Part shown: in pieces, positions 1 through 35,715 of the stretch
How positions within the stretch are numbered: the first letter of the stretch is position 1
How the letters are laid out: every line of letters starts with the position of its first letter
Assembly: GCA_913063365.1 (NCBI GenBank)
Contig: CAJXYC010000002.1
Span: 1-35,715 of the forward strand
Source of the DNA: an uncultured Cellulomonadaceae bacterium
Lineage (GTDB): Bacteria > Actinomycetota > Actinomycetes > Actinomycetales > Microbacteriaceae
DNA: 35,715 bases
Direction of reading: 5' to 3'
The notes under the pieces: model-generated
What the model was told of the DNA's origin: nothing
The model's database searches: none
What the model saw: the letters and a program-made list of their open reading frames with translations, nothing else
Made by a program: the position numbers and the translations under genes

Positions 1-381
1 GACCAGTGGCCCGGACAGCAATTTGGCCTTCCTCGGGAGGGCCCTCGCAGCGTTCCCGGCTGGAATCGCCGGATTGTCGGGCTGCTTATTGATTGGGTCC
101 TCGCGATGGGAATCTCCGCGGTCTTTTTCCAGTTCAATTCCCTCGCCATTCTCGCCTGCTACGTGGGACTGCACATCATTGGTGGTTTGCTCCTGGCCGG
201 ATCACCCGGACACCTTCTAACGAAGATTCGCATTGCCCCGATTGTGGGCGGCAGGTTGGGACTTGTCGCTCCGATAGTTCGCCCACTGCTCATCGCACTT
301 GTGATTCCGCCACTACTGAACGACGACGATATGCGTGGGGCCCACGACCGCCTGGTCGGGACAATTTTGGTGAGCCGCTAG
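1..381 (+). CDS. RDD family membrane protein, 5'-truncated by window edge
   Basis: Frame 1 is open from base 1 (DQWPGQQFGLPREG..RRIVGLLIDWVLAMGISAVFF..HLLTKIRI..) to TAG at 379-381. RDD-like RRIVGLLIDW segment followed by hydrophobic helices; adjacent to a DUF4191 gene as in other actinobacteria. Confidence 0.75.
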   Translation, partial: DQWPGQQFGLPREGPRSVPGWNRRIVGLLIDWVLAMGISAVFFQFNSLAILACYVGLHIIGGLLLAGSPGHLLTKIRIAPIVGGRLGLVAPIVRPLLIALVIPPLLNDDDMRGAHDRLVGTILVSR

Positions 382-1076
382 CGCGGTTTCGGCGCCCTGG
401 CTTTCATCGGGTCCATTCCCTTCGGAATGGGCATAGCCCCCGGTTTCTTCAGGGACTCAAGTCGGTTCGCCACCGCAAGAACTTCGGCTTTATTGAGCTC
501 GTTCTTCAGCGCGTTCATTGCTTTCCGCAGCTTGCGCAGGGGAGTCGAGTCCTCATCGGGGCCCACGTAGAGGTAATGAATGCTTACCTGTGGAACGGCG
601 CGGGCGATGTGACGACGCTCGTCTTCCAACATCTTTCGAGTCCGTGAGCGGGGTCCCTCGGCGATGAGGACTACGCCGCACTTTCCCACCGCCCGATAGA
701 CGGCATCCCGGGACCGAGGATTGACTGCCACCGGGTATTCGTTGGCCTGCCAGGCCCGACGGAGACCATTTTGGAGTACGGCCCCGACAGCCCCAGATTG
801 ACCCTCGATTTGTTTATAGGCAATCGTCTCTGCCCGGTTTCCCAACACCACAAGGACCAATAGGACACCTGTCATGATTCCGGAGAGAATCCAGAGCACG
901 AGCGTCAAGATTCCGCCAGTGATGACGGTCAGAGGGAGAATGATTCCAAGAGCAACGGGAATAACGAACACGAGAATCAAGACGGGAACAATCCACTTGT
1001 CCGCCTTGCGGGTCATTTGGAAGACCCGCCACAGTTGGGTCATCCGACCCGGTTCTTTCTCCTTCTCAGCCGCCAT
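378..1076 (-). CDS. DUF4191 domain-containing membrane protein
   Basis: 232 aa ORF with two N-terminal TM segments (WIVPVLILVFVIPVALGIILPLTVITGGILTLVLW), NPRSRDAVYRAVGKCGVVLIAEGP and HYLYVGPDEDSTPLRKL; matches the actinobacterial DUF4191 family in sequence and context. Confidence 0.85.
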   Translation of the reverse strand: MAAEKEKEPGRMTQLWRVFQMTRKADKWIVPVLILVFVIPVALGIILPLTVITGGILTLVLWILSGIMTGVLLVLVVLGNRAETIAYKQIEGQSGAVGAVLQNGLRRAWQANEYPVAVNPRSRDAVYRAVGKCGVVLIAEGPRSRTRKMLEDERRHIARAVPQVSIHYLYVGPDEDSTPLRKLRKAMNALKNELNKAEVLAVANRLESLKKPGAMPIPKGMDPMKARAPKPR

Positions 1077-1085
1077 ACCGAGACC

Positions 1086-2510
1086 CTAGATGCCTAGGAC
1101 GTTGTCAAACTGGGCGTCTTCAAGGCGGTTTTTCACCTGAGTCAAGAAGCGAGCGGCGTCTGCTCCATCCACAATCCGGTGGTCGTAGGAGAGCGCGAGG
1201 AAGACCGTCTGCCGAACAGCGATGGAGTCCTCACCGTCGTGGCTCACGACGACGGGCTTCTTCTGGACTGTTCCCGTTCCCAAAATGGCTACTTGCGGAA
1301 GGAACACGACTGGTGTGTCAAACAGAGCACCCCGCGAGCCCGTATTGGTGACCGTGAAGGTGCCACCGGAGAGCTCGTCGGGGCCCACCTTGTTATCGCG
1401 GGTTCGCGACGCCAGGTCTGCGATGTCCACAGAAATCTGCGCCAGGGTCTTTGATCCCGCGTCCCGGAGGACCGGTGTCAGGAGGCCTCGCTCGGTGTCC
1501 ACGGCAATGGAGATGTTTTCCGTCGCCGGGTAGACGATGTTGTCACCGTCGACGACCGCGTTGATAATCGGGTGGCTCTGCAACGCTTCGGCTGCGGCGC
1601 GCACGAAGAACGGCAAGAAACTGAGCTTTCCGCCTGTCTGTTGCACGAAGGCTTCCTGAACGCGCTGGCGCATTGCAGCGATGTCGGTGACATCCGCTTC
1701 CACCACGGTGGTCAGTTGTGCCGTCTGCTGCATTGAGGCGACCGCTCGCTCAGCGATGACTTTGCGCAGCCGGCTCATCGGCACGGTGGTTCCCCGCAGT
1801 GACGACGTCTCGGGGGCAGCAGCCACCTGACCGCTGTGCACGGGCGCCGGTGACACCGGTGCTGCCGGGGTTGCGGTGGTCTTTGCAGCCTCGAGGACGT
1901 CTTCCTTGCGGATTCGCCCTCCGACACCACTTCCGGTCACCTGGGAGAGATCAACACCGTGCTCGTGGGCAAGCTTGCGCACAATCGGCGTCACATACGC
2001 CTGTCCTTCTGCCGCCGGCGCGGGCGCTGCTGCGGCGGGCGCAGCGGGAGCGGGCGCTGGAGGAGTCGGAGCAGGGGGAGTGGGAGCAGGGGGTGTTGCG
2101 ACCGGTGGAGTCGGTGCGGGAGGAGTCGCTACTGGTTCAGCCGGCTGTGCTGGCGCTGGCTCAGCAGCAGGCTCGGGGGCAGGCGCTGCGGGAGCCGGTT
2201 CGGCGGCCGCAGGTTCAGCGGGTGCAGGTTCGGCGGGTGCCTCTGCCGCCGGCGCAGCGGGGGCCGGGGCGTCGCCAGCGTCTCCGACTCGAGCGAGAAC
2301 AGCTCCCACCTCGACGGTTTCGTCCTCGGCCACGAGAATTTCTTGGACCACTCCGGCGACGGGGGACGGGATTTCGGTGTCGACTTTGTCGGTGGAAATT
2401 TCGACAAGTGGTTCGTCAACAGCGACAGTGTCTCCGACGGCCTTCAGCCACCGGGTCACGGTTCCTTCGGTGACGGATTCACCGAGTGCGGGGAGTGTGA
2501 CATCACTCAT
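1086..2510 (-). CDS. sucB: 2-oxo acid dehydrogenase E2 component (dihydrolipoamide acyltransferase)
   Basis: Lipoyl domain with EISTDKVDTEIPSP, long Pro/Ala linker, E3-binding domain (VTPIVRKLAHEHGVDLSQVTGSGVGGRIRKEDVL), catalytic SYDHRIVDGADAARFL. Confidence 0.93.
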   Translation of the reverse strand: MSDVTLPALGESVTEGTVTRWLKAVGDTVAVDEPLVEISTDKVDTEIPSPVAGVVQEILVAEDETVEVGAVLARVGDAGDAPAPAAPAAEAPAEPAPAEPAAAEPAPAAPAPEPAAEPAPAQPAEPVATPPAPTPPVATPPAPTPPAPTPPAPAPAAPAAAAPAPAAEGQAYVTPIVRKLAHEHGVDLSQVTGSGVGGRIRKEDVLEAAKTTATPAAPVSPAPVHSGQVAAAPETSSLRGTTVPMSRLRKVIAERAVASMQQTAQLTTVVEADVTDIAAMRQRVQEAFVQQTGGKLSFLPFFVRAAAEALQSHPIINAVVDGDNIVYPATENISIAVDTERGLLTPVLRDAGSKTLAQISVDIADLASRTRDNKVGPDELSGGTFTVTNTGSRGALFDTPVVFLPQVAILGTGTVQKKPVVVSHDGEDSIAVRQTVFLALSYDHRIVDGADAARFLTQVKNRLEDAQFDNVLGI

Positions 2511-2534
2511 GACAGTGTGATCTCCTTTTTCGCT

Positions 2535-3908
2535 CTATAGCGCGTGAAGAGGCTTATCGGCGATGGCCATGAACGCTTCGCCCAAAGCCTCGTTTTGGGT
2601 GGGGTGCGCGTGGAATAGCGGCGCGACATCTTCGGGGTAGGCATCCCAGTTCACGGCCAACTGTGCCTCCGCAATCAGCTCACCCACGCGGGCACCAATC
2701 ATGTGCACGCCCAGCACAGGGCCGTCGACCTGGCGGATGACCTTAATGGACCCGGCCGTTTCCAGAATGTGGCTCTTGCCATTGCCGGCCAGGTTGTAGT
2801 CGTAGGTGGCGATGCCGTCTTGTCCGTAGCGCTCGACGGCGGCGGACTCCGACAGGCCGACTGAGGCCACTTCGGGCTCGGAGTAGGTGACTTTCGGGAT
2901 GTATTCGTCAGAAATCACTTGAGGGTTAAGCCCAGCAATTTCTTCGGCAACGAATACACCGTGCTGGAAGCCTCGGTGGGCCAACTGCACTCCAGGCACG
3001 ATGTCTCCCACCGCGAACACACCGGGGACGTTGGTCCGCAGACGCTCGTCAGTGGTGACCCAGCCGCGCTCCATCGCAATCCCGACTTCTTCAAATCCCA
3101 TGCCTTCGGTGCGGGGACCACGACCGACGGCGACCAAGAGCATTTCCGCTTCAAAGGTTTGACCGTCCTCGAGGGTGACCACCACGCCGTTGTCGTTCTG
3201 GGTCACGCTCTGGAACTTCACACCGAGCGAGAAGTTGATGCCCCGCTTGCGATATGCGCGCTCGAACTGCTTCGACACGGATTCGTCCTCTGCTGGGACC
3301 AGGTGAGACAAGCCCTCGATGATGGTGACCTCACTACCAAAGGACTTCCAGACACTTGCAAATTCGACGCCAATCACTCCACCGCCCAGCACAATCACCG
3401 ACTGGGGGACGTGTTCCAGCTGGAGAGCCTGTTCCGAGGTGATGACTTTGCCGCCGATTTCAAGCCCGGGAAGAGTTCTCGGATAGCTTCCGGTCGCAAG
3501 AATGATGTTTTTTCCGGTGACAGTGTCAGACCCGACCTGCACAGTCGTCGGAGAGGTGAGTTTGCCCTCGCCCTCAATAGTCGTGATGCCGCGGGCTTTC
3601 AACAGCCCCTGCAGGCCCTTGTGTTTGCTGGTCACCACTGCGTCGCGGTAAGAGTTCACCTTCGGCAGGTCGATCCCTTCCAGGGTGGCGTTGACACCAA
3701 ACATCTCAGAGTGCCGGGCAGCGTCTGCGACCTCTCCCGCGTGCAAAAGAGCTTTGGTGGGGATGCATCCCACGTGCAGACAGGTTCCACCCACCTTGTC
3801 TTTTTCGATAAGCCCCACTGACATACCCAGCTGGCTAGCGCGCAGGGCGGCGGCGTAGCCACCGCTTCCCGCTCCGAGGACGACAAGGTCAAAGGTGTGA
3901 TCAGTCAC
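2535..3908 (-). CDS. lpdA: Dihydrolipoyl dehydrogenase
   Basis: FAD motif VVLGAGSGGYAAALRA, redox disulfide GGTCLHVGCIPTKALL, C-terminal HAHPTQNEALGEA. Start set to GTG 3908 (the ORF track opens at TTG 3911). Confidence 0.95.
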   Translation of the reverse strand: MTDHTFDLVVLGAGSGGYAAALRASQLGMSVGLIEKDKVGGTCLHVGCIPTKALLHAGEVADAARHSEMFGVNATLEGIDLPKVNSYRDAVVTSKHKGLQGLLKARGITTIEGEGKLTSPTTVQVGSDTVTGKNIILATGSYPRTLPGLEIGGKVITSEQALQLEHVPQSVIVLGGGVIGVEFASVWKSFGSEVTIIEGLSHLVPAEDESVSKQFERAYRKRGINFSLGVKFQSVTQNDNGVVVTLEDGQTFEAEMLLVAVGRGPRTEGMGFEEVGIAMERGWVTTDERLRTNVPGVFAVGDIVPGVQLAHRGFQHGVFVAEEIAGLNPQVISDEYIPKVTYSEPEVASVGLSESAAVERYGQDGIATYDYNLAGNGKSHILETAGSIKVIRQVDGPVLGVHMIGARVGELIAEAQLAVNWDAYPEDVAPLFHAHPTQNEALGEAFMAIADKPLHAL

Positions 3909-3976
3909 CAAAAAGCTCCCAAATTGTGTGCGGGTGGGTCATGCGGTGGCCGGATAGGCCGCGAGCCCCCAGCCTA

Positions 3977-5479
3977 CTACTGACGCAGAGTGGCGAAAGT
4001 GTCCTCATCCAGAGTCGTGACCAGGTCGATAAGCGCCCTCGTCGTCGCACCGGTTGCCCCCTTCGGCGTGAACCCATAGGCCCCCGAGGAGTTATTGGCA
4101 GGTCCGGCGACATCCAGATGCGCCCAGGCAATGGAGGGGTGCTCTGGCGTGCCGACAAACTCTCGCAGGAACAGCCCCGCCACCATCGTGCCGCCGAGGC
4201 TATTGCCGGTCGAGATGTTCGCCAGATCAGCGACATCGGAATCTAAGCCCGATCGCAGCTCCTCCGCCAACGGGAAAGGCCAGAACATTTCGCCCGTGCG
4301 CTCCGCGGCGGCCGACAACACATCCCGCGCGACGTCACTGCCCATTAGGGCGGCATAGCGCTCACCGAGCGCCTGCCGGGCTGCACCCGTCAGCGTCGCG
4401 ATGTCGACAATCAAATCAGGGCGCTCTTCACTGGCGGCCTGCAGTCCATCGGCCAAGACCAATCGACCCTCGGCGTCAGTGTTCAGCACTTCGACGGTCT
4501 TACCCCCGCGCACCTCAATCACGTCACCTGGCCGTTGAGCTGTTCCAGAGGGCATGTTCTCTGCCAAACACAACCAACCGGTCACAGCAATACGCGAGCC
4601 GCTGTTCGCGATCGCGCGCATCACGCCGGTGACCGTCGCGGCTCCTGTCATGTCGTATTTCATGCCGATCATTGCCGTTGGGGCCTTCAACGACAGGCCA
4701 CCCGAATCGAACGTGATTCCCTTACCGACAAGAGCGATGTGACCAACGGGGTCTTTTGGCTGGTATCGAAGCGCCACCATCCGCGGAGGACGCACCGAAC
4801 CACCACCGACTCCCAAGAGGCCCCCGCACCCCTCTTTTGCCAGGCGTTTGTCGTCCCAGACCTCGACCGAGACATCTGATCCGTCGAAGAGCTCGGTGAC
4901 AGTGTCCGCAAAGAGTGAGGGGTAGAGCTTGTTCGGGGGAGTGTTCACCAAATCCCGCACCTGCCAGACAGCGGTCGCGCTCGCGACGGCCTGATCGATA
5001 TCGGACTGGTCCAAGCCGCCTTTCACAATCAGCTCCGACCACGGGGAATCGGACGGTTCTGCTTTCTTGCCTGCGTAGCGATATCCCCCAAGCAGGGCCC
5101 CCTCGAGGGCGGCTTTGGTGTGGAGCGGTCCGGAGCCTGGTAGAGCCAGGGCAATTCGTTCTTTTTTGCCCGCTTCTCGCACCGCGGCCCCTGCGGCATA
5201 GCGAATCTGGTGGGCCGTGGGGGTTTCACTATCAATCCCGACCAGCACTACTGACGGTGTTTTCCAGCCTGTCGGGGAAGGAATTGTTCGTACGGAGTCT
5301 TTTTCTGCCTTCACCCCGAGGGTTGTAATGACGTGGTGAAGCCACTCGGCGTGGTCGTCGTCAATATTCGGCTCTGCCACCTGCACTCCGTCGCCGGAGG
5401 GAATCACGGCAATGACGAGACGATCGGCTTCGATGTCAGCGGGCAGGGAGTCAGTGAGAGAAATCGTTGGCGTGTCCAC
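3977..5479 (-). CDS. pepA: Leucyl aminopeptidase (M17)
   Basis: GKGITFDSGGLSLK and NTDAEGRLVLADGL signature motifs. Confidence 0.95.
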   Translation of the reverse strand: MDTPTISLTDSLPADIEADRLVIAVIPSGDGVQVAEPNIDDDHAEWLHHVITTLGVKAEKDSVRTIPSPTGWKTPSVVLVGIDSETPTAHQIRYAAGAAVREAGKKERIALALPGSGPLHTKAALEGALLGGYRYAGKKAEPSDSPWSELIVKGGLDQSDIDQAVASATAVWQVRDLVNTPPNKLYPSLFADTVTELFDGSDVSVEVWDDKRLAKEGCGGLLGVGGGSVRPPRMVALRYQPKDPVGHIALVGKGITFDSGGLSLKAPTAMIGMKYDMTGAATVTGVMRAIANSGSRIAVTGWLCLAENMPSGTAQRPGDVIEVRGGKTVEVLNTDAEGRLVLADGLQAASEERPDLIVDIATLTGAARQALGERYAALMGSDVARDVLSAAAERTGEMFWPFPLAEELRSGLDSDVADLANISTGNSLGGTMVAGLFLREFVGTPEHPSIAWAHLDVAGPANNSSGAYGFTPKGATGATTRALIDLVTTLDEDTFATLRQ

Positions 5480-5557
5480 CAGGTCATGCTAGCTCTCCCT
5501 CGTGAGCCTGGAGTGAACATCCCAGGCTTGTAAAGGAGTGGGGCGTAGCATGGCGCT

Positions 5558-6484
5558 ATGGCCGCGTCACGACTGTTTCACCCGGTGCATCCGGCACCTG
5601 AGGTGCCCTCTGGGCTACCCCTTGTCGCTGCCCTCACGGGCTTCGCGGACGCAGGTTCAGCGGTGTCTTTGGTGTCTCAGTACATCGGTGACACCTTGGA
5701 CAGCGTCGAAGTGGGCCGGTTCGATAACGACGAAATCCTGGACTACCGCGCGCGCCGACCGATTTTCCAGTTCGACGAGACCCACCTCACTGATTACGAA
5801 CCACCCCGTCTGGCTCTTGACCTCGTCCACGACGAATTGGGGGAGCCGTTTCTCCTTCTCTCCGGCTACGAGCCCGATATGCGCTGGGAGCAGGTCAACC
5901 GGGAAATCGTCGAGTTGATTGACCTCTATGACGTGAGCTCGACCACCTGGGTCCACGCCATCCCAATGCCTGTTCCCCACACCAGAGCGCTCGGTGTCAC
6001 CGTCAGTGGAAACCGTGAAGAGCTCACTGACCGTTTCTCGGTCTGGCGGCCGACGACGTCAGTGCCCGGCACGATGATGCACCTGGTCGAATACACGCTG
6101 AATTCGAAAGACCACCCGGTCGCCGGCTTTGTCGTGCTCGTGCCGCACTATCTCTCGGACGCAGAATTTCCTGCGGCAGCTGTCACCGCCTTGGAGAGCA
6201 TCACCGCAGCGACCGGGCGGATCTTCCCGACCGATTCCCTTCGGGAACAGGGCAGGAGCTTCCTTGCCGGAATTGCCGAGCAGGTCGAGGGCAATGATGA
6301 ATTGCAGCGGCTCGTCGGGGTTCTAGAAAAGCGGCACGACTCCTACATGGAAGACAACCCGCTGGCCTCGCCGCTCACCGATGAAGCGGGTGAGGTGCCA
6401 AGCGCGGAGGCGATTGCCCAGGAATTGCAGAATTTCTTGGCACACAGGGCCCCCGACACTCCGGACTCCTCATCCGAGCAGTGA
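5558..6484 (+). CDS. PAC2 family (proteasome assembly chaperone-like) protein
   Basis: 308 aa; LVAALTGFADAGSAVSLVSQYI, LLLSGYEPDMRWEQF-like region, HAIPMPVPHTRALGVTVSGN; matches actinobacterial PAC2 family. Confidence 0.85.
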   Translation: MAASRLFHPVHPAPEVPSGLPLVAALTGFADAGSAVSLVSQYIGDTLDSVEVGRFDNDEILDYRARRPIFQFDETHLTDYEPPRLALDLVHDELGEPFLLLSGYEPDMRWEQVNREIVELIDLYDVSSTTWVHAIPMPVPHTRALGVTVSGNREELTDRFSVWRPTTSVPGTMMHLVEYTLNSKDHPVAGFVVLVPHYLSDAEFPAAAVTALESITAATGRIFPTDSLREQGRSFLAGIAEQVEGNDELQRLVGVLEKRHDSYMEDNPLASPLTDEAGEVPSAEAIAQELQNFLAHRAPDTPDSSSEQ

Positions 6485-6509
6485 GTCTCATCACGTCCAC
6501 GGCTGGGCG

Positions 6510-6518
6510 TGCCATAAT
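6510..6518 (+). promoter_or_regulatory. Candidate extended -10 promoter element upstream of sigA
   Basis: TGcCATAAT in the 114-bp gap between the PAC2 gene and sigA; no convincing -35. Confidence 0.3.
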
Positions 6519-6598
6519 GCTGTGTAGAGGCCCTGTGGGCTCCGCGAGGAGCTTGACAAGGGTCTTCCTACTGCCCGCTGATGTGAAGTAGGTGCGCT

Positions 6599-8497
6599 GT
6601 GGCGTCATCTCGTGAGACCAATTCCCCCAAACGTTCTGGGGGTATCGGCGGTGTGTTCAAACGTCTTGTCGGTCGCGGTTCCGACGCCCCAGCCTCAACC
6701 AGCCCACCCCAATCGAAGGATTCCTCCACCTCCGTGACCACGAAGACACCAACGAAGAAGCCCGCGGCCAGTAAGCCAACCACGAAGACTGCAGCGGCGA
6801 AAAAGCCTGCGGCAAAAACCACAGCCGCCAAAAAAGCGGCTGCCAAGACCACGGCAGCGAAGAAGCCCGCGGCGAAGTCCGCTCCGGCCAAGGCCACTGC
6901 GGCGAAGAAACCTGCGGCGAAGAAGCCTGTCGCAAAGACCACTGCTGCGAAGAAGCCCGCTACGAAGAAGCCCGCGGCCAAGACGACGACGGCGAAGAAG
7001 CCGGCTGCGAAAAAACCTGCGGCAAAGACCACTGCTGGGAAGAAACCGGCAGCAAAGAAACCTGCGGCCAAGAAGCCCGCGGCCAAGAAGCCTGTGGCGA
7101 AGACCGCGACGGCGAAGAAACCGGCCGCCAAGAAGCCTGCGGCAAAGACCACGACGGTGAAAAAGCCTGCCGCTAGGAAGCCCGCGGCGAAGTCCGCTCC
7201 GGCCAAGGCCACGGCGGCGAAGAAACCTGCGGCGAAGAAGCCGGCATCGAAGAAGCCCGCCGCCAAGACGGCTCCTGCAGCATCGAAGGCTTCCCCAGCG
7301 AAGGCGAGGAAAGAAGAAGAGGCCGCCGCTGTTGACGAGGAAGAGCCAGACGTTGAAGTCACTGAGGCGGATTCATCGGACGGCGGTGACAGTGTTGACG
7401 CCGACTCTGACGACGACGAGGTGGCTCCGGGCGAGGAACTTGACCCCCGCCAGGTTGAAGCCCTGGGTGCAGCGATGCTCCAGCAAGCTGCCGGTGGAGG
7501 AGAGGCTCTGCCCGCGGGAGCCATCGTCATCAAGTCCACCGATGAGGAAGACGTACCGGTCGTGTCGACGACCATTACCGGCGCCACTGCTGACCCAGTC
7601 AAGGACTACCTGAAGCAGATCGGAAAAGTTGCTCTGCTGAACGCCGAGCAGGAGGTGTCGCTGGCCTGGCGGATCGAAGCCGGTCTGTTTGCTGAAGAAA
7701 AGCTCTCCACCCTGACTCAGCGAGAGAAGACCACGAAGCTCGCCCGAGAACTTCACGAAATCGCAAAAGACGGCCAGCGCGCGAAGAACCACCTCCTGGG
7801 TGCAAACCTCCGTCTAGTGGTCTCCCTGGCCAAGCGCTACACCGGACGCGGAATGCAGTTCCTGGACCTCATCCAAGAGGGCAACTTGGGGTTGATTCGT
7901 GCCGTCGAAAAGTTCGACTACACCAAAGGCTTCAAGTTCTCGACCTACGCCACCTGGTGGATTCGCCAGGCAATTACCCGGGCGATGGCTGACCAGGCGC
8001 GAACAATTCGTATTCCGGTTCACATGGTCGAAGTCATCAACAAATTGGCCCGAGTGCAGCGGCAGATGTTGCAAGACCTTGGCCGAGAACCCACTCCCGA
8101 GGAGCTTGCTCGCGAACTGGATATGACTCCCGAAAAGGTCGTCGAAGTCCAGAAATACGGGCGCGAGCCGATTTCCCTCCACACGCCGCTCGGCGAAGAT
8201 GGCGACAGTGAGTTCGGTGACCTTATCGAGGACACTGAGGCAGTCGTCCCTGCCGATGCCGTGGGCTTTACGATGCTGCAACGCCAGCTCGAATCGCTTC
8301 TCGATTCGTTGTCTGAGCGTGAGGCGGGTGTAATCCGAATGCGTTTTGGCCTGGGAGATGGCCTGCCAAAGACTCTTGACCAGATTGGTGACACCTTCGG
8401 TGTCACTCGGGAGCGGATTCGACAAATAGAGTCCAAGACCATGGCGAAGTTGCGCCACCCCTCCCGGTCGCAGGCTCTGCGCGACTACCTCGAGTAA
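6599..8497 (+). CDS. sigA: Primary RNA polymerase sigma factor (RpoD/SigA/HrdB) with long Lys/Ala/Pro-rich N-terminal extension
   Basis: Regions 1.2-4: [115 protein letters not shown] start at 6599. Confidence 0.97.
6745..7280 (+). repeat. Intragenic low-complexity KKPAAK / [11 protein letters not shown]-type coding repeat in sigA
   Basis: Tandem degenerate units (aag-cct-gcg-gcg-aag). A 66-bp near-identical segment occurs at 6862-6927 and 7177-7242 with one visible mismatch. Confidence 0.9.
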
Positions 8498-8504
8498 GCC
8501 AGCC

Positions 8505-9776
8505 ATGCGCTACCGGCTTGCCCTCGCCGTTGGTCGGTTGATCCGCCGGCTGGCCCGGGCACGAGGTGGTGGCTCGGCGTTTCCGGGTCTCGTCGCCCTG
8601 CGCATCGATCCGCTCTTTTTGGAGCACTCGATTGGGCAGCTTCCTGGGGGAGTGATGTTCGTGACCGGCTCCAACGGGAAATCGACGACGACGTCGATGA
8701 TCGCCGCGATTCTGCGAGAGCACGGGAAAAAAGTGTTCACGAATCCAGCGGGGAGCAATCTTCCGCAGGGTCTTGCCTCAGCGGTGTTGGCCGATGCCGA
8801 CCGGCAGGGACGACTCCCTGCAGACCTGGCTGTGCTAGAGGTCGATGAGGCGTATGGTCCTCAGATTGCACGACACATCCCACCCGCTCATTTAGTGGTG
8901 ACCAATTTGCAGTTGGATCAACTCAATCGATTTGGCGAGCCGGAGCGGGTGTGGCAGATGATGAGGGACGTTGCCGAGCGCACGTCGGCGACCTTGCTCG
9001 TCAACCAACGAGAACCAGCACTCGTTGCCCTAGGCGAGGGACTCGAGGTTCGAGTCGACACGGTGGATGTTGCACAGTCGCTGGTGGATCAGTCCGGGGA
9101 TTCGCTTGGCGCGGCAGAGCTATTCGACGAGCGCTCCACCGCCACCGCCAGCGGGGCGCCACTTGTCACTCTGGAATCCCGGGGAACACGCAGCGCCATC
9201 GTCTCGGATGATTCGTCTCGCCACGAGATTTCCCTGCCGGACGAGGGCCTCCACTGGGCAATTGATGCGACCGTTGCTCTTGGAGCATCTCGGATTCTCC
9301 TCGGCGAGCAATGGTCGTGGGATGCGGCAGTACAGGCGTTTGCGTCCTTGCCCGTGGTCTACGGCCGCGGCGAGACAGTCCAGTGGAAGGGCGTCGATAT
9401 CACCCTGTTGATGCAGAAAAACCTTCCGAGCATGAGAGCAAACCTCTCCACTGTGAAGACCCAGCCGGAGAGAGTCTGGGTGGCCGTTGACGAGGGAACT
9501 CCTGATCCCTCGTGGATCTTTGACCTGGATTTGGGGCCACTAAAGAGAATCGACGTGCTCTCAGGCACCAAGGCCCATCAGTGGGCCATGTTCTTGGCCT
9601 ACCGAGGGGTCGCAGTGGGAGCAGTCATTGACGACACTGCTCAGGCCATGGATTACTTCTCTCAGGCAGGCACTGCCCCAGTCACAGCCATCGTCAACTA
9701 CGAGCAAATGATGGCGGTAAGACGGCTGGCGGGACGGAAAGACCTGGAGGCCCGGGTGGAAAGTGGGACGTCGTGA
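8505..9776 (+). CDS. MurT-like Mur ligase family protein (DUF1727 C-terminal domain), cysteine-free variant
   Basis: P-loop VTGSNGKSTTTSMIAAIL, VLEVDEAYGPQI, TNLQLDQLNRFGE, C-terminal PDPSWIFDLDL. Translationally coupled to a GatD-like gene. No Cys in 423 aa. Confidence 0.85.
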   Translation: MRYRLALAVGRLIRRLARARGGGSAFPGLVALRIDPLFLEHSIGQLPGGVMFVTGSNGKSTTTSMIAAILREHGKKVFTNPAGSNLPQGLASAVLADADRQGRLPADLAVLEVDEAYGPQIARHIPPAHLVVTNLQLDQLNRFGEPERVWQMMRDVAERTSATLLVNQREPALVALGEGLEVRVDTVDVAQSLVDQSGDSLGAAELFDERSTATASGAPLVTLESRGTRSAIVSDDSSRHEISLPDEGLHWAIDATVALGASRILLGEQWSWDAAVQAFASLPVVYGRGETVQWKGVDITLLMQKNLPSMRANLSTVKTQPERVWVAVDEGTPDPSWIFDLDLGPLKRIDVLSGTKAHQWAMFLAYRGVAVGAVIDDTAQAMDYFSQAGTAPVTAIVNYEQMMAVRRLAGRKDLEARVESGTS

Positions 9777-10471
9777 CAACGCTCCGCATTGTGCGGCTAC
9801 TGCCGGACCTGCTCTCGATTAACGGGTCTCTGGGGAATGCAGAAATCCTCCAGGCTCGGGCCTCGTGGTGGGGCTGGAAGGTGACGGTCAAAGACGTCAC
9901 TGAGGGAGCCACATTCCCCACCTCTGCCGACATTGTTGTGATCGGCCATGGCACGTCCTCGGCGACAACCCGGGCGCTCGCCGCGCTCCACGCTTGGTCT
10001 CCGCACATCCGCTCGGTACACGACAAAGGAGCCGCGATTCTCGGCCTGGGGCTGGGCGGCGACCTTCTGGGCCAGTCCGTTGAGCTGCGTGACGAGAAGC
10101 TCGAGGGTCTCGGAATGACCCCACTCGATGCCGTGTTGCAGCACCATCACGTCTCCACCGAAGTGTGGGGCGTGGATAGCGAGGGCCGTGAAAGCGCTGG
10201 TTATCTGAATGACCTCACCCAGAGGCCGGCTAGTCCCACACCGCTTCTTACCCTTAGCTCTCCACCTTCGGTCTCCGGCGGTGAGGGTCACCACACCAAT
10301 CGGATCTGGGTGTCGGCGGTATCGGGACCACTGCTTGGCCTAAACCCCCATATCGCTGACGACATTCTCCGCTCCCGCGATTCGCTCCCGGAGCCAACCG
10401 AGCGGCATGCGGTGGCAGATGCTGCGGCTGCCAAGGCCAGGCAGGCTATTGCCGGGAGGCTTGGGGTTTAG
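9773..10471 (+). CDS. GatD-like (CobB/CobQ-type class I amidotransferase fold) protein, predicted catalytically inactive glutaminase
   Basis: Overlaps MurT-like stop by 4 bp. LRIVRLLPDLLSINGSLGNAEILQARASWWGW resembles GatD N-terminus; nucleophile-elbow region reads ILGLGLGGDLLG; C-terminal VSAVSGPLLGLNPHIAD aligns with YLHGPLLPKNPxLAD. No Cys in the protein. Confidence 0.8.
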   Translation: MTTLRIVRLLPDLLSINGSLGNAEILQARASWWGWKVTVKDVTEGATFPTSADIVVIGHGTSSATTRALAALHAWSPHIRSVHDKGAAILGLGLGGDLLGQSVELRDEKLEGLGMTPLDAVLQHHHVSTEVWGVDSEGRESAGYLNDLTQRPASPTPLLTLSSPPSVSGGEGHHTNRIWVSAVSGPLLGLNPHIADDILRSRDSLPEPTERHAVADAAAAKARQAIAGRLGV

Positions 10472-11508
10472 TCAGCCCACGTCCGCGGGATGTTCGCGCT
10501 CAAGTGGACGAGAACTTCGTCACCGATGGTTCCGCACCAGGTGGCCCACTGTTCCACCGGGACGCCTCCTCGGCCCAGCACGCAGACGCTATCCCCGGGG
10601 GAGATGGATACTCCAGTCGGCCGTTCGATCACCATGTGATCCACCTCGACCCGTTTGACCGGACAGATGTTGCCAGACACCGACAGAGCCGCCTCCGCCA
10701 CGATCGGAGCGAGGAGTCCGTGACCAGAGCCCACGGCCAAGGTGACCGTATCTCCATCAACGCTCATGACAGGCGCATGGAGCTGGAGGACTGGGTGAAA
10801 GCCGAGGTCTTCAGCACTTCTGTTCGAGAGAGGGCTGACACCGTAGGCAAGAATTCCTAAACGCACCATGTCCAACCTGGCCTCCGGTGCATCCACCAGG
10901 GCGTGAGAGGCGGCCAAATGAAGCTGGTCAGGAGTGAGACCCGCTTCTCTCGCAGCGGTAGCGGCCTGCTGTAGCCGCTGGAGTGCCACGCGGGTGCTCT
11001 CTTCAGAGGTATCCGACAGGTGCGACCAGACGGCATGGACACGAAGTCTTCCTTGGCCTTCTAGCTCTGCAGCCTGGGTCACGAGTGCTGGCCACTGTTC
11101 CGCAGTGGCGCCATTTCGGTTAAGTCCGGTGTCCACTTTGAGGTGAACGATGGCGGGAGAGCTGGATGCGTGCCGGGCAATGTCAGCCAGCTGGCCGTCT
11201 GTCGAGACGCCCAAGTGAACCCCAGCGTTGACGGCCTCGGTGTAGTCCTGTCCCGGGGCAAAAAGCCAGGCCAGCAGCGGAGTATCGGGAGCGAGAGTTC
11301 TCGCTAAGACGGCTGTGTGGAGGTCCAGCACGGCCAGTGCGTCCACTTCTTCAGCGATTGCCGCGGGGGTGATCAGGTCCATTCCGTGGCCGTAAGCGTT
11401 TGATTTGACCGCCAGCATGAGGTCAGTGTCTGGCCCGCAGAGCTGGCGCGCCCTCTCGATGTTCTGCGAGAAGGCCTGCCTCGACAGTGTGATGGAGGGG
11501 CCTGTCAT
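10468..11508 (-). CDS. Alanine racemase-like fold-III PLP protein (atypical active site)
   Basis: N-terminal PLP-Lys motif LAVKSNAYGHG, HLKVDTGLNRNG, VWSHLSD, MVRLGILAYGVSP. ATG 11508 overlaps the upstream stop (ATGA). C-terminal motifs divergent. Confidence 0.85.
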   Translation of the reverse strand: MTGPSITLSRQAFSQNIERARQLCGPDTDLMLAVKSNAYGHGMDLITPAAIAEEVDALAVLDLHTAVLARTLAPDTPLLAWLFAPGQDYTEAVNAGVHLGVSTDGQLADIARHASSSPAIVHLKVDTGLNRNGATAEQWPALVTQAAELEGQGRLRVHAVWSHLSDTSEESTRVALQRLQQAATAAREAGLTPDQLHLAASHALVDAPEARLDMVRLGILAYGVSPLSNRSAEDLGFHPVLQLHAPVMSVDGDTVTLAVGSGHGLLAPIVAEAALSVSGNICPVKRVEVDHMVIERPTGVSISPGDSVCVLGRGGVPVEQWATWCGTIGDEVLVHLSANIPRTWAD

Positions 11509-12158
11509 TTGTTGTTTCCCATCCGCACCACGCGCGGACCAATTCCGGCACCGAGCAGCGTCACCGGGCGTCCAGACCACTCCGCCCATTCGTCAATCGA
11601 GACCGACCCGCCCCAGATCGTCACCTCATCGCCAATCGCAGGGGTGTGGGATCCGGCGTCGAGAATGAGTTGATCCATGGCAATGCGACCGGCGATGGGC
11701 AGGCGAATGCCCTGCCAGTCGACTTCCCCTCCCACGGGATCAAGCCTCGGCACGCCGTCAGCAAACCCGATCGCAACCAACGCCAGTGTGGTGCCAGTCT
11801 CGGTGCGATAAAGCCCTCCGTAGGACACGTCCTCGCCGGCAGGCACCGATTTCACATTCACCACCCGAGCCGACAGAACCTGTCCTCCCGCGCGGTGTGC
11901 ATCGACAACCCATTCGTCAGACCCGGAGTCCACGGCTGTCAGCCCCTTAATGCTCACCCCGTCGTCGAGACGGGCGTGTGAGAAACCAAGTGTGGCGGCA
12001 ATGGCACCTACTTTTTCAACGCCAAACCCGTATGCGTCTGCGCGCAGATCGAGTGGAGCGTCGTTGCCTCGGTCGGCAATGAGGCTCAGTGCCCGCTCAA
12101 GGGCAGAGGCTGGGTGTTCCACCCAGCGAAGGAGCTCTTTAGCTTGCGTCTGCGACAT
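11505..12158 (-). CDS. Alanine racemase C-terminal-domain protein (truncated racemase paralog)
   Basis: APLDLRADAYGFGVEKVGAIAATLG followed directly by a C-terminal domain: DVSYGGLYRTETGTTLALVAIGFADGVPRLDP..IAGRIAMDQLILD..IGDEVTIWG. Start chosen at ATG 12158 (MSQTQAKELL); the ORF-track extension to 12314 overlaps the DUF7455 gene. Confidence 0.8.
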   Translation of the reverse strand: MSQTQAKELLRWVEHPASALERALSLIADRGNDAPLDLRADAYGFGVEKVGAIAATLGFSHARLDDGVSIKGLTAVDSGSDEWVVDAHRAGGQVLSARVVNVKSVPAGEDVSYGGLYRTETGTTLALVAIGFADGVPRLDPVGGEVDWQGIRLPIAGRIAMDQLILDAGSHTPAIGDEVTIWGGSVSIDEWAEWSGRPVTLLGAGIGPRVVRMGNNK

Positions 12159-12372
12159 CGCGCAGGCGGTGGGTCTCGTCGTGCCAGACGAGCGCCGTGT
12201 CCGCGAGAGATTCGCGGTGCTTATCTGCGTGGTGTGCGCAGAAGAGAAGAGCACCGGAGGGCAGAGTGACTCGGACGTAGGCCTGAGCGCCGCAGCTGTC
12301 GCAGTGGTCGCCAAAACCGAGCGGAGTCTCGGCCTCGACGGAGCTGTCGATGGTGGCTGCTGTCTGAGTCAT
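12139..12372 (-). CDS. DUF7455-like small zinc-ribbon-type protein
   Basis: MTQTAATIDSS..HCDSCGAQAYVRVTLPSGALLFCAHHADKHRESLADTALVWHDET; Cys/His motif typical of the actinobacterial family near parE. Start ATG 12372. Confidence 0.8.
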   Translation of the reverse strand: MTQTAATIDSSVEAETPLGFGDHCDSCGAQAYVRVTLPSGALLFCAHHADKHRESLADTALVWHDETHRLRDVADAS

Positions 12373-12557
12373 ACGTGCATCCCTTCTCGAACGGTTATGA
12401 CATTCCACCACGCCCACACCGTCTTTTCCTGCAAGGAGGGTCCTGTTTCGCCCTACGCGTAGTTTTCCCCGAGTTCTGTGTGGCGCAGGTTCAGGCAGAC
12501 ATGGGTTGTCTATTCTCAGGTGTGGCTCACACGCGAGCTTTATGGGGGAAGGTGTCT

Positions 12558-14633
12558 GTGGCAGCGGATTCGTATTCAGCCAGGCACCTCTCGGTGTTGG
12601 AGGGCTTAGAAGCCGTTCGCAAACGCCCCGGAATGTATATCGGTTCGACCGACACCAGAGGGCTCATGCACTGCGTGTGGGAAATCATCGATAACGCCGT
12701 CGACGAAGCCATTGGGGGCTTTGGCGACGCCATCGACGTGGTGATCAGGACCGATGGCAGTGTGGAAATCATCGACCGCGGTAGGGGAGTGCCCGTCGAT
12801 GTGGAGCCCCGGACGGGACTAACAGGTGTCGAGCTCGTGTTCACCAAGCTCCACGCGGGGGGCAAATTCGGTAGCGACTCGTATCAGTCAAGCGGTGGGT
12901 TACACGGTGTCGGCGCGTCTGTCGTGAACGCATTAGCCTCCCGAGTCGATGTCGAAGTTGATCGCGACGGCGCCACCTGGGCCATGTCGTTTCGTCGCGG
13001 CGAACCCGGGGTGTTTAAAGACCCCGCAGACCCTGCTCCAGACGCCGAGTTTTCTCCCTTTGTGGACGGCAGCGAGCTGAAAAAAGTCGGGAAGGTCGCG
13101 AAGAAAACGACCGGCACCAGGGTGCGGTTCTGGCCAGATCCTCAAGTGTTTGGCGATGCCACCCTGTCTTCTGCCGACCTGTTGGATCGCGCGCGTCAGA
13201 CCGCGTTTCTGGTGCCCGGTCTCACGCTCACGATTCGCGACACTCGCGAGACTCCAGAGACCAGCGAATCCTTCCGTTACGACGGCGGGGCAACCGAGTT
13301 TGCCGAATACCTCGCACCAGACCCCGCGGTGGTCGGACCGTGGCGACTAAGCGGCAGTGGAACGTTTACCGAAACAGTGCCCGTGCTGCACGATGACGGG
13401 CATTTGGAGCCGGCTGAGGTCGAGCGGGAGATGGCTGTCGACGTCGTGGTCCAGTGGGGGACTGGATACGACACCGTGGTGAAGAGCTTCGTCAACATCA
13501 TTCAAACCCCCAAAGGCGGCTCACACCTCCAAGGTTTTGACCAGGCCCTGATGAAAACTCTCCGCGCAGAGGTGGAGAAGAATGCCAGGCGCCTCAAAGT
13601 CGGCAACGACAAGTTGGAAAAAGACGATGTCCTGGCCGGATTAACAGCTGTGGTGGCTGTCCGTGTTCCGGAGCCGCAATTCGAGGGCCAGACAAAGGAA
13701 GTGTTGGGGACCCCTGCGGCAAAAAGCATTGTCCAGGCCGTGGTGTCCGAAGGGCTTCGGGCCCGACTCCAGTCAGGGAAGCGAGACGATAAGGCGCAAT
13801 CGGCGATGCTGCTGGAAAAAATCGTCGCGGAGATGAAAACGCGGGTGTCTGCGCGGGCATTGAAAGAAACCCAACGTCGCAAGACAGCGCTCGAGAACTC
13901 CACTTTGCCGACCAAGTTGGTGGATTGTCGCAGCAAGGGAGTCGACGACACGGAGTTGTTCATTGTGGAGGGTGATTCGGCGCTTGGCACCGCGAAACTT
14001 GCGCGCGATTCGGAACACCAGGCCCTATTGCCCATCCGGGGAAAGATTCTGAACACCCAAAAGGCCAGCCTCCAGGACATGTTGAACAACCAAGAGTGCG
14101 CCGCGATCATTCAGGTGATTGGCGCGGGGTCTGGTCGCACTTTTGATCTGGAGCAGGCGCGCTACGGAAAAGTCATCATTATGAGCGACGCCGACGTCGA
14201 TGGTGCCCATATCCGGACGTTGCTGCTCACGTTGTTCTTCCGTTACATGCGGCCCCTGGTGGAGGAAGGGCGAGTGTTCGCCGCGGTCCCACCACTGCAT
14301 CGAATTGTGGTCAAACACCGTGGGAGTACCCCCAACGACGTCATCTACACCTACTCGGAAGCGGAGTTGAACGCCGTGATGGCTGACCTGGAGAAAAAAG
14401 GCTTGTCCTACGAAGACCCAATCCAGCGCTACAAGGGCCTTGGGGAGATGGACGCCGACCAGCTGGCAGAGACGACGATGTCGCCTGCCAAACGGATGCT
14501 CCGGCGGGTTCGAATGGCCGATGCCGAAGCGGCAACGGCGATGTTCGAGTTACTGATGGGCAATGAGGTCCAGCCGAGGCGAGAGTTCATTCAAGAACGT
14601 CCCTACGTCGACACCTCACGAATCGACGTTTAG
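12558..14633 (+). CDS. parE: Type IIA topoisomerase B subunit (topoisomerase IV ParE / GyrB-like)
   Basis: GLEAVRKRPGMYIGSTDTRGLMHCVWEIIDNAVDEA, GGLHGVGASVVNALA, ELFIVEGDSALGTAK, IMSDADVDGAHIRTLLLT. GTG start 12558 chosen from the upstream GGGGGAAGG. Confidence 0.93.
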   Translation: MAADSYSARHLSVLEGLEAVRKRPGMYIGSTDTRGLMHCVWEIIDNAVDEAIGGFGDAIDVVIRTDGSVEIIDRGRGVPVDVEPRTGLTGVELVFTKLHAGGKFGSDSYQSSGGLHGVGASVVNALASRVDVEVDRDGATWAMSFRRGEPGVFKDPADPAPDAEFSPFVDGSELKKVGKVAKKTTGTRVRFWPDPQVFGDATLSSADLLDRARQTAFLVPGLTLTIRDTRETPETSESFRYDGGATEFAEYLAPDPAVVGPWRLSGSGTFTETVPVLHDDGHLEPAEVEREMAVDVVVQWGTGYDTVVKSFVNIIQTPKGGSHLQGFDQALMKTLRAEVEKNARRLKVGNDKLEKDDVLAGLTAVVAVRVPEPQFEGQTKEVLGTPAAKSIVQAVVSEGLRARLQSGKRDDKAQSAMLLEKIVAEMKTRVSARALKETQRRKTALENSTLPTKLVDCRSKGVDDTELFIVEGDSALGTAKLARDSEHQALLPIRGKILNTQKASLQDMLNNQECAAIIQVIGAGSGRTFDLEQARYGKVIIMSDADVDGAHIRTLLLTLFFRYMRPLVEEGRVFAAVPPLHRIVVKHRGSTPNDVIYTYSEAELNAVMADLEKKGLSYEDPIQRYKGLGEMDADQLAETTMSPAKRMLRRVRMADAEAATAMFELLMGNEVQPRREFIQERPYVDTSRIDV

Positions 14634-17086
14634 TCGAGCCCGGCTGCCTCTCCAACGGAGCCGATTGTGGCCGGAAGGGGTGTTCCTGAGCCGTCTCTCT
14701 TGCTCGTGTCAGTGGGGAGCTCGACTGCTCGTCCGCCCTGGCTGACCGCGCGGGGCGATGCCGCCACCGCCGCGAGCACCAAGGTGTCTTCGCCTTTCAA
14801 GAAACTGTGACCCCGGACACCTTTTGTGCCACGACCCTTGGCGGGGAACTCAGAGAGGGCGCTCAGTTTGACCCGACCAGGCCCCATTCCAGACAGCGCC
14901 TGTGCTGTGGAGGACACCGACACCAGCACGTGGTCTAAGGAGTAGGCAGTACCAAAGCAGATCACCTCAGCCTCGCTGTTCAGAGAAATACCACTCATCC
15001 CGGAGGCCCCGGCTCCTTGCGGTCTCACCTGGTCGGCTCCAAACCGCAAGACCTGAGCGTCTGAGGTGACAAATGTCAGCCAGTCGGCATCGCCGGCCAT
15101 TCCCACTCCGACGACCCGATCGTCTGGTTTGAGACCGAGCAGGCTCTGGGAGGTTTTCTCCGGGAGAGCCGACAGGTCGATTCTCTTGACAGTGCCCTGC
15201 GCGGTGCCAAGCGCGATAGTGGGAGCAGCTGATCCGAGGGCGAACAGCCCCAGCACCCCTTCGCCTCGGGGCAAATCGAGGAAGCTTGCGAGGTTTACCC
15301 CGTCTTTTGGCGTGGGCTTTCCCGGGTCGAGGGCCGTGAAATCACCTGGTTCAATTCGGAGAAGGTGGCCGTGGGTGGTGACAACACCGAGTGGGCTTCT
15401 CGTGCTGGAGCGGAATTGGCTGAGCAGCGCATCGTGGCTCACGCGTTTGGCGGGAGGCGGAAACTCCGTTCCCTCGATGCGGGATGCCAGCCCGGTCGTC
15501 GTCAACAGCACCACGCAGTCCGTGTCTTTGCGCTCCAGTGATGCGGGGGTCTTCGCGGAGGCGGTGGGAGCTGGCGTGTTGTCGGCCGCCCGGATTTCGG
15601 TCCGGCGTGGCGAAGGGAATTTCTCCTTCATCTCTAGGAGCTCGGCGGAGACCAGCGCACGGATCTTTTCCGGTGCTCCTAGCAGACCTTCGAGCTCCGC
15701 AATGTCTTCTCGCAGCTGGTCCCGTTCGGTTTCTAATTCAATCCGGGAGAACTTTGTCAGCCGGCGCAGTCTCAGCTCCAGGATGTAATCGGCCTGAAGC
15801 TCGGTGAGGTCAAAGACCGAACACAGTGTTGCTTTCGCGGCCTGGGCGTCGTCACTTCCGCGAATGACTTGAATCACCTCGTCAATATCGACAATCGCGA
15901 TGAGCAATCCATCCACTAGGTGCAGGCGGTCTTGCTTCTTTTTCAGTCGGAACTGGCTACGCCGGGTCGTGACGTTAATTCGGTGGTCAATAAACACCTG
16001 GAGAAGCTCTTTGAGTCCCAAGGTCTGTGGTTGCCCCTCCACGAGGGCGACCGAGTTAATAGAGAAGCTCTCTTCTAGGGGGGTTAAACGGTAGAGCTGC
16101 TGCAGGACCAATTCTGGATCAAAGCCCGATTTCACCGAGATGACGAGGCGTAATCCATGGCGCCTGTCCGTGAGGTCGTTGACGTCGCTGATCCCCTGAA
16201 TTTTCTTGGCGATTACCCCCTCTTTGATTTTTTCGATGACCCGCTCTGGACCTACGAGGTAGGGAAGTTCGGTGACGACCAGGCCTTGGCTCCGCGGGCC
16301 CACCTGTTCGACATTCACCCGGGCTCTGGTTCGAAAACTTCCACGTCCTGTTCGGTAGGCATCGCCAATCCCGTCTCGACCGACAATGATTCCTCCGGCC
16401 GGAAGGTCGGGGCCAGGGACAATTTTCATGAGCGCCTTCACATCGGCGTCTGGATGGTCGATTAGGTGGCGGGCGGCGTCAATGATTTCGCCCGGGTTAT
16501 GGGGCGCCATATTGGTGGCCATCCCGACAGCAATTCCGCTGGCCCCGTTGATCAGCAAATAGGGCAGGGCGGCGGGAAGCACGCTTGGCTGTTGCAGTTG
16601 GTTGTCGTAGTTCGGCACGAAATCGACGGTGTCCTCATCGATTTCATCGACCATCGCCAGGGCTTCGGCCTGCAGCCTCGCTTCGGTGTAGCGCGCCGCT
16701 GCCGGACCGTCATCGAGAGATCCGAAGTTCCCGTGACCATCGACCATGGGCAGGCGCATCGTGAAGTCTTGGGCGAGGCGCACCAACGCGTCGTAAATGG
16801 CGCTGTCGCCATGCGGGTGGAGCTTTCCCATCACTTCACCAACGACACGGGCCGATTTCACGTGGCCTTTTTCTGGCACCAACCCCATTTGCGCCATTTG
16901 ATAGAGAATCCGTCGCTGCACCGGTTTCATTCCGTCTCGGGCGTCGGGAAGAGCCCGTTGGTAGATGACCGAATAGGCGTATTCCAGGAAGGAATCCGAC
17001 ATTTCGTCGGTCAGTTCGATGTCGACAATCCGGTCAGCCGAGTTGTCAGCGGGGTCTGACGCCGGGGGTGAAGGAGGCGGAGTCAT
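14630..17086 (-). CDS. parC: Type IIA topoisomerase A subunit (topoisomerase IV ParC / GyrA-like)
   Basis: EYAYSVIYQRALPDARDGMKPVQRRILYQM, ARVVGEVMGKLHPHGDSAIYDALVRLAQDFTMR, AARYTEARL (catalytic Tyr). Confidence 0.93.
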   Translation of the reverse strand: MTPPPSPPASDPADNSADRIVDIELTDEMSDSFLEYAYSVIYQRALPDARDGMKPVQRRILYQMAQMGLVPEKGHVKSARVVGEVMGKLHPHGDSAIYDALVRLAQDFTMRLPMVDGHGNFGSLDDGPAAARYTEARLQAEALAMVDEIDEDTVDFVPNYDNQLQQPSVLPAALPYLLINGASGIAVGMATNMAPHNPGEIIDAARHLIDHPDADVKALMKIVPGPDLPAGGIIVGRDGIGDAYRTGRGSFRTRARVNVEQVGPRSQGLVVTELPYLVGPERVIEKIKEGVIAKKIQGISDVNDLTDRRHGLRLVISVKSGFDPELVLQQLYRLTPLEESFSINSVALVEGQPQTLGLKELLQVFIDHRINVTTRRSQFRLKKKQDRLHLVDGLLIAIVDIDEVIQVIRGSDDAQAAKATLCSVFDLTELQADYILELRLRRLTKFSRIELETERDQLREDIAELEGLLGAPEKIRALVSAELLEMKEKFPSPRRTEIRAADNTPAPTASAKTPASLERKDTDCVVLLTTTGLASRIEGTEFPPPAKRVSHDALLSQFRSSTRSPLGVVTTHGHLLRIEPGDFTALDPGKPTPKDGVNLASFLDLPRGEGVLGLFALGSAAPTIALGTAQGTVKRIDLSALPEKTSQSLLGLKPDDRVVGVGMAGDADWLTFVTSDAQVLRFGADQVRPQGAGASGMSGISLNSEAEVICFGTAYSLDHVLVSVSSTAQALSGMGPGRVKLSALSEFPAKGRGTKGVRGHSFLKGEDTLVLAAVAASPRAVSQGGRAVELPTDTSKRDGSGTPLPATIGSVGEAAGLD

Positions 17087-17089
17087 AAG

Positions 17090-18217
17090 ATGGCGACCAT
17101 GTTACCGGCGAGCTCCCGGCCTCCACGGAGCCTTGCCGATACGGGGGAAAACCTCATTTCGCAGGTCACCGACCCGTCTCCCGGAGCCGCTCGCAAAGTG
17201 GCGGTGGTGGTGATTGACGGGCTTGGCAGCCAGCAATTAGTCGCGCATTCTGGACACGCTCGGTTTTTGCATCGGCGCTTTCAGGACTCCGGGGAAGAAA
17301 GGTATTCGGGTCTGCCGTCAACCACGGCGAGTGCGTTGGTGAGTATTACGACCGGAGCGACCCCAGGTCAGCACGGTCTTCTTGGCTACCAAGTCCGCGA
17401 CCCGGAATCAGGGCACCTTGTTAATCACTTGAAGCCGTTTCCCGCTGGTGTGACCGCGTCAACCTGGCAGCCGGTGCCCACCGTGTTTGAACAGGCCACC
17501 GAGCGGGGCATTCCGGCCCGAGCATTGTGTGAGGAACGGTTCCGAGGAACAGACTTCACCGAAGCCACTCTGCGAGGTGCTGATCTGCGGGGTGTCGGGA
17601 AGCTCCCTGAGCACCTGCACCAGCTTCGGTCTTTTTTTGACGAGGTCGACGCGGGCTTTGCCTATGTGTATTGGCCTGCTGTCGACAGGATGGGACACCA
17701 ACACGGCGTCGATAGTGATCAGTGGCGGGATGCGGTGGAAGCTGTGGATGCGTTTTGTGCGGAACTGGCGGGGGTGTTGACGCCGGGCGAAGCCGTCACG
17801 GTCACTGCCGACCACGGAATGCTGGATGTGGCAGACGCCGAGCGATTTGTGTTCTCCGCGTCTCACCCGCTCCGCGCAGATGTGGCTCTGTGGGCCGGAG
17901 AGCCCAGATGCGTCCACCTCTACCTCCACGAGGGCGTCGAGTCCGGCCGATGGGCGGAAATGTTCCAGGAGACTCTCGGCCATGGTTTCCGGGTGCGGAC
18001 ACGAACACAGTTGCTGGGGGCGGGAGTTTTCGGGGCTGTCTTGCCGGAAAACGAGCCCCGAATCGGTGATGTGGTGGCGTTCGCGGAGGGGCGGTCGTCG
18101 CTCTATGACGAACAGACGGCCTCTAGCTCATCGCTCGCGATGCGAGGGCAGCATGGGTCATTTAGCGATGCGGAAATCAGAGTCCCGCATATCCCGCTTA
18201 ACGACGGGGGTTCTTAA
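17090..18217 (+). CDS. Alkaline phosphatase family / type I phosphodiesterase-nucleotide pyrophosphatase-like protein
   Basis: VAVVVIDGLGSQQL, GLPSTTASALVSITTGATPGQHGLLGY, YWPAVDRMGHQHGVDS, VTVTADHGMLDV metal-site motifs. ATG at 17099 is an alternative start. Confidence 0.88.
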   Translation: MATMLPASSRPPRSLADTGENLISQVTDPSPGAARKVAVVVIDGLGSQQLVAHSGHARFLHRRFQDSGEERYSGLPSTTASALVSITTGATPGQHGLLGYQVRDPESGHLVNHLKPFPAGVTASTWQPVPTVFEQATERGIPARALCEERFRGTDFTEATLRGADLRGVGKLPEHLHQLRSFFDEVDAGFAYVYWPAVDRMGHQHGVDSDQWRDAVEAVDAFCAELAGVLTPGEAVTVTADHGMLDVADAERFVFSASHPLRADVALWAGEPRCVHLYLHEGVESGRWAEMFQETLGHGFRVRTRTQLLGAGVFGAVLPENEPRIGDVVAFAEGRSSLYDEQTASSSSLAMRGQHGSFSDAEIRVPHIPLNDGGS

Positions 18218-19257
18218 GCCGGGTCGCTGTCGTCGTCTGGCTTTGCGCCAAACACGATGTCGTCCCAGCTCGGCATCTCCGGGCGACCTTTGCGGGGGGC
18301 GGGCTTTTCGTCGGCAGACTCTTCTTCCTGCGGTGGTATCTCTCCAGTGCCAGGGAACTGGTGAACTTCAGCGCCTGCGTCCTCGTCCGAGTCGTCCTGA
18401 ACGAGACGAATGCTTCCCGTGGAGGGGTGTCTACTCTTGACGTCCTCTGCTTCTGAGCTCGGAGCTGGTTCTCGCTCGCCACGTCGACGACGAAGCGCTT
18501 CCAGTAAATCTGCTGTTTCGTTGCTGGTGTCACCGGTGGTGGGAGCAGCAGGGTCTGGTCCCGTCTTTCCATACGGAACGGGCTCTGTTAGTGGGCCCGT
18601 ATCGGATAGGGGCATCTCGTCGAACATCTCCGAATCAAACCGCTCGCCCGCGGGGTTCTCATCAGTCGCGACGACGGGACGAAGGCGGGGAATCAGCGGC
18701 CCTTGGATGGGCTCGGACTGGCTGAGGGCCGTGGCGTCATCGTTTTGGGGGACAAGGATTTGTTTTCTGGGGTCAAAACTCCAGACAGCTTTGTGTTCCA
18801 CCTCGTTGCTGTCGGCGAAAGCAGCCTCGACAAACCACCCAGACTCTTCTTTCCACGCTGACCAGGTGGCCGCCCCTGCTCCAATGTCATTTAACCGGGC
18901 GCGAACAGATTCACCGAAGCTGGTGTGCCCGTCGCGGTCAGATCCGTGGGCAAACTGAATGGCTTGAGCCTGTTGGGCAATAAATTCGCGCTCGGCAATA
19001 ACGGGGCCTTCGAACATTGCGACGTAATCGACTGTTTCCCCGGTGAGGTCAGCGACCTGCTGAGCGGTAAGACCGCGGCGGATATGGGCTTGGATATCTT
19101 TCGGGGCGACTCGTTTGGGGCCTGCCGCCGTCGCTCCGACCGGTCTGCGGACCGCATCGGTAAGCGTCTGATCAATCGGAAGGTGGAAGCGCTCTCCGGT
19201 GTCAGTCATGACCACTAACTTGTCGTCGTCACGACCCACTACCTGCAGAGTGCGCAT
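18214..19257 (-). CDS. sepH: Septation protein SepH (DUF3071)
   Basis: MRTLQVVGRDDDKLVVMTDTGERFHLPI and HIRRGLTAQQVADLTGETVDYVAMFEGPVIAEREFIAQQAQ; acidic, low-complexity C-terminus. Confidence 0.9.
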   Translation of the reverse strand: MRTLQVVGRDDDKLVVMTDTGERFHLPIDQTLTDAVRRPVGATAAGPKRVAPKDIQAHIRRGLTAQQVADLTGETVDYVAMFEGPVIAEREFIAQQAQAIQFAHGSDRDGHTSFGESVRARLNDIGAGAATWSAWKEESGWFVEAAFADSNEVEHKAVWSFDPRKQILVPQNDDATALSQSEPIQGPLIPRLRPVVATDENPAGERFDSEMFDEMPLSDTGPLTEPVPYGKTGPDPAAPTTGDTSNETADLLEALRRRRGEREPAPSSEAEDVKSRHPSTGSIRLVQDDSDEDAGAEVHQFPGTGEIPPQEEESADEKPAPRKGRPEMPSWDDIVFGAKPDDDSDPA

Positions 19258-19314
19258 CAGACCTCCTGTGCTGCCGTGTGACTAGAATGGCACGCCCCAC
19301 AATGCCGGTGGTGA

Positions 19315-19353
19315 TTTACCGACAGCGTGGCGGAATGGGAATAATCCGGTAAA
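19315..19353 (+). promoter_or_regulatory. Inverted repeat TTTACCG...CGGTAAA upstream of DUF4193 gene
   Basis: 7-bp perfect arms at 19315-19321 and 19347-19353 with a 25-nt spacer. Confidence 0.35.
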
Positions 19354-19453
19354 GAGGTGTGTTGCACACCGAAATACAGCGTTTTCCCGAGACACTCGGG
19401 GGGACATTTCGGGGTAACACCCGGTCCAGCACGAAGGGTAGGAGTCACAACAG

Positions 19454-19747
19454 ATGGCCACCGACTACGACGCACCACGCAAAGTCGAGGAGGAGACCGA
19501 ATCTATCCAGGCGCTCCAGGAGCGTGTTCCCGATAAGTTGAGCGGCGCTGTCGACAGCGAAGACGCCGACAATCCGGGCAGCGTGGAACTGGCAGGCCAG
19601 GATCTTGCCAACGTCGAGCTCGATGTGGTGGTGCTTCCGCCTCAGGAAGACGAGTTCACCTGCGTCGAGTGCTTCCTGGTGAAACACCGCTCACAGCGTG
19701 ACCACGACACCAAACTGGGGTCTGTGTGTCGCGAGTGCTCGGTTTAG
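19454..19747 (+). CDS. DUF4193 domain-containing protein
   Basis: MATDYDAPRK..EESIQALQERVPDK..DLANVELDVVVLPPQEDEFTCVECFLVKHRSQ..VCRECS; SD GGTAGGAG upstream. Confidence 0.92.
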   Translation: MATDYDAPRKVEEETESIQALQERVPDKLSGAVDSEDADNPGSVELAGQDLANVELDVVVLPPQEDEFTCVECFLVKHRSQRDHDTKLGSVCRECSV

Positions 19748-20187
19748 GAGCCCGTCGACTTTTCCCACGCTGACGTCACCGTCTGCGGCTTTCTCGTGGA
19801 GACCAGCCAGTAGGGCGTGGGGTCTCTCGCGTCGTCCAGATACACCTTCACCGCCGTGGTAATCCACGGGCGGATGACCAGGTGGGCCCTCGCGTCCAAA
19901 AAGATTCCTTTTTCGTCTCGCGCTCTCTCACGGGTGACTGGCTCAATCCGGTCGATGTAGCGGTAGTCCAGACGTGCGCGTCCTGCCTGTAGCTCGCTCC
20001 CGTTTAATACAAGGACAGGCGCCGTGAACCACAGGAAACCGGTGGCTGCAGCCCAGAACAGCAGGCCCAGCACGACGCCCAGAATCCAGTTGAGTGGAAG
20101 GAAGATGAGAAGCGTCGTCGGGACTAGCAGGAAGAGCGCCAGAATCATCCACCACGACGGCGTCATCCGCTCCCGATACTCCGTCAC
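19744..20187 (-). CDS. DUF3093 domain-containing membrane protein
   Basis: VTEYRERMTPSWWMILALFLLVPTTLLIFLPLNWILGVVLGLL plus LVIRPWITTAVKVYLDDARDPTPYWLVSTRKP. GTG start 20187 chosen; ORF track opens at 20232. Confidence 0.82.
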   Translation of the reverse strand: MTEYRERMTPSWWMILALFLLVPTTLLIFLPLNWILGVVLGLLFWAAATGFLWFTAPVLVLNGSELQAGRARLDYRYIDRIEPVTRERARDEKGIFLDARAHLVIRPWITTAVKVYLDDARDPTPYWLVSTRKPQTVTSAWEKSTGS

Positions 20188-20218
20188 ACCCTTATTCGAC
20201 CACGTATAGCCTGGGAGC

Positions 20219-20677
20219 GTGGAGCAGGACAATCGGGTGCAGATTCTCGTTCAGGGGTCTCCTCCTCAATCGGCCAGGCCCGGCGACGCCGGAATGGACC
20301 TTGTCGCGAGAGAGTCGGTGACTCTGCCGCCCTTGGGCAGAGCGTTGGTCCCCACGGGCGTGTCGATTGCCCTCCCACCCGGTTACCTCGCCTGGATTAC
20401 CCCGCGGAGTGGTTTGGCCATCAAGCATGGAATCAGCATGGTGAACGCCCCCGGCATCATCGATGCCGGTTATCGCGGCGAAATCTCTGTGGTGTTGTGG
20501 AATACCGACCCGAACGAACAGTTTGAGGTGGTGGCAGGGGAGCGGATTGCCCAGATGATTGTGACTCCACACAGTGTCGCCCATATGGTGCAGGTGGATT
20601 CTCTACCCGGTTCTCACCGCGGTGAGGGAGGATTTGGTTCGACAGGCACAACAGACACTGCAGGAGAGACCCCGTGA
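20219..20677 (+). CDS. dut: dUTP diphosphatase
   Basis: All five dUTPase motifs: GDAGMDLVA, PRSGLAIKHG, GIIDAGYRGEISV, ERIAQMIV, GEGGFGSTG. Confidence 0.96.
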   Translation: MEQDNRVQILVQGSPPQSARPGDAGMDLVARESVTLPPLGRALVPTGVSIALPPGYLAWITPRSGLAIKHGISMVNAPGIIDAGYRGEISVVLWNTDPNEQFEVVAGERIAQMIVTPHSVAHMVQVDSLPGSHRGEGGFGSTGTTDTAGETP

Positions 20678-21327
20678 GCGATATCGCCACCAGCTTCGCC
20701 GCTGACGACTACGAATACCCCAAGTCAGCTCCTGTTGACCGTGCTGAACGGGGACCGCTTGACGATCAAGAGGCGGGAAGCGTCAAACCTGCGATTGATC
20801 TCGGTGCGGTCCGCATTGAGCCACGCCGCGGGTTGCAGATGCGGCTGGAAGTGGAAAAGACCAACAACCGAGTGGTGGCCGTCACGCTAGAAATCGATGG
20901 CTCAACCGTTCAGGTGCAGCCCTTTGCGGCCCCTCGGTCCACCGGGTTGTGGCTCGGTATTCGGCAGCAGATTTCTGACCAGGTGAGTAAGCAAGGGGGC
21001 ACCGTGGATGCCCGCGATGGAGAGTTTGGCCCGGAACTCCTGGCTCAGGTGCCCGTGCAGAGCGGAGGCCAGTACTCGACCCGCACCGTGCGTTTCATTG
21101 GAGTGGATGGCCCGAGATGGTTCCTCCGCGGCGTGATTGGTGGCCCGGCAGCGGGAGACCCTGCCGCGGCCGACACCATCCACGAGGTCTTCCGCAGCAT
21201 CGTGGTTGTTCGGGGGGACACTCCCATGCCGCCACGCGAACTGCTTCCCCTGAAGATGCCACCGGCTGCCGATAATCCTGCGGCTACGGCTGCTCCTGCA
21301 GAACCTGAGGCGGACGCGGCCGGGTGA
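20674..21327 (+). CDS. DUF3710 domain-containing protein
   Basis: Overlaps dut by 4 bp; DLGAVRIEPRRGLQMRLEVE, WFLRGVIGGPAAGDP, MPPRELLPLKMP. Confidence 0.9.
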   Translation: MSDIATSFAADDYEYPKSAPVDRAERGPLDDQEAGSVKPAIDLGAVRIEPRRGLQMRLEVEKTNNRVVAVTLEIDGSTVQVQPFAAPRSTGLWLGIRQQISDQVSKQGGTVDARDGEFGPELLAQVPVQSGGQYSTRTVRFIGVDGPRWFLRGVIGGPAAGDPAAADTIHEVFRSIVVVRGDTPMPPRELLPLKMPPAADNPAATAAPAEPEADAAG

Positions 21328-22022
21328 GCGAGGAGTCCCCGACGGTGTCGTCGTCCCTTCGCCGCAGCCTCAGTAACTCAGCGTTCGCGGCGGTAGAGCC
21401 TGGGCAACAACCGACGGCTGCTGATGTGTGGGCAGCTCTCGGTGGTCGACGGGGAGTGGTCGAATCGGTTCTTCCGGGGCTCGTCTTCCTCATCGTTTAC
21501 ACCATCACCCAATCGCTTGCGTGGTCAGTGCTCACACCGCTCGTGGCCTCCGTTGGCTTTATCGTGGCCAGGCTTCTCCAGCGGTCTCCGATTCAACCCG
21601 CGGTTGTGGGGCTATTTGGTGTGGCAATCTCTGCTGCCGTCGCGATCATTTCTGGGCGTCCCGAGAACAATTTCGTCCTTGGCCTGTGGGTGAACGCTGT
21701 GACCCTCACGGTTCTGCTCGGGTCGTTCCTTTTTCGCAGGCCCCTTATCGGTGTGATTGCGGGTGCTCTCGTCGGAGATTCGGAATGGTTTCGCGATCGA
21801 GCTCGCCTCACCATGGCGTCGGTGGCAACCCTGCTTTGGGCGGGGCTTTTTGGTCTCCGCTTGGCGGTGCAAGTGCCTCTTTACCTGGCGGGGGAGCAGG
21901 CAGTGCAGGCGCTGGCGACGGCAAAATTGGTAATGGGAATTCCTCTGTATGGCCTCACGCTGTGGTTGACCTGGTTGCTGTTGCGCTCGGTTTATCGCCG
22001 TGACGAGACAACGGCGGAGTGA
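21324..22022 (+). CDS. DUF3159 domain-containing membrane protein
   Basis: Overlaps previous ORF by 4 bp; hydrophobic, GLWVNAVTLTVLLGSFLFRRPLIG, family-typical position after DUF3710. Confidence 0.88.
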   Translation: MSEESPTVSSSLRRSLSNSAFAAVEPGQQPTAADVWAALGGRRGVVESVLPGLVFLIVYTITQSLAWSVLTPLVASVGFIVARLLQRSPIQPAVVGLFGVAISAAVAIISGRPENNFVLGLWVNAVTLTVLLGSFLFRRPLIGVIAGALVGDSEWFRDRARLTMASVATLLWAGLFGLRLAVQVPLYLAGEQAVQALATAKLVMGIPLYGLTLWLTWLLLRSVYRRDETTAE

Positions 22023-22031
22023 TAGATTTAG

Positions 22032-22043
22032 CTTCACGTGAAG
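22032..22043. promoter_or_regulatory. Perfect 12-bp palindrome CTTCACGTGAAG in acnA leader
   Basis: Direct reading; lies between the DUF3159 stop and the acnA SD (GGAGG). Confidence 0.45.
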
Positions 22044-22059
22044 ATAATTGGAGGATCTG

Positions 22060-24750
22060 GTGGCGAGTAAGAACAGCTTGGGTGCACAAGACACCCTGAC
22101 CGTTGGTGGTACTGACTACGAGATCTACCGAATCGATGCCGTCGAAGGCTCCGAGCGGTTGCCCTTCAGCCTCAAGGTCCTCCTCGAGAACCTGCTCCGC
22201 ACGGAAGATGGCGCCAACATCACCGCCGAGCAGATTCGCTCGTTGGGCGCCTGGGATGCTACTGCCGAGCCCTCCACCGAAATCCAGTTCACTCCGGCGC
22301 GCGTTGTCCTCCAAGACTTCACCGGTGTCCCGTGCATTGTCGATCTCGCCACCATGCGAGAGGCAATCGTGGAGCTGGGCGGCGATGCCCAGAAAGTCAA
22401 CCCCCTTTCGCCTGCCGAGCTGGTCATCGACCACTCGGTGATTGCCGACCTTTTCGGTCATGAAGACTCGCTTCGAAAGAACGTCGAGCTCGAATACGAG
22501 CGAAATGGAGAGCGCTATCAGTTCCTGCGGTGGGGTCAGACCGCCTTCGAAAACTTCAAAGTGGTCCCTCCCGGCACCGGAATCGTCCACCAGGTCAACA
22601 TCGAACACTTGGCCAAAGTCGTCTACCACCGCAACGTCGACGGCGTCGTTCAGGCCTTCCCCGACACCTGTGTCGGCACCGACTCGCACACCACGATGGT
22701 TAATGGTCTTGGTGTCTTGGGCTGGGGTGTCGGAGGTATTGAGGCAGAGGCAGCCATGCTGGGCCAGCCCGTCTCGATGCTCATTCCGCGTGTCGTCGGT
22801 TTCAAGCTCACCGGTTCGATTCCGACGGGCGTCACCGCGACCGATGTCGTGCTCACCATTACCCAGATGCTGCGCGAACACGGTGTGGTCGGCAAATTCG
22901 TCGAGTTCTACGGCGCTGGTGTGGCGGAGGTTCCCCTTGCCAACCGCGCCACCATCGGAAATATGAGCCCTGAATTCGGCTCCACCGCTGCCATGTTCCC
23001 CATCGATGCCGTCACCTGCGATTACCTGCGGCTCACCGGTCGCGATGCCGATCAGATTGAGCTCGTCGAGGCCTACGCGAAAGCCCAGGGCCTATGGCAC
23101 GACCCGTCGATGGAAGCGGCCTACAGCGAATACATCGAGCTCGACCTGTCGACCGTGGTGCCGAGCATTGCCGGCCCACGTCGACCGCAGGACCGTATTG
23201 AGGTCTCTCACGCGAAAGAGCAATTTGAGAAAGATCTTGCCGACTACGTCGCAGCCGGCACGGCCGACCAGTCGGTCCCCGTCTCACTGGGAGATGAATC
23301 CTTCGGCCTGAAAAACGGGGCTGTCACTATCGCCGCCATCACCTCGTGCACCAACACGTCTAACCCTTCAGTCATGCTCGCTGCGGGTCTTCTGGCACGA
23401 AACGCCGGTCAGAAAGGCCTGAAGGCAAAGCCGTGGGTCAAAACAACCCTTGCGCCTGGATCCAAAGTTGTCACCGACTACTACGAGAAGGCGGGGTTGA
23501 TGGATGACCTCGAAAACCTTGGTTTCTACCTCGTGGGGTACGGCTGCACCACCTGCATTGGGAACTCTGGTCCGCTTGCGGACGAAATCTCCCAGGCCGT
23601 GAACGAGGCTGACTTGGCGGTCACTGCGGTGCTGTCGGGAAATAGGAACTTTGAGGGCCGTATTAACCCCGACGTGAAGATGAACTATCTGGCAAGCCCG
23701 CCCCTCGTCATCGCCTATGCCCTCGCCGGCACGATGGACTTTGACTTCGAGAACGAACCGCTCGGCCAAGACTCTGAAGGACACGACGTGTTCCTGCGGG
23801 ATATCTGGCCAAGCGCCTCCGAGGTGCAAGACACCATCGACTCCTCGATCGACACCGGCATGTTCGACAAGGAATATTCCGCCGTATTCGATGGAGATGA
23901 GCGGTGGCAGTCACTTCCGACTCCGACAGGTGACACTTTCGAGTGGGACCAAGACTCCACCTATGTCCGCAAGCCCCCCTACTTCGAGGGAATGGGAGCG
24001 GAGCCGGCACCGGTGACCGATATTGATCAGGCCAGGGTCCTGGCGCTTCTCGGCGACTCGGTCACCACGGACCACATTTCTCCCGCTGGCTCGATTCGCG
24101 CGGATAGCCCCGCCGGGCACTACCTGCAAAGCCACGGTGTGGACAGGCTGAACTTCAACTCGTATGGCTCCAGGCGTGGAAACCACGAAGTGATGATCCG
24201 CGGAACCTTTGCAAACATTCGGTTGAAGAACCTTCTGCTTGACGGAGTGGAGGGTGGATTCACCAGAGACTTCACCACCACGGACGGTGAACAGAGCTTC
24301 ATCTTCGATGCGGCCGAGAATTACCAGCGAAGCGGCACACCGCTCGTGGTGCTCGCTGGGAAGGAATATGGCTCTGGGTCATCTCGTGACTGGGCCGCCA
24401 AAGGAACGGCCCTGCTCGGCGTCAAGGCGGTCATTGCGGAGAGTTTCGAGCGGATTCACCGCTCCAACCTGATTGGTATGGGGGTCATCCCACTGCAGTT
24501 CCCGGAGGGACAGACCGCGGAAACGCTGGGGCTTGACGGCACTGAGATTTTCAGCATCTCAGGCATCGATGCACTAAACGCCGGCAAGACCCCTGACACC
24601 GTTCGGGTGATCGCGAGCCCCAGCGAGCACTCCGCTGCCAACAAGAGCGTTGTGGAGTTCGACGCTCGGGTGCGAATTGACACCCCCGGTGAAGCGGACT
24701 ACTACCGAAACGGCGGAATTCTTCCCTACGTCTTACGACAGTTGGTCTGA
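22060..24750 (+). CDS. acnA: Aconitate hydratase A
   Basis: Fe-S cysteine motifs [12 protein letters not shown] and [32 protein letters not shown] start 22060 preceded by GGAGG. Confidence 0.95.
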
Positions 24751-24800
24751 TTCAGGCCTTCGTGTGGTGTTTTTGAGCCGCCGTCTCCTACGCTAGGGAT

Positions 24801-26768
24801 GTGGCTGTTCTCGACTCTGTGCATTCCCCGGAGGATCTGCGAACACTCTCCGCGGAGCAACTCGGTGAACTCGCGCAAGAGATTCGGGAGTTTCTCATTC
24901 ATGAGGTGGCGCAGTCGGGTGGTCACTTAGGGCCGAACCTCGGTGTGGTGGAACTCACCATCGCCTTGCACCGGATGTTTGACTCTCCCCGCGACCCCAT
25001 GGTGTGGGATACCGGGCACCAGTCGTATGTGCACAAGATTCTCACCGGACGTCGTGACTTTTCGAAGCTCCGTCAAAAAGGCGGCCTCGCAGGCTATCCC
25101 CAGCGTTCCGAATCAGACCACGACATCGTCGAAAGCTCGCACGCCTCCAGCTCGGTCAGTTGGGCAGATGGAATTTCTCGTGCGTTCCACGTCCAGGGAG
25201 AGCGAGACCGCTACGTCGTGGCAATTGTGGGAGACGGCGCCCTCACCGGCGGGATGACCTGGGAGGCGATGAACAACATCTCCCACGACAATGACCGGAA
25301 CCTCATCATCGTGGTCAACGACAACGGTCGGTCCTATGCCCCCACTATCGGTGGACTCGCACGATTCTTGGGAAGTGTGCGCAGCCAGAAGTCCTACCGC
25401 TATTTCCGGGGTGGCAGCGAGGCATTTTTCAACGTCTTTGGTTCGTTTGGTCGCTCCGTGTATCAAGGTTTCCGCGGGGCAGCGCGCGGCTTTGTGTCTC
25501 GCTTTTCCAACAACGAATCCCTGTATTCGAACCTCGACATTAAATACGTCGGGCCAATTGACGGGCACAACCTGGCGGATTTGGAAAAAGCATTCGCACA
25601 AGCCAAGGCCTACCGTCAGCCGGTGATCGTCCACGTCATCACCGAAAAGGGTCGCGGCTTTCCACCGGCTGTCGCCGATGAGGCGGACCAATTCCACGCG
25701 GTTGGTCAAATTGACCCGGTGACGGGTACCCCCACCTCCAGTTCTGGATCGGTCGGCTGGACTGAGGTCTTCTCCCAAGCGATGGTTCGCCAGGCCGAAA
25801 AAAACCCCAAGGTTCTTGGAATCACGGCTGCCATGCTCCGACCCACCGGGCTTCACGAGATGGCCAAACGTTTCCCCAAGCGAGTACTCGACGTGGGGAT
25901 TGCGGAGCAGCACGCAGTGACAAGCGCGGCGGGACTCGCCTACGGCGGCCTCCACCCCGTCGTTGCCATTTACGCCACCTTCATCAACCGAGCCTTCGAC
26001 CAGGTCCTGATGGATGTCGCCCTGCACAAAGCGGGAGTGACGTTTGTCCTCGACCGGGCGGGCGTCACCGGTCCCGATGGTGCCAGCCATCACGGGATGT
26101 GGGATTTGTCGGTTCTGCAGACCGTTCCCGGTATTCGTCTTGCCGCTCCGCGTGATGCCGCCCGCTTGGTCGAAGAGCTCGACGAAGCCATCGCCGTCGA
26201 CGACGCACCGACCGTGATTCGGTTTCCCCGAGGAGCGGTGTCTCCCGAACTTCCCGCTGAACGCCGAACCGATGACGGTGTCGATGTCCTCGCAGAGGCC
26301 GCGCATAAAGACGTGCTTATCGTGAGTGTCGGACCGATGGCCCACCTCGCGATGGACGTTCGGGAACGGCTGGCTGCGCAAGGCATCGGCGCCACGGTGG
26401 TCGACCCGCGCTGGGTGGTCCCCGTCCCGCAGAGCATTGTCCAGATGGCCAGAGACCACCGCATCGTGGTCAGCATTGAAGATGGCACTCGTGTCGGGGG
26501 AGTGGGGACCAGAATTCGCCAAGACCTCCGTGTCGCAGGAGTCGACACAGCGGTTGATGAGGTGGGGCTGCCGGATCAGTTCCTGGACCACGGAAGCCGG
26601 TCAGAGATTTTGGAAGAGGCAGGTCTTTCTGCCCAGCACATTGCCCGCAACCTCGTCGCTCAAGTTCTTGGTACCAAAGTCCCGGTCGCACGACCCCTTC
26701 CGGATTCAGAAGGTTTTGAGGACGAATCGGAGCAGCTCTCCGAGCGTCGCGACTCACGCGAGGGCTGA
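24801..26768 (+). CDS. dxs: 1-deoxy-D-xylulose-5-phosphate synthase
   Basis: WDTGHQSYVHKILTGR, VGDGALTGGMTWEAMNN, VGIAEQHAVTSAAGLA, DRAGVTGPDGASHHG. Confidence 0.96.
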   Translation: MAVLDSVHSPEDLRTLSAEQLGELAQEIREFLIHEVAQSGGHLGPNLGVVELTIALHRMFDSPRDPMVWDTGHQSYVHKILTGRRDFSKLRQKGGLAGYPQRSESDHDIVESSHASSSVSWADGISRAFHVQGERDRYVVAIVGDGALTGGMTWEAMNNISHDNDRNLIIVVNDNGRSYAPTIGGLARFLGSVRSQKSYRYFRGGSEAFFNVFGSFGRSVYQGFRGAARGFVSRFSNNESLYSNLDIKYVGPIDGHNLADLEKAFAQAKAYRQPVIVHVITEKGRGFPPAVADEADQFHAVGQIDPVTGTPTSSSGSVGWTEVFSQAMVRQAEKNPKVLGITAAMLRPTGLHEMAKRFPKRVLDVGIAEQHAVTSAAGLAYGGLHPVVAIYATFINRAFDQVLMDVALHKAGVTFVLDRAGVTGPDGASHHGMWDLSVLQTVPGIRLAAPRDAARLVEELDEAIAVDDAPTVIRFPRGAVSPELPAERRTDDGVDVLAEAAHKDVLIVSVGPMAHLAMDVRERLAAQGIGATVVDPRWVVPVPQSIVQMARDHRIVVSIEDGTRVGGVGTRIRQDLRVAGVDTAVDEVGLPDQFLDHGSRSEILEEAGLSAQHIARNLVAQVLGTKVPVARPLPDSEGFEDESEQLSERRDSREG

Positions 26769-27989
26769 GGCCTCCGACTGGTCGATACTGGCGGCCTGCG
26801 AAAACGCTTCCACCAGAAGAGGAACAGCGATGTCTCGCTGCCACCGACGCGCGCCCAGTTCCTCGAGCTGAGCGTCGATTGCTGAGGGCCGACTTGGGTC
26901 TGTGGGGTTCCAACACAGACGCCGGAGATGGTCAGGGGTGAGCACGTTCTCGGCAGGAATGTCGAGCCGTTCAGATTGGCGCGCGAGCAGGTCTCGTGCA
27001 ATCGCGAGCCGTCTGGCGGCTTCCGGTGCACGGTCGGGCCAAGCCCGTGGGGGAGGAATGGTGTCGCGGGGGCCTCGGAGTGCGGGAAGGTCGTCGGTGG
27101 AGGTTCCGCGTTCAATGGCGGCCCACCATCGCTCCGCTTCTTTCCTGCTTGCTCTCCCTTGAAAATCTTTCAGCCCGATGAGGGCTTTTTTTGACGCGGG
27201 GGCAACCTTCGCCGCATACACGATGGAGCGATCGGGAATGAGTCTGCCCGGCGCGGTGTCTGTCTGCCGTGCGAGGTCATCGCGCGCCTCCCAGAGCTCT
27301 CGTGCAATCGCGAGGTTTCGTTGTCCGCGCACCTGGTGCAGTCCAGAGAGTCTCCGCCACGGTTCTGGTTTTTGCGCGGGAGGTTCCTCGCGCAACACGG
27401 CCTCGAACTCCTCCTCGGCAATTCGGGTCTTATTCGCCTCAGCCAAGACAGCGGCAATCGCATCGCGAAGGTCCGGCAGCACTTCCACATCAAGCGCCGC
27501 GTAGTTCAGCCACTCGGCAGGGAGGGGTCGTGTCGACCAGTCGGCCGCAGAATGCTCTTTGGCTAGTTGCACCCCCAACAGGTCTTCCACCGCGCCCTGC
27601 AGGCCAACACGTGCCAGTCCGGCAAGTCTGGCACCGAGCTCAGTATCGAAGAGTGTCTGAGGAGACATACCCACCTCTCGGAGGCTTGGGAGGTCCTGTT
27701 TGGCGGCGTGCAAAATCCATTCGGTGTCGCCGAAGGCAGTGGAAAACTCGCTCAGGTCGCCCACGGCAATCGGGTCGACCAAATAGTTCGTCGTTCCTCG
27801 CCGGTAGACCTGGACCAGGTATGCACGGGGCGAGTAGCGAAAGCCACTCGCTCTCTCAGCGTCCAGCGCAAGCGGCCCTTCACCTGAACTGAGGCCCTCC
27901 AGCGCGCGGTTCCAGGCGCGAGGAGAATCAACAAGCTCAATGCCGTGCTGGGGCGCACGAAGTAGAGCGGGGTTATCCCCGTCCGTCAT
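26754..27989 (-). CDS. rnd: Ribonuclease D-like 3'-5' exonuclease with HRDC domain
   Basis: GPLALDAERASGFRYSPRAYLVQVY, WILHAAKQDLPSL, LFDTELGARLAGL, AEWLNYAALDVEVLPDL; HRDC-like C-terminus. ATG 27989 overlaps the DUF3000 stop. Confidence 0.88.
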   Translation of the reverse strand: MTDGDNPALLRAPQHGIELVDSPRAWNRALEGLSSGEGPLALDAERASGFRYSPRAYLVQVYRRGTTNYLVDPIAVGDLSEFSTAFGDTEWILHAAKQDLPSLREVGMSPQTLFDTELGARLAGLARVGLQGAVEDLLGVQLAKEHSAADWSTRPLPAEWLNYAALDVEVLPDLRDAIAAVLAEANKTRIAEEEFEAVLREEPPAQKPEPWRRLSGLHQVRGQRNLAIARELWEARDDLARQTDTAPGRLIPDRSIVYAAKVAPASKKALIGLKDFQGRASRKEAERWWAAIERGTSTDDLPALRGPRDTIPPPRAWPDRAPEAARRLAIARDLLARQSERLDIPAENVLTPDHLRRLCWNPTDPSRPSAIDAQLEELGARRWQRDIAVPLLVEAFSQAASIDQSEASALA

Positions 27990-28564
27990 CGATCTCCGGC
28001 GGACCGTATCGGGGTAACGCCGTCTGCCAAGGGGGGAAGCCCTGCGAGCATGCACACAAACTCTGACCACGCGTCAACGTGACTACCAAGATCACCGGGA
28101 GCGGGTGACCACGAGGCACGCATTTCGATTTCTGTTCCGACCTGATCGGACTCCAGTTCGCCAAAGCCTGTGGAGACAATTGTGCTCGAGGTGCCAGAGG
28201 CGTGGGAGTAGGACGCCCCCCGGTGGTCCAGGGCGTCGGTGAGCCAACTCCAGGCCACCTTCGGCAGGAACGGATCATCCCCCATGGCCTGGTCGAGGGG
28301 AGCCTTGGCAAAACAGACCGCTCGGAAGCGACCACCCCAGCTTTCGGGGCTCGAGGGGTCATAGAGCATCACGAGCCGTGCGGTGCCGTGGTCAGCGTCC
28401 GAACCTCGATGATCAATCGTCGCCGACCAAGCCCTGGCAAACGGCGCGATGCCCTCGGGTGCGGGGATATCGGTGACGTGAATTTCAGGACGGAAGGAAA
28501 GCTCATCGGCACCCGCAAGCGCCTCAGCAAATTCTGTGGGCAGCGATGACTCGGTGGCACTCAT
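27986..28564 (-). CDS. DUF3000 domain-containing protein
   Basis: RPEIHVTDIPAPEGIAPFARAWSA, GRFRAVCFAKAPLDQAMGDDPFLPKVAWSWLTDALD; family-typical position next to RNase D. Confidence 0.9.
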   Translation of the reverse strand: MSATESSLPTEFAEALAGADELSFRPEIHVTDIPAPEGIAPFARAWSATIDHRGSDADHGTARLVMLYDPSSPESWGGRFRAVCFAKAPLDQAMGDDPFLPKVAWSWLTDALDHRGASYSHASGTSSTIVSTGFGELESDQVGTEIEMRASWSPAPGDLGSHVDAWSEFVCMLAGLPPLADGVTPIRSAGDR

Positions 28565-28619
28565 AGGGCAAATCTATGCCGGAGCTGTCTTCCTCGCACG
28601 GTGTACGCGCCGGCTCACC

Positions 28620-29330
28620 TCAATCTGCCCGTCGGTATCGAAGATAGAGATAGCGCTGGTCGTCGGTAAAAACCTCCCCGGCGGTCCACTCGCCCCAGTG
28701 CTCTTGCCACCAGGGAAGAGGCGGGTGAGTATCCGTTTTCGGCGACCTGGTCAACGTCAAATTCACTGAATCAATCATGTTCTGCTCGAGGCATTGCGAA
28801 CCGAAGTCCCGGCCAGCCTCCACCAACACCTGCTGAATGCCCTCGTGCTGCAATGCCCTCTCGAGATCGCGGGGTGACACGTCCCCGGATCCGGGCAGCG
28901 GGAGGTGCCTCGCCACCCCTGACGGGAAGTGGGTTGTCGGATCGTCGGAAATATCGTCAGGAGTCACAATCCAGATTCCCCCGTGCCGGAAAGACTTCTC
29001 CGGCACAGAGTGTCCACGCATATCGCCCGTCCTGCTCACCACCACGAGAGGCCCCGAGCGGGGGATGGGCACCCGTTCTGCCCGGAGCGTCGAACCTCCC
29101 AAGACGACTGCCTCGGACTGGTCACGAAGGCTTGTCAAAATGGCTCGGTCGACCGGGTTACTGAGGGCCCGACTGGAACCCTCTGCATCCACGGTCTCCC
29201 CAGACGGCGTACTGACAAGCGCCCAGGTCCAGCCCGGATGGGGGCGAAACCAACTCCGGAGAGTGTCATGCGCCAGGTCGTCTGCCAGCGAAATCATCGC
29301 GGTGTCGGGAACGACCCGATAGAGGTTCAC
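28620..29330 (-). CDS. Pyrimidine reductase / RibD C-terminal (dihydrofolate reductase-like) family protein
   Basis: ALVSTPSGETVDAEGSSRALSNPVDRAILTSLRDQSEAVVLGGSTLRAE, QQVLVEAGRDFGSQCLEQNMIDSVNLTLTR. Confidence 0.83.
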   Translation of the reverse strand: MNLYRVVPDTAMISLADDLAHDTLRSWFRPHPGWTWALVSTPSGETVDAEGSSRALSNPVDRAILTSLRDQSEAVVLGGSTLRAERVPIPRSGPLVVVSRTGDMRGHSVPEKSFRHGGIWIVTPDDISDDPTTHFPSGVARHLPLPGSGDVSPRDLERALQHEGIQQVLVEAGRDFGSQCLEQNMIDSVNLTLTRSPKTDTHPPLPWWQEHWGEWTAGEVFTDDQRYLYLRYRRAD

Positions 29331-29755
29331 GAAGACTCAGTCAGCTGCCGCTGAATTCGCCAAATCATGCCCGCCATCCCGCGAAGCCTCAACAGGCTGA
29401 CGGCTTCTTCGAGCCCCAGAGACTGCGGAAAATCAAGAGGAATCGCAAGAATCTCCTCCCTGCTCGCGCCGTGACAACCAGTAACCAAAATGGAGGCAAA
29501 GCCCCGCGTGGTGGGTGCCTCAGCGGGCGCGCTTGCGAGAACTTCCGGAGGTGTTTTGTGAGAGTCGACGTGAATAAACACCGGTGACTGGCACTCGGGC
29601 ACCCGCTCCCACGCGTCAGCGGGGACCACCCCGGCTGGGGGATCAGGCAGCTCGTCAGAAAACTCCAAGAGAAGCTGCAAACGATCCGACTGGCCGAGAG
29701 CCAAAAAGTCGTCCCGGATACCCGCTAGCGCCTCCGGAATAGCGGCCTGGCTCAT
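29327..29755 (-). CDS. SufE family Fe-S cluster assembly protein
   Basis: [13 protein letters not shown], catalytic-Cys region [26 protein letters not shown]. Confidence 0.9.
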
Positions 29756-30654
29756 GAGGTGGAGGGTGCCTCACCGGGTTCCGAGCCCTTCACAATGGGC
29801 ACTCGGACCGCTGAACCCCATTCGGTCCACGAACCGTCGTAGTTTCTGACATTGTCTAGACCCATCAGATGGGTGAGCACGAACCAGGTGTGACTGGAAC
29901 GCTCGCCAATCCGGCAGTAGGTAATGACGGGCTCGGTTCCATCAACACCCGCGCCCTCGGTGTACACCTCTCGAAGGGCATCCAACGACTTAAACGTGCC
30001 GTCTTCCTCCGCCGCCCTCGCCCACGGAACGCTCTGCGCGGTGGGAATGTGGCCTCCCCGGAGCGCGCTCTCTTCGGGGTAGGCGGGCATGTGGGTGCGC
30101 TCGCCCGTATATTCCTCCGGTGACCGCACGTCGATCAGCGGTTTCCCGAGGTGTTCAAGAACATCCTCCTTGTACGCCCGAAGTGCTGTGTCATCGCGTT
30201 CCACAACGGGGTAGTCGGTCGCCTGCCGGGGGCTGACGTCGCGGGTGAGTTCTCGACCTTCGGCCACCCACTTGTCTCGGCCGCCGTTAAGGAGCCGCAC
30301 GTCTTCGTGTCCAAACAAGCTAAAGACCCAGAGTGTGTAGGCAGCCCACCAGTTGCTCTTGTCTCCGTAGAGCACGATGGTGTCGTCTCGTGAGACTCCC
30401 TTCGCCGACATCAGCTGCGCAAACTGTTCGCCGTCAAGGTAGTCCCGCAAAACAGGGTCATTGAGCTCGGTGTGCCAGTCGATTTTCACTGCTCCCGGGA
30501 TATGCCCGGTGTCGTAGAGCAGCACATCCTCATTGGACTCCATCACGACTAAGCCCTCCAGGCCGCGGTGTTCCTCTAGCCACTGTGTCGTGACGAGCCG
30601 CTCGGGGTGGGCGTATTGCTGGAGTTCGGCAGCGGGATCGGGGCCGACGGGCAT
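29752..30654 (-). CDS. Sulfurtransferase (tandem rhodanese; thiosulfate/3-mercaptopyruvate type)
   Basis: [54 protein letters not shown], active-site [15 protein letters not shown]. Confidence 0.92.
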
Positions 30655-30742
30655 GGGGTTCTCCTTTGGCGGGGGCCTTTAGACTGAACTCCATTCTCGC
30701 ATTGACCGGCTGGATACTCACGGGAGCAGGTGACCACCAGTA

Positions 30743-31789
30743 ATGTCCCCTTCCGCCGGTTCTCCCGGCTTGCTGAGCCTGCTCGACAGGCGGCCCGAGA
30801 TGACCGCGGCAGATCTTCTGGAGCACTTCACGCCGCCCGCGCAGTTTGCCGAAGCCACTCTTGACAACTACGTCCCGGACTCCAACTACCCCTCCCAAGC
30901 AGAGGCGCTTGACATTGTTCGCTCCTTTGCTGTGGGGGGAACGTTCCGTAGGTCGAAGAAGTCACTTTTTGGCGGCAAGAAAGTCGACTCCACTGACCGT
31001 CCCGGGATCTACCTGGATGGTGGTTTCGGTGTGGGAAAGACCCACTTGCTGGCCGCGCTGTGGCATCAGACGCCTGGCCGGACGTATTACGGAACCTTTA
31101 TCGAATACACCGCCCTGGTCGGCGCCCTCGGCTACAAGGGAGCGGTCGACCACCTAAAGGGCGCCGATTTTCTGGCAATCGATGAATTCGAGTTGGATGA
31201 TCCAGGCGACACCATGGTCATGTCGCGCCTCCTGGGAGAACTGGTGGCAACCGGCACGCGGTTAGCCGCAACGTCTAACACACCGCCAAATGCTCTTGGC
31301 GAGGGTCGCTTCGCCGCCGAGGACTTTTTGCGGGAAATCACTGCACTCTCAGACAAGTTTCGGACTGTTCGTATCGAAGGTGAGGACTACCGCCGTCGGG
31401 ACTTCGACGGGCACGCGGTCAGTTTTTCCCCCGCGGAACTGGAGTCACTGACGACGGGAGTCACGGGCTCGGTAGCGCGGGATTCGTTTAGTGCCGTGAT
31501 TGACCATCTCCGCGAGGTTCATCCGAGCAGGTTCTTTGGCTTGGTCAAAGACCTGGACATGGTGATCTGGGATGACGTGCGAGTCCTGCACGATCAGGCC
31601 CAGGCGTTGCGTTTGGTTGCTCTCGTCGACCGTTTATATGACCAGCAGGTGGCCATCGCATCAAGTGGCGCCCCCCTTGACGAGGTGTTTGACGAGACCA
31701 TGCTGGCCGGTGGATATCGGAAGAAATATCTCCGGGCAACCTCCAGGCTGATTGCTTTGTCCAGGCTTGTCGAGAACCCAGGGCACTGA
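30743..31789 (+). CDS. zapE: AFG1/ZapE-family ATPase
   Basis: GIYLDGGFGVGKTHLLAALWH (Walker A), ADFLAIDEFELDDPGDTMVMSRLL (Walker B), ATSNTPPNALGEGRF. Confidence 0.92.
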   Translation: MSPSAGSPGLLSLLDRRPEMTAADLLEHFTPPAQFAEATLDNYVPDSNYPSQAEALDIVRSFAVGGTFRRSKKSLFGGKKVDSTDRPGIYLDGGFGVGKTHLLAALWHQTPGRTYYGTFIEYTALVGALGYKGAVDHLKGADFLAIDEFELDDPGDTMVMSRLLGELVATGTRLAATSNTPPNALGEGRFAAEDFLREITALSDKFRTVRIEGEDYRRRDFDGHAVSFSPAELESLTTGVTGSVARDSFSAVIDHLREVHPSRFFGLVKDLDMVIWDDVRVLHDQAQALRLVALVDRLYDQQVAIASSGAPLDEVFDETMLAGGYRKKYLRATSRLIALSRLVENPGH

Positions 31790-31835
31790 AAGAAAAGCCT
31801 TCTACACTGCTGGAGACAGCACACGAGGGAGAACC

Positions 31836-33188
31836 GTGGCGAACAAGTCGGGCACAGTCCCACGCGGCGTCGGCCGTGAACGCTATTTGGATGCGCTCTG
31901 GATCGAGCGGATCCTGCGCCAAGAAACCATTGGCGGTGCCATTATTTTGGCGGCCGCGGCGCTCGCACTGATTGCCGCGAACTCTCCTCTTGCCGACGGG
32001 TATTTCGGACTACGAGACGCCTACATCACTCTCGGCATCGGTGATGTCCAGGGAAAGATTTCCGTCGGCCATTTCACCGCCGATGGTTTGCTCGCGATTT
32101 TCTTCTTCCTCGTCGGATTAGAGCTGAAGCGTGAATTTGTGGCCGGCGAGCTTCGTGATCCGAAGCGGGCTCTGGTCCCGGTCGTGGCAGCCGTTGGGGG
32201 AGTGGTGTTCCCGGCGCTCATCTACTTGTGGATGACTCAGGGAGTGGAGGGAGCCAGCAGAGGCTGGGCCATCCCGATTGCGACTGACATTGCGTTTGCT
32301 CTGGCGGTCTTGGCCGTGGTGGGTACGTCTCTGCCGCTGGCCCTTCGCACTTTCCTACTTACCTTGGCAGTGGTGGATGACCTCATCGGCATCACTGTGA
32401 TTGCCGTGTTCTACACCGATGAAATCCGCTGGCTGCCCATGGTCGGCGTTGCGGTGGGACTCGCTGTCTTTGGCTTCCTCGCCCAGCGCTACAGCCTCCT
32501 GTTTAAACTCCGCCCGGGCGCCGCCTGGCTCGTTCTGTTCCCGCTGGGGCTCGTGGTCTGGACCTTTATGTACTCGACCGGAGTCCACGCCACCATTGCC
32601 GGAGTACTCCTGGCGCTTACTATCCCGGTGAAGCAGTCAGCGAATGACCCAGGTGACACCGCTCAGGAACACGGCGAGAGTTTGGCCGAGATCTTCGAAC
32701 ACCGTTTCCGTCCGCTCTCCGCGGGGTTTGCGGTCCCCCTCTTTGCGTTCTTTGCCGCGGGGGTGAGTCTCGGAACACCGGCCGAGTTCTTGTCGGTGCT
32801 GACCGATGACGTGACGCTGGGGATTATGACGGCCTTAATTGTGGGAAAGACCCTCGGGGTGACCATTTTCACCTTCGTCGTCACTCGATTCCCCGGGGTA
32901 TCTCTTCCCAAGGGGGTGGGCTGGGTGGACCTGACCGGCGTGGCGCTGCTCGCCGGAATTGGTTTCACCGTGTCGCTGTTGATTGGCGAACTCAGCTTCG
33001 GTCAGGGAACACTCCTGGGAGACGAGTCAAAGATCGGCATCCTCTTCGGCTCTGTGGGCGCGGCTGTGCTGGCTGCGGTGATTTTGAGCTCCCGTAATCG
33101 GGTGTATCAGCGCCAAGTCAAAGAAGAGCACATCGATCGCAACCTGGACGGGATTCCTGACGTCTTCCAAGAGCCAGAAAAGCGTTAA
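31836..33188 (+). CDS. nhaA: Na+/H+ antiporter NhaA
   Basis: ADGLLAIFFFLVGLELKREFVAGEL, IPIATDIAFALAVLAVVG, LLTLAVVDDLIGITVIAVFYT (Asp pair). GTG start 31836 with SD GAGGGAG. Confidence 0.95.
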   Translation: MANKSGTVPRGVGRERYLDALWIERILRQETIGGAIILAAAALALIAANSPLADGYFGLRDAYITLGIGDVQGKISVGHFTADGLLAIFFFLVGLELKREFVAGELRDPKRALVPVVAAVGGVVFPALIYLWMTQGVEGASRGWAIPIATDIAFALAVLAVVGTSLPLALRTFLLTLAVVDDLIGITVIAVFYTDEIRWLPMVGVAVGLAVFGFLAQRYSLLFKLRPGAAWLVLFPLGLVVWTFMYSTGVHATIAGVLLALTIPVKQSANDPGDTAQEHGESLAEIFEHRFRPLSAGFAVPLFAFFAAGVSLGTPAEFLSVLTDDVTLGIMTALIVGKTLGVTIFTFVVTRFPGVSLPKGVGWVDLTGVALLAGIGFTVSLLIGELSFGQGTLLGDESKIGILFGSVGAAVLAAVILSSRNRVYQRQVKEEHIDRNLDGIPDVFQEPEKR

Positions 33189-33213
33189 ACAAGAAACACA
33201 CTGTTAACACGAG

Positions 33214-33235
33214 CGGGCTGTCTGTAATCAGCCCG
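33214..33235 (+). terminator. Candidate hairpin terminator downstream of nhaA
   Basis: CGGGCTG-tctgtaat-CAGCCCG, 7-bp perfect stem, 8-nt loop, no T-run. Confidence 0.5.
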
Positions 33236-33333
33236 AAACACTCCTGTTGCCTTGTGGGAAACGCGCGGGAACCACACTGAAGGCACTCATCCAGGCATGT
33301 CGCTGGGTGCAAACAACCTTCAGGGGGAAACGT

Positions 33334-34557
33334 ATGGATACAGGCGAACTGGCCTGGGCCGTCACAGCCACCGCACTGGTGCTGTTGATGACACCCGGTC
33401 TCGCATTTTTCTACGGCGGTTTGGTGAAGGCCAAGTCCGTCGTCTCAATGATGATGATGAGCTTTGGCTCCATGGCACTTGTTGGTGTGCTCTGGGTGCT
33501 CTACGGCTTCAACATGTCAGCTGTCGACACGACCTGGGCGTTCGCGGGTAACCCGTTCGCTGACTTTGGTCTTGGGGGCATTGCTGACTCGAACGAAGAC
33601 CTGATTGGTGCGGCCTTTGGGGCAACCTTCGCCATCATCACCACTGCACTGATTTCTGGTGCCATCGCCGACCGGGCCAAGTTTGGTTCCTGGCTGGTCT
33701 TCGCTGGTCTGTGGTCGACGTTGGTGTACTTCCCAGTGGCCGCATGGGTCTGGGGAGGCGGTTGGATCCTCGGGCTCGGCGATGTGATGGGACTTCCGGG
33801 TGTGATCGACTACGCGGGAGGAACCGCGGTCCACATCAACGCAGGTGCTGCCGCACTGGCGCTTGCCATCGTGTTGGGCCGTCGTGTGGTGTTCGAAAAG
33901 GGCGCCCACAAGCCTCACAACGTGCCGCTGGTCATGCTGGGTGCCGCACTGCTGTGGTTCGGATGGTTCGGCTTCAACGCCGGCGCCGAGTTCCTGAACG
34001 ATATGGCTCTGGTCGGTCTGATTACCCTCAACACCCTGGCTGCGACTGCGGCCGCCATCCTTGGATGGTTGGTGATTGAGAAGGTGAAGGACGGAAAGCC
34101 CACCTCTGTGGGTGCCGCATCCGGTGCGGTGAGTGGTCTGGTGGCCATCACCCCAGCGTGTGCCAACCTGACCCCCACCTTCGCGGTGATCTTGGGTGTT
34201 GTTGCCGGAGTGCTCTCGGCTCTCGCAGTCGACCTCAAGTACAAGCTCGGTTACGACGACTCGCTTGACGTGGTGGGAATCCACCTCGTCGCCGGAATGG
34301 TGGGAACCCTTTACCTCGGGTTCTTCGCAACCGGAACCGGAATGTTCACCGGAGGCGACGGAGGACAGCTGGTGGTTCAGGCCATCGCAGCCTTCGGAGT
34401 CTTGATCTTCTCCTTCGTGGTGGCGCTCATCTTGGGCTTCGCCATCGAGAAGACCATGGGCTTCCGTGTCAAGAACGAGGACGAGGTGGCCGGTATCGAC
34501 ACCATCGTCCACGGCGAAGAAGGCTACGTCCTGGAGGGCGAAGCTCAGAACGCCTAG
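33334..34557 (+). CDS. amt: Ammonium transporter
   Basis: MTPGLAFFYGGLVKAKSVVSMMMMSFGSMALV, GGTAVHINAGAAALALA (first pore His), DVVGIHLVAGMVGTLYLG (second pore His). ATG start 33334. Confidence 0.95.
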   Translation: MDTGELAWAVTATALVLLMTPGLAFFYGGLVKAKSVVSMMMMSFGSMALVGVLWVLYGFNMSAVDTTWAFAGNPFADFGLGGIADSNEDLIGAAFGATFAIITTALISGAIADRAKFGSWLVFAGLWSTLVYFPVAAWVWGGGWILGLGDVMGLPGVIDYAGGTAVHINAGAAALALAIVLGRRVVFEKGAHKPHNVPLVMLGAALLWFGWFGFNAGAEFLNDMALVGLITLNTLAATAAAILGWLVIEKVKDGKPTSVGAASGAVSGLVAITPACANLTPTFAVILGVVAGVLSALAVDLKYKLGYDDSLDVVGIHLVAGMVGTLYLGFFATGTGMFTGGDGGQLVVQAIAAFGVLIFSFVVALILGFAIEKTMGFRVKNEDEVAGIDTIVHGEEGYVLEGEAQNA

Positions 34558-34567
34558 TACTACCCTC

Positions 34568-34606
34568 CACGCGCGAGGGGACTCCCGTCGAGTCCCCTCG
34601 CGCGTG
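34568..34606 (+). terminator. Strong GC-rich hairpin downstream of amt
   Basis: CACGCGCGAGGGGACT-cccgtcg-AGTCCCCTCGCGCGTG: perfect 16-bp stem and 7-nt loop, 10 bp after the amt stop; no U-tract. Confidence 0.8.
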
Positions 34607-34659
34607 CATGTCTGCGGCAGTTAGGCTCAACACGCAGGTCAGCGCGTGGGGAGGAGCCT

Positions 34660-35169
34660 ATGCAACACGCAGAAGCTCCTGAGAAGAGCAGAGTGCGCCT
34701 CACGATTGGGCTTACGGTTCTCGTGGCCTACAGCGGCCTCATTTTGGCGATTACTCTCTCGCCCACTCAGCTGGATGTGAACTACCAAAACGCCGTGTTG
34801 CGGCTGCTCGAGGTCCTCCACCGAAACGGTGTTCCCTCGTGGTTTGGCTACGGCGAGGTGGAGTTTTTGGCCAACGTCGGCATGTTCATTCCTTTTGGAT
34901 TTCTTGTGGCGCTTCTGCTGCCCCAGCGGCTCTCAATCCTCACGGTGTTGATCGGCCCCGGGTTCTCGGCGTTTATTGAGAACTTTCAACGGGAGTTTCT
35001 GAGCGAACGGGTGGCAAGTGTCTATGACGTCTATGCCAATTCAGCGGGTGCGGTGATTGGCTTTCTGCTCGCTGCGACCCTGCGGGCAGTCGTGCACGCC
35101 CGAGACCGACGCATCATTGCCAGAGCCCTCTGGCAATACGAAAACGGCGAGCGCCCAACCGGACGCTAG
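34660..35169 (+). CDS. VanZ family membrane protein
   Basis: Hydrophobic; VLVAYSGLILAITLSPTQ, VEFLANVGMFIPFGFLVALLLP, SVYDVYANSAGAVIGFLLAA typical of VanZ-like domain. Confidence 0.85.
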   Translation: MQHAEAPEKSRVRLTIGLTVLVAYSGLILAITLSPTQLDVNYQNAVLRLLEVLHRNGVPSWFGYGEVEFLANVGMFIPFGFLVALLLPQRLSILTVLIGPGFSAFIENFQREFLSERVASVYDVYANSAGAVIGFLLAATLRAVVHARDRRIIARALWQYENGERPTGR

Positions 35170-35221
35170 GCGCCTGTCCGCGCCTACACTGATGTGAATG
35201 GCAACGGGGGAGAGCTCGTCA

Positions 35222-35715
35222 ATGCGCAGTCCGGTCCTGCTGATGACTTTCAATCGTCCGGATACCACTCGTGAAGTGATTAATGCCCTGCGTGAGGTTC
35301 GCCCCCAGCACGTCTTTGTGTTCAGCGACGGCCCTCGCGACTGTGTCAAGGGCGAGGATGAGCTGGTCGAGGCGAGTAGGGCGGTCATCGACAAAGAGAT
35401 TGACTGGAATCCGCGCATTGAGCGTCGTCTCAATGACGCGAACCAGGGCCTTTTCGCCGGTGTCACCGGCGCACTGGATTGGTTTTTCTCGAGAGTCCCG
35501 GAGGGAATCATCCTGGAGGACGATTGTGTTCCGCATCCGGATTTCTTTGCCTACTGTGATCAGCTGCTGGAGCGGTATCGGGACGATGAGCGAGTGTGGT
35601 GCATCTCGGGCGATAACTCTATGGACTTACCGATTTCTGGAAACGCCAGTTACGGCTTTATCCGAGACCCCTTGATTTGGGGGTGGGCGACCTGGGCCAG
35701 GGCCTGGAAACAGTT
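35222..35715 (+). CDS. Glycosyltransferase family 2-like protein, 3'-truncated by window edge
   Basis: Open frame without stop: MRSPVLLMTFNRPDTTREVINALREVRPQHVFVFSDGPRD..NQGLFAGVTGALDWFFSRVPEGIILEDDCVPHPDFFAYC..GWATWARAWKQ. Not in the ORF track because it lacks a stop. Confidence 0.82.
   Translation, partial: MRSPVLLMTFNRPDTTREVINALREVRPQHVFVFSDGPRDCVKGEDELVEASRAVIDKEIDWNPRIERRLNDANQGLFAGVTGALDWFFSRVPEGIILEDDCVPHPDFFAYCDQLLERYRDDERVWCISGDNSMDLPISGNASYGFIRDPLIWGWATWARAWKQ

What the first reader, a model, noticed from the sequence alone, without database searches (positions are those of the whole stretch)
8505..12158. Proposed peptidoglycan-bridge cassette: Mur ligase + pseudo-glutaminase + split racemase-like pair
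Four cell-wall-like genes with correlated loss of canonical active-site residues sit together between sigA and the DUF7455/parE block. In group-B peptidoglycan, known from Microbacteriaceae, the interpeptide bridge attaches to the alpha-carboxyl of D-Glu at position 2. That is the same carboxyl MurT/GatD amidates in other Gram-positives, and bridges often contain D-diamino acids. Hypothesis: the MurT-like enzyme activates D-Glu alpha-COOH and the amine acceptor is a bridge amino acid instead of GatD-derived ammonia, while the atypical racemase pair makes the D-(di)amino acid. This would explain the dead GatD and the linkage. It is inference; the ligase for this bond is not something I can confirm as known.
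Basis: inference. Interest (0 to 1): 0.88.

Follow-up and report, generated by a model that had tools for sequence, protein, structure and literature searches.

The report
Candidate ligase for group-B peptidoglycan bridges
Next to sigA, this tiny marine actinobacterium carries a cell-wall ligase whose partner has lost its ammonia-making site; related genomes suggest it builds the unusual cross-bridge of group-B cell walls, a step whose enzyme I could not find described.

Summary
Between sigA and parE lie an intact MurT-like ligase, a folded GatD-like partner lacking both catalytic residues, and two alanine-racemase halves with complementary losses. The host is congeneric with Pontimonas salivibrio.

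The ligase hypothesis gains strong comparative support, but no biochemical proof. All 69 sigA-linked GatD copies examined across Microbacteriaceae lack the nucleophile Cys; almost all sampled copies outside that family keep Cys and His. The loss recurs in Eubacteriaceae, including genomes whose sizes match Eubacterium limosum and Acetobacterium woodii; Eubacterium is listed as B2alpha. MurT forms two separate dead-GatD lineages. Rhodoluna lacicola (measured B2beta, D-Dab bridge) has only such a pair at this site. Twenty-one of 150 family genomes carry a CofE-like ligase instead, none has both, and seven genera contain both states: one function, exchangeable ligases. CofE's known acceptor is an amino acid, not ammonia.

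The racemase part is weaker. The pair is almost certainly a split-active-site heterodimer (30 of 30 pairs complementary), but R. lacicola makes D-Dab without it, and a genome of Tropheryma whipplei size has it as its only Alr. It is not shown to be the bridge racemase.

Weak points: 14 family genomes have only Cys-type GatD; 8 have neither module.

The parts
6599..8497 (+). sigA (principal sigma factor), conserved left neighbour marking the exchange site
   Evidence: ORF; found beside the module in 69 GatD loci and in all 28 genomes searched with it
8505..9776 (+). MurT-like ligase; ATP-site residues kept (P-loop GSNGKSTTT with K59, E112/E115, N134, D138, R288), D334 aligned with S. aureus MurT D349
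9773..10471 (+). pseudo-GatD: GatD fold without nucleophile Cys or His
   Evidence: AlphaFold pLDDT 90.9, the six GatD entries of the PDB rank first at Z 25-27
10468..11508 (-). AlrN: alanine-racemase subunit with PLP lysine, no catalytic tyrosine (coupled ATG at 11508; alternative start 11589)
11505..12158 (-). AlrC: shortened alanine-racemase subunit with catalytic tyrosine, PLP lysine replaced by Arg
   Evidence: model aligns over 207-208 residues with whole Alr chains at Z up to 19.8
12375..14633 (+). parE-type topoisomerase subunit, conserved right neighbour (true start probably further inside)

Best explanation
The MurT-like protein and its pseudo-GatD partner form a ligase that activates the alpha-carboxyl of D-Glu2 of the peptidoglycan precursor as an acyl phosphate (ATP site kept: shown at sequence level). 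Instead of ammonia from glutamine, which the partner can no longer release (shown at sequence level; the same Cys to Gly change abolishes activity in S. aureus, published), it couples the amino group of a bridge amino acid such as a diamino acid or glycine (inferred). The product is the branch that D-Ala of a neighbouring stem later joins, i.e. the group-B cross-bridge (inferred). Pseudo-GatD is kept as a structural or acceptor-binding subunit (inferred). In some relatives a CofE-like ligase, usually with an ATP-grasp protein, does the same job at the same site (inferred from exchange). AlrC/AlrN form one composite racemase site per heterodimer, Lys from AlrN and Tyr from AlrC (inferred from 30/30 complementarity); its amino acid is open.
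For: GatD Cys: 0 of 69 at sigA-linked sites, against 7 of 7 in the other, Cys-type copies of the family. Outside the family: 43 of 48 GatD in the contig scan Cys+, 29 of 29 in the order sample, 20 of 20 Micrococcaceae. Eubacteriaceae: 22 loci dead, 8 Cys+His; dead ones include contigs of 4,422,837 bp, the printed size of E. limosum ATCC 8486, and 4,044,777 bp, 8 bp from the printed A. woodii size; Eubacterium is listed as B2alpha. MurT tree: sigA-site clade 100/100 beside Cys-type Micrococcales sequences; a separate zinc-ribbon clade joins sigA-site Microbacteriaceae with dead Eubacteriaceae/Clostridia 100/97. R. lacicola, B2beta with D-Ala-D-Dab measured, 1 430 433 bp = G010, carries a MurT/pseudo-GatD at sigA with the nucleophile segment deleted and no CofE-like gene. 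Exchange with CofE-like: 121 vs 21 of 150 genomes, overlap 0, seven mixed genera. A MurJ gene lies in one exchanged locus. C94G and C94S abolish GatD/MurT amidation.
Against: No biochemistry. Fourteen of 150 family genomes have only a Cys-type GatD and eight have neither module; the sigA-parE gap is empty in those examined, apart from G049, which has an unrelated insertion. A. minutum (1,622,386 bp) is one; if such species are group B, another ligase must exist. Wall types are known for only a few of the genomes; most are unnamed. His is kept in 42 of 69 dead copies. The Clavibacter muropeptide paper lists amidated D-Glu among modifications. The overlap statistic ignores phylogeny, although seven mixed genera argue for repeated exchange.
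Confidence: 0.7

Rival explanations
1. The complex is still an amidotransferase: MurT uses free ammonium to make D-isoglutamine, so GatD chemistry could be lost without a change of product.
For: MurT residues including the aligned D349 are kept; amidated D-Glu is listed among Clavibacter muropeptide modifications; ammonium-driven synthesis is known for other amidotransferases (general knowledge).
Against: It does not explain why the loss tracks group-B lineages twice and is absent from A-type genera, nor why a CofE-like ligase, whose known acceptor is an amino acid, replaces it. In group B the carboxyl in question is taken by the bridge.
Confidence: 0.12
2. The complex joins an amino acid or amide to some other carboxyl in the envelope (another stem position or a wall glycopolymer), not to D-Glu2.
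For: Substrate cannot be read from sequence; the C-terminal acceptor region differs from canonical MurT (NYEQMM for CTYTAML; DEGTPDPSW for a longer ADGRD-containing loop).
Against: MurT's only known substrate carboxyl is D-Glu2 alpha, the carboxyl used in group B; distribution follows group B where known.
Confidence: 0.13
3. The pair is a decaying or purely regulatory pseudo-complex.
For: Catalytic residues are lost in GatD.
Against: Open frames, synteny and MurT catalytic residues are kept across about 100 genomes, and the pseudo-GatD model is confident.
Confidence: 0.03
4. For the racemase pair alone: an ordinary alanine racemase that has become a heterodimer, unrelated to the bridge and merely a frequent neighbour.
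For: The T. whipplei-sized genome G015 has only the split pair; R. lacicola with D-Dab lacks it; best PDB sequence matches are alanine racemases.
Against: P. salivibrio also has a whole Alr and the window's genome an Alr-type N-domain cut off by a contig end; the pair keeps beside both ligase modules.
Confidence: 0.5

Closest known systems
MurT/GatD lipid II isoglutaminyl synthase (S. aureus, S. pneumoniae, Mycobacterium)
   Same: Adjacent, overlapping genes, Mur ligase and GatD folds, ATP-site residues, the aspartate aligned with D349
   Different: Nucleophile Cys and His absent in GatD; shortened acceptor-side loop; NCBIfam equivalog cut-offs missed by far (99 of 800 bits and 19-32 of 400-450 bits)
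Mur ligases MurC-F
   Same: Acyl-phosphate ligation of an amino acid to a stem carboxyl is the proposed chemistry; Mur_ligase_M domain
   Different: MurT-type C-terminal domain and a GatD partner; acts on a side branch rather than on the stem, if the hypothesis holds
CofE F420-0:gamma-glutamyl ligase
   Same: Its family supplies the alternative module at the same locus; an amino-acid ligase acting on a carboxylate
   Different: Unrelated fold; CofE-like copies miss the CofE equivalog cut-off (34.8 of 180.65 bits)
Alanine racemase (Alr, DadX, VanT)
   Same: Domains and catalytic residues, shared between two chains
   Different: In every pair Lys and Tyr lie on different proteins; known Alr carry both in each chain of a homodimer

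Membership tests
MurT/GatD isoglutaminyl synthase | MurT nucleotide site (P-loop K, Mg-binding Glu) | tested here: met
MurT/GatD isoglutaminyl synthase | MurT D349 of the shared triad | tested here: met
   window D334 aligns with D349; invariant in the 20 sigA-site rows of A4
MurT/GatD isoglutaminyl synthase | GatD nucleophile Cys94 | tested here: not met
   Gly in the window; 0 of 69 sigA-linked copies have Cys
MurT/GatD isoglutaminyl synthase | GatD His189 | tested here: not met
   Ser in the window; kept in 42 of 69 relatives
MurT/GatD isoglutaminyl synthase | GatD fold and gene adjacency | tested here: met
MurT/GatD isoglutaminyl synthase | Amidation of D-Glu in lipid II | not testable with these tools
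   needs enzyme assay
Alanine racemase | PLP lysine | tested here: met
   in AlrN, 30 of 30
Alanine racemase | Catalytic tyrosine in the same chain | tested here: not met
   AlrN 0 of 30; present in AlrC 30 of 30
Alanine racemase | Racemisation of alanine | not testable with these tools
   needs assay of the co-expressed pair
CofE (F420-0:glutamate ligase), for the exchanged module | Pfam F420_ligase domain | tested here: met
   50-56 bits, cut-off 25
CofE (F420-0:glutamate ligase), for the exchanged module | NCBIfam CofE equivalog score | tested here: not met
   34.8 bits, cut-off 180.65

The most novel reading that the evidence does not exclude
Group-B peptidoglycan arose when MurT lost its ammonia supply and became an amino-acid ligase on the D-Glu alpha-carboxyl, at least twice. 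In Microbacteriaceae the job sits at one locus (sigA to parE) where three non-equivalent ligase modules have been exchanged: Micrococcales-type MurT/pseudo-GatD, zinc-ribbon MurT/pseudo-GatD shared with Eubacteriaceae and Clostridia, and CofE-like, usually with ATP-grasp. Beside it often lies a heterodimeric racemase with one composite active site.
Probability: 0.6. Interest if true: 0.92.

Novelty: new variant of a known kind. Interest (0 to 1): 0.84.

Why it matters
Group-B walls have been a chemotaxonomic marker for decades, but I found no paper in the library that names the enzyme making the bond between the D-Glu alpha-carboxyl and the bridge. This gives a named, widely conserved candidate with a chemically typed bearer (R. 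lacicola), an independent second lineage (Eubacterium/Acetobacterium) and a natural replacement, so the question becomes directly testable. It would also show how an amidotransferase can turn into a cross-bridge ligase, and it adds a racemase whose two catalytic residues are split between two proteins.

Tried and rejected
Naming of genomes therefore rests on exact sizes. Micrococcus luteus (Gly on D-Glu) was sought as an extra test in 149 genomes of Kocuria's family but not recognised. Erysipelothrix and Holdemania, a third group-B lineage (B1delta), could not be reached. Paper searches for a known group-B bridge ligase and for a heterodimeric alanine racemase found none. The idea that the Alr pair supplies D-Dab in general was dropped after R. 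lacicola proved to have only a whole Alr. The Rhodoluna identification was doubtful until its printed size matched exactly. The A. woodii size differs by 8 bp from print, so that name is very likely, not certain.
Full report
WHAT IS THERE. The window is contig C2 of a 1.37 Mb, 84% complete genome, of the same genus as G030, whose contig length of 1,760,810 bp is the printed size of Pontimonas salivibrio CL-TW6. Between sigA and parE lie four genes: a MurT-like ligase, a GatD-like protein, and on the other strand AlrC followed by AlrN. Overlaps GTGA and ATGA suggest two translationally coupled pairs. MurT keeps the Mur-ligase ATP-site residues and an aspartate (D334) aligned with S. aureus D349. 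The GatD-like protein has Gly for Cys94 and Ser for His189. In S. aureus, C94G or C94S alone abolishes amidation (PMC6113224). Yet it is predicted to fold confidently, and the six GatD entries of the PDB are its six best matches, well clear of other amidotransferases. It is a kept pseudoenzyme, not a wreck.

THE FAMILY. About 120 of 150 genomes of the family have a MurT/GatD relative. Of 80 loci read, plus the window, 69 have GatD linked to sigA; none of the 69 has the Cys (G 42, A 10, H 7, S 3, T 2, N 1, deleted 4), while 42 still have the His. The Cys+His copies of the family all lie away from sigA. Dead copies away from sigA also exist (L077, L098, L107).

CONTRAST WITH A-TYPE BACTERIA. GatD of Arthrobacter, Kocuria, Bifidobacterium, Actinomyces, Corynebacterium, Mycobacterium, Rhodococcus, Clostridium and others kept the Cys in 43 of 48 copies read, 42 of these with His. 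So did 29 of 29 from other families of the order and 20 of 20 Micrococcaceae; a few genomes occur in both of the last two samples. The five exceptions were one actinobacterial metagenome-assembled genome (MAG; L126, which falls inside the sigA-site clade) and four Clostridia MAGs. One of these was labelled Eubacteriaceae, a family known for group-B walls, which prompted the next test.

A SECOND GROUP-B LINEAGE. In Eubacteriaceae 22 loci read have a dead GatD (typically VTGTSIALWG, FTNTLGP) beside MurT, and a separate set of 8 loci has Cys+His. The dead set includes contigs of 4,422,837 bp, the printed size of E. limosum ATCC 8486, and 4,044,777 bp, against a printed 4,044,785 for A. woodii. 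A review lists Eubacterium as including type B2alpha (PMC11382707); that A. woodii is group B, and that Pseudoramibacter, which I suspect is the Cys+His set, is A1gamma, are from memory. In a MurT tree the dead pairs form two groups with Cys-type sequences on both sides of the branch between them. The main sigA-site clade (100/100) lies beside the Micrococcales Cys type. A zinc-ribbon clade (100/97) unites other sigA-site Microbacteriaceae, two off-site copies, and the dead Eubacteriaceae and Clostridia. So the loss happened at least twice if Cys is ancestral, and the second type is shared between two group-B lineages yet occupies the same Microbacteriaceae locus.

A TYPED STRAIN. Rhodoluna lacicola MWH-Ta8 has measured B2beta peptidoglycan with D-Ala-D-Dab (PMC4156110), and its 1 430 433 bp genome is G010. 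At sigA it has MurT and a GatD whose nucleophile segment is deleted, and it has no CofE-like gene. [quoted passage not shown] The Pontimonas genome paper assumed direct cross-links and saw no bridge enzymes.

EXCHANGE OF THE MODULE. Genomes without MurT/GatD often carry, in the same sigA-parE gap, a CofE-like ligase (PF01996), mostly with an ATP-grasp protein (PF14397), in one case with a MurJ flippase, and often with the same Alr pair. At the site: 65 loci with MurT/GatD, 11 with CofE-like, none with both. Genome-wide: 121 and 21 of 150, none with both (chance about 2e-19 if independent, uncorrected for kinship). Seven genera (g7, g9, g13, g57, g58, g76, g84) contain both states, so exchange recurred. 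CofE couples an amino acid to a carboxylate (established knowledge), which favours amino-acid ligation over amidation. More distant CofE-like genes do co-occur with MurT/GatD in G053, G123 and G147.

THE RACEMASE PAIR. In 30 of 30 pairs AlrN has the PLP Lys and no catalytic Tyr, and AlrC has the Tyr and no Lys (Arg in 20). As Alr sites are built from Lys of one subunit and Tyr of the other, a heterodimer would have exactly one working site. AlrC is a shortened but whole-length Alr in fold. P. salivibrio also has a whole Alr; R. lacicola has only a whole Alr; G015, whose 927,303 bp I recall as T. whipplei Twist, has only the pair. The pair is therefore probably an active racemase able to serve walls in general; a link to the bridge is open.

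MECHANISM. Shown: sequence states, synteny, exchange, folds. Inferred: the substrate carboxyl (D-Glu2 alpha), the amino-acid acceptor, and pseudo-GatD as scaffold or acceptor site. The acceptor-side segments of MurT differ from live types (DEGTPDPSW and NYEQMM), as expected if the acceptor changed.

LIMITS. Fourteen genomes have only Cys-type GatD and eight have neither module; the sigA-parE gap is empty in those examined, apart from G049, which has an unrelated insertion there. A. minutum (1,622,386 bp) is one. If they are group B, a further ligase exists. Not every one of the roughly 107 non-Cys-only genomes was read at the catalytic positions; about 74 loci were.

Noticed in passing
L278 (G084), 1170-2915: A MurJ-type lipid II flippase gene lies inside the exchanged sigA-parE locus together with a CofE-like gene and two ATP-grasp genes.
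   Followed up: partly
L044, L053, L061, L102, L103 and most CofE loci: An ATP-grasp protein (PF14397, weakly like alpha-L-glutamate ligases) is a repeated neighbour; it may add a second bridge residue.
   Followed up: partly
L050 (G015:C1:588500-600000): A 927,303 bp genome (size recalled for Tropheryma whipplei Twist) seems to have the split Alr pair as its only Alr-type racemase.
   Followed up: partly
L077 (G053), also G123: A dead, zinc-ribbon MurT/GatD away from sigA sits next to a diverged CofE-like gene, so the two ligase types can also occur together.
   Followed up: no
L153, L154, L156, L159: Clostridia MAGs carry another dead GatD type (ANGSSGAALA or AIGGSGSLLA) beside a zinc-ribbon MurT; G265 has a live pair as well. 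Wall types unknown.
   Followed up: partly
window 6599-7350: SigA has a long Lys/Ala/Pro repeat region at its N-terminus (KKPAAKK units).
   Followed up: no
window 18214-19257 and 30743-31789: SepH septation protein and ZapE-like cell-division genes lie in the same window.
   Followed up: no
L118, L125, L128: Records titled Candidatus Saccharibacteria carry MurT/GatD of Micrococcales type; mislabelled or contaminated MAGs are possible.
   Followed up: no

Follow-up and report, generated by a model that had tools for sequence, protein, structure and literature searches.

Introduction

Alanine racemase (Alr) is the textbook example of a homodimeric racemase and an antibacterial target. In each of its active sites the barrel of one chain meets the C-terminal domain of the partner chain, and the two catalytic bases are Lys39 and Tyr265' (PMC3485190, PMC3245724, PMC3146814). 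The substrate specificity of Alr is controlled by residue 354 (PMC3485190, PMC4517790). In the Microbacteriaceae the peptidoglycan is of B-type, with D-ornithine (D-Orn) or diaminobutyrate (Dab) in the cited cases (PMC10757982, PMC4156110). We found no heterodimeric, split or paralogous Alr described in the literature that we searched, which reached few subscription journals.

Here we describe a locus in which a cell-wall racemase seems to be divided between two neighbouring genes, each lacking the half-site that the other has kept. We refer to the two genes as A and B and list them with their neighbours in Table 1, where "the window" means the whole stretch of 35,715 nucleotides that was analysed. 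Residue numbers are those of the Alr of G. stearothermophilus, in which we take Tyr265 to lie in KVSYGAT, Tyr284 in IGYADG, Met312 in CMDQ and Tyr354 in TINYE; residues were counted along its sequence, and the known landmark residues all match their published numbers.

Table 1. Features of the divided racemase locus (positions are those of the window unless a locus is named)
Feature	Position	Strand	Basis or remark
MurT homologue	8505..9776	+	no cysteine at all, hence no zinc ribbon
GatD homologue, convergent with A (ends overlap by 4 bases)	9773..10471	+	catalytic Cys94 replaced by Gly, His189 by Ser
GatD without Cys94 next to the pair	window 9773-10471; L043, L049-L056, L076, L079, L100, L122, L159-L165, L197-L210, others	+ (window)
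Gene A, 346 aa, Alr-family subunit	10468..11508	-	PLP barrel intact; folded C-domain without Tyr265, GYADG and Met312
Asp330 codon of A, position 354 (Tyr in canonical Alr; specificity position)	10519..10521	-	alignment; PMC3485190, PMC4517790
Lys35 codon of A, PLP Lys39 (AVKSNAYGHG)	11404..11406	-	alignment; Lys in 66/66 A proteins
ATGA, stop of B overlapping start of A	11505..11508	-	sequence
Gene B, 217 aa, barrel remnant of ~90 residues plus canonical Alr C-domain	11505..12158	-	profile search, alignment, AlphaFold2
Tyr113 codon of B, catalytic Tyr265 (EDVSYGGLY)	11820..11822	-	alignment; Tyr in 66/66 B proteins
Arg39 codon of B, at the place of the PLP lysine (DLRADAYGFG)	12042..12044	-	alignment
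DUF7455 gene upstream of B, same direction, 20-base overlap with B	12139..12417	-	profile search; neighbour kept in many relatives

Results

Gene A keeps the complete set of barrel residues, namely Lys39, Tyr43, Arg136, His166, Ser204 and Arg219. An earlier note on this DNA had described its product as an Alr-like protein that retains the PLP lysine and has lost the catalytic tyrosine, which agrees with our reading of the minus strand, in both the coordinates and the motifs that it quoted (AVKSNAYGHG, VDTGLNRNG, VRLGILAYG, AVGSGHGLL, VKRVEVDHM and TIGDEVL). The note was mistaken in placing Tyr265 in the GYADG motif, which holds Tyr284; Tyr265 belongs to VSYG, and A has neither tyrosine. The VSYG segment is deleted in A, GYADG is replaced, there is no CMDQ, and position 354 is Asp (TIGDEV). 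Arg136 is followed by Asn (NRNG); an Asn in this place is a mark of Lyr, Bar and BsrV, but many canonical Alr of actinobacteria have RNG as well. The protein scores 162.8 bits with PF01168 and 149.4 bits with TIGR00492, the NCBIfam Alr equivalog, which is below the cut-off of 168. The note was right to doubt that A by itself is an ordinary two-base alanine racemase. The AlphaFold2 model of A has a pLDDT of 95.3 and a pTM of 0.92, and it matches solved Alr chains with Z ~43 over 344 residues when compared to only the PDB chains top-ranked by Foldseek.

The adjoining gene, which the earlier note had rightly singled out as a partner worth considering, carries the missing half-site. The last 125 residues of B are a canonical Alr C-domain (EDVSYGGLY, IGFADGVPR, GRIAMDQ) that keeps Tyr265, Tyr/Phe284, Arg290, Arg309, Met312 and Asp313, and the Pfam Ala_racemase_C model (PF00842) gives 100.7 bits on B versus 33.6 on A. 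The first 90 residues are the remnant of a barrel, in which the canonical VVKADAYGHG reads DLRADAYGFG; the PLP-barrel residue set is absent, and the greater part of the barrel has been lost along with the PLP lysine. B also falls below the TIGR00492 cut-off, with 95.0 bits. Its model has an overall pLDDT of 81.6, mostly 90-97 in the C-domain, and compares to Alr C-domains with Z ~20, again among only the PDB chains that Foldseek ranked at the top. The ATGA shared by the two genes suggests that their translation is coupled.

Since an Alr site pairs the barrel of one chain with the C-domain of its partner, A and B together possess one complete site and no more. Our main reading, to which we give a probability of about 85%, is that they are the two different subunits of an Alr-family, PLP-dependent amino-acid racemase that works only as a heterodimer and has one site per dimer. 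In such a dimer, A would supply the PLP barrel (Lys39, Tyr43, Arg136, His166, Ser204, Arg219 and residue 354) and B would supply the C-domain that closes it (Tyr265', Tyr/Phe284', Arg290', Arg309', Met312' and Asp313'), while the symmetric second site would be dead, with B contributing no barrel or lysine and A no tyrosine. Judging from the two sequences, the proteins would associate physically, bind PLP and act as a racemase. Most likely the missing Tyr is supplied in trans by B, and by analogy with Alr, two-base chemistry would be expected for the pair. Of the two departures that the earlier note had considered for A, a changed substrate is possible in view of the Asp at 354, and altered chemistry is probably wrong given that the tyrosine likely comes from B. 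We also rejected A as an independent enzyme with a new chemistry, the residues that it lacks being encoded next door. The pair should have the standard Alr fold and chemistry, and neither gene should be counted as a strict member of the family, in the sense of one polypeptide with both half-sites.

To see how general this arrangement is, we counted 66 loci with separate A and B genes, having dropped one (L042, in G027) from 67. In L042 (2896-4356 and 3114-4325, plus strand) the canonical alr is frameshifted, perhaps by a sequencing error. In the A proteins Lys39, Arg136, His166 and Arg219 are each present in 66/66 and Tyr265 in 0/66. In the B proteins Tyr265, Tyr/Phe284, Arg290 and Met312 are each present in 66/66 and Lys39 in 0/66, this last figure being partly by construction in the loci found by our DNA pattern search, which selected for B without the lysine; the state of A and the Tyr265 of B were not selected by it. 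The loss of half-sites is thus complementary in all 66 loci read, and since the A proteins of all of them lack Tyr265, its absence from A is not a matter of chance.

The DNA pattern of the B remnant matched 54 of 398 genomes of the family, in 17 of 78 genera, and the reversed pattern used as a control gave one match. All of the loci with a B signature that were read have an adjacent A or A half. Most genomes of the host's genus carry the pair, G005 (1,760,810 bp; matched to Pontimonas salivibrio CL-TW6, PMC6106888) among them, and it occurs in many other genera of Microbacteriaceae, with Microbacterium testaceum StLB037 (L080) and M. resistens among the matches listed. The same pair occurs in the complete genomes G005, G019, G024 and G033. 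A different situation was seen in an Amycolatopsis metagenome-assembled genome, where a single Alr homologue (L133, 3773-5041, plus strand) has Thr in place of the PLP lysine, Arg in place of Tyr265 and Asp in place of His166; it is possibly a dead Alr, and no partner was seen.

Between close relatives within the genus, dN/dS ranges over 0.09-0.20 in A and 0.09-0.27 in B, and in every pair with a usable estimate it is lower in the barrel of A than in its C-domain and lower in the C-domain of B than in its remnant. Purifying selection acts on A as well as on B, and in each of them the half that is still of use changes more slowly, as a shared single site predicts.

In some genomes the two parts are joined. 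A-B single polypeptides of ~620-800 aa that keep Tyr354 are found at the housekeeping alr locus (glmS-acpS-tsaE) in genus g42, G109 and G087, and an A-B fusion is the only Ala_racemase_C protein that we found in G188, G061, G133 and G087, whose genomes are 99-100% complete. In G087 one 789-aa frame (L219, 2186-4552, plus strand) unites a barrel of the A type with a bare C-domain of Alr and with TsaE, and the only Ala_racemase_C hits found in that genome are those in this frame. A fusion in the reverse order, B-A with the C-domain first, has Glu at 354 and lies at a sigA-parE locus (L223, 3082-4866, minus strand). Together with the overlap of the genes, the natural A-B fusions lend indirect support to an A.B complex.

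There are also genomes in which the separate genes have no canonical counterpart. G113 carries two split pairs but lacks a canonical alr. In the 927,303 bp genome G033, which may be Tropheryma whipplei Twist, the split pair accounts for the one PF01168 hit and the one PF00842 hit, and a D-Ala-D-Ala ligase (Ddl) is encoded that scores above its cut-off. A profile search of G033 gave no D-amino-acid transaminase (Dat) above its cut-off, and Dat was rejected as another source of D-Ala there, the best class-IV hit being an aminodeoxychorismate lyase. The sole-copy fusions, G113 and G033 speak for the divided form being a functional racemase.

Several loci look like stages on the way to the divided form. 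Two intact tandem alr copies, of which the second has Asp or Glu at 354, are found at glmS-acpS-alr-tsaE in L038, L039, L041 and Curtobacterium L084. G026 is intermediate, with an upstream partner of full length in which the PLP Lys has become Thr and other barrel residues are lost, and in other B partners (L037, L223) the barrel is gutted or gone. The pair would have originated from duplicated alr genes by complementary loss, leaving one active site per dimer. In a barrel tree made by a quick method, a single clade (SH-aLRT 99) unites all A proteins with Asp or Glu at 354 (D/E354) and the intact second copies, the latter nested in two places. The A-B fusions with Tyr354 group separately (98) among canonical Alr, and L225 and L219 branch elsewhere. 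From these separate clades, splitting most likely happened more than once. The tree of the C-domain has few columns and is poorly resolved, and it is not long enough for dating when B arose. A divergent intact Alr paralogue on a long branch was also noted in two genera (L060, 3125-4291, and L221, 2190-3356), grouped together with 100% support.

In many genera the D/E354 pairs lie between murT-gatD and DUF7455-parE. The DUF7455 gene is near the pair in many genera, as in the window (12139-12417), and in L037, L040, L080 and L095 it is convergent with A instead. The MurT_C score of the MurT homologue in the window is under the Pfam cut-off, and the protein lacks the Cys4 zinc ribbon that S. aureus MurT has; because only a subset of MurT proteins have this ribbon (PMC6113224), its loss is not diagnostic. 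The host genome, which is 84% complete, also encodes a YggS-like protein and a LysA-like protein. The search for a separate canonical alr that the earlier note had proposed was successful: there is one at a glmS-acpS-alr locus, cut by the end of contig C36. The case that the note had named as speaking against its view, with this gene as the cell's only alanine racemase, does not apply to the host.

Discussion

What the pair acts on is a separate matter from how it is built. We lean towards a substrate other than alanine, for instance a D-diamino acid destined for B-type peptidoglycan, because of the Asp or Glu at 354, the canonical alr elsewhere in the same genomes and the MurT-GatD without a glutaminase site, and we consider this plausible but unproven. 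In its explicit form, which refines the heterodimer model and which we hold tentatively, at rather less than even odds, A.B would be a D-diamino-acid racemase (for ornithine, diaminobutyrate or lysine) serving the B-type bridge, and MurT-GatD would ligate an amino acid, not ammonia, to the alpha-carboxyl of D-Glu. Of the A proteins from separate pairs outside the housekeeping alr locus, 41 could be read at position 354, and all of these have Asp or Glu there; D/E354 barrels form one clade with the intact second copies. The A-B forms that keep the Tyr354 of canonical Alr sit at the housekeeping alr locus, and lysine-preferring racemases have lost Tyr354 (PMC3485190). A charged residue at the equivalent of 354 lowered alanine activity in AlrTt (PMC4517790), which would fit a weak enzyme as well as a new substrate. 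The walls of most species of the M. testaceum clade contain D-Orn (PMC10757982), and M. testaceum StLB037 carries the pair. However, G028 (1,430,433 bp; matched to Rhodoluna lacicola) has a D-Dab wall (PMC4156110) and yet a single canonical alr, a counterexample that weakens the idea that the pair is needed for D-Dab walls, and in G033 a pair with Asp354 is the only Alr, though Ddl is present.

In every readable locus linked to A or B, Cys94 of GatD is absent, being replaced by Gly, Ala or Ser, and His189 is often lost too. The C94G and C94S replacements abolish the activity of the S. aureus enzyme (PMC6113224), and by its sequence the pair-linked GatD should not be capable of hydrolysing glutamine. 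However, the Cys94 position is Gly also in G020, G022, G025, G029 and G036, of which G020 and G036 each have only a canonical alr; the Cys is kept in G021 and G034.

We also regard it as possible, if somewhat doubtful, that A.B is a plain alanine racemase and provides a second source of D-Ala. Both proteins belong to the Alr sequence family, the split and fused forms with Tyr354 at the housekeeping locus include the sole Ala_racemase_C protein found in several genomes, and G033 needs D-Ala for its Ddl and has only the split pair. The change of residue 354 to Asp or Glu and the canonical alr that is present also in Pontimonas and in most of the pair-bearing genomes checked both speak against it. 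In a more inclusive picture, the locus would be a B-type peptidoglycan module, in which a one-site A.B racemase makes a D-diamino acid and a glutaminase-less MurT-GatD couples it to the alpha-carboxyl of D-Glu, and in other genera the housekeeping Alr would have been turned, independently and repeatedly, into split or single-chain asymmetric enzymes. Taken as a whole, we think this picture unlikely.

Two further explanations would do without a heterodimeric racemase. B, which has no PLP site, might be a non-catalytic regulator, a pseudoenzyme that activates or restrains A or the canonical Alr, and trypanosomatids are known to have dead paralogues that activate (PMC3663545, PMC5201418), but the residues that B keeps (Tyr265, Tyr/Phe284, Arg290, Met312) are precisely those that act in trans and precisely those that A has lost, and the two are joined in natural fusions, so that we consider a regulator improbable. 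That A and B are decaying pseudogenes, or one alr broken by assembly errors, might be suggested by the scores of both below canonical Alr models and by the frameshifted alr that does occur in some assemblies (L042), but it is hardly credible and was rejected given the complete genomes that carry the pair, dN/dS well below 1, two genes that are in frame with an ATGA overlap and neighbours that are conserved in many genera.

Comparison with known systems

On the evidence of its sequences, the heterodimeric single-site Alr is probably best filed as a variant that is recurrent in Microbacteriaceae. The loci form a natural series from one alr to tandem intact copies, a copy in which only the lysine is lost, gutted partners and single-chain fusions, and this series lays out how a symmetric enzyme can become an obligate heteromer by complementary loss within one active site. 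The link to a MurT-GatD without its catalytic Cys offers a testable entry to the making of B-type peptidoglycan bridges.

With Alr/DadX (fold type III, EC 5.1.1.1), the pair shares both domain folds, the PLP lysine and pocket in A, the Tyr265/Met312 set in B and the two-base logic across the dimer interface, whereas Alr/DadX is a homodimer with two equal sites and A and B have these residue sets in separate genes, with one site abolished. Strych and Benedik (2002, J Bacteriol 184:4321) are cited (in PMC3245724 and PMC3146814) as having concluded from an analysis of Alr mutants that the active unit is the dimer; their mutants were engineered, in contrast to the natural gene pair described here. 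Lyr, Bar and BsrV, which accept larger side chains, resemble A in having the Alr fold with Tyr354 replaced, but they are homodimers with Lys and Tyr intact, and they have Thr or Ala at 354 versus Asp or Glu in A. The trypanosomatid deoxyhypusine synthase and AdoMetDC are likewise duplicated homo-oligomers that became obligate hetero-oligomers when one copy underwent loss; in these enzymes the inactive partner is described as an allosteric activator, whereas A and B each lose the half-site that the other has kept.

Follow-up and report, generated by a model that had tools for sequence, protein, structure and literature searches.

The window, a 35,715-nt stretch of contig CAJXYC010000002.1 from an uncultured Cellulomonadaceae bacterium, contains two adjacent homologues of alanine racemase, a short and a long one, encoded on the reverse strand (Table 1). 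The reading frames of the window confirm the short ORF and its ATGA junction with the long gene, as given in the original prediction. The genes flanking the end of the long gene are presumably murT-gatD, and would act in lipid II amidation. Upstream of the short gene, a small Cys-containing protein, presumably of the DUF7455 kind, is encoded by a gene sharing 20 bases with the short gene. The order parE / DUF7455 / short / long / gatD-murT is common to relatives: the pair always lies beside parE, usually together with the small DUF7455-type gene, and gatD-murT is found on the other side in most loci. Because the DUF7455-type gene overlaps the short gene and accompanies the pair in most genera, the three genes may be translationally coupled. 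The window also encodes an RpoD-type sigma factor (6599-8497, + strand) with a very long N-terminal Lys/Ala/Pro-rich repeat made of KKPAAK units.

Table 1. Features of the racemase-like locus, in window coordinates.
Feature	Position	Strand	Remark
Short gene, 217 aa	11505..12158	-	Barrel stub and well-kept alanine racemase C-terminal domain
Long gene, 346 aa	10468..11508	-	Complete PLP barrel and C-terminal domain with the Tyr265 segment deleted
ATGA, overlap of short-gene stop and long-gene start	11505..11508	-	
Arg39 of short protein, PLP-lysine position (Lys39 in known alanine racemases)	12042..12044	-	Codon CGC
Tyr113 of short protein, motif VSYG, equivalent of catalytic Tyr265	11820..11822	-	Codon TAC
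Phe132 of short protein, Tyr284 position	11763..11765	-	
Met161-Asp162 of short protein, equivalent of Met312-Asp313	11673..11678	-	
Lys35 of long protein, PLP-binding lysine (Lys39)	11404..11406	-	Codon AAA
Protein of about 77 aa, Cys-containing, DUF7455 kind (presumed), upstream of short gene	12139..12372	-	Reading frame
parE-like type II topoisomerase B subunit	12375..14633	+	Conserved flank
murT-gatD-like genes (presumed)	8505..10471	+	Conserved convergent flank; 4-base overlap with the end of the long gene

The short protein was predicted to skip most of the barrel while keeping its C-terminal domain, and its neighbour to show the opposite pattern; both statements hold at the level of Pfam profiles. 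In the short protein, Ala_racemase_C (PF00842) is the sole match (E 6e-29) and most of the barrel is absent. In contrast, the long protein has a full Ala_racemase_N domain (PF01168, E 1e-47), followed by a weak and truncated C-terminal domain (PF00842, E 3e-8, profile positions 31-127). TIGR00492, the alanine racemase equivalog, describes the whole protein in one chain with a curated cut-off of 168 bits; the short protein scores 95 bits and the long protein 149 bits, both single chains falling below the cut-off. The pair almost certainly originates from alanine racemase.

In known alanine racemases, each active site is formed by the barrel of one subunit and the C-terminal domain of the other (PMC3245724); acid-base catalysis is shared by two residues, the PLP-binding Lys39 and the Tyr265 contributed by the partner (PMC6411801). 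Because these sites span two subunits, a barrel-only protein and a protein providing only the C-terminal domain could in principle build one site. In the window, the PLP-lysine is found in the long protein (Lys35), while the catalytic Tyr265 and Met312-Asp313 are provided by the short protein alone, in which Arg replaces the PLP-lysine as originally read. On one point the original prediction was wrong: it placed a Phe at Tyr265, but Tyr113 is intact and invariant in all relatives aligned, and the Phe is located at the Tyr284 position, a substitution found in Pontimonas short proteins.

Relatives came from whole-genome sequences of the family and from named contigs, the latter placing the window in the genus Pontimonas or very close to it, and the catalytic positions were tabulated for 42 pairs; the short protein was aligned with 18 relatives (alignment A1) and the long protein in alignment A2. 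Lys39 is present in 42 of 42 long proteins and in none of the 42 short ones, 21 of which have a stub too short for profile alignment at this position. Among the short proteins aligned in A1, the position is occupied by Arg in all Pontimonas-type proteins and by Asp in L055, and nowhere by Lys. Conversely, Tyr265 is found in every short protein and in no long protein (42/42 and 0/42), Met312 in 42 and Asp313 in 39 of the 42 short proteins, and an intact Met-Asp in a single long protein out of 42. All four of the barrel residues Arg136, His166, Ser/Thr204 and Arg219 are kept in the 42 long proteins. This complementarity, seen in all the pairs tabulated, is far from chance.

The partition extends to other columns of the C-terminal domain. 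Short proteins retain VSY, the PR-motif Arg and GRxAM, all of which have disappeared from long proteins, whereas a TIxYE motif near the C-terminus is split in the opposite direction (long proteins: T 0.94, E 1.00; short proteins: T 0.05, E 0.16); ordinary alanine racemases keep both sets. In the numbering of alanine racemase, TIxYE presumably lies just before residues 351-358. In the active site of alanine racemase, residues 351-358 belong to the same monomer as the barrel, while residues 263-266, 283-287 and 309-314 come from the partner monomer (PMC3245724). Judging from this position of TIxYE, just before residues of the barrel's own monomer, each protein may keep what faces a single surviving site.

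Conservation of the pair as a unit, a check proposed with the original prediction, was observed in at least 28 of the 80 genera of the family (count from genome surveys). Relatives carrying only one of the two genes, which had been named as evidence against the prediction, were looked for at the genus level: neither a degenerate long gene without a short one nor a short gene without a long one was found, except at contig ends in draft genomes. In every listed junction the start codon of the long gene is located at, or at most about 10 bases from, the stop codon of the short gene, except in genome G033, in which the overlap is replaced by a 53-base gap and the long protein has Asn for Tyr43. 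Seen alone, the short gene looks truncated, and frameshifts do occur in some MAGs of the set (e.g., L059), as would be expected if the two genes were pseudogenes decaying after a duplication, or a single gene split by a sequencing or assembly error. However, the same architecture recurs across these genera, closed genomes included, and its motifs are invariant over deep divergence. Moreover, pairwise dN/dS is about 0.1-0.35 over the whole of both the short and the long genes, and stays well below 1 even in the barrel stub (0.20-0.51) and the degenerate C-terminal domain (0.11-0.38). Decay or breakage is hence extremely improbable, and this reading was rejected as refuted by conservation.

Natural fusions join the same two halves. 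At a second locus, next to tsaE, three genera carry a single ORF of about 620-800 aa which contains, in this order, a barrel, a degenerate C-terminal domain, a barrel stub and an intact C-terminal domain. One carrier of this long-short fusion is [Zimmermannella] faecalis (L140), whose protein reaches 264 bits against TIGR00492. At the parE locus, the pair of G252 is fused in the operon order, short-long, into a protein of 832 aa (L170). Every fused protein contains exactly one Lys-bearing barrel and one Tyr-bearing C-terminal domain, and the TIxYE motif is partitioned in the same manner, with T and E both at 1.00 in the first C-terminal domain and at 0.00 in the second. Complete genomes such as G232 and G133 encode no alanine racemase C-terminal domain other than those of the long-short fusion. 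In six genomes of genus g68 (L166, L167, L168, L177, L178 and L179), the long-short racemase ORFs, of 745-789 aa, are further joined to TsaE; the TsaE domain was confirmed by Pfam in L166, this one of the six (PF02367, E 2e-27), and would represent a racemase-tRNA modification fusion. At the tsaE locus of one genome (L198, G113:C2), which also carries a parE-locus pair (L197), the two genes are separate but in reverse order: the long gene precedes the short one, whose product has Thr in place of the Lys.

The barrel stub retains the motif DL(R/T)ADAYGxG in both systems, the parE-locus pair and the tsaE-locus fusions, which suggests a structural role. In an AlphaFold2 model of the short protein (pLDDT 82, pTM 0.75), the stub forms a strand-helix-helix-strand on the C-terminal domain, and a comparison of the model with the PDB gives alanine racemases as the best matches (E 9e-15; TM 0.68, normalised by query length). 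The model of the fused L140 protein is partly confident (pLDDT 71, pTM 0.65). Its match to alanine racemase chains covers both domains, but the rmsd is 16 A and the TM 0.64, so the second C-terminal domain would not occupy the place of the own-monomer C-terminal domain, which is compatible with a partner-like position.

The genome of G033 consists of a single complete contig of 927,303 bases with 46% GC, in which one barrel match and one C-terminal domain match were found genome-wide, both belonging to the split pair. The genome of Tropheryma whipplei is 927 kb long with 46% GC (PMC9147804). G033 is likely to be T. whipplei, the Whipple's disease bacterium, which apparently has no alanine racemase besides the split pair. 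Because a Ddl homologue is present, G033 should need D-alanine. A D-amino-acid transaminase was considered as its source: the 293-aa class IV candidate is instead an aminodeoxychorismate lyase (449.5 bits, cut-off 273), and the second class IV aminotransferase, judging by its 365 aa, is presumably of the branched-chain type. D-alanine could still reach G033 by uptake or be made there by a promiscuous enzyme such as GlyA.

Every comparative test run supports the hybrid site of the original prediction, with Lys from the long protein and Tyr and Met-Asp from the short one: the reciprocal loss in 42 of 42 pairs, the third split motif, the gene overlap, the fusions in both orders, the purifying selection and the sole-copy genomes. 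It is highly likely that the pair encodes an obligate fold-type III heterodimeric racemase with one composite site, which arose by tandem duplication and complementary loss. The long subunit would supply the barrel, the PLP-lysine and the other barrel residues, and the short subunit the partner C-terminal domain with the catalytic Tyr and Met-Asp. The second, symmetry-related site would be lost, since it would need a barrel from the short protein and a Tyr segment from the long one, and both are missing. Very probably, neither protein functions without the other, and the two make up a single asymmetric enzyme. That neither protein alone has both halves of a site argues against a homodimer with two interface sites. 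The case for an obligate heteromeric racemase is strong, and from the sequences we infer interaction, catalysis and one site per dimer.

It could also be imagined that the short protein binds a full-length Alr as a pseudo-subunit with a regulatory or scaffolding role, the long protein being a separate PLP protein devoid of racemase activity. Many genomes do keep a full-length alr as a potential partner, and activation of an enzyme by a catalytically dead paralog has precedents, such as the AdoMetDC prozyme (PMC5201418). However, a regulatory role does not require that Tyr, Met and Asp persist in 39 to 42 of the 42 short proteins when the operon partner has lost these residues. In addition, the fusions join these two halves to each other, and one complete genome, G033, has no full-length alr to regulate. 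This explanation is very unlikely.

For the heterodimeric racemase, the substrate is a separate question. Where the pair is the only alr homologue, alanine is most likely the substrate. In most genomes, however, the pair is accompanied by an ordinary alr; this is also the case in the genome of the window, where the gene is a fragment at a contig edge and shares 62.5% identity with its G005 counterpart. Because of this, the pair is not the sole source of D-alanine in the species of the window and in most relatives that have it. Confidence in alanine as the substrate in the species of the window is thus moderate, and there the pair may be a second source of D-alanine or act on another amino acid. 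It is possible, if rather unlikely, that the same heterodimer acts on another substrate (e.g., the D-diamino acids of the type-B peptidoglycan of the family) and that the ordinary Alr makes D-alanine. Such a role would fit the co-occurring alr, the change of Tyr284 to Phe in Pontimonas and the adjacent murT-gatD, which act on peptidoglycan precursors. Yet G033 carries the pair and no other alr while having Ddl, which uses D-alanine, and the tsaE-locus fusions replace the ordinary alr altogether. Among full-length Alr paralogs, L203 (G109:C9) and the first tandem genes L063 and L096 have Asn for Asp313, and L066 (G032) has Cys at this position; these are possibly racemases of other specificity.

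The origin of the split pair can be approached from Herbiconiux, Clavibacter, Frigoribacterium, Planctomonas and Subtercola, in which two full-length alr genes with all catalytic residues lie in tandem at the tsaE locus. A tree of barrels unites the long proteins with the second tandem genes in one clade (bootstrap 100, SH-aLRT 97), outside which the tsaE-locus fusions group separately (97/99). Because the barrels fall in separate clades, the two loci drew them from different copies. Full-length tandem pairs probably represent the undegenerated ancestral state. L057, L187 and L199, in which the first gene has a longer but dead barrel (Lys replaced by Thr, Gly or Ser), are plausible intermediates. 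Tandem duplication of alr, followed by complementary loss, would have produced the split pair, the long barrel of the parE locus belonging to the clade of the second gene of the intact tandem pairs; at the tsaE locus, other genera would have ended with both halves fused in one chain. On balance, it seems somewhat favoured that symmetry was abandoned at two loci by complementary loss, giving obligate two-gene heterodimers and single-chain pseudo-dimers, with the ordinary enzyme replaced in at least one host-adapted pathogen. The two outcomes would perhaps be mirror images, the second gene becoming the barrel and the first the C-terminal domain at the parE locus, and the first gene becoming the barrel at the tsaE locus. 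A tree of C-terminal domains, with few columns and many open forks, groups the short C-terminal domain of L198 with the second tandem genes (96 SH-aLRT) and leaves most fused C-terminal domains unplaced; it is too weak to settle the mirror-image idea and provides a hint only.

Compared with Alr/DadX (fold type III, PF01168 and PF00842), the pair shares homology in the barrel and C-terminal domain, the PLP-lysine motif, the catalytic Tyr and Met-Asp, and an active site built from the barrel of one chain and the C-terminal domain of another. Known Alr/DadX homodimers, however, pair two copies of the same two-domain chain and have two sites, whereas in the pair these contributions are carried by separate, reciprocally degenerate proteins, leaving one possible site. 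The tandem alr pairs of the tsaE locus resemble it by the barrel of their second gene (100/97) and differ in that neither gene is truncated or lacks a catalytic residue. The pair is also reminiscent of the trypanosomatid AdoMetDC-prozyme and of the deoxyhypusine synthase heteromers, in which activity depends on association with a paralog that is itself dead or impaired alone. Unlike the prozyme, which activates allosterically (PMC5201418), the partner in the pair would supply catalytic residues directly. Furthermore, a prozyme-type system would have a complete site in one partner and none in the other, whereas here each protein keeps a different part of the site, so that both members are predicted to be defective alone; the family is also unrelated. 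Fold, chemistry and site geometry would be those of alanine racemase; in the open-licence literature, no relevant description was found of a heterodimeric or split alanine racemase, or of an enzyme of this kind shared out between two proteins that depend on each other.

Textbooks present alanine racemase as a homodimer, and the enzyme is targeted by a drug, cycloserine. An asymmetric form of wide occurrence would illustrate how an inter-subunit site makes duplicated genes mutually dependent, with intermediates visible in living genera as full-length tandem pairs, dead uncut barrels, stubs and fusions. When these genes are annotated as one "truncated" and one "degenerate" racemase, an enzyme is overlooked on which some species may depend for viability, including that of the likely T. 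whipplei genome.
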